Source of the DNA: Chitinophagaceae bacterium
GTDB lineage: Bacteria; Bacteroidota; Bacteroidia; Chitinophagales; Chitinophagaceae
Reading direction: 5' to 3'
Assembly (NCBI GenBank): GCA_947452965.1
Contig: CANGEW010000001.1
Span: forward strand, 124,001-188,000
Length of the DNA: 64,000 nucleotides
Numbering within the stretch: the first letter of the stretch is position 1; each line of letters opens with the position of its first letter. Positions 1 through 64,000 of this stretch are shown piece after piece. The translations under genes and the position numbers were made by a program. Below the pieces are notes generated by a model that was not told the origin of the DNA, did not search any database, and worked only from the letters and a program-made list of their open reading frames with translations.

Positions 1-1
1 A

Positions 2-655
2 ACTGCAAAACCATCTTTTGCCACATTGCCTTTACCCGGAGTGCAGCCAGTATTGGTAGATGAACAAGGAAAAGAAATAAATGGAAATGAAGTGTCTGGA
101 AATCTTTGCATCAAATTCCCATGGCCAGGCATGTTAAGAACTACTTATGGTGATCATGAACGCTGTAGATTAACTTATTTTTCTACTTATAAAAATTTAT
201 ACTTTACCGGAGATGGCTGCATGCGTGATAAAGTTGGCGACTACAGAATAACAGGAAGAGTAGACGATGTATTAAATGTAAGCGGACACCGAATTGGAAC
301 AGCAGAAGTGGAAAATGCCATCAACATGCATACAGGCGTCATTGAAAGTGCGGTTGTAGGCTATCCTCATGACATAAAAGGACAAGGCATTTATGCTTAT
401 GTAATTTGCAATGCCTTACATGAAGATGAAACGCATACAAAACAAGACATTTCTCAAACAGTAGCCCGAATTATTGGTGCCATAGCAAAACCTGACAAAA
501 TTCAATTTGTAAGTGGACTGCCCAAAACACGAAGCGGGAAAATCATGAGAAGAATTTTAAGAAAAATTGCTGAAGGTGAATTATCTAATTTGGGTGATAC
601 AACAACCTTGTTAGATCCATCAGTAGTAGAGGAAATCAAAAACAATAGATTATAA
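2..655 (+). CDS. acs: Acetyl-CoA synthetase / acyl-CoA synthetase C-terminal part (5' truncated by window edge)
   Basis: Frame open to the window start; contains [38 protein letters not shown] and [20 protein letters not shown], typical of acetyl-CoA synthetase C-terminal domains. Confidence 0.9.
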
Positions 656-1893
656 TGATGGCTGTTTCTCCAAAAGACATTTCAATCAATGAATATGATT
701 ATGAATTACCGGACAACAGAATTGCCTTGACTCCATTAGAAAACAGAGCGCATTCAAAACTGCTTGTTTATAAAAATCATTCAATTGAAACAACTTTATT
801 TGAAAATATTTTCAACTATCTACCCAAAAATTCTTTACTTGTTTTTAATAACAGCAAAGTGATTAATGCGCGATTGCGATTTGAAAAAAAAACCGGCAGT
901 GCAATAGAAATCTTTTGTTTAGAACCGGCAGATGATATTAATGAATATGCTACTGCCATGAATAGAACTGGGCATGCCAAATGGAAGTGCTTTGTAGGTG
1001 GTGCTGCAAAATGGAAAGAGTCTTTTTTAGAAAAGATTTTTTTATTAAATAATTCTGAGATTATTTTAAAAGCTAGAATTGTAGAACGTATAACAGATGC
1101 CTACATTATCGAATTTTCCTGGTCACCCAGCGAATACACTTTTGCAGAAATAATAACTGTGGCAGGACAAATCCCTCTACCACCCTATATCAAAAGAGCT
1201 CCTTTATCGTCTGATGCCAACCGTTATCAAACGGTGTATGCTGCACAAGAAGGCTCGGTTGCCGCACCAACTGCTGGTTTGCATTTTACAAAAGAAATAC
1301 TTCAACAAACATCTACACATCACATCAATCAAGCACATGTAACCCTTCACGTTGGAGCTGGTACATTCAAGCCTGTTAAGGCAGATTCAATGAAAGACCA
1401 TGAAATGCACGCCGAGTGGATTGAGATTTCTACTGATACTATAAAGCACCTGCTACTGCACAAAGAATTTATAATAACAGTTGGAACAACTTCTCTGAGA
1501 ACACTCGAATCTATTTATTGGTTAGGAATTAAAACAATCATCAATCCTACCATTACAAAGCTTGAACTTGGTCAATGGGATGTGTATGAGCAATTAAATG
1601 ATTTAAGAGAATACTCAATAGAAGAATCTTTAAAATCATTATTACACTGGCTGCAACAACAACAAAAAGAAAAATTATTTACCCAAACGCAATTATTAAT
1701 AACGCCTGGATACTCATTCAAAATGGTAAAAGCTTTATTTACTAATTTTCATCAACCCAAGTCAACCTTGCTTTTACTGGTAGCAGCAGCCATTGGAGAA
1801 GATTGGAAAAAATGTTACCGCTACGCTCTGGAAAATGATTTTAGATTTTTGAGTTATGGAGACACCAGCCTGTTATTTATGGCTGAATTGTAA
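655..1893 (+). CDS. queA: S-adenosylmethionine:tRNA ribosyltransferase-isomerase
   Basis: ORF with YELPDNRIAL, GSVAAPTAGLHFT, VTLHVGAGTFKPV and TNFHQPKSTLLLLVAA motifs. Confidence 0.93.
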   Translation: MMAVSPKDISINEYDYELPDNRIALTPLENRAHSKLLVYKNHSIETTLFENIFNYLPKNSLLVFNNSKVINARLRFEKKTGSAIEIFCLEPADDINEYATAMNRTGHAKWKCFVGGAAKWKESFLEKIFLLNNSEIILKARIVERITDAYIIEFSWSPSEYTFAEIITVAGQIPLPPYIKRAPLSSDANRYQTVYAAQEGSVAAPTAGLHFTKEILQQTSTHHINQAHVTLHVGAGTFKPVKADSMKDHEMHAEWIEISTDTIKHLLLHKEFIITVGTTSLRTLESIYWLGIKTIINPTITKLELGQWDVYEQLNDLREYSIEESLKSLLHWLQQQQKEKLFTQTQLLITPGYSFKMVKALFTNFHQPKSTLLLLVAAAIGEDWKKCYRYALENDFRFLSYGDTSLLFMAEL

Positions 1894-2422
1894 CTTTCGT
1901 TCCTTCGGGGATATAACTGAATAAATCTTTCATTTCTGAATACTTTACAGAGATGCAACCATCCGTCCAATTATATTCATTATCAACTGTCCATTCTTCT
2001 GAAGGTCTTGTTCCGTGAATCGCAATGCCATCTCCTATTCTAGCCTTTTTGGGTATCAATCCTTTAGACTTCCGTTCGTTAAACCTTCTAACTGACTCAT
2101 CGTTTGGATAATCCAACAATAATTCCATTCCCCATTTTGGATTTATCTTTTTTTGAATAATTTTAAATTTTCCATTCGGAGTTCTTTTATCCCCTTCGTA
2201 CATCTTATCTGAAATATCTTTACTCCCAAACACCACTGGATAGGTTGCATACCAACCTTCTGCATCATACACTTTCAACTCAAAATCACTTTTGTCAATA
2301 ATAATATAATATGAACTATCTGCGACAATTTTTTGATGATGAGAATGAGAAGGCTTAGTATTCCTAAAGGAGATAAATAAAATGAAAATAACCACTAAAT
2401 TAAGGGTGAGTCGAATTATCAT
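1877..2422 (-). CDS. L,D-transpeptidase (YkuD-type) family protein
   Basis: IHGTRPSEEW...NWTDGCISVKYSEM catalytic His/Cys motif; N-terminal hydrophobic segment. Confidence 0.85.
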   Translation of the reverse strand: MIIRLTLNLVVIFILFISFRNTKPSHSHHQKIVADSSYYIIIDKSDFELKVYDAEGWYATYPVVFGSKDISDKMYEGDKRTPNGKFKIIQKKINPKWGMELLLDYPNDESVRRFNERKSKGLIPKKARIGDGIAIHGTRPSEEWTVDNEYNWTDGCISVKYSEMKDLFSYIPEGTKVTIQP

Positions 2423-2541
2423 ATTTATAAAAAATAAATGTAGTCACAAATATAAAACAGCCGAAAGAATATTCCCAATCAGAAAAACATTATAACAATA
2501 AAATATGTTTTAGTAAATCATAAACTTAGAGGACATATAAT

Positions 2542-2549
2542 TAGATTTG
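2542..2549 (+). promoter_or_regulatory. Bacteroidota-type -7 box TAGATTTG upstream of kbl
   Basis: Exact match to TAnnTTTG, about 23 bp before the ATG at 2572; no clear -33 TTTG. Confidence 0.4.
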
Positions 2550-2571
2550 TGAACCTGAAAATTTATTTAAT

Positions 2572-3759
2572 ATGAATTCAAAATTTATTTCGAGGATTAC
2601 ATCCGAGTTAGACTCAATAGCATCTGCAGGACTTTTTAAAAATGAAAGAATTATTTGTAGTGAACAAGGAGCTGAAATTATTGTAAATGGAAAAACAGTT
2701 TTAAATTTTTGTGCAAATAATTATCTCGGGCTTTCTTCTCATCCAAAAGTAGTTGAGGCTGCAAAAAAATATGTTGATTACAGAGGCTTTGGTATGAGCA
2801 GTGTCAGATTTATTTGCGGAACACAAGACATTCATAAAGAGCTAGAAAAATCTATTGCTACTTTTCTTGGAACTGAAGACACCATTCTATACGCTGCAGC
2901 ATTTGATGCAAATGGAGGGGTATTTGAGCCTTTGTTCAATGAAAATGATGCAATCATAAGTGATGCATTAAACCATGCGTCTATCATTGATGGAGTTCGA
3001 TTATGTAAAGCCCAAAGATATAGGTATGAGCACAATGACATGATTGACTTAGAAAAAAAATTACAAGAGACTGCTCATTTACGAAGTAGAATTATTGTTA
3101 CAGATGGATCATTTAGTATGGATGGCACCATTGCTCAATTAGATATTATTTGCGATTTAGCCGACAAATATGATGCTATTGTAATGATTGATGAGTGTCA
3201 TTCTTCCGGCTTTTTAGGCAAAACAGGAAGAGGCACCCATGAATATAGAAACGTAATGGGCAGAATTGACATTATTACAGGAACGCTAGGTAAAGCATTA
3301 GGAGGCGCAAGTGGCGGTTTCACTTCAGGGAAAAAAGAAATCATAGAAATGCTTCGACAAAGAAGCAGGCCCTACTTATTCAGTAATACCCTTGCTCCTA
3401 GTATTGTGGGTGCATCTATCACAGTATTAAATATGCTAAGTGAAACAACAGAGCTAAGAGATAAATTAGAGTATAACACAAAATACTTTCGAAGTAAAAT
3501 GACTGAGGCTGGATTTGATATCAAGCCCGGAGAGCACCCTATTGTTCCCATCATGCTATATGAAGCAACTATAGCGCAAGAATTTGCTGCTAAGCTATTA
3601 GAGGAAGGAATTTATGTTATTGGATTCTTCTTTCCTGTAGTGGCCAAAGGGCAGGCAAGAATAAGAGTTCAATTAAGTGCCGCACATGAAATTTATCATT
3701 TAGAAAAAGCTATTCAGGCATTTATAAAAATTGGTAAAGATTTAGGCATTATTCATTAA
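2572..3759 (+). CDS. kbl: Glycine C-acetyltransferase (2-amino-3-ketobutyrate CoA ligase)
   Basis: PLP-dependent alpha-oxoamine synthase motifs: NNYLGLSSHPKV, DECHSSGFLGKTGRGTHEY, ITGTLGKALGGASGGF. Confidence 0.92.
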   Translation: MNSKFISRITSELDSIASAGLFKNERIICSEQGAEIIVNGKTVLNFCANNYLGLSSHPKVVEAAKKYVDYRGFGMSSVRFICGTQDIHKELEKSIATFLGTEDTILYAAAFDANGGVFEPLFNENDAIISDALNHASIIDGVRLCKAQRYRYEHNDMIDLEKKLQETAHLRSRIIVTDGSFSMDGTIAQLDIICDLADKYDAIVMIDECHSSGFLGKTGRGTHEYRNVMGRIDIITGTLGKALGGASGGFTSGKKEIIEMLRQRSRPYLFSNTLAPSIVGASITVLNMLSETTELRDKLEYNTKYFRSKMTEAGFDIKPGEHPIVPIMLYEATIAQEFAAKLLEEGIYVIGFFFPVVAKGQARIRVQLSAAHEIYHLEKAIQAFIKIGKDLGIIH

Positions 3760-3819
3760 TTAGCATTGTATTTAATAAACGAAACTCTATTTTGATTACC
3801 TTTATATAAAATAATTTTT

Positions 3820-4170
3820 ATGAATTCAACTATTCCTACTTTTAAAAACGATCCTGTTCTTGTATTGGTATTAGGATTTATTACTTGTGGTTTATACCTA
3901 ATTTATTGGAATATCAAAACGGCAGAAGTGTTAAACGCCGTAGCTGAAAAAGAGGTTATTTCTCAACCCGTTGCCATATTTGCAGGATGTTGTTTCCCTG
4001 TGAACCTATATTTTTATTACTTAGCGGGAAAAGAAGGTTTGCCAAAGCTGTATGAAAAATTAGGACAGCCTAATAATGATCAATCAACCCTTTTATTAAT
4101 TCTTGGATTCTTTTTCCCAATGGTATCTGCCATGATTGTTCAAGGTGAAATTAACAAGCTATATAAGTAA
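3820..4170 (+). CDS. Small membrane protein, DUF4234-like
   Basis: PVLVLVLGFITCGLYLIYWNIKT motif and several hydrophobic segments. Confidence 0.6.
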   Translation: MNSTIPTFKNDPVLVLVLGFITCGLYLIYWNIKTAEVLNAVAEKEVISQPVAIFAGCCFPVNLYFYYLAGKEGLPKLYEKLGQPNNDQSTLLLILGFFFPMVSAMIVQGEINKLYK

Positions 4171-4171
4171 A

Positions 4172-4603
4172 ATGCAAAGAAAATTAATGGGCATCTTTTT
4201 GGCTTTGATGGTGCTATTATTTCCTCTAGCAATTGTTTACTTTAATGGAACTGAGCAGTTAGAAGCACAACAATCACTCTGTCCTTTTAAAATGCTTACA
4301 GGTTTCCCTTGCCCGGGTTGTGGTATTACCAAATCAATGATTAGCTTCTATAAAGGCGATTTAATCGCCAGTTTTCAATATCATATTTTTGGACCATTCG
4401 TCATAATTTTTTGTATTGTTCTCATTTTTTTAATCATTATAGAAACAATCACTAAAAAAAACAATTGGATTCATTTTTTTTATAATAAAAAAATAGCTGT
4501 TATATTGGGTATTACTTTAACAGTATATCATTCAATTCGTCTGATATATTTTGTGACGCATCATAATGTGGATGCTATTTTGAAAGAGTCGATTTGGAAA
4601 TGA
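4172..4603 (+). CDS. DUF2752 family membrane protein
   Basis: CPFKMLTGFPCPGCGITKSM signature; ATG at 4172 is in frame with the longer ORF listed from 4136. Confidence 0.8.
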   Translation: MQRKLMGIFLALMVLLFPLAIVYFNGTEQLEAQQSLCPFKMLTGFPCPGCGITKSMISFYKGDLIASFQYHIFGPFVIIFCIVLIFLIIIETITKKNNWIHFFYNKKIAVILGITLTVYHSIRLIYFVTHHNVDAILKESIWK

Positions 4604-4622
4604 CTATTTTTAAGTCCCACAA

Positions 4623-5900
4623 ATGAAAAAATTATTTTTATTTTTCTTTATTGTTCAATTTCATTTTTCACAAGCTCAACAATTATATTTTCCACCGCTC
4701 GTTGGAAATAATTGGGATACCCTTTCACCCATTTCAATGGGTTGGTGCCCAAATAAAATCGATTCCCTTTACAATTTTTTACAAAGAGAAAATTCAAAAG
4801 CCTTTATTGTTTTAAAAGACGGGAAAATCGTTTTAGAGAAATATTTTGGAACATTCACAAAAGATAGTGTTTGGTATTGGGCATCGGCCGGCAAAACCAT
4901 TACTTCTTTTTTAGTGGGGAAAGCGCAAGAGGAAAGATACTTATCTATTAATGATACCTCTTCGAAATACTTAGGAAATGGTTGGACTAGCTGTACATTA
5001 CCTCAGGAAAACAATATTCGCATTCGTCATCAACTAACCATGACTACTGGATTAAATGATGGAGTCGCTGATAATCATTGTACTCTTGATACATGTTTAC
5101 AATTTCTATCCTTAGCAGGAACAAGATGGGCTTATCACAATGCTCCTTATACATTATTAGACAGTGTTATCTCGAAAGCAACGAGACAAAACATTAACGC
5201 ATATACGCAGGCAAAATTACTCTCTAAAACAGGTATGTCAGGCTTGTGGTATAAAATAGATTATGACAATGTTTTTATAAGTAAAGCCAGAAGTATGGCC
5301 CGCTATGGATTATTGATACAAAACAACGGCATTTGGAATAGCGATACATTGTTACGTGACACAGTATATCTACATCAAATGACAACAACATCTCAAGCAT
5401 TCAATTTGTCTTATGGTTATCTATGGTGGCTAAATGGAAAGTCATCATATATGACACCTGGCTCACAAACAGTATTTCCCGGATCTTATGCCCCAAACGC
5501 TCCGGATGACATGTTTGCGGGCATCGGAAAAAATGGTCAAATAGTATCAATTTCAAGATCTACAGGATTAGTTGTTGTCAGAATGGGAGATGCTCCTTCA
5601 AATTTTGGCGAAGTACCCACTATCTTTTGTGATCAAATATGGCAAAAGTTAACAGAAGCGATGTGTGTGAGTGGAATTACATATACATTTATAGGGAGTG
5701 GCTTGTGGTCTGATAGTTCAAATTGGCAAAACAATAAAATTCCACCCGCAACTTTAACTACTGGTAATACAATCATAATCAATCCTTCTATTGGCGGGTA
5801 TTGTGCATTAAACAGAATACAAACAATCAACCCTGGAGCTGCGATAAATATAAACCCCGGAAAAATTTTATTTTTACCGGGGTCATTGTTAATTCAATAA
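4623..5900 (+). CDS. Serine hydrolase (class C beta-lactamase-like) with extra C-terminal beta-rich domain
   Basis: Signal peptide; SAGK (SxxK), YHN (YxN) motifs; C-terminal GLWSDSSNWQNNKIPP...PGSLLIQ segment. Confidence 0.83.
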   Translation: MKKLFLFFFIVQFHFSQAQQLYFPPLVGNNWDTLSPISMGWCPNKIDSLYNFLQRENSKAFIVLKDGKIVLEKYFGTFTKDSVWYWASAGKTITSFLVGKAQEERYLSINDTSSKYLGNGWTSCTLPQENNIRIRHQLTMTTGLNDGVADNHCTLDTCLQFLSLAGTRWAYHNAPYTLLDSVISKATRQNINAYTQAKLLSKTGMSGLWYKIDYDNVFISKARSMARYGLLIQNNGIWNSDTLLRDTVYLHQMTTTSQAFNLSYGYLWWLNGKSSYMTPGSQTVFPGSYAPNAPDDMFAGIGKNGQIVSISRSTGLVVVRMGDAPSNFGEVPTIFCDQIWQKLTEAMCVSGITYTFIGSGLWSDSSNWQNNKIPPATLTTGNTIIINPSIGGYCALNRIQTINPGAAININPGKILFLPGSLLIQ

Positions 5901-5918
5901 ATTAATCAGAGACTTTTT

Positions 5919-6482
5919 TTATTTTAATGCGTGAATATATTCATTGTTTTTAAACTGCTTCTTAACATCGTTCAAATCTCTTAAAATACTAGCATCAATA
6001 AAAGTTCCATTTACCTCTAATGTAAATCCACCAATTAACTCATCTTTAACCGCAGTTTCTAATTCCACATTTTTGAAAGATGTATTGGCAGTGATTTTTT
6101 CCACAATGGCATTTTGCAAATCATCACTAATGGCAACAGCTGTAGTTAATTTTACAGTATGTATGTTTTTTAAGCTATTGTATTGTTCTAGGAATGCTTT
6201 AATAATTTCAGGTAGACTATACTCTCTTGCTTTTTTCACAAGAAGTTTTAGAAATAAGGCAGTTAACTCACTTACTTTGTCAGCAAGCACTGCAGAAATG
6301 ATTTTTTCTTTAGTGTCTGCTTTAATAACTGGACTATCCAACATGGCAACAAAATCCTTATTCGATTTGCAAATCGATTGTAAAGATTTCATGTCGTCAT
6401 ATATAGTGCTTAATTGATTTCGCTCAACTGCTAAATCAAGCAAACTTTTCGCATACCTTCCTGCAAGTCTTGGATTGTTCAT
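5919..6482 (-). CDS. atpH: F-type ATP synthase delta subunit
   Basis: NPRLAGRYAKSLLDLAVE N-terminus, DELIGGFTLEVNGTFIDASILRDL C-terminus; position after atpF. Confidence 0.93.
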   Translation of the reverse strand: MNNPRLAGRYAKSLLDLAVERNQLSTIYDDMKSLQSICKSNKDFVAMLDSPVIKADTKEKIISAVLADKVSELTALFLKLLVKKAREYSLPEIIKAFLEQYNSLKNIHTVKLTTAVAISDDLQNAIVEKITANTSFKNVELETAVKDELIGGFTLEVNGTFIDASILRDLNDVKKQFKNNEYIHALK

Positions 6483-6500
6483 TTGTTGATTGCTTTTTGC

Positions 6501-6995
6501 TTAATTCAATTTGATTTCTTCTGCTAATTGAGTTATATATGATTCTTGCTTTGCTTTATCAGACAACTCTCTTCTCAATATTTTTTCACTTACTTCCACA
6601 ACCATTTTACCTACTTGATTTTTGATGTCTGTAAGGGCTGCCATTTTTTGATGATGTATGGAAGCATTCGCATCGGCAATGATTTTAGCAGCTTGTGCTT
6701 TGGCATCTTCTTTAGCCTCTTGGATCATTTTGTCTTTTATCTCTTTAGCTTCTTTTAGCATGGTAGCTCTTTCTTCTCTTGCAGATTGTAATAAGGCTTC
6801 ATTTTCACTTTTCAATTGGGCCATTTCTTTCTTTACTTTTTCTGCAGAAGCAATTGCATCAGCAATATTAGTTTCACGCTCTTGTAAACCAGCAATGATT
6901 TGTTTCCAAGCAAACTTCTTCAAGATGAAGAATACAATCAAAAAAGCTAATAGAGTCCAAACAATTAATCCTAAATGAGGTAATAACAAATCCAT
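6501..6995 (-). CDS. atpF: F-type ATP synthase subunit b
   Basis: Single N-terminal TM segment, FAWKQIIAGLQERETNIADAIASAEK and long charged helix; position after atpE. Confidence 0.94.
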   Translation of the reverse strand: MDLLLPHLGLIVWTLLAFLIVFFILKKFAWKQIIAGLQERETNIADAIASAEKVKKEMAQLKSENEALLQSAREERATMLKEAKEIKDKMIQEAKEDAKAQAAKIIADANASIHHQKMAALTDIKNQVGKMVVEVSEKILRRELSDKAKQESYITQLAEEIKLN

Positions 6996-7024
6996 CGTAT
7001 AAATTATTTAAGTTTTTTTAAAAG

Positions 7025-7063
7025 ATTACTGCATTCGCGGCCCTGTGCGTTGAATGCAGTAAT
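7025..7063 (-). promoter_or_regulatory. Perfect 12-bp-arm inverted repeat (RNA hairpin) between atpE and atpF
   Basis: ATTACTGCATTC (7025-7036) / GAATGCAGTAAT (7052-7063), 15-nt loop, immediately after the atpE stop on the coding strand. Confidence 0.75.
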
Positions 7064-7078
7064 TAGTTTGTGCATTGA

Positions 7079-8493
<1,415 letters not shown>

Positions 8494-8700
8494 AATGTGC
8501 CTTAATTTTGCCGCAAAGATAAGGCCATAGGGCTAATTTTAAAAAAAGAATGGCCTTTTTTATGTAATATCCACAAGAAATCGTTTTAAGTAAATAATAG
8601 TTGCTAATCAATGACTTATTAAATGATTAATGCCCATTTCCTCTCCACTCCTGCATTTTCAGAATTCATACCAAATGAATGCTTCCGCCAATTAGGCTCA

Positions 8701-9522
8701 TTAGCCAAATAATTGCATTTGAACAGGGTTGTTGGATACATATTGATGGTGAATGCTTTGACCTATTCGATACAGTTTTGAAGGTTCGTATCGAGATGCC
8801 ACAATGATTTCTGTATTCGTTGTGTTTTTCTTGAAAAAATTGGATACTAGATCCGGGCAATTATTTTCTTTTGATAAATGGGAAAGTAACAAATGAGAAA
8901 GTTGAGGCGAGCGATGATTCAAAAAAAGCTCCATTGCCTGATTATTTGATAAATGCCCCTCATCACTAGTGATTCTTTTTTTAAGATGGTAAGGATAAGA
9001 TCCATTTTCCAACATTTGTTCATCATAATTAGCTTCCAAAAAAACTGCATGACATTTGCTAAAATGAGTCTTAACTTTTTCACACACATGTCCAATATCC
9101 GTAAATACTCCAACATGATAATTAGAAGAAGATACAACAAAACTACATGGGTCAACGGCATCATGAGATTTCGAAAAAGACGTTATTTGTAATTGCCCAA
9201 TGGTGTAGATTTCATTGGTAAAAAAACCCTTGATTAAATTAGACGGAATCGGTGTGCGGCAATTTGTTTTTGTTTTTGCTGATATATATACAGGCAAATC
9301 ATACTTTTTAGAAAGCACTTCTATCCCTTTTACATGATCAATATGTTCGTGTGAAATAAAAACCGCCTTTACTTTCTTCATTGAAATATTTACTTGCTTC
9401 ATGCGTTTTTCTATTTCCTTACACGATAATCCGGCATCAATCAACACAGCTTCTTCTTGATTACCTACATAATAACAATTTCCGTTACTTCCAGAATTAA
9501 GCGAAGCAAATTCAATACTCAT
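8701..9522 (-). CDS. MBL-fold metallohydrolase, YycJ/WalJ-like
   Basis: FASLNSGSNGNCYYVG start, SHEHIDHVKG metal motif, LLLSHLSKENN. Confidence 0.85.
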   Translation of the reverse strand: MSIEFASLNSGSNGNCYYVGNQEEAVLIDAGLSCKEIEKRMKQVNISMKKVKAVFISHEHIDHVKGIEVLSKKYDLPVYISAKTKTNCRTPIPSNLIKGFFTNEIYTIGQLQITSFSKSHDAVDPCSFVVSSSNYHVGVFTDIGHVCEKVKTHFSKCHAVFLEANYDEQMLENGSYPYHLKKRITSDEGHLSNNQAMELFLNHRSPQLSHLLLSHLSKENNCPDLVSNFFKKNTTNTEIIVASRYEPSKLYRIGQSIHHQYVSNNPVQMQLFG

Positions 9523-9574
9523 AATATTCTTTAAATGAAAAAAGCAATTTACATTTTAATAAATTAAATCTTTC

Positions 9575-10375
9575 ATGAATTATTTTTTTGATTATAAGTT
9601 AAATAGCTTTGTGGAATCATTTTTAAAAAGTATGAAAGTATTTCCGTTGAGCGAAGGGAGTTTTACCATTGATCAAACCAAACAATTTATTCCTTTTAAT
9701 AAGGAAGCAGATGACTTGCAACAACGAACAGTAGGAAGTCTGCTTGTAGAAATTCAACCATTTGTAGTCATTACAAAAAGAGACATTATTCTATTAGATT
9801 GCGGACTGGGATATACCAATCAACAAGGTGTATTACAATTACACCAAAACTTGATTGATATTGGTATTGACCCCTTAAGTGTTACCAAAGTTTTGATGAG
9901 CCATTTGCATAAAGATCACGCAGGCGGAATAGGAAAAAGAGATGATGTATTAGGTAGATCTTTCTTGAGTTTTCCAAATGCTACCTACTATATTAATCAA
10001 CAAGAAATGGAATTTGCCATGAAAGGAAGCAGCGCATCTTATTTGCCTGAAAAATTACAAGTGCTCTACCACTCTGACAATGTTGTACTCATAAACAATG
10101 AAGGCGCCATTGACAACTACATCACTTATTCTCACACTGGGGCTCACTCACCATTTCATCAAGTATTTTGGATTGAAGAAGATGGTGAAAAGATATTCTT
10201 TGGAGCTGATGAGGCACCTCAACTACGTCAAATGAAAAGCAAATTTGTAGCCAAATATGATTTTGATGGAAAAAAAAGTATGCAATTGAGATTGAACTGG
10301 TGGGAACGTGGCAATTCGGAGCATTGGACCATGTTATTTTATCACGACATTAAAACGCCGACAGTTTCTCTATAA
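9575..10375 (+). CDS. MBL-fold metallohydrolase (in-frame ATG at 9632 may be the true start)
   Basis: SHLHKDHAGG (HxHxDH) motif, DCGLGY, THTGAHSPFHQ. Confidence 0.8.
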   Translation: MNYFFDYKLNSFVESFLKSMKVFPLSEGSFTIDQTKQFIPFNKEADDLQQRTVGSLLVEIQPFVVITKRDIILLDCGLGYTNQQGVLQLHQNLIDIGIDPLSVTKVLMSHLHKDHAGGIGKRDDVLGRSFLSFPNATYYINQQEMEFAMKGSSASYLPEKLQVLYHSDNVVLINNEGAIDNYITYSHTGAHSPFHQVFWIEEDGEKIFFGADEAPQLRQMKSKFVAKYDFDGKKSMQLRLNWWERGNSEHWTMLFYHDIKTPTVSL

Positions 10376-10378
10376 AAA

Positions 10379-11104
10379 TTAATACCTCTTTTTGAAGTTG
10401 CGATTATTGTTGTTGCGATTGTCTCTACCCCCATTATTTCTACCTCCTCCGCGATTATCCCTACCCCCATTATTTCTACCTCCTCCAAAGTTTTGACGAT
10501 ATTGATTACGACCACCTCCGTACTCATCTCTTTCTGTGCGATTGTCTGTTCGATGTTTTACAAAAGGCTTGTTATTAAACTCTAATTGCCCCTCAGTAAT
10601 AGCTTGTAATTCAGTTTGGATATTATCATCGTGCACCAATTCTTTGTGCCAGTTACTATAGGTTAGTTTCATATAGTAAGCAATTGCATTTGCGAAGCCT
10701 TGTTTTTTATCAGAGTTATCTTCTTTCAAAGCCTTGTCAATTACCAATTCAATATTTTTACCCAGGTGATTGAATTTTGGATATTTTTTTGGGTAGCGTA
10801 ATCTTTCTGGTTTTGCTTTTAAGGTTTCTCTTGTTGGGATGGGATAAGGACTTTCCACATCTAATGTAAAGTCACTGATTAAAAAAAGGTGATCCCATAG
10901 TTTATGACGAAAATCTTCTACATTTTTTAAATGTGGATTCAAAAAACCCATTAATTCAATAACAGTATATGCATTTTTTTGTCTAGTTTCTCTGTCTTCA
11001 ATCGTTAAAAGATATTCTACCATTTTTTGAATATGTCTTCCATATTCTTTCATGATAAGATGATTTCTGGTAGTATTATACTCCATGTTGTCTACGTTAA
11101 GCAT
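10379..11104 (-). CDS. DUF4290-type protein with Gly/Arg/Asn-rich C-terminal tail
   Basis: MEYNTTRNHLIMKEYGRHIQKMVEYLLTIEDRETRQKNAYTVIELMG matches my recollection of DUF4290; tail GGGRNNGGRDNR repeated. Confidence 0.75.
   Translation of the reverse strand: MLNVDNMEYNTTRNHLIMKEYGRHIQKMVEYLLTIEDRETRQKNAYTVIELMGFLNPHLKNVEDFRHKLWDHLFLISDFTLDVESPYPIPTRETLKAKPERLRYPKKYPKFNHLGKNIELVIDKALKEDNSDKKQGFANAIAYYMKLTYSNWHKELVHDDNIQTELQAITEGQLEFNNKPFVKHRTDNRTERDEYGGGRNQYRQNFGGGRNNGGRDNRGGGRNNGGRDNRNNNNRNFKKRY
10415..10486. repeat. Two-copy 36-bp in-frame tandem repeat (encodes GGGRNNGGRDNR x2)
   Basis: 10415-10450 and 10451-10486 differ at 2 positions. Confidence 0.9.
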
Positions 11105-11184
11105 TTCTCAAAGGTAAGGGTAAAAGGGGTTATATCAAATGTATTTGGCAGCAAATTAGTTGCGAAAAAGAGCTCAAAAGCTCG

Positions 11185-13458
11185 TTATTTTTCTTCCGTA
11201 TCATATCTATCTACTCTTTCGATACCCGGAAGAGCGAGTAACGCTTCTACTAGAGTATCTAATTGCTCCTTATCTTTCACAAAAACCTTTACATTCCCCT
11301 GGAAAATACCTTCATTTGCTTCTATTGTCATTGCAGAAATATTAACCTTTAATTCACCACTTATCAGATTAGTTATTTTGTGAATAACACCCACATCATC
11401 TAACCCAATAATTTTTAAACCGGTAAGGAAAGAGATTTCTTTATTTTTTGCCCATTTAGTTTTCACCACCCGATGTGCATGATTGGCTAATAATCTGGTG
11501 GCATTCGGACAATTAGTTCTATGTATTTTTAGTCCTTCACCGGTTGTGATAAATCCAAATACATCATCCCCTGGTATAGGTTTGCAGCAATTGGCCAATG
11601 TGTACATGATCTTGTCACTGCTTTCACCAAAAATAATGAGTTCGGTATCTTTTTTGGAAAGGGGTTTGTTATCCTGAAACTCTTGTTTTTCTTCTACCAG
11701 TTTGATTGGCTTGGGCGGTAAAAGTTTGTCACCATGAACTGTAAAATCTTTGAGTTCTTTTAAATCGATTTTTTTAATTGCAATTTCATATAACAAATCA
11801 AGCGAGCTGTTGATTTTGTAATAATTAGCTAGTTCTTCTAAATTTGATTGATTCAGTGCAGCATTGATGGCATTAAATTTTCTTTCAAGAATATCTCTTC
11901 CCTCTTCTGCAATTTTTCTTTTTTCTTCTTTTAATGAATCTTTAATTTTCGCTCTAGCTTTTTGGGTAACTACATAGTTTAACCATTCACCATTGGGCTT
12001 TTGCTTGGCACTAGTGATGATTTCAATCTGATCGCCACTTCTTAGCTTATAGCCTATTGGTACTAATTTATGATTTACTTTTGCTCCAATACATTTAGAG
12101 CCAACAGCCGTATGAACACTAAATGCGAAATCTAATGCCGTAGCACCAACCGGTAGCATTTTTATATCTCCTTTTGGAGTATACACATATATTTCTTCTG
12201 CGAGAAAAGAAGTCTTGAAATCTTGTAAAAAATCAAGTGAATTGGTTTCCTGATTAGAAAGAGCATCTCTGATTTGATTAAACCATTGATCAAAGCGACT
12301 TTCATCGTCTTTGCCTTCTTTATATTTCCAATGCGCTGCCAAACCTTTTTCGGCAATTTCATTCATACGCTTAGTTCTAATTTGTACTTCCACCCATTTT
12401 CCCAATGGCCCCATCACAGTAGTGTGTAAAGCCTCGTATCCATTACTTTTCGGATTGCTTAACCAATCTCTCAATCGTTCGGGAGATGGATTGTATTCGT
12501 CCGTGATGATACTATATACTTTCCAGCAATCTTCTTTTTCTTTTTCGGGTGCAGAGTTAACAATGATTCTGATGGCAAACAAATCATACACCTCCTCAAA
12601 AGTGACGCCCTTTTTTTTGATTTTATTGGAAATAGAATGAATGCTTTTGGGACGTCCATAAATTTCAAAGTCGAGACCTGTTGCTTGAAGTTTTTCTTTT
12701 AATGGTCGGATAAAATCGTTGATATATCTGGCGCGTTCTCTTTTGGTTTCCTGCAATTTTTTTGCAATAAACTTGTATGTATCTGCCTCCATATACTTCA
12801 TGGAAAGATCTTCCATTTCAGTTTTGATATTGTACAAACCCATACGATGTGCCAATGGCGCATATACATAGATGGTTTCAGAGGCAATCTTCAACTGTTT
12901 TTCTCTCTTTACACTGTCCAATGTTCGCATATTGTGTAAACGATCGGCAAGCTTAATCAATATTACTCTTGGATCATCAGTAAGCGTAAGTAATATCTTC
13001 TTAAAGTTTTCTGCCTGTTGACTGGTATTGGCATCCATCACATTGGCGATCTTAGTTAGTCCGTCAACAATTCTAGCAATTTCCAAACCAAATTCTCTTT
13101 GAATGTCCTCTAGAGATATGTCAGTATCTTCAACAGTATCATGTAGTAATGCGCAGATAGTACTTCGAATGCCCAATCCTATTTCTTCAGCACAAATTTT
13201 AGCTACGGCTAATGGATGAAGGATGTAGGGTTCGCCACTTTTTCTGCGCATGGTTTTATGCGCTTCTGCAGCCATTTCAAAAGCTGTGCGAAGTAATTCT
13301 TTGTCGCCCGGTTTTACCTTTTCTTTTAACACCTTCAACAAGGATCTGTATTCTCTAACTATGGCTTTTTTTTCTTCTGTATCAGAGAGTGTATAGGGTG
13401 GTATGATATCTGTAGGTGGCATCTGATACGAATTTAGTTGAAATGCGTCAATGTTCAA
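11185..13458 (-). CDS. Bifunctional (p)ppGpp synthetase/hydrolase, RelA/SpoT family (HD, synthetase, TGS, ACT)
   Basis: HDTVEDTDIS (hydrolase HD), YGRPKSIHSISNKIKKKGV, TPKGDIKMLPVGATALDFAFSVHTAVG (TGS), C-terminal ACT region; TTG start at 13458 or ATG at 13422. Confidence 0.95.
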   Translation of the reverse strand: MNIDAFQLNSYQMPPTDIIPPYTLSDTEEKKAIVREYRSLLKVLKEKVKPGDKELLRTAFEMAAEAHKTMRRKSGEPYILHPLAVAKICAEEIGLGIRSTICALLHDTVEDTDISLEDIQREFGLEIARIVDGLTKIANVMDANTSQQAENFKKILLTLTDDPRVILIKLADRLHNMRTLDSVKREKQLKIASETIYVYAPLAHRMGLYNIKTEMEDLSMKYMEADTYKFIAKKLQETKRERARYINDFIRPLKEKLQATGLDFEIYGRPKSIHSISNKIKKKGVTFEEVYDLFAIRIIVNSAPEKEKEDCWKVYSIITDEYNPSPERLRDWLSNPKSNGYEALHTTVMGPLGKWVEVQIRTKRMNEIAEKGLAAHWKYKEGKDDESRFDQWFNQIRDALSNQETNSLDFLQDFKTSFLAEEIYVYTPKGDIKMLPVGATALDFAFSVHTAVGSKCIGAKVNHKLVPIGYKLRSGDQIEIITSAKQKPNGEWLNYVVTQKARAKIKDSLKEEKRKIAEEGRDILERKFNAINAALNQSNLEELANYYKINSSLDLLYEIAIKKIDLKELKDFTVHGDKLLPPKPIKLVEEKQEFQDNKPLSKKDTELIIFGESSDKIMYTLANCCKPIPGDDVFGFITTGEGLKIHRTNCPNATRLLANHAHRVVKTKWAKNKEISFLTGLKIIGLDDVGVIHKITNLISGELKVNISAMTIEANEGIFQGNVKVFVKDKEQLDTLVEALLALPGIERVDRYDTEEK

Positions 13459-13516
13459 AACGTTTTAAACGCTAAGAGATTAAATGATGGACTAACAATA
13501 AACCTCAACTACTTCT

Positions 13517-13594
13517 GCCATTGCCGGTCTCATGACCGACAAAGAATTTCTGAGCATCCTGCACTGTTGTTGGTGAGAACACTAACAAAGGCCG
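13517..13594. repeat. 78-bp double-hairpin repeat, copy 1
   Basis: gccattgccggtctcatgaccgacaaa...ttgttggtgagaacactaacaaaggccg. Confidence 0.93.
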
Positions 13595-13636
13595 AAAAAT
13601 CATATCCCCAAATGATGATGGATTTTATTAGTCTCC

Positions 13637-13714
13637 GCCATTGTCGGTCTTATGACCGACAATGAATTTATGAGCATCCTACACTGTTGTTGGTGAGAAC
13701 ACTAACAAAGGCCG
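13637..13714. repeat. 78-bp double-hairpin repeat, copy 2 (11-bp-arm perfect hairpin at 13639-13664)
   Basis: CATTGTCGGTC-ttat-GACCGACAATG followed by TTGTTGGTG-agaa-CACTAACAA; 120 bp from copy 1. Confidence 0.95.
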
Positions 13715-13755
13715 AAAAATCATATCCTAAATGATGATGGATTTTATTAGTCTCC

Positions 13756-13833
13756 GCCATTGTCGGTCTTATGACCGACAATGAATTTATGAGCATCCTG
13801 CACTGTTGTTGGTGAGAACACCAACAAAGGCCG
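13756..13833. repeat. 78-bp double-hairpin repeat, copy 3 (second hairpin TTGTTGGTG-agaa-CACCAACAA perfect at 13806-13827)
   Basis: Same architecture; 119 bp from copy 2. Confidence 0.95.
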
Positions 13834-13859
13834 AGAAGTTCTCAAAACTTAACTTTTCT

Positions 13860-13937
13860 GCCTTTGTCAATCTCATGACCGACAAAGAATTTATGAGCAT
13901 CCTAAACTGTTGTTGGTGAGAACACCAACAAAGGCCG
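13860..13937. repeat. 78-bp double-hairpin repeat, copy 4 (diverged; ends GCCTTTGT...ACAAAGGC)
   Basis: Same architecture; 104 bp from copy 3; 8-bp complementary ends at 13860-13867 and 13928-13935. Confidence 0.92.
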
Positions 13938-13940
13938 AGA

Positions 13941-13982
13941 GGTTCAAAAGGTTAACTTTTGGAACATGTAACCTTTTCAACC
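13941..13982. repeat. Inverted repeat GGTTCAAAAGGTTA / TAACCTTTTCAACC (13 of 14 matching, 14-nt loop), downstream of FISUMP gene
   Basis: 13941-13954 vs 13969-13982. Confidence 0.75.
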
Positions 13983-14005
13983 TTTGAAACCTAACACCGA
14001 AGGTG

Positions 14006-14911
14006 CTAATCCCTGACTAAACGCACAGAAAAACCGTAGGTCTTGTAGTTGCTGAGCCTGCCTACATCAGCACCGTTGTAGTTCAGGTAGCGGTTCCAGA
14101 CGTAGGTTGTACTGCCCTCTGTAGAACTCCACCAGATTCCGTCGTTGCCAACGTAGTAGAACGTTCCATTGGTGACACGGGTGCCACCCGGAAGGCCTGC
14201 AAAGCCACTGCTGTTAGTAGCTCCGGTATTAGGGCTTAGCCAATGACTTGTTCCTGCTTCCTTCATGGCACCGCCAGCTGTGGCACTTTGAGTACAATTT
14301 TGACATACAGTATCTGCTGAAGGGTCTATACATTTTACCAGTTTGTTCCATTCTGCATCTGTAGGTACGTGCCACCCTATTGGAGCTAAACCTCTGGAGT
14401 CGTTCACAGCATACCAGTTATACAATCTTCCATATGTAGCAGCATAAGTAGCACTGTCGTTGTTATACCAACACCATGCACCTGTAGTTAAGTTTTGCCA
14501 TTGTGTTGCGTCCGTAACTTGTGGTATAACATCTCCGTTTCTATATCTGCTAACGCTCAAATTCTGTGTCGTCCACGTTTGGCCACAACTGGTTGTAAAG
14601 CTTGGTAAATTAGCAGCTGCATTTGAGCCTATACCAATAATCATATTCATCCAGTTTGTTCCATTATAACATTGCATCTCCCCACTGGCACAGTCTGTAC
14701 AATAAATAATCAATCCTGCTGCAGGATTCACAATCGCATTACGTTGAGCGCAGGTCATACGTGGTGGTAACAAACCCCTACTCGTTGATGTTACATCCAA
14801 TTGTGCGGATGCATCAGGCGTGTTTGTGCCGATGCCAACGTTTTGGGCATTTGAAAATTCAAAAGTGAAAAGTAAAAATGCAAAAATTAAAAAGGAGAAG
14901 AGCTTTTTCAT
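14006..14911 (-). CDS. Secreted FISUMP-domain (Fibrobacter succinogenes major paralogous domain) protein
   Basis: Signal peptide; [31 protein letters not shown]-terminus; [10 protein letters not shown]...[28 protein letters not shown]...WWSSTE...GFSVRLVRD. Confidence 0.88.
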
Positions 14912-15023
14912 TGAGGTGTAGTTTTGGCTAATGTACGAAGGTTTTTACATACAATTTTAATCTCATACTAATGAATAAACCTCTTTATAATGGTGGCTTA
15001 CATAAATTTTTAATTAGTCCTGA

Positions 15024-16361
15024 TTAATTGTTTATAATAATGTCATGTATATACTTCTCTATTTTTTTTCTGATTAATGCCGCAGACCCTTTGTAATTAT
15101 TAATCATGACAGAAAAAATCAACTCTTTATTTTTCTTTGTTGTCAAGATGCCACTTAAAGAATACTGATTGCTCATAGATCCTGTTTTGGCATATACTTT
15201 TCCACTATCAGCAACAAAATAGTTTTTTAACGTACCGTTTCCTCCGGTTGGTAAAATCTCTTTTATTTTCTCTTTCCCAAAATTGGTTTGCAAGAGGTTG
15301 ATTATGTAGATAAAATCTTTGGGTGAAAACAAATTATACCTGCTTAAGCCGCTTCCATCAACCCATCGGGGTGATTGAGGTATGCTGGTAAAATCTTTTT
15401 TTAATAAAGAATCAATCATCTTTTCATCACTCATAAAACCTAAGTGTTTGTTGCTGACCATCAATAATGTTTGTTCTGCAAAAAAATTATCACTTCTATG
15501 CATCATGAGTTTCATAAGCGTGTCTCTTTTTTGAGAATACAACGGTGTAAACTCATTTCGGTTCACCACGCGCTGTTGTAAAGAAGGTTGATGATACAGA
15601 GAGTGTTGATAAATCATTGTTCCAGATCCAATACCAAATGTTTCAAAAGGTATTTCTTGCGTGAAAGCGTTTAATTTATTATTGACAATTACCTCAACAT
15701 GATTGGTGCCGCTTGCTCTGGTAATTGTATTTTTTTCCAGCGTAGTGTCGGTTCGTTTATTGATGGAGAAGTCAGGTAAATCGGCACTCATTACTGCAAG
15801 GTCGTACATGAATTCATTGGGGGATTTATTGTTGTTCTTTATCCATTCTAACGTTAACATGTTTCCACAAGCAGGCAAAGCACTTCTTTGTGGCATATAG
15901 TTTTCTTGCTGATCATCCCAAGCCCACCCTTTTCCATAAGGCAAAACATTTTGCTTTTCATCAATGATTACAACAGGGTATGAACTGCTATTTAAAAAAT
16001 CATGCACCGGTTGTTTATTGAAATCTTTGTGTAAATAGGTAGGATCTCCCGAAGGCAACACAAACATGGTGTCGTGTTCTACTTTATAGTATGCACCAAT
16101 AATGCTATCGGGCAAATACTTCAATCCGGCATACAGCGTAAACAATTTGGTATTACTTGCAGGAGTAAAATATTTCTCTGAGTTATATTCGTACCAATAT
16201 TTTTGTGTGCCGGGCTCATAGATGCAAATACCAAGATGTCCCGTTTGTACCAAAGTGTCGTTGATCAGATCTTCATTGAATGAAAGGGTTATTTTTTTTG
16301 ATGTTGAACAAGCCATCAAATAAAAAACAGTGCCGATTAATAAAGTAAAGCGTATACGCAT
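15024..16361 (-). CDS. dacB: D-alanyl-D-alanine carboxypeptidase/endopeptidase, PBP4 (DacB) family
   Basis: SNTK (SxxK), HRSDNFFAEQ (SxN), AKTGSMSNQYSLSG (KTG) motifs; lipoprotein-like N-terminus. Confidence 0.87.
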   Translation of the reverse strand: MRIRFTLLIGTVFYLMACSTSKKITLSFNEDLINDTLVQTGHLGICIYEPGTQKYWYEYNSEKYFTPASNTKLFTLYAGLKYLPDSIIGAYYKVEHDTMFVLPSGDPTYLHKDFNKQPVHDFLNSSSYPVVIIDEKQNVLPYGKGWAWDDQQENYMPQRSALPACGNMLTLEWIKNNNKSPNEFMYDLAVMSADLPDFSINKRTDTTLEKNTITRASGTNHVEVIVNNKLNAFTQEIPFETFGIGSGTMIYQHSLYHQPSLQQRVVNRNEFTPLYSQKRDTLMKLMMHRSDNFFAEQTLLMVSNKHLGFMSDEKMIDSLLKKDFTSIPQSPRWVDGSGLSRYNLFSPKDFIYIINLLQTNFGKEKIKEILPTGGNGTLKNYFVADSGKVYAKTGSMSNQYSLSGILTTKKNKELIFSVMINNYKGSAALIRKKIEKYIHDIIINN

Positions 16362-16385
16362 GTTGTTGTATTGTGATGAGATCTG

Positions 16386-17528
16386 CTAAGCTCTTTCTAA
16401 AGCACGAAGCCATCTTTCAGGCATCTCGTTGTTGCTAGCCTGAAGATAATCTTTATGGCTACAGGCAATAAATTTTTGATTTGGCATTTGCATCCACCAT
16501 CTATTGGATCGTTTACTTTGTAAAAACATGGTATCCACTTCTGCAAAAAAAGTATGAAATTCATTAAAGCTTTCTTTATCATTTAAAGAAGGCTCTTGTA
16601 AAGATTTGTTTTTTCCGTCAATGAAATACCAAATCATTTGTGCAATCTGCTTGGCAGTTAACTGATCAATATCCATCACTGGATTATAACCATAAATACC
16701 AAAAGTATTTAGAATGCTGCTTAATCCGGCATATTGTGCTATTACACAAGCCTCTTCTCCATCTAATCCATTTGTACTTAATTTATTTGCAGGCGCAGCA
16801 CTATTTTTTATGGCAGAGATGTCAAAGCTCAGTAAATGAGAGTTCCTGATAACAGGCTCCATTTCTTCAATGTGTTGTTTGACTACCCCCACTCTAAAAC
16901 AATCAAATCGAAGTTTGTCCATTGTTTCTAATAGACGGGGATGAACAAAATAACTTTGAAATCCAACGTGATTATAATGTCTTACGTTGTTGGGTTCGGA
17001 TGTTAACATCTCTAATAGAAAATTCTCGCTTTTTAATACACTATCGCCTCTCAAGTCAATCTGTGCATCTACACAAGTAACCTCAATAATTTGATTCAAT
17101 TCTTTGTACACCGCGCATTGAGCTAATGTTATGTCATGCGATCCTCCCAAAATAACAACCGTTTTGCCCATTCGTACTAGTTCTGCTACAACTGTTTTTA
17201 GGGCGGCATAGCTATCCGACAGCTCAGCGCCAGATACTACGTTTCCCAAATCTGCAATCACAATATCTGTATGCCAATAGTGCAAAGAATAGAGTTCTTT
17301 TCTAACTATATCCGCAGCATTTGAATCAAAATGTTGCAACCCGTTTCCACGCATTTCAGTAATGCCAACCATTACAATCGATGCATTAGAAATATCTGGC
17401 AATTGATGTTCATAATAAAGTATATGTTTGCCTAGCTGTCCGTCATTGTAGCCGCTATCATTATTAATTTCAGCAATGGTAATAGGCAATAGAAAGTCGA
17501 CCAAATCGTGCATAGCTATTATTTTCAC
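16386..17528 (-). CDS. Arginase/formimidoylglutamase superfamily protein with altered metal-ligand motifs
   Basis: GGSHDIT, VDAQIDL, SFDISAIKNSAAP in the positions of canonical GGDH, DAHxD, SFDxDxxDP. Confidence 0.8.
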   Translation of the reverse strand: MKIIAMHDLVDFLLPITIAEINNDSGYNDGQLGKHILYYEHQLPDISNASIVMVGITEMRGNGLQHFDSNAADIVRKELYSLHYWHTDIVIADLGNVVSGAELSDSYAALKTVVAELVRMGKTVVILGGSHDITLAQCAVYKELNQIIEVTCVDAQIDLRGDSVLKSENFLLEMLTSEPNNVRHYNHVGFQSYFVHPRLLETMDKLRFDCFRVGVVKQHIEEMEPVIRNSHLLSFDISAIKNSAAPANKLSTNGLDGEEACVIAQYAGLSSILNTFGIYGYNPVMDIDQLTAKQIAQMIWYFIDGKNKSLQEPSLNDKESFNEFHTFFAEVDTMFLQSKRSNRWWMQMPNQKFIACSHKDYLQASNNEMPERWLRALERA

Positions 17529-17602
17529 AAACCTACTTCATTCGTTGCAAAAGCAAATTAAGATTATCTGTTTTTTTAGTATAAATCTGAAGATTGATTT
17601 AG

Positions 17603-17610
17603 TAACTTTG
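17603..17610 (+). promoter_or_regulatory. -7 box TAACTTTG upstream of korA
   Basis: Exact TAnnTTTG, about 45 bp before ATG 17655. Confidence 0.4.
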
Positions 17611-17654
17611 CCAAATTAGATAAAACTGTATTTATTCATTTATAAACAGCATTG

Positions 17655-19505
17655 ATGAGTCAGTCACAAGAAGTACTTCAGGAAGTTGTAATCAAGTTTG
17701 CCGGCGATAGTGGCGATGGAATGCAATTAACCGGCAGTCAGTTCACAACAAATTCTGCTTTATTAGGGCTTGACTTAGCTACTTTTCCTGACTTTCCTGC
17801 CGAAATACGTGCTCCAATTGGTACTTTACCAGGTGTAAGCGGTTTTCAATTAAGGTTTAGCAGTGATAGAATTTACACACCCGGCGATATTTGTGATGTA
17901 TTAGTAGCGATGAATGCTGCAGCATTAAAAGTAAATCTATCCGGATTAAAAAAAGGTGGTAAGATCATTGTGAATGTAGATGGATTTGATGCTAAAAATT
18001 TACGCTTGGCAAATTATGCAGAAGGTGTAAATCCCTTAGAAGATAATAGTCTGGATGGTTTTGAAGTCATCAAAATGGATGTTACCAAAATGACGAGAGA
18101 GGCCTTGAAAGACTTTACTATGGGAACCAAAGAGAAAGACAGGGCGAAAAATATGTTTGTTTTAGGGTTTTTGTATTGGATGTACAATCGTGACATGGAT
18201 AATACGATTACTTTTTTGAAAGAAAAATTCTCTAAGCGTCCTGATATTCTTGATAGTAATATCAAAGTATTACAAGCTGGATATAACTATGCAGATACTA
18301 CCGAAACATTTACCAGTAGATACTCTGTTGAAAAAGCAAAAATGCTACCTGGAGTATACCGCTCAATTATGGGCAATCAAGCTTTAGCCTTAGGGTTGAT
18401 TGCTGCCTCAGAAAAAAGCGGACTGAATTTATTTTTAGGTTCATACCCCATTACTCCCGCATCAGATATTCTTCATGAATTGAGTAAACATAAATCATTT
18501 GGGATTAAGACTTTTCAAGCAGAAGATGAAATAGCAGCTATAACTTCGGCTATTGGTGCCAGTTATGGAGGTTCTTTAGGTGTAACAACAACATCAGGAC
18601 CCGGAATGGCATTGAAAGCAGAAGCCATGGGATTGGCAGTAATGCTTGAATTGCCTTTGGTTATCTGTGATATACAACGTGGCGGACCAAGCACGGGCTT
18701 ACCAACCAAAACCGAACAATCAGATTTATTACAAGCGTATTATGGCAGAAATGGAGAATGTCCTATGCCTGTGATTGCGACATCTACCCCTAGCGATTGT
18801 TTTGATGTGGCCTTTGAAGCAGTAAAATTGGCTGTTCAACATATGACGCCCGTTATTTTATTAAGTGATGGATACATTGCCAATGGCGCAGAACCTTGGA
18901 GGTTTCCGCAAGCAGAAGATTTAAAAAATATTGAAGTTCGTTTCAAAACCACATTGAATAGCAACGAAGAAAAATATATGCCTTACAGTCGTGATGAAAA
19001 ACTAGCAAGACCATGGGTGGTTCCTGGAACTGCAGGATTTGAGCATAGAATTGGTGGACTAGAAAAGCAAAATATTACTGGTAATATTAGTTACGATCCA
19101 GAAAACCATCAAACGATGGTAAAAATCCGACAAGAAAAAGTGGATAGAATTTCAAAATATATCCCTTTACAAACAATAGACTCCGGTCCAACCAAAGGAA
19201 AAGTATTAGTAATTGGTTGGGGTAGTACGTATGGGGCCATTAAAAGCGCTTGTTTAGCATTACAAGAAAAAGGTCATGCTGTTGCTCATGCTCATATTCG
19301 CTACATAAGGCCATTCCCGGAAAATCTAGGAGAAATCATTTCTAATTATGACCATGTATTAATTCCAGAAATAAATAATGGGCAGCTAATAAAAATTATC
19401 CGAGATATTTATTTAGTTGACGCGAAAGGTTACAACAAAATCATGGGAGTGCCGATCACAAAAGCTGAATTAATTCAAGAAATTGAAAAAATCTTACAGA
19501 GTTAG
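17655..19505 (+). CDS. korA: 2-oxoacid:acceptor oxidoreductase subunit alpha (gamma-alpha fusion)
   Basis: KFAGDSGDGMQLTGSQFTTNSALLG (gamma domain), SYPITPASDILHELSKHK, TTSGPGMALKAEAMGLAVMLELPLVICDIQRGGPSTGLPTKTEQSDL. Confidence 0.93.
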   Translation: MSQSQEVLQEVVIKFAGDSGDGMQLTGSQFTTNSALLGLDLATFPDFPAEIRAPIGTLPGVSGFQLRFSSDRIYTPGDICDVLVAMNAAALKVNLSGLKKGGKIIVNVDGFDAKNLRLANYAEGVNPLEDNSLDGFEVIKMDVTKMTREALKDFTMGTKEKDRAKNMFVLGFLYWMYNRDMDNTITFLKEKFSKRPDILDSNIKVLQAGYNYADTTETFTSRYSVEKAKMLPGVYRSIMGNQALALGLIAASEKSGLNLFLGSYPITPASDILHELSKHKSFGIKTFQAEDEIAAITSAIGASYGGSLGVTTTSGPGMALKAEAMGLAVMLELPLVICDIQRGGPSTGLPTKTEQSDLLQAYYGRNGECPMPVIATSTPSDCFDVAFEAVKLAVQHMTPVILLSDGYIANGAEPWRFPQAEDLKNIEVRFKTTLNSNEEKYMPYSRDEKLARPWVVPGTAGFEHRIGGLEKQNITGNISYDPENHQTMVKIRQEKVDRISKYIPLQTIDSGPTKGKVLVIGWGSTYGAIKSACLALQEKGHAVAHAHIRYIRPFPENLGEIISNYDHVLIPEINNGQLIKIIRDIYLVDAKGYNKIMGVPITKAELIQEIEKILQS

Positions 19506-19519
19506 AAAGAAAAAATAAT

Positions 19520-20479
19520 TTAATTGATTCTTTGAGCGCCTAACATGATACCTACTTTTAAATTAAAAGTAAAATAACTATCGTTGTTAGTAGGGTCGCC
19601 TCTTTTTCTACCTGGAACATATGGAGCGTTGGCAGGATCTCCAACATAATTATAGCCTAAATCCCTATTATTTAATTGTTGAGCATTATTTAAATCTCTT
19701 GCACTCAAATACTTGTTAAAAAGACTTGGGTCTATATAATTAGTGCTTACATCATCTAAGTAATCTGTATCAAGAAAACGATAGGCAAATTCAGCACGTA
19801 CTTTAATCATGGGAGATATTTCATATAACACTCCTAATCCGACTGGGTAACATACTTGACTTAAAGAATATTCTTTTCTATCAGGGTATTCTGAAAAGCC
19901 TTGCCCTTCTGTATGTAATGGTTGAAGATCTACTACATCACCTGCATTGTTTGTGGTTTGTGGATTAAAAGAAAAATAGCCAACTCCTGCCATAAGATAC
20001 GGAGAAAAACGTGGAGGGTCCATATCTTTTTCTCTCCAATTAATGAAAGCATTTAACGGATGAAATTCTGCAATGAGAGCGTACTCATTTATCTCGGATT
20101 GAAAACTTAAATTTCTATCTTTTCTGGCAACTGCTATATCTGGAAAATTAACACCAGACAATTGATCATCACTTGCAGATACATTTCCGAATGTTGCTTC
20201 TAATCTTGCTCCAACAATACCTTTGTACGTTACATTAAAATAAGCTCCAAAATTTGAATGAGTAGTTCCTATAATAAAATCTTTTGTGAATTTTCCTCCC
20301 ACACCTGGCTTGCCTCCTAGATCTGTCATACAATTTATGGCACCAAAAGAAGCCCCCAATTCATATGTGAAATCGTTGTAATAGTAGTTGTCATTTAAAA
20401 AATAATACTGAGCAGTAGCTTTGTTGGATGTTGTTAATACAATCAAACAAGATGCTATGAATACAAGAGTCTTTTTCAT
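19520..20479 (-). CDS. Outer-membrane beta-barrel protein (DUF6089-like)
   Basis: Signal peptide, YELGASFGAINCMTDLGG, repeated amphipathic strands, terminal FNLKVGIMLGAQRIN. Confidence 0.75.
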   Translation of the reverse strand: MKKTLVFIASCLIVLTTSNKATAQYYFLNDNYYYNDFTYELGASFGAINCMTDLGGKPGVGGKFTKDFIIGTTHSNFGAYFNVTYKGIVGARLEATFGNVSASDDQLSGVNFPDIAVARKDRNLSFQSEINEYALIAEFHPLNAFINWREKDMDPPRFSPYLMAGVGYFSFNPQTTNNAGDVVDLQPLHTEGQGFSEYPDRKEYSLSQVCYPVGLGVLYEISPMIKVRAEFAYRFLDTDYLDDVSTNYIDPSLFNKYLSARDLNNAQQLNNRDLGYNYVGDPANAPYVPGRKRGDPTNNDSYFTFNLKVGIMLGAQRIN

Positions 20480-20530
20480 TTTATTCTTTTCTTAATTTTC
20501 CTTCCTGCTCATAAAAAGCTAAAACAGGAA

Positions 20531-21220
20531 CTACAAATTAACCGATTTTTTCTGTAATTTCTTTTTCTGTTGGTTGTTTTCTTTAAAAAAAACACAAACT
20601 TTAGAAATTTTACAATCTTGGCATTTGGGATTCCTTGCTATGCAAATATATCTACCATGTAAAATCAGCCAATGATGGGCTTTATGTATCAATGATTTTG
20701 GAAAATAACGTATTAATTGTTTTTCGGCTTCAAGTGGTGTTTTCGCCCTTGTGGTAAGGCCAATTCTAGCACTCACTCTAAAAACATGCGTATCAACCGC
20801 CATGTTAGGCTGATGATCAATCACAGAGGTGATCACATTTGCAGTTTTTCTACCCACACCAGGCAATTGAACCAACTCATCGACTGTTAAAGGTACTTCA
20901 GCATTAAACTTTTGTAACAACATTTGAGCCGTACCGATTAAATGCTTGGTTTTATTAGTTGGATAAGAAATACTTTTTACAAGCTCAAATAGGTCCTCAA
21001 AAGAGGCTTGACTCATAGCCAATGGGGTTGGAAATTTCTTAAAAATTGCCGGAGTAGTCATATTAACTCGCTTATCTGTGCATTGAGCGGATAGTATTAC
21101 CGCAACCAATAACTGAAAAGGCGTTTCATAGGTTAGTTCAGTCTCTGCCTCGGGCATATGTTCATTGAAATAATCAATTACAAATTGATAGCGGTCTTTT
21201 TTTTTAATAAGAGATGTCAT
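20531..21220 (-). CDS. nth: Endonuclease III
   Basis: LVAVILSAQCTDKRVN, LPGVGRKTANVI, VDTHVFRVSARIGL, Fe-S cysteines CIARNPKCQDCKISKVC. Confidence 0.95.
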   Translation of the reverse strand: MTSLIKKKDRYQFVIDYFNEHMPEAETELTYETPFQLLVAVILSAQCTDKRVNMTTPAIFKKFPTPLAMSQASFEDLFELVKSISYPTNKTKHLIGTAQMLLQKFNAEVPLTVDELVQLPGVGRKTANVITSVIDHQPNMAVDTHVFRVSARIGLTTRAKTPLEAEKQLIRYFPKSLIHKAHHWLILHGRYICIARNPKCQDCKISKVCVFFKENNQQKKKLQKKSVNL

Positions 21221-21286
21221 ATATGAAAAATCCGCTTCATTTGATCGAAACGGATAGGACTTTAATTGATTTTAGTAAATTTATTA

Positions 21287-21505
21287 TTAGTTTGTAGCGG
21301 CTGCATACGACAAAATATTTTTTATCGATTGTTCATTAGGCGAATATTCTATGGTATTAAGTTCTTGAATCGTTGATTGTAAATGTTCATATTCTATTCT
21401 GATATTCCAATCTTCACTTATTTTTTGCTTTACGATTGCCGACTCTGTTTCACTTAGTTCATTATAGATAAAAGCAATCAGCTGTTCTGATGAAATTTGT
21501 TGCAT
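21287..21505 (-). CDS. Small hypothetical protein, resembles N-terminal part of anti-sigma factors
   Basis: 72 aa; SSEQLIAFIYNELSETESAIVKQKISEDWNIRIEYEHLQ. Confidence 0.55.
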   Translation of the reverse strand: MQQISSEQLIAFIYNELSETESAIVKQKISEDWNIRIEYEHLQSTIQELNTIEYSPNEQSIKNILSYAAATN

Positions 21506-21589
21506 GAAAAATATCCATTTTGTTGTAAATTAATCCAATCCGCCTTAAAAACGTACTTTCTTGTTGTTTATTGTGAACAAGAACAAATA

Positions 21590-21877
21590 TTATGGTGTTT
21601 TCACAATAAAAACCTCCTCATTATCTTTTTTCATCATATATTTTTCCCTTGCATAAAGTTCGATAGTGGAGGCACTTGACTTTAATAATGACAATTCCTT
21701 ATTTGTTTCTGCAATTTTTTGACTCAACTCTGCTTCGCTTTTCTGTAAATTCTTCAATTTCTCCTTTTTTACAGATAGACTGCTCCAATCTTTAGGGTCA
21801 AAACAGGCCATCCAAACTAAGAAAAACATACCTGCAATCAAGTACTTGTTTTGTAGTATTTTTTTTACTTTCCTCAT
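21590..21877 (-). CDS. FtsB/DivIC-type septum formation initiator
   Basis: Short TM segment plus coiled coil ending ELYAREKYMMKKDNEEVFIV. Confidence 0.83.
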   Translation of the reverse strand: MRKVKKILQNKYLIAGMFFLVWMACFDPKDWSSLSVKKEKLKNLQKSEAELSQKIAETNKELSLLKSSASTIELYAREKYMMKKDNEEVFIVKTP

Positions 21878-21916
21878 GCTTACAATTTTAACTATTTAAG
21901 GAAGATATTCATAAAG

Positions 21917-23215
<1,299 letters not shown>

Positions 23216-23279
23216 TTAATTATTTGAATATAAGTGTAAAGATAATTATTATAATCTAGTCTGTTTTATGTTTAAAAAA

Positions 23280-24185
23280 TTAATGTGTGAGCGATTTAAA
23301 AATATGCTCCAAATTTTGATGATGGCTTTGCAACGAAACAATATCTAATTTCTCTTTTAAACTCAATGAGAGTAATTCTCTTTTAATGTTATCCGGATGG
23401 TTTGTTGTAATATGAAAAGTATACTCATTGACTTCATCTAACTGCAATACATCTTCTATTTCTGTAATCTTTTTGACATCGATTTTTTGTTTAAAGGAAA
23501 CTTGCACCAAATGATGATTATTTTTGTTTTTTTGTAGTTCTTGCAAAGTAGCATTGGCAACAATTGACCCCTTGTTAATAATGATTACTCTATCACAAAT
23601 CGCTTCTACTTCTTGCATGATATGTGTTGAAAATAAAATCGTTTTTTCTTTTCCGAGTTTTTTTATGATTTCCCTGATTTCAATAATTTGATTGGGATCA
23701 AGTCCAGTGGTCGGTTCATCTAAAATCAAAACTTCTGGATTATGCAGCAAGGCGGCCGCTAAGCCCACTCTCTGTTTGTAACCCTTGCTCAACTCGCCAA
23801 TTTTTTTATTGGCTTCGCTTGATAATCCTATTAATGCAATGGTACTTTCTATTTTTTGATATTTGTTTTCTATATCATATACCCCGGCTCTAAATAATAA
23901 ATACTCCCTAACAAACATGTCGTAATACAATGGGTTAGATTCTGGCAAATAGCCGATTTTTTGCTTGCTGACAATATTATTAGGTGACACCTGAATACCC
24001 CCTACAAGAATTTCGCCCGAGTCAGAGGAAAGGTATCCTGTAATCATTTTCATGGTGGTAGACTTACCAGCACCATTGGGACCTAAAAAACCGACAATTT
24101 CTCCTTTGTGTAATTCAAAAGAAATATCATCGACTGCTTTTTGGGCGCCATATTTTTTAGAAAGATGAGAAACAATTATTGACAC
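23280..24185 (-). CDS. gldA: ABC transporter ATP-binding protein, GldA-like
   Basis: GPNGAGKSTTMKMITGYL (Walker A), LSKGYKQRVGLAAALLHNPEVLILDEPTTGLDPNQI; overall resemblance to gliding-motility GldA. Confidence 0.75.
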   Translation of the reverse strand: MSIIVSHLSKKYGAQKAVDDISFELHKGEIVGFLGPNGAGKSTTMKMITGYLSSDSGEILVGGIQVSPNNIVSKQKIGYLPESNPLYYDMFVREYLLFRAGVYDIENKYQKIESTIALIGLSSEANKKIGELSKGYKQRVGLAAALLHNPEVLILDEPTTGLDPNQIIEIREIIKKLGKEKTILFSTHIMQEVEAICDRVIIINKGSIVANATLQELQKNKNNHHLVQVSFKQKIDVKKITEIEDVLQLDEVNEYTFHITTNHPDNIKRELLSLSLKEKLDIVSLQSHHQNLEHIFKSLTH

Positions 24186-24236
24186 TCTTCTATTATTTTA
24201 CTTCAATTCCATATTACGAATGGAGTTCTAAATAAA

Positions 24237-25562
24237 TTATGGTTTGTTTGGGGGCTTTTGTCCTCCTCCCTGAGGTGGGCGTTGTGTTGAACGAGGCGGC
24301 TGCCCTTGTTGTGGACGGTTTCCCTGATTTTTACCCTGTTGCTGATTGGGCCCTCTGTTGTTATTTGGCCTAGCTGTTGGCTGAGGGGAGGGTTGGCCGC
24401 TATTACGAGGGCGATCCCCTGGTCTGCCCTGTTGACTCCTTTCTCTATCTCTTCTTTTACGCGTAGTCTTTTCAAGACTTTTTAAACTGATTTGTCCTAC
24501 TAAATCGGCATATTCAGGTTCTACTTCTTTAGGTTTATTTGTCGTTACTTCTACTGTTTCTAATTCTTCGGGGCGGATACCCTGTCTGTTTTGTGATTTA
24601 ATTCTTTTGACTGTTTCTATACTCAACGGATACTGTTTGTTACTATCGGGTAAGGTATACCACATTAAATTTTTGAAAATATCCTTCTTTACTAAAAAAG
24701 CTCTTCCTTTTGCTACCTCTAAGCTATCTGCATCTGTAGGGAAAAATTGCAACGCATCCATATAAGTGTCTAATTCATAATTCAAGCAACATTTCAGTCT
24801 TCCGCACTGCCCACTTAATTTGGTTTGATTGATACTTAAATTTTGATACCTAGCGGCGTTCGTGTTTACGCTTTTGAAATCTGTAAGCCAGGTACTACAG
24901 CACAACTCTCTCCCGCAACTACCAATACCTCCTACCTTTCCGGCCTCTTGTCTAGCGCCTATTTGACGCATTTCAACCTTAACCTTGAACTCTGCTGCAT
25001 ATAATTTTATCAATTCTCTAAAATCTACTCTATCGTCAGCTATATAAAAATAAGTGGCCTTTCTTCCGTCTGCTTGAATTTCAACCTCAGCCATTTTTAA
25101 CTCAAGTTTCAATTGGCGAGCAATGGCACGACTTCTAATCAACATATGCGCCTCTTTATTCTTTGATTCGATCATTTTAGCAACATCTTGTTCGGTTGCT
25201 CTTCGTAACACCTTTTTTATTTCAGGACTTTTTTCGTCGATCTTATTTTTCTTTAATTGCAGTCTTACCAATTCGCCTGTTAAATTAACCATTCCAACAT
25301 CAAATCCGTTTACACCTTCTACTGCCACCATTTCTCCTTTGCCATAATAATGCAAAGTTGTGTTTTTAAAATAATCTTTTCTGCTTCCATTGTTAAATGA
25401 AATCTCAACAATCCTGCAATTGCTTTCAGGATCACTTAAGGGTAAATTTGCAAGCCAATCATGTACATTCATCCTATTACAACCGCCGCTAGAACAATTG
25501 CCATGACTTTGACAGCCACTTACTTTACCATCTTTACTAGTTCCACAGCTTCCACAGCCCAT
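24237..25562 (-). CDS. PSP1/RicT-like protein with Pro/Gln/Asn-rich disordered tail
   Basis: GCGSCGTSKDGKVSGCQSHGNCSSGGC N-terminus; GGIGSCGRELCCSTWL...GRLKCCLNYELD (PSP1-type Cys motifs). Confidence 0.87.
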   Translation of the reverse strand: MGCGSCGTSKDGKVSGCQSHGNCSSGGCNRMNVHDWLANLPLSDPESNCRIVEISFNNGSRKDYFKNTTLHYYGKGEMVAVEGVNGFDVGMVNLTGELVRLQLKKNKIDEKSPEIKKVLRRATEQDVAKMIESKNKEAHMLIRSRAIARQLKLELKMAEVEIQADGRKATYFYIADDRVDFRELIKLYAAEFKVKVEMRQIGARQEAGKVGGIGSCGRELCCSTWLTDFKSVNTNAARYQNLSINQTKLSGQCGRLKCCLNYELDTYMDALQFFPTDADSLEVAKGRAFLVKKDIFKNLMWYTLPDSNKQYPLSIETVKRIKSQNRQGIRPEELETVEVTTNKPKEVEPEYADLVGQISLKSLEKTTRKRRDRERSQQGRPGDRPRNSGQPSPQPTARPNNNRGPNQQQGKNQGNRPQQGQPPRSTQRPPQGGGQKPPNKP

Positions 25563-25617
25563 ATATATAATTTTTTACACCTGATTAAAAATATCCACCG
25601 CACAAGATTAAAAAACA

Positions 25618-26850
25618 CTACGATACCAAAATTACTGATTTGTTGCTAATTATATGATATAACTTAATCGTTAATGCATGAAACAAGATTTTAGCATTAG
25701 CATTTCGCTCAATATGATAAGTAGCTGTGTCTAATTCTTTTACTATCGCTTCTTGTTGCGAAAAATCACATAACCTATTGAATCTAATGGCAAAATCTAT
25801 AAAACTTTGCTGTCCTTCTTTCATTGCGTTGCTAGAATTATGGCCTAAAGCCCCAATCGTTCTGATTCTAATAGCATACTCCAATAATTGGGTAAAGTAT
25901 TTTAGAAATTGTTTTTGTTTTTCTCTACCAATTTTACTGATGTCTTCAATCCATTTTACTTGAGCCACAGGGCCCGATTTTATAATAGAATTAAGCCAAT
26001 CCCTTAACATTACCTCCCAATTATCTTCAACTTGTTGTAAATATTCCATTGCCTCTCTGTAATTACCATCGCATAAGATAGCAATTGACTGGGCAATATC
26101 ATTACTCAATCCATGTTTATGTATCAATTGCTGAACAATATCTTGTTGATGCAACAAAGGAATTTTCACTAATTGTGTTCGTGATAAGATTGTAGGTAAA
26201 ATCAATTGTTGATTTTCGGCAACAAAAATAAAAAGCGTATTGGGAGGAGGCTCTTCGATTAGTTTCAATAATTTGTTCCCTTCTTTTCCCAAGAACTCAG
26301 GCATCCACATAATCAGAATTTTATACCCCGCCTCAAAACTTTTTAAACTTAGTTTTCTATTGATTTCATCACATTCTTTTGCGCTTATATTTCCTTGTTT
26401 GTTTTCGGCATTGATAAATTGTAACCATTCATACGAATTGCCGTAAGGATTTTGTAAAATATATTCACGCCATTCTATTGCAAAATCTGAACTATAAGGA
26501 GCATCATCTGATTTTTTTTTGATTGCCGGATAAGAGTAATGAATATCAGGATGAATCAGTTTAGAAGCTTTTAAGCAAGCAGGGCAAGTTCCGCAAGAAT
26601 CATTTAAATCTATAGGATTTGACACTGATGGAGCGTCTTCACCAAACAAAGAAGCGGATGTATGGGATTGATTTGATTTTCCATTTACCTGTTCGCAAAC
26701 AATAAACTGACTAAACGCACGCGCTAAGGATAAGCCCCCCACACCTTCTCTAGCTAAAAACAACAAAGCATGACTCAGCCTGTTTTGCTGATACATGTTT
26801 ACCAAGTGTTGCTTAGTAGCTTCCTGACCTATGATATCTTTAAATTGCAC
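25618..26850 (-). CDS. holB: DNA polymerase III delta' subunit
   Basis: MQFKDIIGQEATKQHLVNMYQQNRLSHALLFLAREGVGGLSLA, CGTCPACLKASKLIHPDIHY, KLLKLIEEPPPNTLFIFVAE. Confidence 0.88.
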   Translation of the reverse strand: MQFKDIIGQEATKQHLVNMYQQNRLSHALLFLAREGVGGLSLARAFSQFIVCEQVNGKSNQSHTSASLFGEDAPSVSNPIDLNDSCGTCPACLKASKLIHPDIHYSYPAIKKKSDDAPYSSDFAIEWREYILQNPYGNSYEWLQFINAENKQGNISAKECDEINRKLSLKSFEAGYKILIMWMPEFLGKEGNKLLKLIEEPPPNTLFIFVAENQQLILPTILSRTQLVKIPLLHQQDIVQQLIHKHGLSNDIAQSIAILCDGNYREAMEYLQQVEDNWEVMLRDWLNSIIKSGPVAQVKWIEDISKIGREKQKQFLKYFTQLLEYAIRIRTIGALGHNSSNAMKEGQQSFIDFAIRFNRLCDFSQQEAIVKELDTATYHIERNANAKILFHALTIKLYHIISNKSVILVS

Positions 26851-26911
26851 AATGCAAAATAATACAATTTAGATCGATAATGAAGATAGGGTCAAAAGAA
26901 GTATCAATTTA

Positions 26912-26930
26912 TGTGCGTGTCGACACGAAA
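26912..26930. repeat. TGTGCGTGTCGACACGAAA, copy 1 (12-bp palindrome CGTGTCGACACG at 26916-26927)
   Basis: Exact 19-bp direct repeat with 27021-27039. Confidence 0.92.
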
Positions 26931-27020
26931 CTTTCCGATTTATCGCAATGCAAAAGAGGCTTGTCGTTTATATCTTATAGAAAATATTCCATAACTTTTA
27001 GTAAAAACATATTGTTGATG

Positions 27021-27039
27021 TGTGCGTGTCGACACGAAA
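27021..27039. repeat. TGTGCGTGTCGACACGAAA, copy 2 (palindrome at 27025-27036)
   Basis: Exact 19-bp direct repeat, 109 bp from copy 1. Confidence 0.92.
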
Positions 27040-27127
27040 TGTAAAAACCTAGATATAAGGATTGCAGTATGCGAAAATTTATCCAAATGTGAAAAGTCAA
27101 AAGAATAATCAATGTACTATTAGAAAA

Positions 27128-28528
27128 TCAATTGATTTTATAACAGCCAATATCAATGTTAGAACCTCTAAGATTGTTATCCAAATCAAACTCCATGCTT
27201 GTAGGAATATTTTTTCCATGAGATACAGCTGGAGAAGACAAATCTGTTATTCTGAAATCAAATACATTGTTTGAAGCATCAATATTATTAAACAATGGAG
27301 CATTATATTGCGAATACATTCCATTTGTAACATTAGCGATAGATGTAATTCCTTTATAAATACAAGAATCAAATGCATACACAAATGGAGTAGTAGATTT
27401 TGCATCCATAAAAATCTCATCGTCTATCCCGCCCCCTTCACCCCAAATAATACAATTATTAAATTGAACATTCAATGCGTTGGTTATTTGGTCATTTGTT
27501 GGATGGTAGTTTCTGATCTGAACGGCTGGTATAGTATGTGCAATAAATTTTGATGAAACACTTACAATGGTGCAATTTGTGAAATCATAAATACCTCCTT
27601 TCTCTATATTTAATCCTTTGCCACAATTGCTGATTAAACTATTGTCCATTTTTACATTCGCATGCTTCAAATAAAGTCCGCCGCTTAATGCATTATCGAT
27701 AACGGTTTGATGTATTGACAAAACAGTGTCATTAACGTTTGTAGAATCATTTACCGTAATGCCATAATCGGCATTCTTTATTACAGCAAATCTGATATCG
27801 TTATTCTTGCTGTTTTTTTGAAAAAAAATTCCTGGCCAACTCGCTGGTAAATCTTTATAATAGTAATCCAGCCTATCACCAGAAAAAACCACTTCGCTGT
27901 CTTTTTGACCTTCTACTTTCAAAGTCCCATCTACCAATATCGGTGCAGTTGCATGAGCATATATTCTACAACCTTTTTGAATAGTTAAGGTTGCTCCGTT
28001 TTGAATTTGCAGGCTACCCAGTATCACATAGGGTAAGTCGTTAGTCCAAGTTGCTGCAGTATCCGTAATTATTTTGTCACGATAAAAATGAGCATTTTGA
28101 CCGTAGGCCTGTAATGCGACAAATTTTTCATTGCCGTTATAATTAATAACTATTTTATCATTTATAATAAAAGGAAGCGTGTCAGTCGATGGGTTGATAT
28201 TTACGCGCACAAATACATACATGCTATCATTAGGGGCCAACTCATAATCATTCACCTCGTTTGCAGGAACTCCGTTTACATTCATTTTAAATGGAGAAGA
28301 AAGTCCGCCCATAAGTTTAATACTTGACAATCTTATACTTTGGTCATTGTTATTATAGATTTTAAAAGATTGCGTTACAGATCCTATGGTTGTAAAAACA
28401 GTATCAAACTTTACAGTATCTGCACTAATGAATACTATAGCATCTGACGATGTGATAAAACTATCTTTTTTACAGGAGCTAATGGTGATAATTATAATCA
28501 GAAAAAAATATATCCATTTGTGTTTCAT
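27128..28528 (-). CDS. Lipoprotein with parallel beta-helix-like repeats
   Basis: Lipobox-like TISSCKKD; GSLQIQNGATLTIQKGCRIYAHATAPILVDGTLKVEGQ; C-terminal NLRGSNIDIGCYKI. Confidence 0.72.
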   Translation of the reverse strand: MKHKWIYFFLIIIITISSCKKDSFITSSDAIVFISADTVKFDTVFTTIGSVTQSFKIYNNNDQSIRLSSIKLMGGLSSPFKMNVNGVPANEVNDYELAPNDSMYVFVRVNINPSTDTLPFIINDKIVINYNGNEKFVALQAYGQNAHFYRDKIITDTAATWTNDLPYVILGSLQIQNGATLTIQKGCRIYAHATAPILVDGTLKVEGQKDSEVVFSGDRLDYYYKDLPASWPGIFFQKNSKNNDIRFAVIKNADYGITVNDSTNVNDTVLSIHQTVIDNALSGGLYLKHANVKMDNSLISNCGKGLNIEKGGIYDFTNCTIVSVSSKFIAHTIPAVQIRNYHPTNDQITNALNVQFNNCIIWGEGGGIDDEIFMDAKSTTPFVYAFDSCIYKGITSIANVTNGMYSQYNAPLFNNIDASNNVFDFRITDLSSPAVSHGKNIPTSMEFDLDNNLRGSNIDIGCYKIN

Positions 28529-28566
28529 TTCTCAAAAATAGTTTTTTCTTTTTTCTAGGCGTTAAA

Positions 28567-29277
28567 TTATTTTGTTGCAAATGCCAAAATAGCCAGGCTT
28601 ATTCTGATTTCAGGAATCTTCATTAAGGTAGAGCCACAAGCTTCAATAGTAGCACCAGTGGTAAGCACATCGTCAACTATTAAAAGATGTTTTCCGTTGT
28701 ATGCTTCAGATAGACTAATCTCAAAGGTATCCTTTACGTTTTGCCAACGTTCAAATCGGGATTTTTTAGTTTGCGTTGTCGTTCTTTTATTTCTAATGAT
28801 TAAATTTTCAACAATAGGGATACCTGTGATTTTTTGAATTCCTTTACTAATTACAGTAGCTTGATTATACCCCCTGTCCCTCTCTTTTTTCTGTAGCATA
28901 GGCACTGGAATAATAGCATCAATATCAGAAAATCTGCTAGAAGAAAGCAAAGAAACTCCCAGCATTTCTCCCAAACAAATACCCAACTGTCGGTTTCCCT
29001 TATATTTTATTTGATGCAATAAGGATTGTATCAATTTGCCTTTTGTAAAAAAGAACTCACCATGTGCGGCATGAATAGGTAGCCTTCCCGCAAAAACTTT
29101 TTCAACAGGATTTCCAGCGATATTTTGTAACTGCGTTTTGGGTAGATGATGTAAACACCTATAACATAATAATTGTTCTTTTAACAAAGTGTCACTTCCA
29201 CATCCATTGCATTGGTGCGGATAAAATAGGTGAACAAGATTCTCAATTATTTTCTCTGCTGATAACAAAAAATACAA
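28567..29277 (-). CDS. ComF family / phosphoribosyltransferase-like protein
   Basis: LFYPHQCNGCGSDTLLKEQLLCYRC zinc motif; HLLIVDDVLTTGATIEACG PRPP motif. Confidence 0.88.
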   Translation of the reverse strand: MYFLLSAEKIIENLVHLFYPHQCNGCGSDTLLKEQLLCYRCLHHLPKTQLQNIAGNPVEKVFAGRLPIHAAHGEFFFTKGKLIQSLLHQIKYKGNRQLGICLGEMLGVSLLSSSRFSDIDAIIPVPMLQKKERDRGYNQATVISKGIQKITGIPIVENLIIRNKRTTTQTKKSRFERWQNVKDTFEISLSEAYNGKHLLIVDDVLTTGATIEACGSTLMKIPEIRISLAILAFATK

Positions 29278-30651
29278 TTAAAATAACAAGTTGTACAACT
29301 CTTCTACTTTTCCTAATGCTACAATTTCTATTTTAGAACGAAGCTTATCTAACGACTTTGTGTTGTATTTACTCACGATAATTTTTTCAAATCCTAGCTT
29401 TTCGGCTTCCGCAATGCGCTGCTCTATTCTATTTACGGCCCTAATTTCACCACTAAGTCCTACCTCTCCAGCAAAACAAATATGTTGAGGTAATGGCACA
29501 TCGTCATAACTACTTAGCAAAGCAGATACAATCGCTAAATCTATAGACGGATCTTCTGCTTTGATGCCGCCGGCGATATTCACAAAAACGTCTTTTACAC
29601 CAAAATGAAAGCCCCCTCTTTTTTCAAGTACCGCCAATAGCAATTGAAGTCTTCTTAAATCAAACCCACTCACCGTTCTTTGTGGAGTTCCATAAACGCT
29701 TTGTGTAACCAATGCTTGTGTTTCAATCAATAAAGGTCGCATACCTTCGATTGTGGCGGCAATTGCAATGCCACTTAATTGGTCTTCTTTTTGAGTAATT
29801 AATATCTCGCTTGGATTATTCACGGGTCGCATGCCTGTTCCCGACATTTCATAAATACCCAGCTCAGCTGTTGAACCGAACCTGTTTTTTAAGGTGCGTA
29901 AAATTCTATACGCGTAATGTCTGTCTCCTTCAAACTGAAGTACAGTGTCTACCATATGCTCCAAAATTTTTGGACCAGCAATGTTACCTTCTTTAGTAAT
30001 ATGGCCAATCAAAAAAACAGGCGTGTTGGTTTCTTTTGCGAAACGTTGCAACTCAGCTGCTGTTTCTCGAATCTGACTGATACTTCCAGGTGAAGATTCT
30101 ACAAAAGGAGATTGAAGTGTTTGGATAGAATCAACAATTACAAGTTGAGGTTTCAGTTTTTTTATTTCTTTAAATATCAGTTGTGTATCTGTTTCGGTAA
30201 GCAAATAAAATCGATCATTCACAATACCTAATCTATCTGCGCGCATTTTTATTTGTTGTTCACTTTCTTCTCCACTAATATAAAGTGTGGTAATTGTGTC
30301 TAGTTGCATTCCATTTTGTAAAAACAACGTTGACTTCCCAATACCTGGCTCACCAGCTACCAGTACAATACTCCCCAATACAATTCCTCCACCTAATACC
30401 CTATTGAGTTCTTCATCTTTAGTAGGAATTCTTTTTTCAGCAGCACTTGTAACATCACTAATGGCAATTGTTTTTATTTTTGACACACCATTGTATTCTT
30501 TCCAATCGTCTTTTTGATTTTTATCAGATCCTTTAGAAATTAATTCTTCAACAAAAGTATTCCACTGATTACAAGAAGGACATTTGCCTAACCACTTTGC
30601 ACTTTCGTATCCACAACCCTGACAAAAAAAAGAAGTTTTCGTTTTACTCAT
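29278..30651 (-). CDS. radA: DNA repair protein RadA
   Basis: FFCQGCGYESAKWLGKCPSCNQWNTF zinc finger, GEPGIGKSTLFLQ Walker A, KNRFGSTAELGIYEM, AEDPSIDLAIVSALLSS. Confidence 0.96.
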   Translation of the reverse strand: MSKTKTSFFCQGCGYESAKWLGKCPSCNQWNTFVEELISKGSDKNQKDDWKEYNGVSKIKTIAISDVTSAAEKRIPTKDEELNRVLGGGIVLGSIVLVAGEPGIGKSTLFLQNGMQLDTITTLYISGEESEQQIKMRADRLGIVNDRFYLLTETDTQLIFKEIKKLKPQLVIVDSIQTLQSPFVESSPGSISQIRETAAELQRFAKETNTPVFLIGHITKEGNIAGPKILEHMVDTVLQFEGDRHYAYRILRTLKNRFGSTAELGIYEMSGTGMRPVNNPSEILITQKEDQLSGIAIAATIEGMRPLLIETQALVTQSVYGTPQRTVSGFDLRRLQLLLAVLEKRGGFHFGVKDVFVNIAGGIKAEDPSIDLAIVSALLSSYDDVPLPQHICFAGEVGLSGEIRAVNRIEQRIAEAEKLGFEKIIVSKYNTKSLDKLRSKIEIVALGKVEELYNLLF

Positions 30652-30750
30652 GTGGTAAATGTAAATTCAATTTCGCTAAAGAAAAAAAACTGAATTTTAT
30701 TTTGAAAAGAATAAGAGAAAAAATAAAAAACGCAAGTTTGATAAAAAGTA

Positions 30751-30778
30751 AAAGGGTCAACATTGCTGTTAACCCTTT
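30751..30778 (-). terminator. Terminator/attenuator-like hairpin upstream of radA (minus-strand sense)
   Basis: Plus strand AAAGGGTCAAC-attgct-GTTAACCCTTT; on minus strand followed by TACTTTTTATC. Confidence 0.5.
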
Positions 30779-31104
30779 GTACTTACTAACCCATTAAATT
30801 CTAATGCTAAATTACAATTTGAGGCCACAAAAAAAAATAAAATTTTAAAAATGTGCAAAACTTTTGAAACGGTTTTAGTAAATAAAGATTGTTTTTTTAT
30901 TATTTATAATAAATTGTTTTTAAACTTATTGGGTTAAAAAAGCCCTGCTTTATGGCTGTGAATATAGTTTTACATTGACTCGTTTTTTTTATAAAAATAA
31001 TATACTTTATATTGTAAAGTAGTTAAAAATGATGTTATATTTACGTTGTATTTATCTGTTTTTTAATGGTCCAAGTTATTGATAATAAACTGTATAGACA
31101 ATAA

Positions 31105-31419
31105 ATGTATAAAAAGTTAAATCCCATCTTACTAAACCAGGCTCGTCTCTCCATTATGGCATTACTTATTCATGAAATGGAAGCTGATTTTAGTCTAATT
31201 CAAAGAAAAACGACTGTTTCCGCAGGGAACCTCAGTATTCAATTAAATAAGCTAAAAAAAGCAGGTTATTTGGAAATTACCAAACAATTTAAAGGCAATT
31301 ATCCTCAAACAACTTGTAAAATATCCAAAAAAGGAATGGAAGCTGTTACTGAATTTTTTGAATCAATGGAGAGTTATAAAACCATACAGAAAGAAATAGT
31401 TATTGGGCCTACTGTGTAA
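31105..31419 (+). CDS. Winged-helix DNA-binding transcriptional regulator
   Basis: LNQARLSIMALLIHEMEADFSLIQRKTTVSAGNLSIQLNKLKKAGYLEITKQFKGNYPQTTCKISKKG. Confidence 0.82.
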   Translation: MYKKLNPILLNQARLSIMALLIHEMEADFSLIQRKTTVSAGNLSIQLNKLKKAGYLEITKQFKGNYPQTTCKISKKGMEAVTEFFESMESYKTIQKEIVIGPTV

Positions 31420-31428
31420 ATATGTTTC

Positions 31429-32529
31429 TTAGTCTTCTAAAATTTTTTCATCTACAGCATTGGCCACAACCACAGAGCTCATTTTTTTAAGAGGATTTTT
31501 CCGTTGCGTGTCAAATTCAATTCGGTTATGAATAATATCAATACAACTAAACAGAGCCTGCCTGGTGGATGTTTCATCTGCTATTCCTTTTCCGGCAATA
31601 TCAAATGCTGTTCCATGATCAGGAGATGTTCTTACTGCCTTTAATCCAGCGGTAAAATTTATACCTTCTCCCAATGAAAGTGATTTGAAAGGAATGAGTC
31701 CTTGATCGTGATAAAGAGATAATACCGCATCAAATTTTTCATACTGTCCTCTTGCAAAAAAAGCATCTGCACTATATGGGCCAAAACAGAATATTTCCTT
31801 TTGCTTAGCTTCTTTTATTGCGGGTTTAATGATTTCAATTTCTTCTTTGCCAATCAGTCCTTCATCTCCTGCATGAGGATTTAATCCCAATACAGCTATT
31901 TTAGGTTTTACCACTCCAAAATCACGCTTCAATGATTGATTTATTAATTGAAGTTTGCTCAGTATAGTTTCTTTTTTAATAACAGCAGCTACTTCTTTAA
32001 CTGGTAAATGTTCTGTCAACAAACCAATCTTCATGTTGTCGGCAACCATTAACATTACTACATCATTGACTCCGAAAGATTTTTTTAAAAATGGTGTATG
32101 ACCTGTATGATTAAAATTAGACGATTGAATATTCTTTTTATGAATGGGGGCAGTAACCAAACCGTCAATTTTTCCCGCTTTTAACGCTTCAGTGGCAACG
32201 GTTAGACTTAATACTGCATATTTACCTCCAGTGTCGTTCATCTCTCCAGGAGTAATTTGTACATCTTCCTCCCAACAATTATATAAATTAATTTGCTTAG
32301 GATTGATTTTGGTAGAATCTTTAATGGGGACCAAATTTAGATTCAATTCGGGCAGTGTTTTTCTATAAAAATTTATGGCTTTGTTATTTGCAAATACAAC
32401 AGGTGTGCAGATATCTAACACTCTATTATCACTCAAAACTTTAATGATTAATTCGATGCCTATACCATTAATATCACCACAAGTAAAACCAATAATGGGT
32501 TTATAATCTGTTGTTACGCTCATGTTCAT
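31429..32529 (-). CDS. pdxA: 4-hydroxythreonine-4-phosphate dehydrogenase
   Basis: IGFTCGDINGIGIELIIK, GLVTAPIHKKNI, TGHTPFLK, LGLNPHAGDEGLIGKEE, LYHDQGLIPFKSL, RTSPDHGTAFDIAGKG. Confidence 0.95.
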   Translation of the reverse strand: MNMSVTTDYKPIIGFTCGDINGIGIELIIKVLSDNRVLDICTPVVFANNKAINFYRKTLPELNLNLVPIKDSTKINPKQINLYNCWEEDVQITPGEMNDTGGKYAVLSLTVATEALKAGKIDGLVTAPIHKKNIQSSNFNHTGHTPFLKKSFGVNDVVMLMVADNMKIGLLTEHLPVKEVAAVIKKETILSKLQLINQSLKRDFGVVKPKIAVLGLNPHAGDEGLIGKEEIEIIKPAIKEAKQKEIFCFGPYSADAFFARGQYEKFDAVLSLYHDQGLIPFKSLSLGEGINFTAGLKAVRTSPDHGTAFDIAGKGIADETSTRQALFSCIDIIHNRIEFDTQRKNPLKKMSSVVVANAVDEKILED

Positions 32530-32613
32530 TCTAAATTGAGGTGTAAAAGTACGAATAATGAATCAATGTATCAATGATCGAATAGCTGAATCCTTTAAAC
32601 AGTTTGATACCCT

Positions 32614-32621
32614 TACCTTTG
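32614..32621 (+). promoter_or_regulatory. -7 box TACCTTTG just before the rsmA ATG at 32627
   Basis: Exact TAnnTTTG; would give an almost leaderless transcript. Confidence 0.35.
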
Positions 32622-32626
32622 TGACT

Positions 32627-33379
32627 ATGTACACATTAAAAAAATCACTTGGTCAACATTTTTTGAAAGATGAGCTTATCATCCAAAAAATTGCAGGTCT
32701 ATTACAAGTGCATTCTTTTCATAATCTTCTAGAAGTTGGGCCCGGAGCTGGTGCTCTTACCAAAGAATTAATTAAAATTCCTGAAATTTCTTTTAAGGCT
32801 GTTGAACTTGATGAAGAAAAAATTGAATTCTTAAAAAAGAAATACCCAATTCTTATTGATAAAATAATCAGTGCAAGCTTTTTAGATATTCAACCCCCCT
32901 TTACAGAGTCTTTTACAGTTATTGGCAACTTTCCTTACAATATTTCAACACAGATATTATTCAAAATTCTAGATTGGAAAGATCAGGTACCCACTGTAAT
33001 TGGTATGTTTCAAAAAGAAGTTGCCGAACGTGCTGCATCCAAAGAAGGATCCAAGGTTTATGGTGTGCTGAGTGCGTTGATACAAGCATATTATGATGTA
33101 GAATACCTTTTTGATGTGCCACCCGAAAGCTTTACACCACCGCCCCAAGTAATGAGTGGTGTTATAAAACTAATCAGAAGAACTATCCCGCTTCATGTAA
33201 AATCAGATCGAGCATATTGGGTATTAGTTAAAACCGCCTTTAATCAAAGAAGAAAAACCCTTCGAAATGCTTTGAAAGGTCAATTTTCGAAAGAATTTCT
33301 ATCCGAACCCATTTTTGCTAAAAGAGCAGAAGAGCTGAGTATAGAAGATTTTGCTTCCTTGACCTTTCACATGCAATAA
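32627..33379 (+). CDS. rsmA: 16S rRNA (adenine1518/1519-N6)-dimethyltransferase
   Basis: KKSLGQHFLKDE, LLEVGPGAGALTKELI, VIGNFPYNISTQILFKI, TAFNQRRKTLRNAL; ATG at 32627 fits the family start better than 32558. Confidence 0.94.
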   Translation: MYTLKKSLGQHFLKDELIIQKIAGLLQVHSFHNLLEVGPGAGALTKELIKIPEISFKAVELDEEKIEFLKKKYPILIDKIISASFLDIQPPFTESFTVIGNFPYNISTQILFKILDWKDQVPTVIGMFQKEVAERAASKEGSKVYGVLSALIQAYYDVEYLFDVPPESFTPPPQVMSGVIKLIRRTIPLHVKSDRAYWVLVKTAFNQRRKTLRNALKGQFSKEFLSEPIFAKRAEELSIEDFASLTFHMQ

Positions 33380-33413
33380 ACTAACAACTGTTCATATTTA
33401 CTGTTACAATACC

Positions 33414-33421
33414 TACCTTTG
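33414..33421 (+). promoter_or_regulatory. -7 box TACCTTTG upstream of icmF
   Basis: Exact TAnnTTTG, about 28 bp before ATG 33449. Confidence 0.4.
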
Positions 33422-33448
33422 TTAAATATTGCTTGAAAACATCCCCGT

Positions 33449-36400
33449 ATGAGTTTTGTAACAAAAAACAAAGTTAGAATTGTAACCGCTGCTTCCCTTT
33501 TCGATGGACATGATGCCGCAATCAATATCATGAGAAGAATTTTACAAAGTAAGGGCGCCGAAATCATCCATTTGGGGCACAATAGAAGTGTTGCTGAAAT
33601 TGTAGAATGCGCTATTGAAGAGGATGTTCAAGGTATTGCTATTACTAGTTATCAAGGCGGTCACGTTGAGTTCTTCAAATACATGAGAGACTTACTCGTT
33701 CAAAATGGATGTAAACATATCAAAATTTTTGGTGGAGGGGGTGGCACCATTCTTCCTAGTGAAATTGATGAACTTCATAAATATGGGATCACAAGAATAT
33801 ATTCTCCGGATGATGGCAGAAAAATGGGGCTTGAAGGAATGATTGAAGATGTGATTAGACAATGTGATGTTACACTAGACTGTGAAGCCGTTTACACACA
33901 ACCCCTTCAATTGAATAAAAATTTCGACATTCGAAAAATTGCCAGAAAAATCACTACTGCTGAAAATGAACTTTCAATTTCTATTAATAGAGAAAAAATA
34001 AGTAAACTAACCATACCCGTGCTGGGAATTACTGGAACGGGCGGAGCCGGAAAATCTTCTGTTACAGATGAGATTGTAAGAAGATTTTTGAATGAATATT
34101 CAAATCATACTATCGCAGTAATTTCTGTAGACCCATCAAAGAAAAAAACCGGAGGTGCTTTATTAGGTGACCGAATTAGAATGAATGCCATCTCATCTCC
34201 AAGGGCTTACATGAGAAGCTTGGCCACTAGAGAAAGCGATAAAGCTTTGAGCAAATACGTTCAAGATGCTATTGACATTTGTAAAGAGGCGGAATTTGAT
34301 TTTATTATTTTAGAAAGCGCTGGAGTAGGCCAAAGTGATGCTTCTATTTTGGATTATTGCAATGTCAGCATGTATGTAATGACGCCCGAATATGGTGCGC
34401 CTTCACAACTAGAAAAAATCAACATGCTAGATTATGCCGACGTGATTTGCTTAAATAAATTTGATAAGTCTGGTGCATTAGATTCTCTGCATGATGTAAG
34501 AAAACAATACAAAAGAAATCATAATCTTTGGGATGCAAAAGACGAAAGTCTCCCAATTGTTGGAACCATTGCAGCTCAATTTAATGATGCAGGTGTAAAT
34601 GAACTTTTCGAAATACTAATGACTACAGTTTCGAATAAAACAGGAGTTAGTTTTAGCAAGAATCAATCGAAAAAAAACGCTTTTAAAAACAAACAATCCG
34701 TTATTATTCCTCCAAGCAGAGTAAGATATTTAGCAGAAATCACTGAACACATTCAAGAATTTGATGCAACTGTAAAGAAACAAAGCGAACTCGCAAGTCA
34801 ATGGTATCAATTAGTTGGAGTTCAGCAATCTTTAAAAAATAGCACCTCAGAAGTTTTGTCAGAAATTGAAAAAAAGATTCAGGAAGTAACTTCGCTGTTG
34901 GAAGAAAGCAACAAACAACTTGTCATAAGCTGGTCGTCTATATGTAAGCGTTATGAACAAGATTTCTATGAATTTAAAGTCAGAGATCAAATTATTTCAC
35001 AACCCCTCACTTTTAAAACCCTATCCGGAACCTCTGTTTCTAAAGTATATCTTCCAAAATTTAAAGATTGGGGCGATATTCTACAATGGCAATTACAGGA
35101 AAATGTACCCGGTGAGTTTCCCTATACAGCAGGTGTTTTTCCATTAAAACGAGAGGGAGAAGACCCCACACGCATGTTCGCAGGGGAAGGCGGCCCTGAA
35201 AGAACGAATAAGCGTTTTCATTATTTAAGTGTAGGTCAACCTGCAAAAAGACTGAGCACAGCATTTGATAGTGTAACGCTATATGGCGAAGACCCTGCCA
35301 TTCGCCCAGATATCTATGGTAAAGTAGGAAATAGCGGCGTAAGTATTGCTACAGTTGATGACGCAAAAAAACTCTACAGCGGATTTGATTTATGCGATGC
35401 CAAAACCTCTGTTAGTATGACTATTAATGGGCCAGCGCCCATGATTTTAGCTTTTTTCTTACATGCTGCTATCGATCAACAATGTGAAAAATATATCATT
35501 GAAAATAATCTCAATGAATCTGTAAATCAAATTATAGAATCAAAATACAATATTGATTTACTGCCAAAGTATCTTGGCGTAGACGGTCAACCTGTTATAC
35601 CTAAAAAGGGCGCCCTTCTTGGTGATTTACCAAATGGACATGATGGACTAGGCTTACGATTACTTGGACTCAGTGGAGAAGATGTATTGCCAAGAGAAGT
35701 ATACGAAAAAATTAAAGCCCAAACACTTTCCAGTGTGAGAGGCACCGTTCAAGCAGATATTTTAAAAGAAGATCAAGCTCAAAATACTTGTATTTTCTCA
35801 ACTGAATTTGCTTTGAAATTAATGGGTGATGTGCAAGAATATTTTATCAATCATAATGTTCAAAATTTTTATAGTGTAAGTATCAGCGGTTATCACATTG
35901 CAGAAGCTGGCGCCAATCCTATTACACAATTGGCTTTTACATTGGCCAATGGATTCACCTACGTAGAATATTATTTAAGCAGAGGAATGCAGATAGATGA
36001 TTTTGCACCTAATTTATCTTTCTTCTTTAGCAACGGGATGGATCCTGAATATAGTGTGATTGGGAGAGTAGCTCGACGAATTTGGGCTAAAGCAATTAAA
36101 AACAAATACAAGGGAAATGCTAGAAGTCAGAAATTAAAATACCATATTCAAACCAGTGGCAGAAGTTTACATGCGCAGGAAATTGATTTTAATGACATTC
36201 GAACAAGTCTGCAGGCACTATACGCCATTTATGACAACTGCAATTCTTTACATACCAATGCCTATGATGAAGCGATAACAACACCAACTGAAGAAAGTGT
36301 GAGAAGAGCTATGGCAATTCAGTTAATCATTAACAGAGAATTGGGTACAGCTAAAAACGAAAATCCCAACCAAGGATCTTTTTTAATTGAAGAATTAACA

Positions 36401-36838
36401 GACCTGGTTGAAGAGGCTGTACTCAAAGAGTTTAACAGAATTACTGAAAGAGGTGGAGTGCTAGGCGCTATGGAAAGGATGTATCAAAGAAATAAAATTC
36501 AAGAAGAAAGCTTATACTACGAAACACTCAAGCATACCGGCGAGTATCCAATCATTGGTGTAAATACTTTTCTCAGCAAAAAAGGATCGCCTACCATACT
36601 GCCTTCAGAAGTTATTCGTGCCTCTATTAATGAAAAAGACAATCAAATTGTTGCACTTAATGATTTTAAAAGTCTGCATGCAGACAAAAGCAAACAGATG
36701 CTGGATCGCCTACAACAAGTGGCTATCAACAATGGCAATCTTTTTGAGGAACTAATGGAGACGGTTAAATATTGTAGCTTAGGCGAAATTACCAATACTT
36801 TATATCAGGTTGGAGGGCAATACAGAAGAAACATGTAA
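33449..36838 (+). CDS. icmF: Fused isobutyryl-CoA mutase (B12-binding + G-protein chaperone + mutase large domain), IcmF-type
   Basis: N-terminal [17 protein letters not shown]12 domain; [19 protein letters not shown]-protein; [38 protein letters not shown] mutase active-site region. Confidence 0.92.
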
Positions 36839-36889
36839 TGTTGCACCTATAGTGAATTTCAACACACCTATTAATTATACTTGTCATAT

Positions 36890-36985
36890 TTTGCTATTTA
36901 TTCCTGTTATCAATTAATATTGTTGACACACAGATTTTAAATTTAAAGTCGGGGCTGGGTTTCTATTCAGCTCCTTTTTATTTTA
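36890..36985 (+). ncRNA. Candidate small RNA or icmF 3' UTR: putative promoter, short stretch, intrinsic terminator (element A)
   Basis: TTTG (36890-36893) - N21 - TAATATTG (36915-36922); GGGGCTG...CAGCTCC hairpin then TTTTTATTTT. Confidence 0.35.
36951..36984 (+). terminator. Intrinsic terminator (GGGGCTG ggtttctatt CAGCTCC TTTTTATTTT)
   Basis: 7-bp stem with one G-U pair, followed by U-tract. Confidence 0.7.
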
Positions 36986-38081
36986 CAACAGCAGGTAGAA
37001 ATGAAAATCTAGGGTTTTTAACAAAACTGCTATCAGTAAGCGTATATAAAAAGTATTGCAGCTCCATTTTTTGTTTTGGAGTCAACAAAATTTTCTTCTT
37101 TAACAATGGGTCCAAGTTTAAAGAAGAGGTATCTATCCCATTTGAATAATATTCAATTACCTGCGACAATGAGTTGATATGTCCATCGTGCATATACGGC
37201 AATGTTAATTGAACATTTCTTAATGTAGGCACTTTAAATTTAAGAGAATCTTTGCGCAGATTTGTTATTTTTTGATAGCCAATATCATTGTATTTATTTA
37301 ACACCTGACCATTGTTTCTTAAACTATGATTTGTAAAAAGTGGCTCTGTGTGACAACCATTACAATAGGTTTTGAAAATAACATATCCCCTCTCTTCAAA
37401 TGCTGTAAACTGTTGTTCGCCTCTCTTCACCTTGTCATATTTACTATCAGCAGAGACTAGATTTCCAACAAATTGGGCTAATGCTTTCAATATTTTTGGT
37501 GTAGAAATGACATTGTCACCAAATGCAGATGCAAACATTCTCTTGTAGGTACTATCATTTTTTAATTTCGTCAATATCTCATCCAATTGCTCCCCCATTT
37601 CATTAGGCGAAGTAATAGGGGCTAAAGGCTGCATTTCTATATGATTAATAGCGCCGTCCCAATGCAATAAAGGCATCCATGCTACATTGATTAATGCGGG
37701 GGCATTTCTATTGGTAAATGAATTATGAATGCCGTGGCTAACATCATGGTCATAATTTGCGAAAGATGCAAATTGTTGATGACAACTCCCGCAACTAATT
37801 GTATTATCCTTGCTCAACCGTACATCATAAAATAATTTTTTTCCTAACTGAAATCCTTCTTCTGTTAATTTGTTTTTTGAAAAAATATTCTTGGGAAGGG
37901 ATGGCCATCCTTTAGGAATCATGAAAGGCAAAGGTGTTTTTTTTTCATAAGAAATTGGCTGTTCATTAGAAGCTCCTACAGAGAAAACAACAATGATCAA
38001 CATGAATGAATACCCTATCCAATAAACCTTTTTCAATGTATAGTTTTTGCAGTTTGTGGCAATAATTAAGAAGTATAGCAC
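36978..38081 (-). CDS. Di-haem cytochrome-c peroxidase / MauG-like protein
   Basis: CGSCHQQF and CNGCHTEPLFTNHSLRNNG; PALINVAWMPLLHWDG. Confidence 0.9.
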   Translation of the reverse strand: MLYFLIIATNCKNYTLKKVYWIGYSFMLIIVVFSVGASNEQPISYEKKTPLPFMIPKGWPSLPKNIFSKNKLTEEGFQLGKKLFYDVRLSKDNTISCGSCHQQFASFANYDHDVSHGIHNSFTNRNAPALINVAWMPLLHWDGAINHIEMQPLAPITSPNEMGEQLDEILTKLKNDSTYKRMFASAFGDNVISTPKILKALAQFVGNLVSADSKYDKVKRGEQQFTAFEERGYVIFKTYCNGCHTEPLFTNHSLRNNGQVLNKYNDIGYQKITNLRKDSLKFKVPTLRNVQLTLPYMHDGHINSLSQVIEYYSNGIDTSSLNLDPLLKKKILLTPKQKMELQYFLYTLTDSSFVKNPRFSFLPAVVK

Positions 38082-38208
38082 TGATTTGTTCCGAAATCTT
38101 GTTTCCTGATAACAAATTTACCAATTACGACCTCAATTTTTAGTTTATGCCTAGTTTATTAGGTATAAAATTTCGGTATGTACTAAAAAAAACACATTTT
38201 TGCAGATA

Positions 38209-38985
38209 ATGAGTCTGGTTAATCGTCATACTAATATCTATCACTCTCTGACTGAAAGAAAAAAACAGCAGAAAAAATCTTTTGCGGTGCTAATTGACCC
38301 CGACAAAGTGAACGATAGTAATATGGAAGAATTAATCGAACTTTCAATATCTTCTCATGTTGATTATTTTTTTGTAGGGGGAAGTTTGGTGATTTCTGAT
38401 TATTTGGATCAATGTATAAGTGTCATCAAACAAAAGTGTTCTATTCCGGTTGTATTGTTTCCAGGTAGTCCGTCTCAAATTTCAAAGAAGGCAGATGCTC
38501 TTTTATATCTTTCATTAATTAGTGGAAGAAATCCTGAATTATTAATTGGACAGCATGTGATTTCTGCGCCTCTTGTAAAACAAAGTGGTTTAGAAGTGAT
38601 GCCTACTGGATATATGGTAATCGATGGAGGAGCTCCTACAACTGTCTCCTACATTAGTAATGCTAATCCATTACCTTCAAATAAAAATGAAATTGCAGTA
38701 TGTACTGCAATGGCTGGCGAAATGTTAGGCATGAAACTAATTTATATGGATGCAGGTAGTGGCGCTAAAATGCCCATCAATGAGTCCATGATTCAAAAAG
38801 TATCTTCTTCCATTAATGTGCCATTAATTGTAGGTGGTGGAATTACCACACCTGAAAAAGCATACATAAATTGTAAAGCTGGAGCTGATGTAATCGTAGT
38901 AGGGAATGCAATAGAAAAAGACCCTAGCTTAATTAAGGATATTGCTGCTGCTATTCATTCTACCAACCTTGTTACATTGCAATAA
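38209..38985 (+). CDS. Geranylgeranylglyceryl phosphate synthase-like (PcrB/GGGPS family, group II-like)
   Basis: FAVLIDPDKV, FVGGSLV, LISGRNPELLIGQHV, MPTGYMVIDGG, MKLIYMDAGSGA, VPLIVGGGITTPEKA. Confidence 0.9.
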   Translation: MSLVNRHTNIYHSLTERKKQQKKSFAVLIDPDKVNDSNMEELIELSISSHVDYFFVGGSLVISDYLDQCISVIKQKCSIPVVLFPGSPSQISKKADALLYLSLISGRNPELLIGQHVISAPLVKQSGLEVMPTGYMVIDGGAPTTVSYISNANPLPSNKNEIAVCTAMAGEMLGMKLIYMDAGSGAKMPINESMIQKVSSSINVPLIVGGGITTPEKAYINCKAGADVIVVGNAIEKDPSLIKDIAAAIHSTNLVTLQ

Positions 38986-39080
38986 TGCACTTCCAGTAGT
39001 AAGTTTCCTATCACCCAGATTGAGTTTCTTAATTTTAAAAGTCATAAATAGTTTACCTTCACGTAACAGATACTTTTTTA

Positions 39081-40118
39081 ATGCCCAATCCTAATTTAAA
39101 TAGCAACAAAGACGCACTTCAATCTGCGGATAAAGAATTTGAAAACAATATTCGTCCAGGCTACATCAAAGAATTTAGTGGGCAAGGACAAATCATAGAT
39201 AATATCTCAGTTTTTATTAAGGCTTCTAAATTAAGAGGTGAGGCCTTAGATCATATTTTATTTCATGGCCCACCAGGATTAGGCAAAACAACTCTGTCAA
39301 GAATTGTTGCAAATGAAATGGGGGTTAATATTAAAGAAACTTCCGGACCGGTTATTGAAAAGCCTGGAGATTTAGCTGGCTTACTGACGAATCTAGAACC
39401 TAATGATGTACTGTTCATTGATGAAATACATAGACTAAGCACAGTAGTAGAAGAGTATCTATATGCTGCGATGGAGGATTTTAGAATTGATATTATGATT
39501 GATAGCGGCCCTAATGCAAGAAGTGTTCAATTGTCATTAAATCCATTTACCTTAATTGGTGCTACTACAAGAAGCGGTTTGCTAACTGCTCCGCTTTTAT
39601 CAAGATTTGGCATCAAATCAAGATTGGAATACTATGATGCAGAAACCTTAAAAAACATACTGTTAAGAAGTGCTACCATCTTAAAAACAAAAATAACCAG
39701 TGATGCTGCAGCAGAAATTGCCAGACGAAGCAGAGGTACACCCAGAATTGCAAATGGATTACTTAGAAGAGTAAGAGATTTTGCGCAAGTAATTGGAAAT
39801 GGTGTTATCGATATAGAAATCACAAAACATTCTCTAAAAGCATTAAATGTAGATGAGCATGGTTTAGATGAAATGGATAATAGAATTCTAAGTGCTATTA
39901 TTGAGAAATTTAAAGGAGGTCCTGTGGGTATCACAACCATTGCAACAGCCGTAGGAGAAGAAACAGGCACCCTTGAAGAGGTATATGAACCCTTTTTAAT
40001 TCAAGAAGGATTTATTATGCGCACCCCTCGTGGCAGGGAGGCTACCGAAAAAGCATACAGACACCTAGGAAAAGTGCCACACAAAGGTGGCACTATGAAT
40101 GATTTGTTTGGCTCATAA
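39081..40118 (+). CDS. ruvB: Holliday junction branch migration DNA helicase RuvB
   Basis: [60 protein letters not shown]. Confidence 0.98.
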
Positions 40119-40129
40119 TATTAATCATA

Positions 40130-40828
40130 TTAAGGCGTTACTACTAATCTAAAGCCATTCCCGTGAATATTTACTATCTCTATTTTTTCGTCTTCTTTCA
40201 AATATTTTCGAAGTTTTGCAATATAAACATCCATACTTCTTCCATTAAAGTATGTGTCACTTCCCCAAATTCTCTTTAAAGCGGCTTCTCTGGTTAGTAA
40301 ATCATTTTTATGTTCAGCAAGCATCTTCAATAAATCATTTTCTTTTGGAGAGAGGACTTGAACCTTACCATTGATTGTTAATTCTCTTAAACGAGGATTA
40401 AAATGGTATTGCCCTAAATCAAACTCAGCATGAAGCTCCTCTCTGTGAGTTTCTTCATTTCTTTTAATGATTGCTTTTATTTTATGAAGTAATACTTCAC
40501 TATCAAAAGGCTTTGTTATATAATCATCAGCACCTAGCTTATACCCTTGAATTACATCTTCTTTCATTGTTTTTGCACTTAAAAAAAACAAAGGAACATC
40601 TGGATTAATATCTCTAATGGATTCTGCTAAAGCAAAACCATCCATATTAGGCATCATTACATCTAGAAGACAAAGATCAAATTTCTCTCTTTGAAAAGCG
40701 GCCAAACCTAAGCGACCATCTCGCTCTAGTACAACTTGATACTCATTTAATTCAAGATAATTTTTTAAGACCAGGCCAAGATTAGTATCATCTTCGCACA
40801 ATAGGATTTTGGGGGTTACTGTTTCCAT
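40130..40828 (-). CDS. OmpR/PhoB-type response regulator
   Basis: ILLCEDDTNLG, LCLLDVMMPNMDGF, FLSAKTMKED, ITKPFD receiver; winged-helix LTREAALKRIWGSDTYFNGRSMDVYIAKLRKYL. Confidence 0.95.
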   Translation of the reverse strand: METVTPKILLCEDDTNLGLVLKNYLELNEYQVVLERDGRLGLAAFQREKFDLCLLDVMMPNMDGFALAESIRDINPDVPLFFLSAKTMKEDVIQGYKLGADDYITKPFDSEVLLHKIKAIIKRNEETHREELHAEFDLGQYHFNPRLRELTINGKVQVLSPKENDLLKMLAEHKNDLLTREAALKRIWGSDTYFNGRSMDVYIAKLRKYLKEDEKIEIVNIHGNGFRLVVTP

Positions 40829-40857
40829 GATAGTAAGTTTTGTAAGTCCAAATTATA

Positions 40858-40886
40858 CTATTCAAGTTAGAGTTTATATTGAATAG
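40858..40886. promoter_or_regulatory. Inverted repeat CTATTCAA-N13-TTGAATAG upstream of the response regulator
   Basis: 8-bp perfect arms, 30 bp upstream of the response-regulator start (40828). Confidence 0.5.
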
Positions 40887-41039
40887 CAATAATGTTTTGT
40901 TAAAGGTCTGCTATTTATTCTATACCATACCAAAATAACCAACACCCATAAAACCCTTATTAAACAGCTGACTATGTGTTGTTTATCATTTTGTTCCACA
41001 AAAAATTCTGATGCTCCTTAGCTAGCAGAATAAAAAAAA

Positions 41040-41140
41040 TTTGATTATAATGAATTGTTATATAACTTCGCTTCGGTTTTTCATAGGATATTGGATTTTA
41101 AAGCGGGGCTAGATTTTCATCTTGGCCCTTTTTTTATTTT
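41040..41140 (+). ncRNA. Candidate standalone small RNA (about 60 nt) with promoter and intrinsic terminator (element B)
   Basis: TTTG (41040-41043) - N19 - TAACTTCG (41063-41070); GGGGCTAGAT-tttc-ATCTTGGCCC imperfect hairpin (41105-41128) then TTTTTTTATTTT; no plus-strand gene immediately upstream. Confidence 0.5.
41105..41140 (+). terminator. Intrinsic terminator of element B, U-tract overlaps the recQ stop codon
   Basis: GGGGCTAGAT/ATCTTGGCCC (two mismatches) followed by 7 T and ATTTT. Confidence 0.6.
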
Positions 41141-43038
41141 ATATGAAACCGACCTTCATTATCTGTATAGATTTTATTTTCGGAAAGTAAATAATCAATC
41201 GCTTTTTCACATGCCGCTTCATTCAATATGGATATTTGTTCCAGTATTTCCTTTATAGTAATGGGACGAGTTTTTATACATTGAAGGATTGATTCTATAA
41301 AATTAGTAGTCTCATTTTGCGGAGCTTTATTTTTTTGTTTGCAGCAGTCACAAATACCACATGGTTGAATGTTTAGATCATTAAAATAATTGCCTATCAT
41401 AACAGCTCTACAAAGTGTTTGATTTTTCACAAAGTTCAGCATGTCTTTTATTCTGGATTCATGACGGGTTCTTCTTGATTGCAAAGCCTTTATATTGAAA
41501 GAAAAATCATCCTGATACATTCTGTTTTTAAATAAATAGATTTGTGGCATTTCGGAAGGCGGAATGTATTGAATAATTTGAAGTTGATGTAATCTTCTTA
41601 ATTGAGATTTCACCTTATCAACTGGCTGGCTAATTAATTTTGCCAACAGCGTTTCATGAATATTTGTTTTACTGTCAAAAACGCCCTCATAACTTCTTAG
41701 CAATGCTTTTACAATGGGTTCAAGAACTGGGTCTATTTCTTCGAGATCTCTCAACTGTTCTTTGGTGGCAGTAAACTCGATGGTAGATGATTGAAAAGAT
41801 TTGTCAGAGATACTTATTAATTCTTCTTGTGATAAAGCTTGTAATGCATACGTTGCTTGCAATATGTTGATTTTAAAAACTTCTGAAAAAAGTGCGATAT
41901 CAAAATCAAAGGATTGCCCCTCTCCAATTCCTGCAGGAACTTTGAGATAGTTCATCAAATCAATATAAATTTTCTTCAACGTAACTAGATCTGGATATCT
42001 ATACTCAATAGTTTTATATAAATCAGCCTCGTCTTTTGATTCAAAAAACAATATTGCTTGAGCGTTTTTCCCGTCCCTTCCTGCGCGCCCTGCTTCTTGA
42101 TAGTAATTTTCAATACTCTCAGGAATATTATAATGTATAACCATGCGAACATCTGGCTTGTCAATGCCCATGCCAAATGCATTTGTACAAACCATACAAT
42201 TTATATTATTCTTTTGCCACTCATCTTGTTTTTTAGCTCTTTCCAGATTTTGCAAGCCTCCGTGATAATAATCTGCTTTTATTTTATAAAGTTTTAACCA
42301 GTCACTAACTTGTTTGGCTTCTCTTCTACTTTTACAATAAACAATGGAACTGCCATCTTTCAAAGATTGAATAAGTTCTTTCACTGCAATTTGTTTGGAG
42401 TGTGGCTTAATCACTTTGTAGGACAAATTAGGTCTTGCAAAAGATTGTTGAAATAACTTATGATTTTTTTTGAATGATAATTTTTCGCAAATGTCTTTTT
42501 GAACATCTTTTGTTGCGGAAGCTGTTAGTGCAATTACAGTCACATTAGGCAATATGGAGCGGAGTGTTGCTATATTAAGATAAGAAGGCCTAAAATCATA
42601 TCCCCATTGTGAAATACAATGAGCCTCATCCACTACAATCAATGAAGGCTGAATTGCATCCACATATTCCTTAAACAAATCTGTTTCAATTCTTTCGGGA
42701 GAAATATATAAAAATTTGTAATTGCCAAAAGCCGCATTTTGAATGGTTTTTTTAACCTCAAAAAAAGACATGCCTGAATAAATTGCCAATGCAGGGATGC
42801 CTCTTTTTGAAAGGTTTTCCACCTGGTCTTTCATTAATGCAATCAATGGACTAACCACTAAACAGATCCCTTCCAACATCATGGCTGGAACTTGAAAACA
42901 AATCGATTTTCCGCCGCCCGTTGGCAATAAAGCCAACACATCATGCTTAGAAAGTACCGCTTGGATAATTTCTTGCTGCATGGGTCTAAACTTTTGGTGA
43001 CCCCAATATTTTTTTAATGTGGAAATACTATCTGTCAT
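41134..43038 (-). CDS. recQ: ATP-dependent DNA helicase RecQ
   Basis: [55 protein letters not shown] zinc site. Confidence 0.95.
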
Positions 43039-43190
43039 TACTGCTTCAAAAAAATAACATTCTTAGATAAAGGTTTAAATGGTTGGCTAAGTTACGCAAA
43101 ACAGGTGCGATAAAAGAAGAGAAAAACTTTCTTATTGTTGTTAAATGTCAACAAGAGGAAAAAGTCATTTTTGGTCACTAACACAGATAA

Positions 43191-45305
43191 CTAGATAACT
43201 TTTTTAATAAATAAGCGCAATGAAATTATTGCCAATACAAGATCACTACAGCCCATTGTGATAGACGCAAAAATTGGCGTCAATAAACCGAAAGCTGCTA
43301 CGGGTATGGCGATAATATTGTATGAAAAAGCCCAAAATAAATTTTGTTTAATGGTAATAAAAGTATGTTTACCTAATCCAAGTGCCTCGGGTAAATTATT
43401 TAGACCTTGGTTCATCAATATCACATCTGCATGTTGTAATGCCAATTGAGATGCGTCGCTAATAGAAATGCCCAACGTAGCTTTCGCCAAAGCTGGAGCA
43501 TCATTGACACCATCGCCTATCATTGCCGTAGGTTTTTGAAAATTGAGTTCAGCAATTTTTTCCATTTTTTGGGCAGGTGAGTATTCTGCAAAAACTTTTT
43601 GAATTCCTAGCTCATTAGCCACTCTATCTGCTTTTTGCTGTACGTCTCCTGTTAACATCACAGTGGAAATTTGGTTTTTATGAAGCCATTGAATCACTTC
43701 TTTCGCCTCGGGCCTGATTTCATCTTTTACATCAACCCAACCAATGAGTGCCTTGTTTTTTAATACGTAAATATTATGAAAAGGTTGTGTTGGTTTTTCT
43801 GTGCAAATTTTTTGAGAGCCAGCTTCAAAAACATTTCCGTCATAATCCTCTCCTTTTATTCCCACCCCTTTTATCTCTTCGATAGATTTCCATTTTATCA
43901 AATTACTTTTATTCCATTCTTTTGAAATACACAATGCTATGGGATGATTAGAATATTTTTCTAGAGAATATACAATAGATTGAAACTCCTTTTCATCAAT
44001 CGTTGTATTGAACTGATTCATCACAAATTGTCCGGTTGTTAAAGTGCCTGTTTTATCAAAAACAATTTGCTCAATAGTTTTGAAAGACTCCAAGCAAGAA
44101 GCGTTTCTAAATACAATGCCTTTTTTGGCTGCACGACCTAATCCAACAGAAATGGCTGCCGGAGTGGCTAAGCCCATAGCACATGGACAAGAAATTACCA
44201 ATACTGCTATGGCTCTCATAATTGACAAATCAATTGGAATAGTAAATAAAAAATGGTTAGCTAAAAAAGTAAGCGTTGCAATACTAATTACTACAGGAAC
44301 AAAAACAGCACTGATTTTATCTGCCAATTTTTGCATGGGTGGTTTTTCCGACTGTGCTGTTTCCACCATTGTAATAATCCCAGACAATACGGTATCTTTT
44401 CCGGTAGCTACTACTTGAGCTTTTGCAGAACCTGAATCTATAATACTTCCTCCAATTAAAAAATCCTTTTTTGATTTGCTTACAGGTATACTTTCGCCCG
44501 TAATAATTGCTTCATTTGCAGTGCAATCACCCCATAATATTTTACAATCTATAGGCACTTGTTCGCCTGTTTTAATTAACAACAGATCTCCTGTTTTTAA
44601 TTGAGTATTTTCAACTTGAAAAATTTGTTCTTGATGTTGATCATCAAAGGCAATCATGTTTGCCATCACTTTTTGAGATTGAACCAACTTGTTCAAAGAT
44701 TTTTGAGTGGCAAGTTTTGTTTGTTCTTCAAGATAATTGCCTAGTAAAACCAAAGTAATAATAGATGCGGTTGTTTCAAAGAAAATATAATTGACATCTT
44801 GAAAATAAAGCAAGCCTGCAACACTGTATATAAATGCAACCAAGGCGCCCAATGATACTAAAACATTCATGTTTGCAACGCCACTTAAAAGGCTATGAAA
44901 AGCACTTTTTCCAAAATACAACATCCCTACCATAAATACAGGAATGCATAAAAACAATTGAACCCAGGGGTTACTTAACGCATGAAATGGCAACCATTGA
45001 TGAAACATGTGAAGCATCAAAACAAGTGTAAATGGAAGGGTAAACAAAAAAAGTTGCTTGTTTCTAAACCTAGGTCTTTTTTTATTTTTTATCGGATTAT
45101 TTGTATCCACCACAGTGTATCCTAAATCATCAATCCCTTTTTTTAGTTTTTCTACATCTAGGGTATCTTCATGGGTGAACACTACTTTCCCATCAATAGG
45201 ATTCACAGAAATGTTGGTCACCCCTTTTTTTTCAAGGTATCTATTGATACTTAACGCACAATTACTGCAGGTCATTCCCTCAACTTTCCAATCTATTTGA
45301 TTCAT
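43191..45305 (-). CDS. Copper/heavy-metal P1B-type ATPase
   Basis: GMTCSNCALS HMA domain, TGESIPV, VISCPCAMGLATP (CPC), FDKTGTLT, GDGVNDAPALAKA. Confidence 0.95.
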   Translation of the reverse strand: MNQIDWKVEGMTCSNCALSINRYLEKKGVTNISVNPIDGKVVFTHEDTLDVEKLKKGIDDLGYTVVDTNNPIKNKKRPRFRNKQLFLFTLPFTLVLMLHMFHQWLPFHALSNPWVQLFLCIPVFMVGMLYFGKSAFHSLLSGVANMNVLVSLGALVAFIYSVAGLLYFQDVNYIFFETTASIITLVLLGNYLEEQTKLATQKSLNKLVQSQKVMANMIAFDDQHQEQIFQVENTQLKTGDLLLIKTGEQVPIDCKILWGDCTANEAIITGESIPVSKSKKDFLIGGSIIDSGSAKAQVVATGKDTVLSGIITMVETAQSEKPPMQKLADKISAVFVPVVISIATLTFLANHFLFTIPIDLSIMRAIAVLVISCPCAMGLATPAAISVGLGRAAKKGIVFRNASCLESFKTIEQIVFDKTGTLTTGQFVMNQFNTTIDEKEFQSIVYSLEKYSNHPIALCISKEWNKSNLIKWKSIEEIKGVGIKGEDYDGNVFEAGSQKICTEKPTQPFHNIYVLKNKALIGWVDVKDEIRPEAKEVIQWLHKNQISTVMLTGDVQQKADRVANELGIQKVFAEYSPAQKMEKIAELNFQKPTAMIGDGVNDAPALAKATLGISISDASQLALQHADVILMNQGLNNLPEALGLGKHTFITIKQNLFWAFSYNIIAIPVAAFGLLTPIFASITMGCSDLVLAIISLRLFIKKVI

Positions 45306-45367
45306 ATCACAAAATTATCTTTTTAGTAGCAATGAAAAGTTATCCATTATGAAATTATCTTTATGAT

Positions 45368-45781
45368 ATGGATTTGAAATTTAGTATATCTGAGATAAAA
45401 AAAGCAGCTGATTGGATAATTGAAATCAGTTCACCTAACAAGTGCTTTGCGTTTCATGGTGAAATGGGTGCGGGTAAAACAACCTTAATTACAACTATTT
45501 GTCAACAACTGGGCGTTACTCAAAGTATAGGTAGTCCAACCTTTTCAATTATCAACGAATATGTAAACTCACAAGGGGAGATACTATATCACATTGATTT
45601 ATACCGTCTAAAAGATGAACAAGAGGCAATAGTTGCTGGAGTAGAGGAATGTATCTATTCTGGTCATTATTGTTTTGTAGAATGGCCAGAGAAAGCAATA
45701 GGTATTTTTCCGGAATCAACGGTTCATTGTTATTTGAACAGTACAGGTATGGATAGTAGAAACTTGCAATTAAAGTTGTAA
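45368..45781 (+). CDS. tsaE: tRNA threonylcarbamoyladenosine biosynthesis ATPase TsaE
   Basis: FHGEMGAGKTTLI, IGSPTFSIINEY, HIDLYRL, VEWPEKA. Confidence 0.94.
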   Translation: MDLKFSISEIKKAADWIIEISSPNKCFAFHGEMGAGKTTLITTICQQLGVTQSIGSPTFSIINEYVNSQGEILYHIDLYRLKDEQEAIVAGVEECIYSGHYCFVEWPEKAIGIFPESTVHCYLNSTGMDSRNLQLKL

Positions 45782-45823
45782 ATTGACTCACTTTCGGGAA
45801 TATTTCATTAAATATTTTTTATT

Positions 45824-47038
45824 ATGGCAGTAAATAAACCATTTATTTCTTCTTCCTTTTCATATGAAACCCTTGAGGAAAAACTAGATGTAAAACCTAA
45901 AGGATCTTCTCTATTAATTGGCATTCCCAAGGAAGATTCATTTAATGAAAATAGAATTGCTTTAACTCCGGAAGGTGTGGGCGTTTTAGTGGCAAATGGC
46001 CATGGTGTGGTTATTGAATCAAATGCTGGCAAAGGCTCTAATTATAGTGATCGTGACTACAGTGAAGCAGGCGCAAAAATTGTATTTGATAAAACAGAGA
46101 TTTTTAATTGTGATATCATTGTAAAAAGTGCACCTGTTAGTGAAGCTGATTGTGAATTATTACAGCCAAATACAACCATCATATCGCCTATTCATATGGC
46201 TATTATGAAAAAAAGTATTTTGGAAAAAATGATGGAAAAAAAAGTTACTGCTGTAAGTTTTGAGAATTTAAAAGACGATAGCGGACACAACCCCATTGTA
46301 AGAAGTATGAGTGAAATAGCTGGTAGTGCTGTAATGTTAATTGCGGGACAATATTTAAGTAATGCCAACAATGGTAAAGGAGTTTTAGTAGGAGGCATTA
46401 GTGGGATACCTCCTACCAAAGTAATTATTATTGGCGCAGGAATTGTAGGTGAAAATGCTGCTAGAACCGCTTTAGCTATGGGGGCCAGTGTAAAAGTTTT
46501 TGACAATAGTATTTATAGATTAAAACGATTACAAAATAATATTGGCGTAAGAATGTGGACCTCTGTCTTAGAGCCAAAAATCTTAAGCAAACAATTAAAA
46601 AGTTGTGACGTTGCAATAGGCGCCTTAAGTGGCGCTGCAGGGAGAACGCCAGTTGTTGTTACAGAAGAAATGGTAAGTAATATGAGGCCTGGTTCGGTGA
46701 TTGTTGATGTAAGTATTGATCATGGTGGTTGTTTTGAAACCAGTATGGTGACATCACATGAAAAACCCGTTTTCACGAAATTTGATATTATCCATTATTG
46801 CGTACCCAATATTCCAAGTGGTTTTGCGCGCACTGCTTCACAAGCTATTAGCAATGTATTAATGCCATTACTAATAGAAACTGGAGAAGATGGGGGAATT
46901 GATAATATTGTATGGCACAAAGTAAATATCAGAAGTGGCCTCTATTTATTTAAAGGTAGTCTTACAAACTTTTATCTAAGCGAGAGGTTTGATTTAAAAT
47001 ATACTGACCTAAATTTATTAATTGCCAGCAGAAGGTAG
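45824..47038 (+). CDS. ald: Alanine dehydrogenase
   Basis: IGIPKEDSFNENRIALTPEGVGVLVANGHGVVIESNAGKGSNYSD, VIIIGAGIVGENAARTALAMGASV. Confidence 0.88.
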   Translation: MAVNKPFISSSFSYETLEEKLDVKPKGSSLLIGIPKEDSFNENRIALTPEGVGVLVANGHGVVIESNAGKGSNYSDRDYSEAGAKIVFDKTEIFNCDIIVKSAPVSEADCELLQPNTTIISPIHMAIMKKSILEKMMEKKVTAVSFENLKDDSGHNPIVRSMSEIAGSAVMLIAGQYLSNANNGKGVLVGGISGIPPTKVIIIGAGIVGENAARTALAMGASVKVFDNSIYRLKRLQNNIGVRMWTSVLEPKILSKQLKSCDVAIGALSGAAGRTPVVVTEEMVSNMRPGSVIVDVSIDHGGCFETSMVTSHEKPVFTKFDIIHYCVPNIPSGFARTASQAISNVLMPLLIETGEDGGIDNIVWHKVNIRSGLYLFKGSLTNFYLSERFDLKYTDLNLLIASRR

Positions 47039-47043
47039 ATTGA

Positions 47044-47661
47044 TTATTTATATTTCTCAATATCTATTATTACAGAGCAGTGTTGATATTCATTAGGATC
47101 GTTGCTGCTAATAATTACTAATTTGTTATGAGTGTATTTAGAAATCAATTCTTGATATAATATAATACCATTGTTATCTAAATTAGAGGTCGGTTCATCT
47201 AATAGTAACAAAGAAGTATTACTAAAAAAAGCCTGGGCTAATTTTAATCTTTGTTTCATGCCACTACTATAATATCTTATTTGCTTTTCAGCATCTTTCA
47301 ATAATCCAACTTCTGCTAAAATATCTTTACTGGGCAGAATAAGTTGTTTAAATGAGTTATGAAAATTCAGAAATTCTAGTGCGGTCATTTCTTCAATTAG
47401 CTCAAGATAAGGAGCTGCAATAGATAAATATTGATATGCCAATTCGTTTGAGATCGAAGAATGGTTTAACATATCATGATAAGATATTTTTCCTTCGCTT
47501 TGCATGATGGCGCCGGCTATAGTTTGGAGTAAAGTAGATTTGCCCGAACCATTTATACCTGTAATAGCATAGGAATGTTGCTGAATAAATTCGAAAGATA
47601 CATTTCTAAAAATCCATTGGTTGTTGTATCTTTTTCCAATATTATGAAGGGAGACTTGCAT
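47044..47661 (-). CDS. ABC transporter ATP-binding protein
   Basis: GINGSGKSTLLQTIAG Walker A, YSSGMKQRLKLAQAFFSNTSLLLLDEPTSNLD. Confidence 0.9.
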   Translation of the reverse strand: MQVSLHNIGKRYNNQWIFRNVSFEFIQQHSYAITGINGSGKSTLLQTIAGAIMQSEGKISYHDMLNHSSISNELAYQYLSIAAPYLELIEEMTALEFLNFHNSFKQLILPSKDILAEVGLLKDAEKQIRYYSSGMKQRLKLAQAFFSNTSLLLLDEPTSNLDNNGIILYQELISKYTHNKLVIISSNDPNEYQHCSVIIDIEKYK

Positions 47662-47669
47662 TTGATTAA

Positions 47670-48467
47670 TTATTCTTCATCAAAGCTTCCTTTTGAAAAG
47701 CGCTTTATGATGCCTCTTCCGCTATCGCGAATAAAGGTAACAATTTCATCTCTTTCATCGGTTGCAGGAAGTTCTTCTTCAATGAAATTTAATGCTTGAG
47801 AAGTATTTAAATTTTTATTATAAATAATTCGATATATGTCTAATATATGATTGATTCTTTCTAACGAAAATCCTCTTCTTTTTAACCCAACAGAGTTAAC
47901 ACCTGCATAACTTAGCGGTGTTCTTCCGGCTTTAATGTAAGGCGGCACATCTTTGCTTACCAAAGAACCTCCTGCTATAAAAGCATGTTGACCAATTTCC
48001 ACAAACTGATGAACTGCACTCATACCAGCTAAAATAGAATGATCCCCCATAATTACATGTCCAGCCATTTGTACGTTATTACTCATGATACAATTGTTTC
48101 CTACGATGCAATCATGAGCAACATGACTATATGCCATTATTAAACAATTGTCTCCAACTTTGGTAGTGCCTCTGTCTTTACTACCTCTGTTAATCGTAAC
48201 AAATTCTCTGATAGTTGTATTATTTCCAATAATAACCGTGGTATTTTCTCCATCATATTTTAAATCTTGTGGAATTCCAGCAATAACGGCTCCTGGAAAG
48301 ATTCTGCAATTGCTTCCAATTCTGGCACCTTCCATGATAGTTACATTACTTCCAATCCAAGTACCACTTCCAATCTCGACATTTTGATGTATAACACTAA
48401 ATGGATCAATTTTTACATTAGTGGCCAATTTTGCATTGGGATGTATGTATGTATGTGGATGAATCAT
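47670..48467 (-). CDS. lpxA: UDP-N-acetylglucosamine acyltransferase
   Basis: Left-handed beta-helix hexapeptides; HPHTYIHPNAKLATNVKIDPFSVIHQNVEIGSGTWIGSNV, GVNSVGLKRRGFS. Confidence 0.95.
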   Translation of the reverse strand: MIHPHTYIHPNAKLATNVKIDPFSVIHQNVEIGSGTWIGSNVTIMEGARIGSNCRIFPGAVIAGIPQDLKYDGENTTVIIGNNTTIREFVTINRGSKDRGTTKVGDNCLIMAYSHVAHDCIVGNNCIMSNNVQMAGHVIMGDHSILAGMSAVHQFVEIGQHAFIAGGSLVSKDVPPYIKAGRTPLSYAGVNSVGLKRRGFSLERINHILDIYRIIYNKNLNTSQALNFIEEELPATDERDEIVTFIRDSGRGIIKRFSKGSFDEE

Positions 48468-48489
48468 AAATTAGTTTTGAATCGTTAAT

Positions 48490-49896
48490 TTAAGGTCTTT
48501 TGACTAATTGAGCCGTGAACTCACCTTCTGTACAAAGTTTATTTCCAACAAAAACACTTCCACGCATCACACAGATACCTCTTCTAATCGGTTCTATAAG
48601 TTCCATTTTTAAAATCATAGTATCTCCAGGTACAACTTTTTGTTTGAATTTGCAGTTATCTATCTTTAAAAAATAAGTGTCATAACTACCCTCTGGCATA
48701 GCGTTAATGCAAAGAATCCCACCTGTTTGTGCCAATGCTTCAATTTGTAATACTCCGGGCATTACGGGGTTTCCAGGAAAATGGCCTTGAAAGAAGTTTT
48801 CGTTAAAAGTTACATTTTTAATACCAACAATCATTTTGTCGGTTAATTCAACAATTTTATCAACCAAAAGAAAAGGGAAACGGTGTGGTAATGTCTTTTC
48901 AATTTGTTGTAGACTGTAAATAGAAGGTTGAGATGGATTGTAAACAGGGATATCTTTTGTGTGTTTATTTTTTTTGATATACTGTTTAATTATTTTAGCA
49001 AAATCAACATTACTGCTGTGACCCGGTCTGTTTGCAATGATATGAGCTTTTATAGGATATCCAATTAAGGCCAAGTCTCCTACAACATCTAATAGCTTAT
49101 GTCTTGCTGGTTCGTTTGGAAAATGGAGTTCTAGATTATTTAAGTACCCTTCTGTTTTGATTTCAACTTTTGACCTTCCAAAAGCTTTTGCTAAACGACT
49201 CATTTCCTCTTCGGTTACAGGCTTGTCAACCACAACAATCGCATTGTTGATATCTCCTCCTTTTACGAGGTTGTTATCTAATAACATTTCCAACTCATGT
49301 AAAAAACAAAACGTACGACAAGGCGCAATTTCAGCTTTAAAATCGCGAATCGTTTTCAAGCTTGCGTGTTGTGTTCCTAGTACAGGACTATTAAAATCAA
49401 TTAAAGTAGTTATTTCATAGTTAGTAGCTGGCAATGCAGTCATTTCTACTCTTTTCTTTTCATCGTAAAAAGAAATATTAGTATCAATAGAATACCAAAC
49501 CTTTGTTGCTTCTTGTTCTAACACTCCCACTTTTTCAATAATATCTATGAAGGGGCGACTACTTCCGTCAATGATAGGAATTTCGGGGCCATTTACTTCA
49601 ATTAAACAATTATCTACTCCCATTCCCACGAGAGCAGCGAGAATATGTTCCACAGTAGAAACTTTGACATCATTTAATTCTAATGTTGTGCCTCTAGAAG
49701 TGTCAGTTACGAGGTCACAATCTGCTTTAATTGGGGCCGTTCCTACCAAATCAACTCTTTGAAATTGAAAACCAAAGCCAGGATTTGCTGGCTTTAAAGT
49801 CATATCCACATTTATTCCGGTGTGAAGCCCTGTTCCGGAAATGCTGATCATTTCGTTTAAAGTATGTTGTCTATCTGGGTTAAAGTTCTTATCCAT
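48490..49896 (-). CDS. Bifunctional UDP-3-O-acyl-GlcNAc deacetylase / 3-hydroxyacyl-ACP dehydratase (LpxC-FabZ fusion)
   Basis: HTLNEMISISGTGLHTG, STVEHILAALVGMGVDNC, HKLLDVVGDL (LpxC); LPHRFPFLLVDKIVEL, FFQGHFPGNPVMPGVLQIEALAQTGG (FabZ). Confidence 0.96.
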   Translation of the reverse strand: MDKNFNPDRQHTLNEMISISGTGLHTGINVDMTLKPANPGFGFQFQRVDLVGTAPIKADCDLVTDTSRGTTLELNDVKVSTVEHILAALVGMGVDNCLIEVNGPEIPIIDGSSRPFIDIIEKVGVLEQEATKVWYSIDTNISFYDEKKRVEMTALPATNYEITTLIDFNSPVLGTQHASLKTIRDFKAEIAPCRTFCFLHELEMLLDNNLVKGGDINNAIVVVDKPVTEEEMSRLAKAFGRSKVEIKTEGYLNNLELHFPNEPARHKLLDVVGDLALIGYPIKAHIIANRPGHSSNVDFAKIIKQYIKKNKHTKDIPVYNPSQPSIYSLQQIEKTLPHRFPFLLVDKIVELTDKMIVGIKNVTFNENFFQGHFPGNPVMPGVLQIEALAQTGGILCINAMPEGSYDTYFLKIDNCKFKQKVVPGDTMILKMELIEPIRRGICVMRGSVFVGNKLCTEGEFTAQLVKRP

Positions 49897-49963
49897 AGTT
49901 CTATTAATAGAAATACAAATATACCCTAAAAAGCTTAAAAGGAGGAGAGATTGATGTAACTAG

Positions 49964-52447
49964 TTAGAAATCAAAGCGAAAGCTACCAAAAATACCTAAT
50001 CTGTTGGATGGCTCATAGCTTGAAGCATCTGGAGAAACGTTCCAAATACAATCGAGTCTAAAATACTCAAAAATATTATCAATGCCCGTACCGATTTCGG
50101 CATAAAAATTATGATTTAAATTTTTAAAATAAAGATCTCCTCCATTATAAGCAACATTATCATCATTGAGGTGACCCCAAACAGATTTTAATGTCCAGAA
50201 TTGACGCCATTGTAATTTTCTGGTTAGTACAAAATACCTGAAAATACCCGAACCGAGTTGATGTTCTACATTAACTCCAACATACTTATCGCTCAACATT
50301 TGAAATCTCTTAATCAAGTTCAATGCATTTTTATTGTAATATAAAAGGTCGTTACCGTTGTGGTTTTCTAATAACACAAACGGAAGTGTACCATGAATAT
50401 ATCCGGCATATACATTATAATTTAGCTCACCGAAGGGACTCAATTTTACATTATCGCTAAGGCTTGCATTAATCTTATAAAAATCATAAGCGCTGTTGAG
50501 CACATTTTTAAATCCTTTTGTAAAAGTCACCTCCGTGATGGGATATCTGGTCTTTAATGTATACCGAGAATAAGGTCTTTCAATGAACTGCTCCAAATAG
50601 GCAAATCTTATTTTTAAGGATACGGCAAATGAGTTTAACATTTGTCCTTCTTCAGTTTTATAAGAATCCAATGTGGGCAGATTTAATACCGGCATAAAAG
50701 TTCTATCGGTCACAAATAAATGTGTAGCAAGTCCTGCTCCCCATTCTTTATACACATCAAATCGAGCATCTTTGATATCAATTAATTTTTGTTGGATTCC
50801 TGGCTTTCTAATTGCTAAAGAGAAAATACTATTTTGAGATATTTCACCAATATTAGTAATCCCGCCATCAATATCATGTGAAATCGAAGCATGTAATTGA
50901 ACCCATTTTGGCTTTCTGCTAGGAATCCAAGTTGCCTCTGCAAGCCATTTGGGTTCTTTGGGTTGTTGGTTGCCTAAAGCAATGTACGTGTGTAGACAAA
51001 CGTTTTTAAAAAGTGACCTATTATTAGCGATATCAAATCTAAACTTATATCCTTCATAATCGTTTTTGCTAAACGCCTGAAACCATGGGCCAAATGTAAA
51101 GTAACCCACATCCACAATACCTGAGAAGAGAAAACGAGGAACTTTTTCTAGCCGCTTAAACGCTGGCATGGAAAGGAGTCTATCAACTGTGTGATAAATT
51201 TTTTGTTCATTAGATGAAAGTGTATCATGTCTAAGTAAGGCCCATTCCTCATCTGTTTTATGTAGGGTATCAGGCGAAGACTCTATGACTCTTTCAATAT
51301 GTTGATCAGCCAATACTTTTGTAATAGAGTCACTATTTACTACGATGTTTTTATAACTCGCTGTTTTTCTTGCTATCATGGTAATTACATTTTTACCCAA
51401 TGGCGAAAAATCTGCGAAAAACTTTTCTTTTTTAGTAAAGAATAACGTGTCATTTAATTTGACAAACTCCTGAAAAATACAGAGTCGAGAGAAGTAGTTA
51501 ATATTCACATCTTTTCCTAAGAAAAAAGAAATTTTTGTTAATTGAAAAGAGCCCGCTTTTACCCACGCTTCGCCATCAAAAGTATTTTCACCCACTCTTT
51601 TTGGCCTAAAAATAAAATGAAAGATTCTGTCAGTGCCAATTACTTGGGTATCCGCAATAGAAAAATTATAAAACAAATCACCATTGTCGTTAAATGGACT
51701 TACAAATTCCTTTCCGAAGATATCAATGAAATTGTCGAAGATGTTGATATTGTATCGCATTGCTCCAATATAGTCTGCAATGCTTTCGTTTTCAATACCC
51801 TTCATATTCACTGCCTTTTTGTATTCATAATAACGTCTAGGGCTTTTTTGATAGGCAAAATCACTCAAGCTCTCCACCAGATAAGCTGGCAGAAAAGGTT
51901 TTTCATCCGAAGTGCTATCCATATTATCAAATACAAAAGAAAAAGGCTTTAATACCGGATTATGTTTCCATTTTTCAGGATTTATATTTTTTATGTCTAA
52001 TTCGATTTTATTGTAAGATTCATATGCGTAGTTGGTTTGGCGAGACTTATCAAAATATTTTTTCTTTGCCATTATTTTTTTCCATACAAAAAGTCCCTTA
52101 TTGATTTTAAGTTTCACTACTACTTCGCTATTCTTACTATTACGTTCTAGCAATATCCTTACAGGCTTTGTTACATCTACTTTTTTTAAGGGTAAAGCGT
52201 ACGTTTCATAGCCAATGTAGCTTACTACTAAAGTATCTAAATTGTATTTTTCATAGTTAAATCGAAATTTGCCTAAAGTGTCAGTTGTTTTACCATAACT
52301 GCTTTTTTTAAGATAAACCGAAGCAAAGCTGATGGGCTCTTTTGAATATGAGTCGAGAACAACCCCTTCTAACGCAGTGCCTTGACCATGAGAGATGCTG
52401 TTAAAAAAAAACTGGATAAATAATAGCGCGATGAGAGTCCTTAACAT
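49964..52447 (-). CDS. DUF5686 / carboxypeptidase-regulatory-like-domain outer-membrane protein
   Basis: LEGVVLDSYSKEPISFASVYLKKSSYGKTTDTLGKFRF N-terminal CarboxypepD_reg-like; long C-terminal barrel-like region ending FGSFRFDF; ATG at 52447 preferred to the ORF start at 52501, which would overlap lpxD. Confidence 0.8.
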   Translation of the reverse strand: MLRTLIALLFIQFFFNSISHGQGTALEGVVLDSYSKEPISFASVYLKKSSYGKTTDTLGKFRFNYEKYNLDTLVVSYIGYETYALPLKKVDVTKPVRILLERNSKNSEVVVKLKINKGLFVWKKIMAKKKYFDKSRQTNYAYESYNKIELDIKNINPEKWKHNPVLKPFSFVFDNMDSTSDEKPFLPAYLVESLSDFAYQKSPRRYYEYKKAVNMKGIENESIADYIGAMRYNINIFDNFIDIFGKEFVSPFNDNGDLFYNFSIADTQVIGTDRIFHFIFRPKRVGENTFDGEAWVKAGSFQLTKISFFLGKDVNINYFSRLCIFQEFVKLNDTLFFTKKEKFFADFSPLGKNVITMIARKTASYKNIVVNSDSITKVLADQHIERVIESSPDTLHKTDEEWALLRHDTLSSNEQKIYHTVDRLLSMPAFKRLEKVPRFLFSGIVDVGYFTFGPWFQAFSKNDYEGYKFRFDIANNRSLFKNVCLHTYIALGNQQPKEPKWLAEATWIPSRKPKWVQLHASISHDIDGGITNIGEISQNSIFSLAIRKPGIQQKLIDIKDARFDVYKEWGAGLATHLFVTDRTFMPVLNLPTLDSYKTEEGQMLNSFAVSLKIRFAYLEQFIERPYSRYTLKTRYPITEVTFTKGFKNVLNSAYDFYKINASLSDNVKLSPFGELNYNVYAGYIHGTLPFVLLENHNGNDLLYYNKNALNLIKRFQMLSDKYVGVNVEHQLGSGIFRYFVLTRKLQWRQFWTLKSVWGHLNDDNVAYNGGDLYFKNLNHNFYAEIGTGIDNIFEYFRLDCIWNVSPDASSYEPSNRLGIFGSFRFDF

Positions 52448-52466
52448 GTTGAGAAGTTCAAAAATT

Positions 52467-53516
52467 TTATTTGCTGATTTTAGATTGAAGTTGTTGAACA
52501 AGATTTTCTAAGTCTTTAATTCGATTTTCCAGTTCAGGTAAATTTCTTACCACAGCCTGACTTCTAAGTGCTGAAGTAAAATCATAGGCGGGAGAGCCAG
52601 TTAAAGAAGTGTTCGGCTTTTTGATTGATTTACTAACTCCGCTTTGGGCATTAATTTTAGTTCCATCGGCAATTTGAATATGCCCTACGATACCAGCCTG
52701 TCCTCCAATCATAACGTTTTTACCAATTTTGGTACTTCCGCTAATACCGGTTTGTGCAGCCACTACAGTATTATTTCCAATTTCAACATTATGAGCGATT
52801 TGTAATAAATTATCCAATTTAGCGCCAGAACGAATGATGGTACTTCCGATAGTGGCTCTGTCAATTGTAGCATTCGCTCCAATTTCAACATTATCTTCAA
52901 TGACTACATTTCCAATTTGAGGCACTTTTTTTAATGTTCCATCCGACTGAGGTGCAAACCCAAATCCATCACTACCTATTACTGTACCAGCATGGATAGT
53001 AACATTCGAACCAACACTACAATCATGACAAATTTTAACTCCTGGATGTATGGTTGTATTGTTGGCAATTTTCACATTGTTGCCAAGATATGATCCAGGA
53101 AAAATCTTTGTTCCATCGCCTATTACCACATTTACTCCTACAAAAACGAAAGCTCCAATGAAAACATTTTCTCCAATTTTTGCAGAAGGATCTATATAAA
53201 CAGGCTGTTGAATGCCTATGAGTGATTGAGATTGATATTGTTGATATATTTCTAATAGAGTAGCAAACGCGCTGTAGGCATCTTTCACACGAATGATTGT
53301 TGCAGAAATAGTGCGCTTTAATTCTAATGACTCATTCACAATAACCAATGAAGCAGCGGTTGTGTATAAAAAATCCTCGTATTTAGGATTGGCTAAAAAA
53401 GTCAGTTGACCAGATTTGGCTTCTTCAATCTTACCAAAGGAACTTACTGCTACATCAGCATTTCCTTCAATGTTTCCATTGATTAGTTGAGCTATTTGTA
53501 CTGCCGTGAATTGCAT
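52467..53516 (-). CDS. lpxD: UDP-3-O-(3-hydroxymyristoyl)glucosamine N-acyltransferase
   Basis: Hexapeptide repeats; [59 protein letters not shown]. Confidence 0.95.
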
Positions 53517-53538
53517 TTATTGTAAGATATTTTAGTGA

Positions 53539-54720
53539 TTACTTGGGATAACAAATGTAGTATTTTTTTACTACGCCATTGAGATTTTGATTGATTAGTG
53601 CATTATCTACTAAAGCGATGTCTTTCAAAGTTCCATCTTTATATAAAATAGTTATTGGGTCTTTTTCGAAATCATATGTTCTACTTGATGCTTCCCCTAC
53701 AAAAACAAGCCAATCTAATTCTTTTTCTGATAAATGATGATTGATTTTTGCAAGGTCTCTTTTTTCTTCTATTAATTTTTGATCTACAGGTTCTGTAAAA
53801 TATCTAACCTTCAATAATTGCCTGTCAATAATTGCATTACATAAAAATGATAACACCTTGTCATCATGATTACACCAGCTTTTTATTGCCATTAGTACAT
53901 CAAAGTCGTCAATTTTACAAAACTGCTCTATCGAGATCACATTTTCATTATTAAGAAATGAGTGGAGAGGCTCGGCACAACTTGCTTTTATTTCTTTAGC
54001 TCTTTTTATAATTCGTTGAAGCATTTGCTCAGCACTCACTACTGTTTTATGAAAATACACTTGCCAGTACATTAATCTTCGTGCAATCAAAAATTTCTCA
54101 AGTGAGTAAATCCCTTTTTCTTCAACCACAAGTTCGCCATTATGAACTGTTAACATTTTTATGATGCGATCATAGCCTATTAATCCTTCGTTCACACCTG
54201 TAAAAAAGCAATCTCTAGTTAGATAATCCATTCTATCCAAGTCTAATTGACCACTAATTAATTGATGTAAGAACTTTTTGGGATATTTATTGGTGAAAAT
54301 ATCAAGCGCCATCTGAAGCTGACCTTGAAACTGCTCGTTTAAGGAAGTCATCATCATCAAAGAAAGCTCTTCATGATGTAATTTACCAGCAAGCGAATGT
54401 TCTAGTGCATGAGAAAAAGGGCCATGGCCAATATCATGCAAGAGAATTGCAATTTTTGCAGACTGTTGTTCTTTTATGCTAATGTCAATTCCTTTATTAA
54501 TGAGCTCTTGGAGCGTGATTCTCATTAAATGATAAGCCCCCAAGGAATGATGTAATCTTGAATGTACAGCACCTGGATAAACCAAATGTGCCAGGGCCAT
54601 TTGATGAATGCGTCTTAATCGCTGATAGTATGGATGTTGAATAATTTGATGAATCAATTCATCATCTATGGTAATAAAGCCATATACTGGATCATTGATG
54701 ATTTTATGAAATTTTTTCAA
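53539..54720 (-). CDS. HD-domain phosphohydrolase (dGTPase-like)
   Basis: INDPVYGFITIDDELI, HSRLHHSLGAYHL, LLHDIGHGPFSHALEH, LDLDRMDYLTRDCFFTGV. Confidence 0.9.
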   Translation of the reverse strand: MKKFHKIINDPVYGFITIDDELIHQIIQHPYYQRLRRIHQMALAHLVYPGAVHSRLHHSLGAYHLMRITLQELINKGIDISIKEQQSAKIAILLHDIGHGPFSHALEHSLAGKLHHEELSLMMMTSLNEQFQGQLQMALDIFTNKYPKKFLHQLISGQLDLDRMDYLTRDCFFTGVNEGLIGYDRIIKMLTVHNGELVVEEKGIYSLEKFLIARRLMYWQVYFHKTVVSAEQMLQRIIKRAKEIKASCAEPLHSFLNNENVISIEQFCKIDDFDVLMAIKSWCNHDDKVLSFLCNAIIDRQLLKVRYFTEPVDQKLIEEKRDLAKINHHLSEKELDWLVFVGEASSRTYDFEKDPITILYKDGTLKDIALVDNALINQNLNGVVKKYYICYPK

Positions 54721-54798
54721 GTAGTCTTTTTTTGGAAATATACTGTTAAATAATCTAAATATTAGACTGCAAAGCTACAAAGCATTCTATTAAAAAAT

Positions 54799-54806
54799 TA
54801 CATTTG
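54799..54806 (+). promoter_or_regulatory. -7 box TACATTTG upstream of porX
   Basis: Exact TAnnTTTG, about 55 bp before ATG 54861. Confidence 0.4.
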
Positions 54807-54860
54807 TACAGATGTAAGGCGAATAACAATCATTCCTTCATCTTTTTAAAGCAAAGCCAA

Positions 54861-56420
54861 ATGAATAATACTGTTAAAATACTTTGGGTAGATGATGAAA
54901 TTGAGAGTCTTACCTCTCAAATACTTTTTTTAGAAAACAAAGGGTATACAGTAAGTACCCAAACAAATGGATTTGACGCATTAGAGTTTTTAAAACAACA
55001 AATTGTAGATGTAGTTTTATTAGATGAGTCCATGCCTGGTATTACAGGATTACAAACACTTCAACAAATTAAAGAATTAAACAACCATCTGCCTGTAATT
55101 TTAATTACTAAAAACGAAGCGGAAAACATTATGGATGAGGCGATTGGCAGTCAAATTACAGACTACTTGATTAAACCTGTTAATCCCAATCAAGTATGGT
55201 TAAGTTTAAAAAAAATAATAGACAACAAACGACTGGTAGCTGAAAAAACTACTTCTGCTTATCAACAAGAATTCAGGAATTTATTTATGTCATTAAATGA
55301 CAATCCCAATCATCAAGAATGGATGGATATTTACAAAAAACTAGTGTATTGGGAACTTGAAATACAAAAAAGCGATAGCCCTGAAATGCTGGAAGTATTT
55401 CAAAGTCAGAAACAGGAAGCGAATACCGAATTTTTTAAATTCATTTCCAAAAACTACAAAAATTGGATTACTGCAAAAAATGATGCTAGTCCTGTCATGA
55501 GCCATACGCTTTTTACAAACAAAGTATTACCTCATCTTGAGAAAACGGTTCCTTTGTTTTTTGTATTGATTGATAATCTTAGAATGGACCAATGGAAAAC
55601 CATACAACCCATTTTTGCTGAGAGTTTCAGAATACATGAAGAGGACTCCTTCTACTCAATCTTACCTACAGCTACACAATATGCCCGAAATGCAATCTTT
55701 GCAGGACGACTTCCCTTAGATATTGAAAAAAGCTTCCCTTTAGAATGGAAAAACGATGATGAAGAGGGAGGAAAAAATTTACATGAAGAGCTTTTTTTAA
55801 AGTCACAATTAAAAAAACTTAATAAAGGAGACCTAAAGGTTTCCTACACAAAAATCACAAATCATCATGATGGTCAAAAGTTAGTAGATAATATTCACAA
55901 TCTTTTGCAAAATGATTTAAATGTGATTGTGTATAATTTTGTGGACATGCTTAGCCACGCTCGCACAGAAATGGAAGTATTGAAAGAATTGGCAGGAGAC
56001 GAAATTAGTTACAGAAGTTTAACTTCAAGTTGGTTTGAACACAGTCCCCTTCATCAATCATTAAAAAAAATTGCTGACAAAAAAATAAACCTTATTCTAG
56101 CCACTGACCATGGAAGTACAAGAGTGAAAACTCCTGTAAAAGTGCTCGGGGATAAACACACTACGGCCAACTTGCGATACAAGCACGGGAGAAATTTGGA
56201 CTATGATAATAAAGATGTTTTGGCATTTAGAGATCCCAGAGAAGCAGGATTGCCAGTGCCAAATGTAAACTCGTCTTACATTTTTGCCAAAGGAGATACT
56301 TTTTTATGTTATCCCTCTAATTACAATCACTATGTTAACTACTACAAAAACACTTTTCAACATGGCGGCATAAGCTTAGAAGAAATGATTGTGCCCGTAA
56401 TTAGAATGACCAATAAATAA
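54861..56420 (+). CDS. porX: PorX-type response regulator with C-terminal PglZ domain
   Basis: ILWVDDEIESL, VVLLDESMPGITG, LIKPVNP receiver; PglZ-region FVLIDNLRMDQWKTI, PTATQYARNAIFAG, VDMLSHART, LATDHGSTRV; ATG at 54861 preferred. Confidence 0.92.
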   Translation: MNNTVKILWVDDEIESLTSQILFLENKGYTVSTQTNGFDALEFLKQQIVDVVLLDESMPGITGLQTLQQIKELNNHLPVILITKNEAENIMDEAIGSQITDYLIKPVNPNQVWLSLKKIIDNKRLVAEKTTSAYQQEFRNLFMSLNDNPNHQEWMDIYKKLVYWELEIQKSDSPEMLEVFQSQKQEANTEFFKFISKNYKNWITAKNDASPVMSHTLFTNKVLPHLEKTVPLFFVLIDNLRMDQWKTIQPIFAESFRIHEEDSFYSILPTATQYARNAIFAGRLPLDIEKSFPLEWKNDDEEGGKNLHEELFLKSQLKKLNKGDLKVSYTKITNHHDGQKLVDNIHNLLQNDLNVIVYNFVDMLSHARTEMEVLKELAGDEISYRSLTSSWFEHSPLHQSLKKIADKKINLILATDHGSTRVKTPVKVLGDKHTTANLRYKHGRNLDYDNKDVLAFRDPREAGLPVPNVNSSYIFAKGDTFLCYPSNYNHYVNYYKNTFQHGGISLEEMIVPVIRMTNK

Positions 56421-56569
56421 CCTGTTTTTTTATTAACGTTTGTTGAAAACAAAATTTCTTTATCCTCGATAAAAGAAGGAAGTTGCATTTATATAAATCT
56501 AGGCTAACTATAGTGTGTTTTGAAAATGTAGATTTAAAATAAAATGTTGTATTTATTAAAAAATAAAAA

Positions 56570-56839
56570 ATGAAATTCACTCAAAATAATTTAGATAAGA
56601 TTGAAAAAGTGATTGAGGAAGGTGGCTATATTATCCGATATGAAAGAGGTACTTTTCAAAGCGGGTATTGTATCCTTCAAGCTAAAAGAGTGGTGGTTTT
56701 AAATAAATTTCTTCAAACTGAAGGCAGAATCAATACTCTTATTGATTTACTTCCGGTACTTAAGATAAATTTTGATGACTTAACTCATGAGAGCCAAAAG
56801 CTTTATGATGAATTAATGACACAAGAAGTGGCAAAATAA
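56570..56839 (+). CDS. Small hypothetical protein
   Basis: 89-aa ORF in a gap between annotated genes with start and stop well placed; no recognised domain. Confidence 0.65.
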   Translation: MKFTQNNLDKIEKVIEEGGYIIRYERGTFQSGYCILQAKRVVVLNKFLQTEGRINTLIDLLPVLKINFDDLTHESQKLYDELMTQEVAK

Positions 56840-56893
56840 GTTTGTCAATCAACATTTTATTTTCTTGTAGACTTTTTGGCCTATTTTGCAAAC

Positions 56894-57673
56894 ATGTACA
56901 CCCCTTCCATCACCGTTACATTTTTAGGCACTGGAACCAGTGGCGGAGTTCCTATGATTGCTTGCGATTGTATAGTTTGCAATTCAACCAATGCTAAAGA
57001 CAAGCGTTTTAGAAGCAGCATACTCATAGAAAGTGATACTACCTCCATTGTTGTCGATACAACGCCAGATTTTAGATCTCAAATGTTAGGAGCTAAAGTA
57101 AAAAAATTAGATGCGGTTGTGTTTACCCACCCACATAAAGATCACATTGCAGGTTTTGATGACATAAAAGCATTTAACTACTTTCATCAACAACCGATGA
57201 AGACCTATGGAAACACCTTAACAATTGAAGTATTGCGAAAAGAATTTAGCTACATTTTTAGCGATCAAAAATACCCAGGTATTCCTGAAGTTACTCTTTA
57301 CAATATTGACAAAGAACCATTTGTAATCGGAGATATTCCTATTATTCCGATTCAGGTTTGGCATTTACATATGCCTGTATTAGGATTCCGAATCGGAGAT
57401 TTTACTTATATCACCGATGCTAACAGAATTGATCCGGAAGAACAAGAAAAAATAAAGGGCTCCAAAGTTTTAGTATTAAATGCGCTAAGAAAAGAAAAAC
57501 ACTTATCCCACTTTACATTACAAGAAGCTATCGATGTAGCAACTACGTTAAGAATCCCAAAAGTGTACTTCACGCATATTAGTCATCAAATGGGACTGCA
57601 TGATAGTATTAACAGCAGCTTGCCAATTGATTTTCATTTAGCTTTTGATGGCCAAAAGATATTTCTCCCTTAA
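56894..57673 (+). CDS. MBL-fold metallohydrolase, PhnP-like
   Basis: VTFLGTGTSGGVPMIACDCIVC, THPHKDHIAGFDD, TDANRI, FTHISHQMG. Confidence 0.87.
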   Translation: MYTPSITVTFLGTGTSGGVPMIACDCIVCNSTNAKDKRFRSSILIESDTTSIVVDTTPDFRSQMLGAKVKKLDAVVFTHPHKDHIAGFDDIKAFNYFHQQPMKTYGNTLTIEVLRKEFSYIFSDQKYPGIPEVTLYNIDKEPFVIGDIPIIPIQVWHLHMPVLGFRIGDFTYITDANRIDPEEQEKIKGSKVLVLNALRKEKHLSHFTLQEAIDVATTLRIPKVYFTHISHQMGLHDSINSSLPIDFHLAFDGQKIFLP

Positions 57674-57723
57674 CTCGATTTTTTTCTTCCTGATGCACAA
57701 CCAGATTATTCTATTTTTCTTGA

Positions 57724-58614
57724 ATGAAAGAAGATATTGAACCAGATTTTTTTTATTTTTCAAAAAAAGAAAGAAAGGGGATTTTTTTACTCATCATTCT
57801 CAATTGCCTCATTTGGTTGTCACCATATATTATAAAACAATTTTTTATTGATAATACTAATTCTTTTTTCAGCGAGATAAATGTAAAGGAATTCTTGAGT
57901 GAAGACGTTGATACAAAGACAATGAAAATTAATACTAATGAAAACCCAAAATCGACTAAATCATTACATTATTTTGACCCCAATTTAATAGATCAAGAAG
58001 AATGGCAATCGTTTGGAGTAAGTGAAAAAACAAGTGCCACTATTATTAAATATGTATCAAAAGGTGGACGATTTAAAACAGCCAAAGACTTAAATAAAAT
58101 TTGGGGTATGCCGTCGGCATTAGTGACAAAATTAATTCGATATGTTATCATAAAAGACAGCTTTAATGACCATCATGCGTCAAACATAAGTTTATCTGTA
58201 CATAAAAAATCTACACCTTTGATTAACATAAACGAAGCAGATAGTGCTACGTTTGAAAAACTTTATGGTATTGGACCAAAGCTGTCTCAAAGAATCATTT
58301 TATTTAGAAAAAAATTAGGTGGCTTTTATGATATTCATCAGGTTAGCGAAGTTTGGGGTTTACAAGATTCTGTTTTTCAAAATATTAAAGAACAATTCAT
58401 CATATCTTCTATCAATCTGGTAAAAATCAATATTAACAAAGCGCCCCTGGAGCAATTGCAATCACATCCTTATATAGGTTATAAACAAGGGAAAATGATA
58501 ATCAATTATCGCAATCAACATGGAAGCTTTGAAAAGTTAGAAGATATTCAAAAAATCATATCAATTGACAAGGAAACATATAGCAAAATAGAGCATTATT
58601 TAACCATTGAATAA
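57724..58614 (+). CDS. Helix-hairpin-helix (ComEA-like) domain protein with TM segment
   Basis: Repeated HhH motifs: ININEADSATFEKLYGIGPKLSQRIILFRKKLGGF and ININKAPLEQLQSHPYIGYKQGKMIINYRNQHGSF. Confidence 0.85.
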   Translation: MKEDIEPDFFYFSKKERKGIFLLIILNCLIWLSPYIIKQFFIDNTNSFFSEINVKEFLSEDVDTKTMKINTNENPKSTKSLHYFDPNLIDQEEWQSFGVSEKTSATIIKYVSKGGRFKTAKDLNKIWGMPSALVTKLIRYVIIKDSFNDHHASNISLSVHKKSTPLININEADSATFEKLYGIGPKLSQRIILFRKKLGGFYDIHQVSEVWGLQDSVFQNIKEQFIISSINLVKININKAPLEQLQSHPYIGYKQGKMIINYRNQHGSFEKLEDIQKIISIDKETYSKIEHYLTIE

Positions 58615-58679
58615 TAATAAAAACTAACAGTTGTTGGTATTTATAAATTCCTAAATTGCATATCTAACGATTGCACAAT

Positions 58680-59819
58680 ATGGACTTCTCAAAAAATGAA
58701 TTAACCGAGCAAATTGCCACTACGGCAAGAGACTTTGCCAATCAGCATATCAGACCCTACTTAATGGAATGGGACGAATCGCAAATATTTCCATTAAATA
58801 TTTTTAAAGAATTGGGTCAATTAGGAATGATGGGTGTATTAGTTCCTGAACAATATGGCGGAAGCGGGCTCAGTTATTTTGAATACAATGTGATAATACA
58901 AGAAATCGCCAAAGTATGTGGCTCAATTGGATTATCGGTAGCTGCCCACAATTCTTTGTGTACAGGCCATATTCTTACTTTTGGAAATGAGGATCAAAAA
59001 AAACGTTACTTGCCAAAACTAGCTACTGCAGAGCATTTAGGCGCCTGGGGATTAACAGAACCCAACACCGGAAGTGATGCGGGGAACATGAAAACCACTG
59101 CCGTGAAAGATGGTAACAACTGGATCATCAATGGCACTAAAAGCTGGATTACACATGGCATTTCGGGTGATATTGCTGTGGTGATTTGCAGAACAGGGGA
59201 ACCAAGAGCAAAAAACAATTCCACTGCATTTGTTGTTGAAAGAGGCACCAAAGGATTCTCCGGTGGAAAAAAAGAAAATAAATTAGGTATGCGCGCAAGC
59301 GAAACAGCCGAAATGATTTTTGACAATTGCATCATACCAGATGAAAACAGATTGGGGGAAGTAGGTGATGGCTTTAAACAAGCGATGAAGATTTTAGATG
59401 GAGGAAGAATTTCTATTGCTGCATTAAGTATAGGCATTGCCAAAGGTGCCTATGAAGCTGCATTAAAATACTCACAAGAGAGACATCAATTTGATCAGCC
59501 CATCTGTAATTTTCAATCTATTGCATTTAAACTAGCCGATATGGCTACGAAAATTGAATGTGCTGAATTGTTGATAGCACAAGCTTGCGACCTCAAAATA
59601 AAGGGACTTCCCATGACAAAAGAATCTGCCATGGCAAAATACTATGCAAGTGAAATTGCTGTAGAAATTAGTACAGATGCTGTTCAAATATTTGGCGGTT
59701 ACGGATATACGAAAGATTTTCCGGTAGAAAAATTTTACAGAGACAGTAAACTTTGTACCATTGGGGAAGGAACCAGTGAAATTCAAAAGCTTGTGATCAG
59801 CAGAGAAATATTGAAATAA
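58680..59819 (+). CDS. Acyl-CoA dehydrogenase
   Basis: GMMGVLVPEQYGGSGLSYFEY, GAWGLTEPNTGSDAGNMKTTA, QIFGGYGYTKDFPVEKFYRDSKLCTIGEGTSEIQKLVISR. Confidence 0.96.
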   Translation: MDFSKNELTEQIATTARDFANQHIRPYLMEWDESQIFPLNIFKELGQLGMMGVLVPEQYGGSGLSYFEYNVIIQEIAKVCGSIGLSVAAHNSLCTGHILTFGNEDQKKRYLPKLATAEHLGAWGLTEPNTGSDAGNMKTTAVKDGNNWIINGTKSWITHGISGDIAVVICRTGEPRAKNNSTAFVVERGTKGFSGGKKENKLGMRASETAEMIFDNCIIPDENRLGEVGDGFKQAMKILDGGRISIAALSIGIAKGAYEAALKYSQERHQFDQPICNFQSIAFKLADMATKIECAELLIAQACDLKIKGLPMTKESAMAKYYASEIAVEISTDAVQIFGGYGYTKDFPVEKFYRDSKLCTIGEGTSEIQKLVISREILK

Positions 59820-60209
59820 TTATTTTTTTTTTGCATAATACAAAGCTGCCAAAAACACACCAATTGAATCAGCAGCCCAATCTATTAAATCAAAACTTCT
59901 TCCGGGCACATACAACTGAATACATTCAGTTACAAAGCCCCAACAGGATATTGCAACTGCAACTATTGCAACCAAATTTAAAAATTTGGTTCTATTTGAA
60001 GAAGTAGAACGAAATGGGAAAAGCACTAAAAAAGTTAACACGCCAAACATGCCTGCATGCACCCATTTATCAAAATAGATGCGTTCAAACCAATCGGAAA
60101 CTTCAGGAAGATCTTTTTTGGGCAGACATATAATAATCATCACTACAAAAAACCAAATAACAGCTGGTATAAATTGCTTCGTTGTAAGCTTAGTTGCTTG
60201 TTCCCTCAT
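59820..60209 (-). CDS. VanZ-family membrane protein
   Basis: DKWVHAGMFGVLTFLVLFPF, GFVTECIQLYVPGRSFDLIDWAADSIGVFLA. Confidence 0.88.
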   Translation of the reverse strand: MREQATKLTTKQFIPAVIWFFVVMIIICLPKKDLPEVSDWFERIYFDKWVHAGMFGVLTFLVLFPFRSTSSNRTKFLNLVAIVAVAISCWGFVTECIQLYVPGRSFDLIDWAADSIGVFLAALYYAKKK

Positions 60210-60213
60210 TTTA

Positions 60214-60591
60214 TTAACCAACTAGTGCGGTATATGCTTCGGCATTCATCAATTGATCTACATCTGCAATATTATCCACTGTCATTTTAATCATCCAACC
60301 GTCACCATAAGCATTGGTATTTACGAGTTCTGGGTTGCTTTCCAAAAGAGGATTGATTTCTGTAATCGTTCCTTTTACCGGCAAAAACAAGTCGCTTACT
60401 GTTTTTACGGCTTCAACCGTTCCGAATACTTCTTCGGCAGCCAAGCTTTTCCCTTTGGTATTAATGTCAATAAAAACAATATCACCTAATTCGCGTTGTG
60501 CAAAATCAGTGATGCCAACTGTTGCCACATTACCTTCTAATAAAATCCATTCGTGGTCTTTTGTGTACTTTAAATGCGCAGGATAATTCAT
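60214..60591 (-). CDS. gcvH: Glycine cleavage system H protein
   Basis: LKYTKDHEWI, ELGDIVFIDI, FGTVEAVKTVSDLFLPVKGTITEIN (lipoyl-lysine region). Confidence 0.97.
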   Translation of the reverse strand: MNYPAHLKYTKDHEWILLEGNVATVGITDFAQRELGDIVFIDINTKGKSLAAEEVFGTVEAVKTVSDLFLPVKGTITEINPLLESNPELVNTNAYGDGWMIKMTVDNIADVDQLMNAEAYTALVG

Positions 60592-60601
60592 TTTATATTG
60601 A

Positions 60602-61348
60602 TTATTTGTTTTTTAATACTTCCATTTTCATACGTACATCCTTAACTGGCCTGTCGTTTGGACCTTTTTGAACGGCTGCAATTTTATCAACAACATCTAG
60701 TCCGCTAACTACCTCTCCAAAAACAGTATATTCCATATCTAAAAAGGGTGTTCCGCCAATAGTTTTGTATAGATTGCGCTGAGCCGGTGTGTATTTGAAA
60801 CCTTTTTGCATTTCAATCATATTTAGTTCATCATCGGTAAATGGTTTCCCTTGAACAATATAAAATTGACAAGCGCTACTTGCTTTTTCAGGATTACCAT
60901 CTCTGGCTGCAGCCAAAACACCTTTTTTGTGAATCAACTTATTATTGAACTCAGCAGGAATTCTTGACATGTCTCCCCCACCCATACCCAACATTTCTTC
61001 GGGCGAGGCATTTTTACTCATAGGATCACCCCCTTGAATCATGAAAGAACTAATTACTCTGTGAAAAATCAGACTATCGTAAAAATGATCGGTTACTAGT
61101 TTTAAAAAATTATCACGGTGCTTAGGCGTAGAGTCATATAATCGAACAATAATTACCCCGAGGTCGGTTGTAATTTTAACCTTTGAAGTGCCTGGGTTTT
61201 CTTCTTTTTTTAATGACGGCGCAGCAGTTTTAATTACTTTTAATTTTACAGGAGACTTTTGTACAGATGTTTTTTTTGCTTGAGCAAACAGGCTCAATGA
61301 AACAGAAGTCAACAAAAAAACTGTGAGGGTTAATTTTAAAATCTTCAT
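60602..61348 (-). CDS. Cyclophilin-type peptidylprolyl isomerase (exported)
   Basis: FHRVISSFMIQGGDP, PEKASSACQFYIVQGKPF, FGEVVSGLDVVDKIA; signal peptide. Confidence 0.94.
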   Translation of the reverse strand: MKILKLTLTVFLLTSVSLSLFAQAKKTSVQKSPVKLKVIKTAAPSLKKEENPGTSKVKITTDLGVIIVRLYDSTPKHRDNFLKLVTDHFYDSLIFHRVISSFMIQGGDPMSKNASPEEMLGMGGGDMSRIPAEFNNKLIHKKGVLAAARDGNPEKASSACQFYIVQGKPFTDDELNMIEMQKGFKYTPAQRNLYKTIGGTPFLDMEYTVFGEVVSGLDVVDKIAAVQKGPNDRPVKDVRMKMEVLKNK

Positions 61349-61358
61349 TTTTTAAGTT

Positions 61359-61709
61359 TTATATAAAATCTTGGGATTGAAAATAAAGCAAAATATGATC
61401 TTTTAAGAAATTTTCTTGCTCAAAAAGATCAAAAGCAGGCAAAGCCTTCACTTGTGTAAAATGTGGCCAGCCTTCTTCATCATATCCATCAAAAGAGTAA
61501 TACCCGCTAGGAAGTAAAACAGTACAAATGGCAATGTGCATCAAATCTTGCTTTTGCTCCTTTGTAAACTCCTGTGGACCTTGCCCCAGCTCCTGAACAC
61601 CAATCAAAAGCAACACCCCGTTCATATCTGGCTTAATCCCAAAATGATCTTTTATTTTAATACGTAGCTTTAGCCATCTGACCTGTAAATCTTCTTCTAA
61701 TGGTTGCAT
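61359..61709 (-). CDS. Hypothetical protein
   Basis: 116-aa ORF immediately downstream of the serS divergent promoter; no recognised domain. Confidence 0.7.
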   Translation of the reverse strand: MQPLEEDLQVRWLKLRIKIKDHFGIKPDMNGVLLLIGVQELGQGPQEFTKEQKQDLMHIAICTVLLPSGYYSFDGYDEEGWPHFTQVKALPAFDLFEQENFLKDHILLYFQSQDFI

Positions 61710-61741
61710 ACTGCAAATGTATAGAATAAGTAAAGACCGAT

Positions 61742-61749
61742 TATCTTTG
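61742..61749 (+). promoter_or_regulatory. -7 box TATCTTTG upstream of serS
   Basis: Exact TAnnTTTG, about 33 bp before ATG 61782. Confidence 0.45.
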
Positions 61750-61781
61750 CATACTTATTTGACTTATTAAAAGTTATATAC

Positions 61782-63050
61782 ATGCTACAAATTAGTTTTA
61801 TCAGACAGAATGTTGATTTCGTTAAAGAAAGATTATCGGTGCGTAATTATGCAAATATCGGAATAGTAGATACGATCTTGGCTTTAGATGACGAATTGAG
61901 AAAAATCAAATTCGAAACTGAATCTATACAAGCCAATATTAACAGTGCCTCCAAAGAAATTGGAATGTTGATGGGAAAAGGAGAAAAAGAGGGTGCAGAA
62001 AGTAAAAAACAAGAGGTTGGTTATTTAAAAGATGAATTGACAGACAAGTCTGCAAAGTTGCATGAATTAGAGGTTGACTTTCAGAAGCATCTACTGATGT
62101 TACCCAATCTACCCCATTGCTCTGTGCCAAAAGGAAAATCGGCCGAAGACAATGAAGTAGTGAGAGAAGGTGGCAAAATACCTTCATTAATTTCTTCTGC
62201 AAAGCCACATTGGGATTTAATTAAAGAACTTGATTTAATTGATTTCGAAACGGGTGCTAAACTTGCTGGCAGTGGCTTTCCACTTTATAAAGGAAAGGGG
62301 GCTAAACTGCAACGTTCATTAATTCAGTTTTTTTTAGATTATAATACAGAAGCCGGCTATACAGAATATCTTCCTCCATTGATGGTAAATGAAGCAACTG
62401 CATATGGAACGGGTCAGCTTCCCGATAAGGAAGGTCAAATGTATCATATTACCGCAGATGGACTGTATTTAATTCCAACAGCCGAAGTACCTGTTACCAA
62501 TGTATTTAGTAATGAAATTATAAAAGATGCTGACATTCCCGTAAGAATGACCGCTTACACTCCTTGCTTTAGAAGAGAAGCCGGTAGTTTTGGAAGCGAT
62601 GTAAGAGGATTGAATCGTGTGCATCAATTTGATAAAGTTGAGATTATTCAGTTGGTACATCCACAAAACAGCTATCAGGTATTAGAAGATATGGTTTTGC
62701 ACGTTGAGAAATTATTACAATTGCTTGAGTTGCCTTACCGAATTCTTCGTTTATGCGGTGGCGATATGGGCTTCACTTCTGCACTAACATACGATTTTGA
62801 AGTGTATAGTGCCGCTCAGCAAAAATGGCTGGAAGTAAGCTCAGTGAGTAACTTTGAAACATTTCAAACCAATAGGATGAAAATAAGATACAAAGATGAG
62901 CATGGCAAAACACAATTATTGCATTCGCTAAATGGCTCCTCTCTTGCCTTACCAAGAATTGTTGCCTCACTTTTAGAAAACAATCAAATAGAAGGTGGCA
63001 TACAATTGCCAGAGGCTTTGCATAAATATTACGGCGCAACTACAATTTAA
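61782..63050 (+). CDS. serS: Serine--tRNA ligase
   Basis: Coiled-coil arm; TAEVPVTN, FRREAGSFGSDVRGLNRVHQFDKVE, SSVSNFETFQTNRMKIRYK, LNGSSLALPRIVASLLENNQ. Confidence 0.98.
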   Translation: MLQISFIRQNVDFVKERLSVRNYANIGIVDTILALDDELRKIKFETESIQANINSASKEIGMLMGKGEKEGAESKKQEVGYLKDELTDKSAKLHELEVDFQKHLLMLPNLPHCSVPKGKSAEDNEVVREGGKIPSLISSAKPHWDLIKELDLIDFETGAKLAGSGFPLYKGKGAKLQRSLIQFFLDYNTEAGYTEYLPPLMVNEATAYGTGQLPDKEGQMYHITADGLYLIPTAEVPVTNVFSNEIIKDADIPVRMTAYTPCFRREAGSFGSDVRGLNRVHQFDKVEIIQLVHPQNSYQVLEDMVLHVEKLLQLLELPYRILRLCGGDMGFTSALTYDFEVYSAAQQKWLEVSSVSNFETFQTNRMKIRYKDEHGKTQLLHSLNGSSLALPRIVASLLENNQIEGGIQLPEALHKYYGATTI

Positions 63051-63060
63051 ATTTATACTT

Positions 63061-63372
63061 ATGAATCAGTTTTTTATTAAAATATCCCTGTTTGTTGTTA
63101 TTACTTTTGCTGCAATTTCTTGTAGCCACAAATCAACGCCAACAGTTGCTTCACAACCAACTCCTGTAAAAAATGAACCAGCTACAGGCAATATTGCTGA
63201 TGGTCAAAAAACATACAATAGCAAATGTGGCAGTTGTCATACGCTTATACAGCCTAGTGAATATAGTGCACATAATTGGGGACCCATTTTAAGAAGCATG
63301 TGCAGAAAAGCTAAATTAGATGAAATAGAAAAAGCCAATGTAACGGCTTATGTGATGAGTATTGCGAAATAA
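63061..63372 (+). CDS. Small c-type cytochrome-like lipoprotein
   Basis: Lipobox-like AAISCSHK; CGSCH haem motif; ATG at 63061 preferred to the overlapping ORF start at 62995. Confidence 0.83.
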   Translation: MNQFFIKISLFVVITFAAISCSHKSTPTVASQPTPVKNEPATGNIADGQKTYNSKCGSCHTLIQPSEYSAHNWGPILRSMCRKAKLDEIEKANVTAYVMSIAK

Positions 63373-63386
63373 TTTTTAAAAACCAT

Positions 63387-63419
63387 AAAAAAACCCAACT
63401 AAAATAGTTGGGTTTTTTT
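63387..63419. terminator. Bidirectional intrinsic terminator
   Basis: AAAAAAACCCAACTA-aaa-TAGTTGGGTTTTTTT between convergent genes. Confidence 0.9.
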
Positions 63420-63434
63420 ATTTAATCCATTTAA

Positions 63435-64000
63435 TTATCGGACACCATTCATTAATTTTAATAATTTCCAACTTAACGCAAAAAGCACTAATGAAGCTGC
63501 GCCTGCCATAAATACAAACAACATGAAAAAGTCGTACAAATCAGTAATCTTAAACGACATAAATGTTGGTTTCTCTGGTCGTAAATTCCAAGTCTGTACT
63601 CGCTCTTCTTTAGATGATATTTTTTTGCCATCTACCACTTTTACCACATCCAATGAGTCGTGAGTTAACAATAATGTATCATTCAACATTAATGCGCGAT
63701 CAAAATTTCCATTATTTGATTTAATTACTTTTAAATGATAATTAGAAACCGTTGCGGTTTTTACAGAATCAACGGTTACGTTTACCAAACTATCTTTCCC
63801 TTCAGCTGTTTTTTCAATTTTTGCAGAGGCAACTTTTAATTGACTTGTTCCTTTTGGGTCAGCAGACCATATAGACTGATCTAATAAATTTGTATTTAAT
63901 ACAGACATCGCATTTGTGCTTGCCACAGGGCTATATAATTTTTCTGCTCTAACTTCTTCAGGATATAAAGCACTCAAAGTTCCAGCAAACTTATTGGCTG
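63435..64000 (-). CDS. C-terminal part of a membrane transporter, probably POT/peptide MFS family (truncated by window edge)
   Basis: Reading frame open to window end (ANKFAGTLSALYP...); C-terminal DLYDFFMLFVFMAGAASLVLFALSWKLLKLMNGVR. Confidence 0.55.
   Translation of the reverse strand, partial: ANKFAGTLSALYPEEVRAEKLYSPVASTNAMSVLNTNLLDQSIWSADPKGTSQLKVASAKIEKTAEGKDSLVNVTVDSVKTATVSNYHLKVIKSNNGNFDRALMLNDTLLLTHDSLDVVKVVDGKKISSKEERVQTWNLRPEKPTFMSFKITDLYDFFMLFVFMAGAASLVLFALSWKLLKLMNGVR

Follow-up and report, generated by a model that had tools for sequence, protein, structure and literature searches.

Genes and repeat units at the locus

The window, i.e., the whole 64-kb stretch of DNA analyzed here, contains a FISUMP-domain gene and a relA/spoT-like gene, both on the minus strand, and the 547-bp gap from the FISUMP stop codon to relA holds an array of four ungapped 78-bp units, which were delimited by reading the sequence and by repeat computation (Table 1). 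Aligned over 78 bp without gaps, copies 1 to 4 show 3, 4, 2, and 5 mismatches to the unit consensus, and repeat computation gave start-to-start spacings of 120, 119, and 104 bp. Starts and length of the units had already been given in a first, sequence-only reading of this DNA, as had the lengths of the three spacers; the ungapped alignment and the sequence itself confirmed all of them.

Table 1. Position of the array units, their spacers, and the neighboring and related genes. Window positions unless another locus is named.
Feature	Position	Strand	Length	Remarks
relA/spoT-like (p)ppGpp synthetase/hydrolase gene	11185..13458	-		downstream of array; identity read from sequence
Unit 1 (putative REPIN)	13517..13594		78 bp	hairpin 1 13521-13542, one broken pair; hairpin 2 13567-13588
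Inter-unit spacer 1	13595..13636		42 bp	near copy of spacer 2
Unit 2 (putative REPIN)	13637..13714		78 bp	hairpin 1 13641-13662, 11-bp perfect arms with flank; hairpin 2 13687-13708
Inter-unit spacer 2	13715..13755		41 bp	near copy of spacer 1
Unit 3 (putative REPIN)	13756..13833		78 bp	best preserved; hairpin 1 13760-13781; hairpin 2 13806-13827, perfect
Inter-unit spacer 3	13834..13859		26 bp	unlike spacers 1 and 2
Unit 4 (putative REPIN)	13860..13937		78 bp	hairpin 1 13864-13885, two broken pairs; hairpin 2 13910-13931, perfect
FISUMP-domain gene (contig C1)	14006..14911	-		stop codon adjoins array; PF09603 E 4e-41, TIGR02145 E 1.9e-23; 3' hairpins
FISUMP gene (contig C7)	L010:3149-4054			3' hairpins
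FISUMP gene (contig C18)	L011:2131-2871			3' hairpins

Each 78-bp unit consists of two 22-bp hairpins in opposite orientation. When up to 3 mismatches were allowed, the pattern of hairpin 1 matched four times in the 64-kb window (0.01 matches expected) and that of hairpin 2 also four times (0.04 expected), all matches lying within the array, and all hairpin copies of the window are intergenic. Perfect 11-bp arms of hairpin 1, which the first reading had reported for copy 2, are present there and in copy 3 as well. The likeness of spacers 1 and 2 is a sign of tandem duplication of the unit together with its flank. By repeat computation, units 2 and 3 share 96% identity over a stretch of 112 nt that extends into their flank, and these common flanks indicate that local duplication took part.

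Folding and decay of the units

Folds of the units as single-stranded DNA were compared with those of shuffled sequences, giving z values of -6.0 for copy 2, -8.1 for copy 3, and -4.1 for copy 4, but only -2.4 for copy 1. The broken pairs in hairpin 1 of copies 1 and 4 are uncompensated, and in copies 1 and 2 one arm of hairpin 2 carries a C-to-T change. The array of the window looks partly decayed.

Distribution of the hairpin in the genome and the genus

The source genome (G000) is a 2.3-Mb draft of 93 contigs that is 87% complete, with the window located on contig C1. Pattern and similarity searches of this genome detected the unit or the hairpin also on contigs C7, C18, C43, and C12, and weakly on C4, with ~18 hairpin places in total at up to 3 mismatches. 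The stems of hairpin 1 differ between the window (TTGTCGGTC) and C7 (CTGTTGGTC). At up to 2 mismatches, the hairpin is present in 26 of the 93 genomes of the genus; as a control, the hairpin pattern read backwards gave practically no matches in these 93 genomes. Two congeners are rich in hairpins, namely G112 with 51 matches on the forward and 61 on the reverse strand and G082 with 37 and 24, respectively, these counts exceeding the number of places because one place can match on both strands. The sequence-only reading had held that a unit occurring nowhere else would sink the family interpretation; with copies found by the consensus and motif searches on other contigs and in congeners, this interpretation stands.

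Other arrangements of the hairpin were also observed. On contig C43 of the source genome (~6538-6663; L279), a small tandem array of three hairpins of the form TTATTGGTGATAACACCAA..CGGC with short spacing has a response-regulator gene on one side and a groEL-like gene on the other. In the congener G082 (C7, ~82514-82800; L258), single REPs form a regular tandem array with a 43-bp period, comprising six copies in the same orientation with 21 nt between hairpins.

RAYT genes of the source genome

An intact RAYT open reading frame is present on contig C7 (28985-29500, equal to L010:1986-2501) inside a hairpin array, which spans ~L010:1560-3140 and surrounds the gene; several hairpin pairs flank it. 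The frame was found with a protein query, while a Pfam PF01797 search of the genome had missed it, and its product matches Pfam Y1_Tnp weakly. With the NCBIfam equivalog model REP_Tyr_transpos (NF047646), the protein scored 72.7 bits (E 2.7e-20; residues 11-152), i.e., less than the curated cut-off of 80, and by its sequence it is a relative under this cut-off. The HUH motif NHIH (within MSNHIHLIWQ) and the tyrosine motif YIHQNP are kept; IWQ follows the HUH motif and YQFWKR is found further on. A PDB sequence search with this protein gave no match. The array on C7 also includes a second, incomplete RAYT 3' end (C7:29595-29717, 88%), indicating that RAYT sequence and repeats were duplicated together there.

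A second RAYT relative was found on contig C4 (119411-119899; L276). In this gene NRIH replaces the HUH motif, the NP motif is lost, and no hairpins were found around it; it looks dead and is probably a dead copy. The absence of a RAYT gene from the window, stated in the sequence-only reading, was correct, since the matches in the genome are on C7 and C4 and none is on C1, and looking elsewhere led to the gene on C7 amid hairpin pairs. Thereby, its guess of a REP/MITE-like element, similar to RAYT-mobilized REPs, gained support, as a cognate RAYT flanked by like hairpin pairs is present in the same genome.

Hairpins at RAYT loci across Bacteroidota

In the genome collection, 178 stretches encoding RAYT relatives were found, of which the best 80 were kept; within the genus, 74 of 93 genomes have a RAYT relative. 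For the analysis of RAYT flanks, 98 non-redundant loci with enough flanking sequence were examined for hairpins with shared arms on both sides within 350 bp, and 365 windows from the same loci served as controls. Matched hairpins on both sides were present at 31 of the 98 RAYT loci and in 1 of the 365 control windows (Fisher p 5e-22), leaving 67 of the 98 loci with no matched pair by the shared-arm criterion. The stem TTGTTGGTG/CACCAACAA is common to RAYT loci of Mucilaginibacter (L043), Taibaiella (L048), and a Flavobacteriaceae MAG (L052), while in an Ignavibacteriota MAG (L062) the RAYT lies between TTGTTGGTC and TTGTTGGTG.

The hairpin stem follows the RAYT phylogeny, i.e., stem and RAYT coevolve. 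In a RAYT tree of the 31 loci, one clade (support 100/100) has GGT-type stems in 13 of its 15 members and the other in none of its 16, and stem similarity correlates with that of the RAYT proteins (Mantel r 0.52, a value reached in none of 5000 permutations). The other clade (L073-L118) shows quite different matched hairpins, e.g. TTTGGGCGAATTTGCAATTCGCCCACA, and represents a second group of REP families.

Tag, loop, and pairing of the hairpins

In the hairpin nearest to the RAYT, the outward foot bore the motif [GC]CC-N in 24 of 30 cases and the inward foot in 4 of 30 (p 3e-7). Agreement of tag and loop was counted on hairpins of G000, G112, and G082 with a tag on one side only. For these, the CC-N tag was on the left in 43 of 43 hairpins with the loop TNNT and on the right in 46 of 46 with the loop ANNA, where the CC-N definition was chosen after part of the data had been seen and copies within an array are non-independent. 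The CC-N tag, usually GCC-N, is thus located 5' of the strand whose loop reads TNNT, and by this agreement of tag side and loop strand each REP is directional. The REPs occur as inverted pairs with the tags outward, with 24 nt between the hairpins in the window and 22-23 nt on C7; spacings of 19-26 nt were found for 12 of 14 pairs in G112, with a wider spread in G082. REPINs are arranged in this way, and each unit of the window is one of them. The sequence-only reading had taken the unit for a nested amplification of one palindrome, for which an inverted REP pair, with a tag outward on each REP, is the better description.

As consensus on the recognized strand, we propose 5'-[C]GCC-N-TTGTYGGTS-TNNT-SACCRACAA. 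The conserved outward tag at the 5' foot is (C)GCC-N and not the guide GTAG (GT[AG]G). The latter defines the classical GTAG families and not subclass 2.6, reported in PMC6006769 to lack GTAG. By analogy with GTAG (PMC8266576), the (C)GCC tag would be a candidate guide of the enzyme. A wider proposal, which we consider evenly balanced between holding and failing, is that subclass 2.6 RAYTs of Bacteroidota use a recognition code unlike the characterized ones. In this code, which would be common to lineages from Chitinophagaceae and Flavobacteriaceae to Ignavibacteriota, the GTAG guide would be replaced by a (C)GCC guide separated from the foot by one base, together with a TNNT loop specific to one strand and the conserved stem TTGTTGGTG.

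Comparison with known systems

According to the main text of the 2018 description (PMC6006769), TnpA-REP subclass 2.6 is found mostly in Bacteroidetes, has the motifs NH[LIV]H, WQ, and YIH[QN]NP, and its genes have atypical secondary structures in their flanks, which recur at other places of the genome and lack GT[AG]G. The C7 RAYT appears to fit this subclass by its motifs NHIH and YIHQNP, its phylum, and the gene-flanking structures with copies elsewhere, also without GT[AG]G, although the Q of the WQ motif listed in the table of that paper may be K (WKR). Its main text gives no consensus; here, the REPs were found to have a stem in common and a (C)GCC-N tag, with polarity of the loop and arrangement as inverted doublets.

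In Pseudomonas fluorescens SBW25, tandem REPIN clusters with duplicated flanks are known, one beside each RAYT (PMC3116915). The array of the window resembles them in having an inverted REP doublet as unit and in forming a tandem cluster that includes flanking sequence. It differs by the tag, which is GCC-N instead of GTAG, by short perfect stems, by the spacing of 19-26 nt between hairpins, and by two ends that are different (GGTC and GGTG) in the source genome. The GTAG- and CGTC-tagged REP superfamilies are short palindromes that carry an unpaired tag at one end and form head-to-head dimers, and CGTC repeats were reported from Bacteroidetes without an associated transposase (PMC3733652). 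The present REPs share these three properties, but their tag is (C)GCC plus one base and, unlike CGTC repeats, they are associated with a transposase. With the subterminal hairpins of IS200/IS605 elements (PMC6006769, PMC8266576) they have in common single-stranded hairpins, a guide 5' of the foot, which here is a candidate, and related Y1 HUH enzymes; unlike these, the units of the window lack a transposase gene and do not form the pair of ends of a single element.

The array belongs to a kind of element that is already known, though poorly characterized in Bacteroidota, and new here are the subclass 2.6 REP consensus, its polarity, and the candidate guide tag. With a consensus that includes tag, loop polarity, and doublet spacing, the choice of strand and cut site by a non-GTAG RAYT becomes directly testable. 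The subclass 2.6 REP consensus would also account for unannotated intergenic hairpin arrays in Bacteroidota genomes.

Proposed origin of the array

We are confident that the array consists of four tandemly clustered REPINs of a Bacteroidota REP family, the cognate Y1/HUH RAYT of which (TnpA-REP subclass 2.6) is encoded on C7. In single-stranded DNA each REP would fold into a stem-loop, and the RAYT would bind the folded hairpin and, guided by the (C)GCC tag that lies 5' of the foot, cut and rejoin the strand, so that the inverted REP pair would be the unit copied or moved in trans. Presumably, a REPIN arrived in this manner between the FISUMP gene and relA, followed by local duplication of unit and flank to four copies, some of which would now be decaying. 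Recognition, cleavage, and mobilization of the REPs by the RAYT as well as this order of events are what we infer from the combined observations, and the array probably has no essential host function. Counted against mobilization by the RAYT were the low copy number in this genome, the RAYT score below 80 bits, the difference between the stems of window and C7, the unmatched RAYT loci, and the lack of an empty site described below.

Neighboring genes and alternative explanations

Of the 93 genomes of the genus, 89 have a conserved relA/spoT-like gene. At 29 other relA loci of the genus neither FISUMP nor such hairpins were found upstream of relA, as far as the contigs reach, and the arrangement of FISUMP gene, array, and relA is therefore particular to the source lineage. 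No clean empty site at relA was found among these 29 congeneric loci, some of whose contigs end early, because gene order is too different in congeners.

It is improbable in our view that the array is a regulatory RNA or 3'-UTR module, i.e., that hairpins in the FISUMP transcript or the relA leader, acting in stability, attenuation, or termination as is possible for BIMEs, were multiplied and retained for this role. The position in a gap between two genes of the same strand would agree with such a role, as would REP hairpins shortly after the stop codon of some FISUMP genes, but the congener hairpins lie mostly away from FISUMP and the relA loci of the 29 congeners are free of them. The RNA fold of the array is far better than those of shuffles (z -9.5); this structure, however, follows from the DNA palindromes anyway, and the stem changes in copies 1, 2, and 4 are uncompensated. 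A terminator scan gave no terminator-like site, and an Rfam search gave two matches, both to eukaryotic snoRNA families and far below gathering scores. With no Rfam family near threshold, the structured-RNA module, which the sequence-only reading had offered as an alternative, received no positive support, although the array may have a secondary effect at the RNA level.

REP hairpins were found 10, 77, and 130 bp after the stop codon in three of the seven FISUMP genes of the source genome, which is more than expected from random placing by a test chosen after the data had been seen. One hairpin array in G111 is likewise located directly 3' of a FISUMP-containing gene, and on C7 the RAYT adjoins one FISUMP gene. 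These cases could suggest that FISUMP genes are cargo, with the hairpins as recombination or transposition ends at which the genes are moved or swapped with the help of the RAYT. We consider this very unlikely, since the hairpins are on one side of the genes only, FISUMP was found at 0 of 80 other RAYT loci (best 80 of 178 relatives), and G082 has many hairpins and no FISUMP gene. Furthermore, no hairpin listed for G112 (a partial list), G011, G030, G005, G103, and G107 lies beside their FISUMP genes. Adjacency of hairpins to FISUMP genes applies to the three genes here and the one in G111 but mostly fails in congeners, and the FISUMP neighbor of the array is probably incidental.

Hardly any credence can be given to a diversity-generating retroelement with FISUMP as the variable protein and the hairpin as the structure required after the variable repeat. 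The hairpins follow the 3' end of a gene whose family is multi-copy and encodes surface proteins, and the FISUMP paralogs differ at their C-terminal ends, which would be in line with it. However, the search of the genome, which is 87% complete, gave a retron St85-like enzyme as the sole reverse transcriptase, and in many genomes the hairpins flank RAYTs and not reverse transcriptases. That the array is nothing more than a chance palindrome, belonging to no family and duplicated locally in tandem, is next to impossible. Local duplication would explain the common flanks of copies 2 and 3, but the copies dispersed here and in congeners refute it as a full account, and RAYT flanking and tag/loop polarity oppose it as well.

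Integron attC sites have the core GTTRRRY; they were dropped as a candidate because GTTGGTG is unlike this core.

The retron St85-type reverse transcriptase gene is located on contig C13 of the source genome (16140-16676; L040), with small ORFs nearby. Just past the stop codon, the FISUMP genes on C1 and C18 (and C20) have TTCAAAGGTT-like repeats (window 13940-13983; L011 ~2899-2927), which may mark related 3' ends of FISUMP genes.
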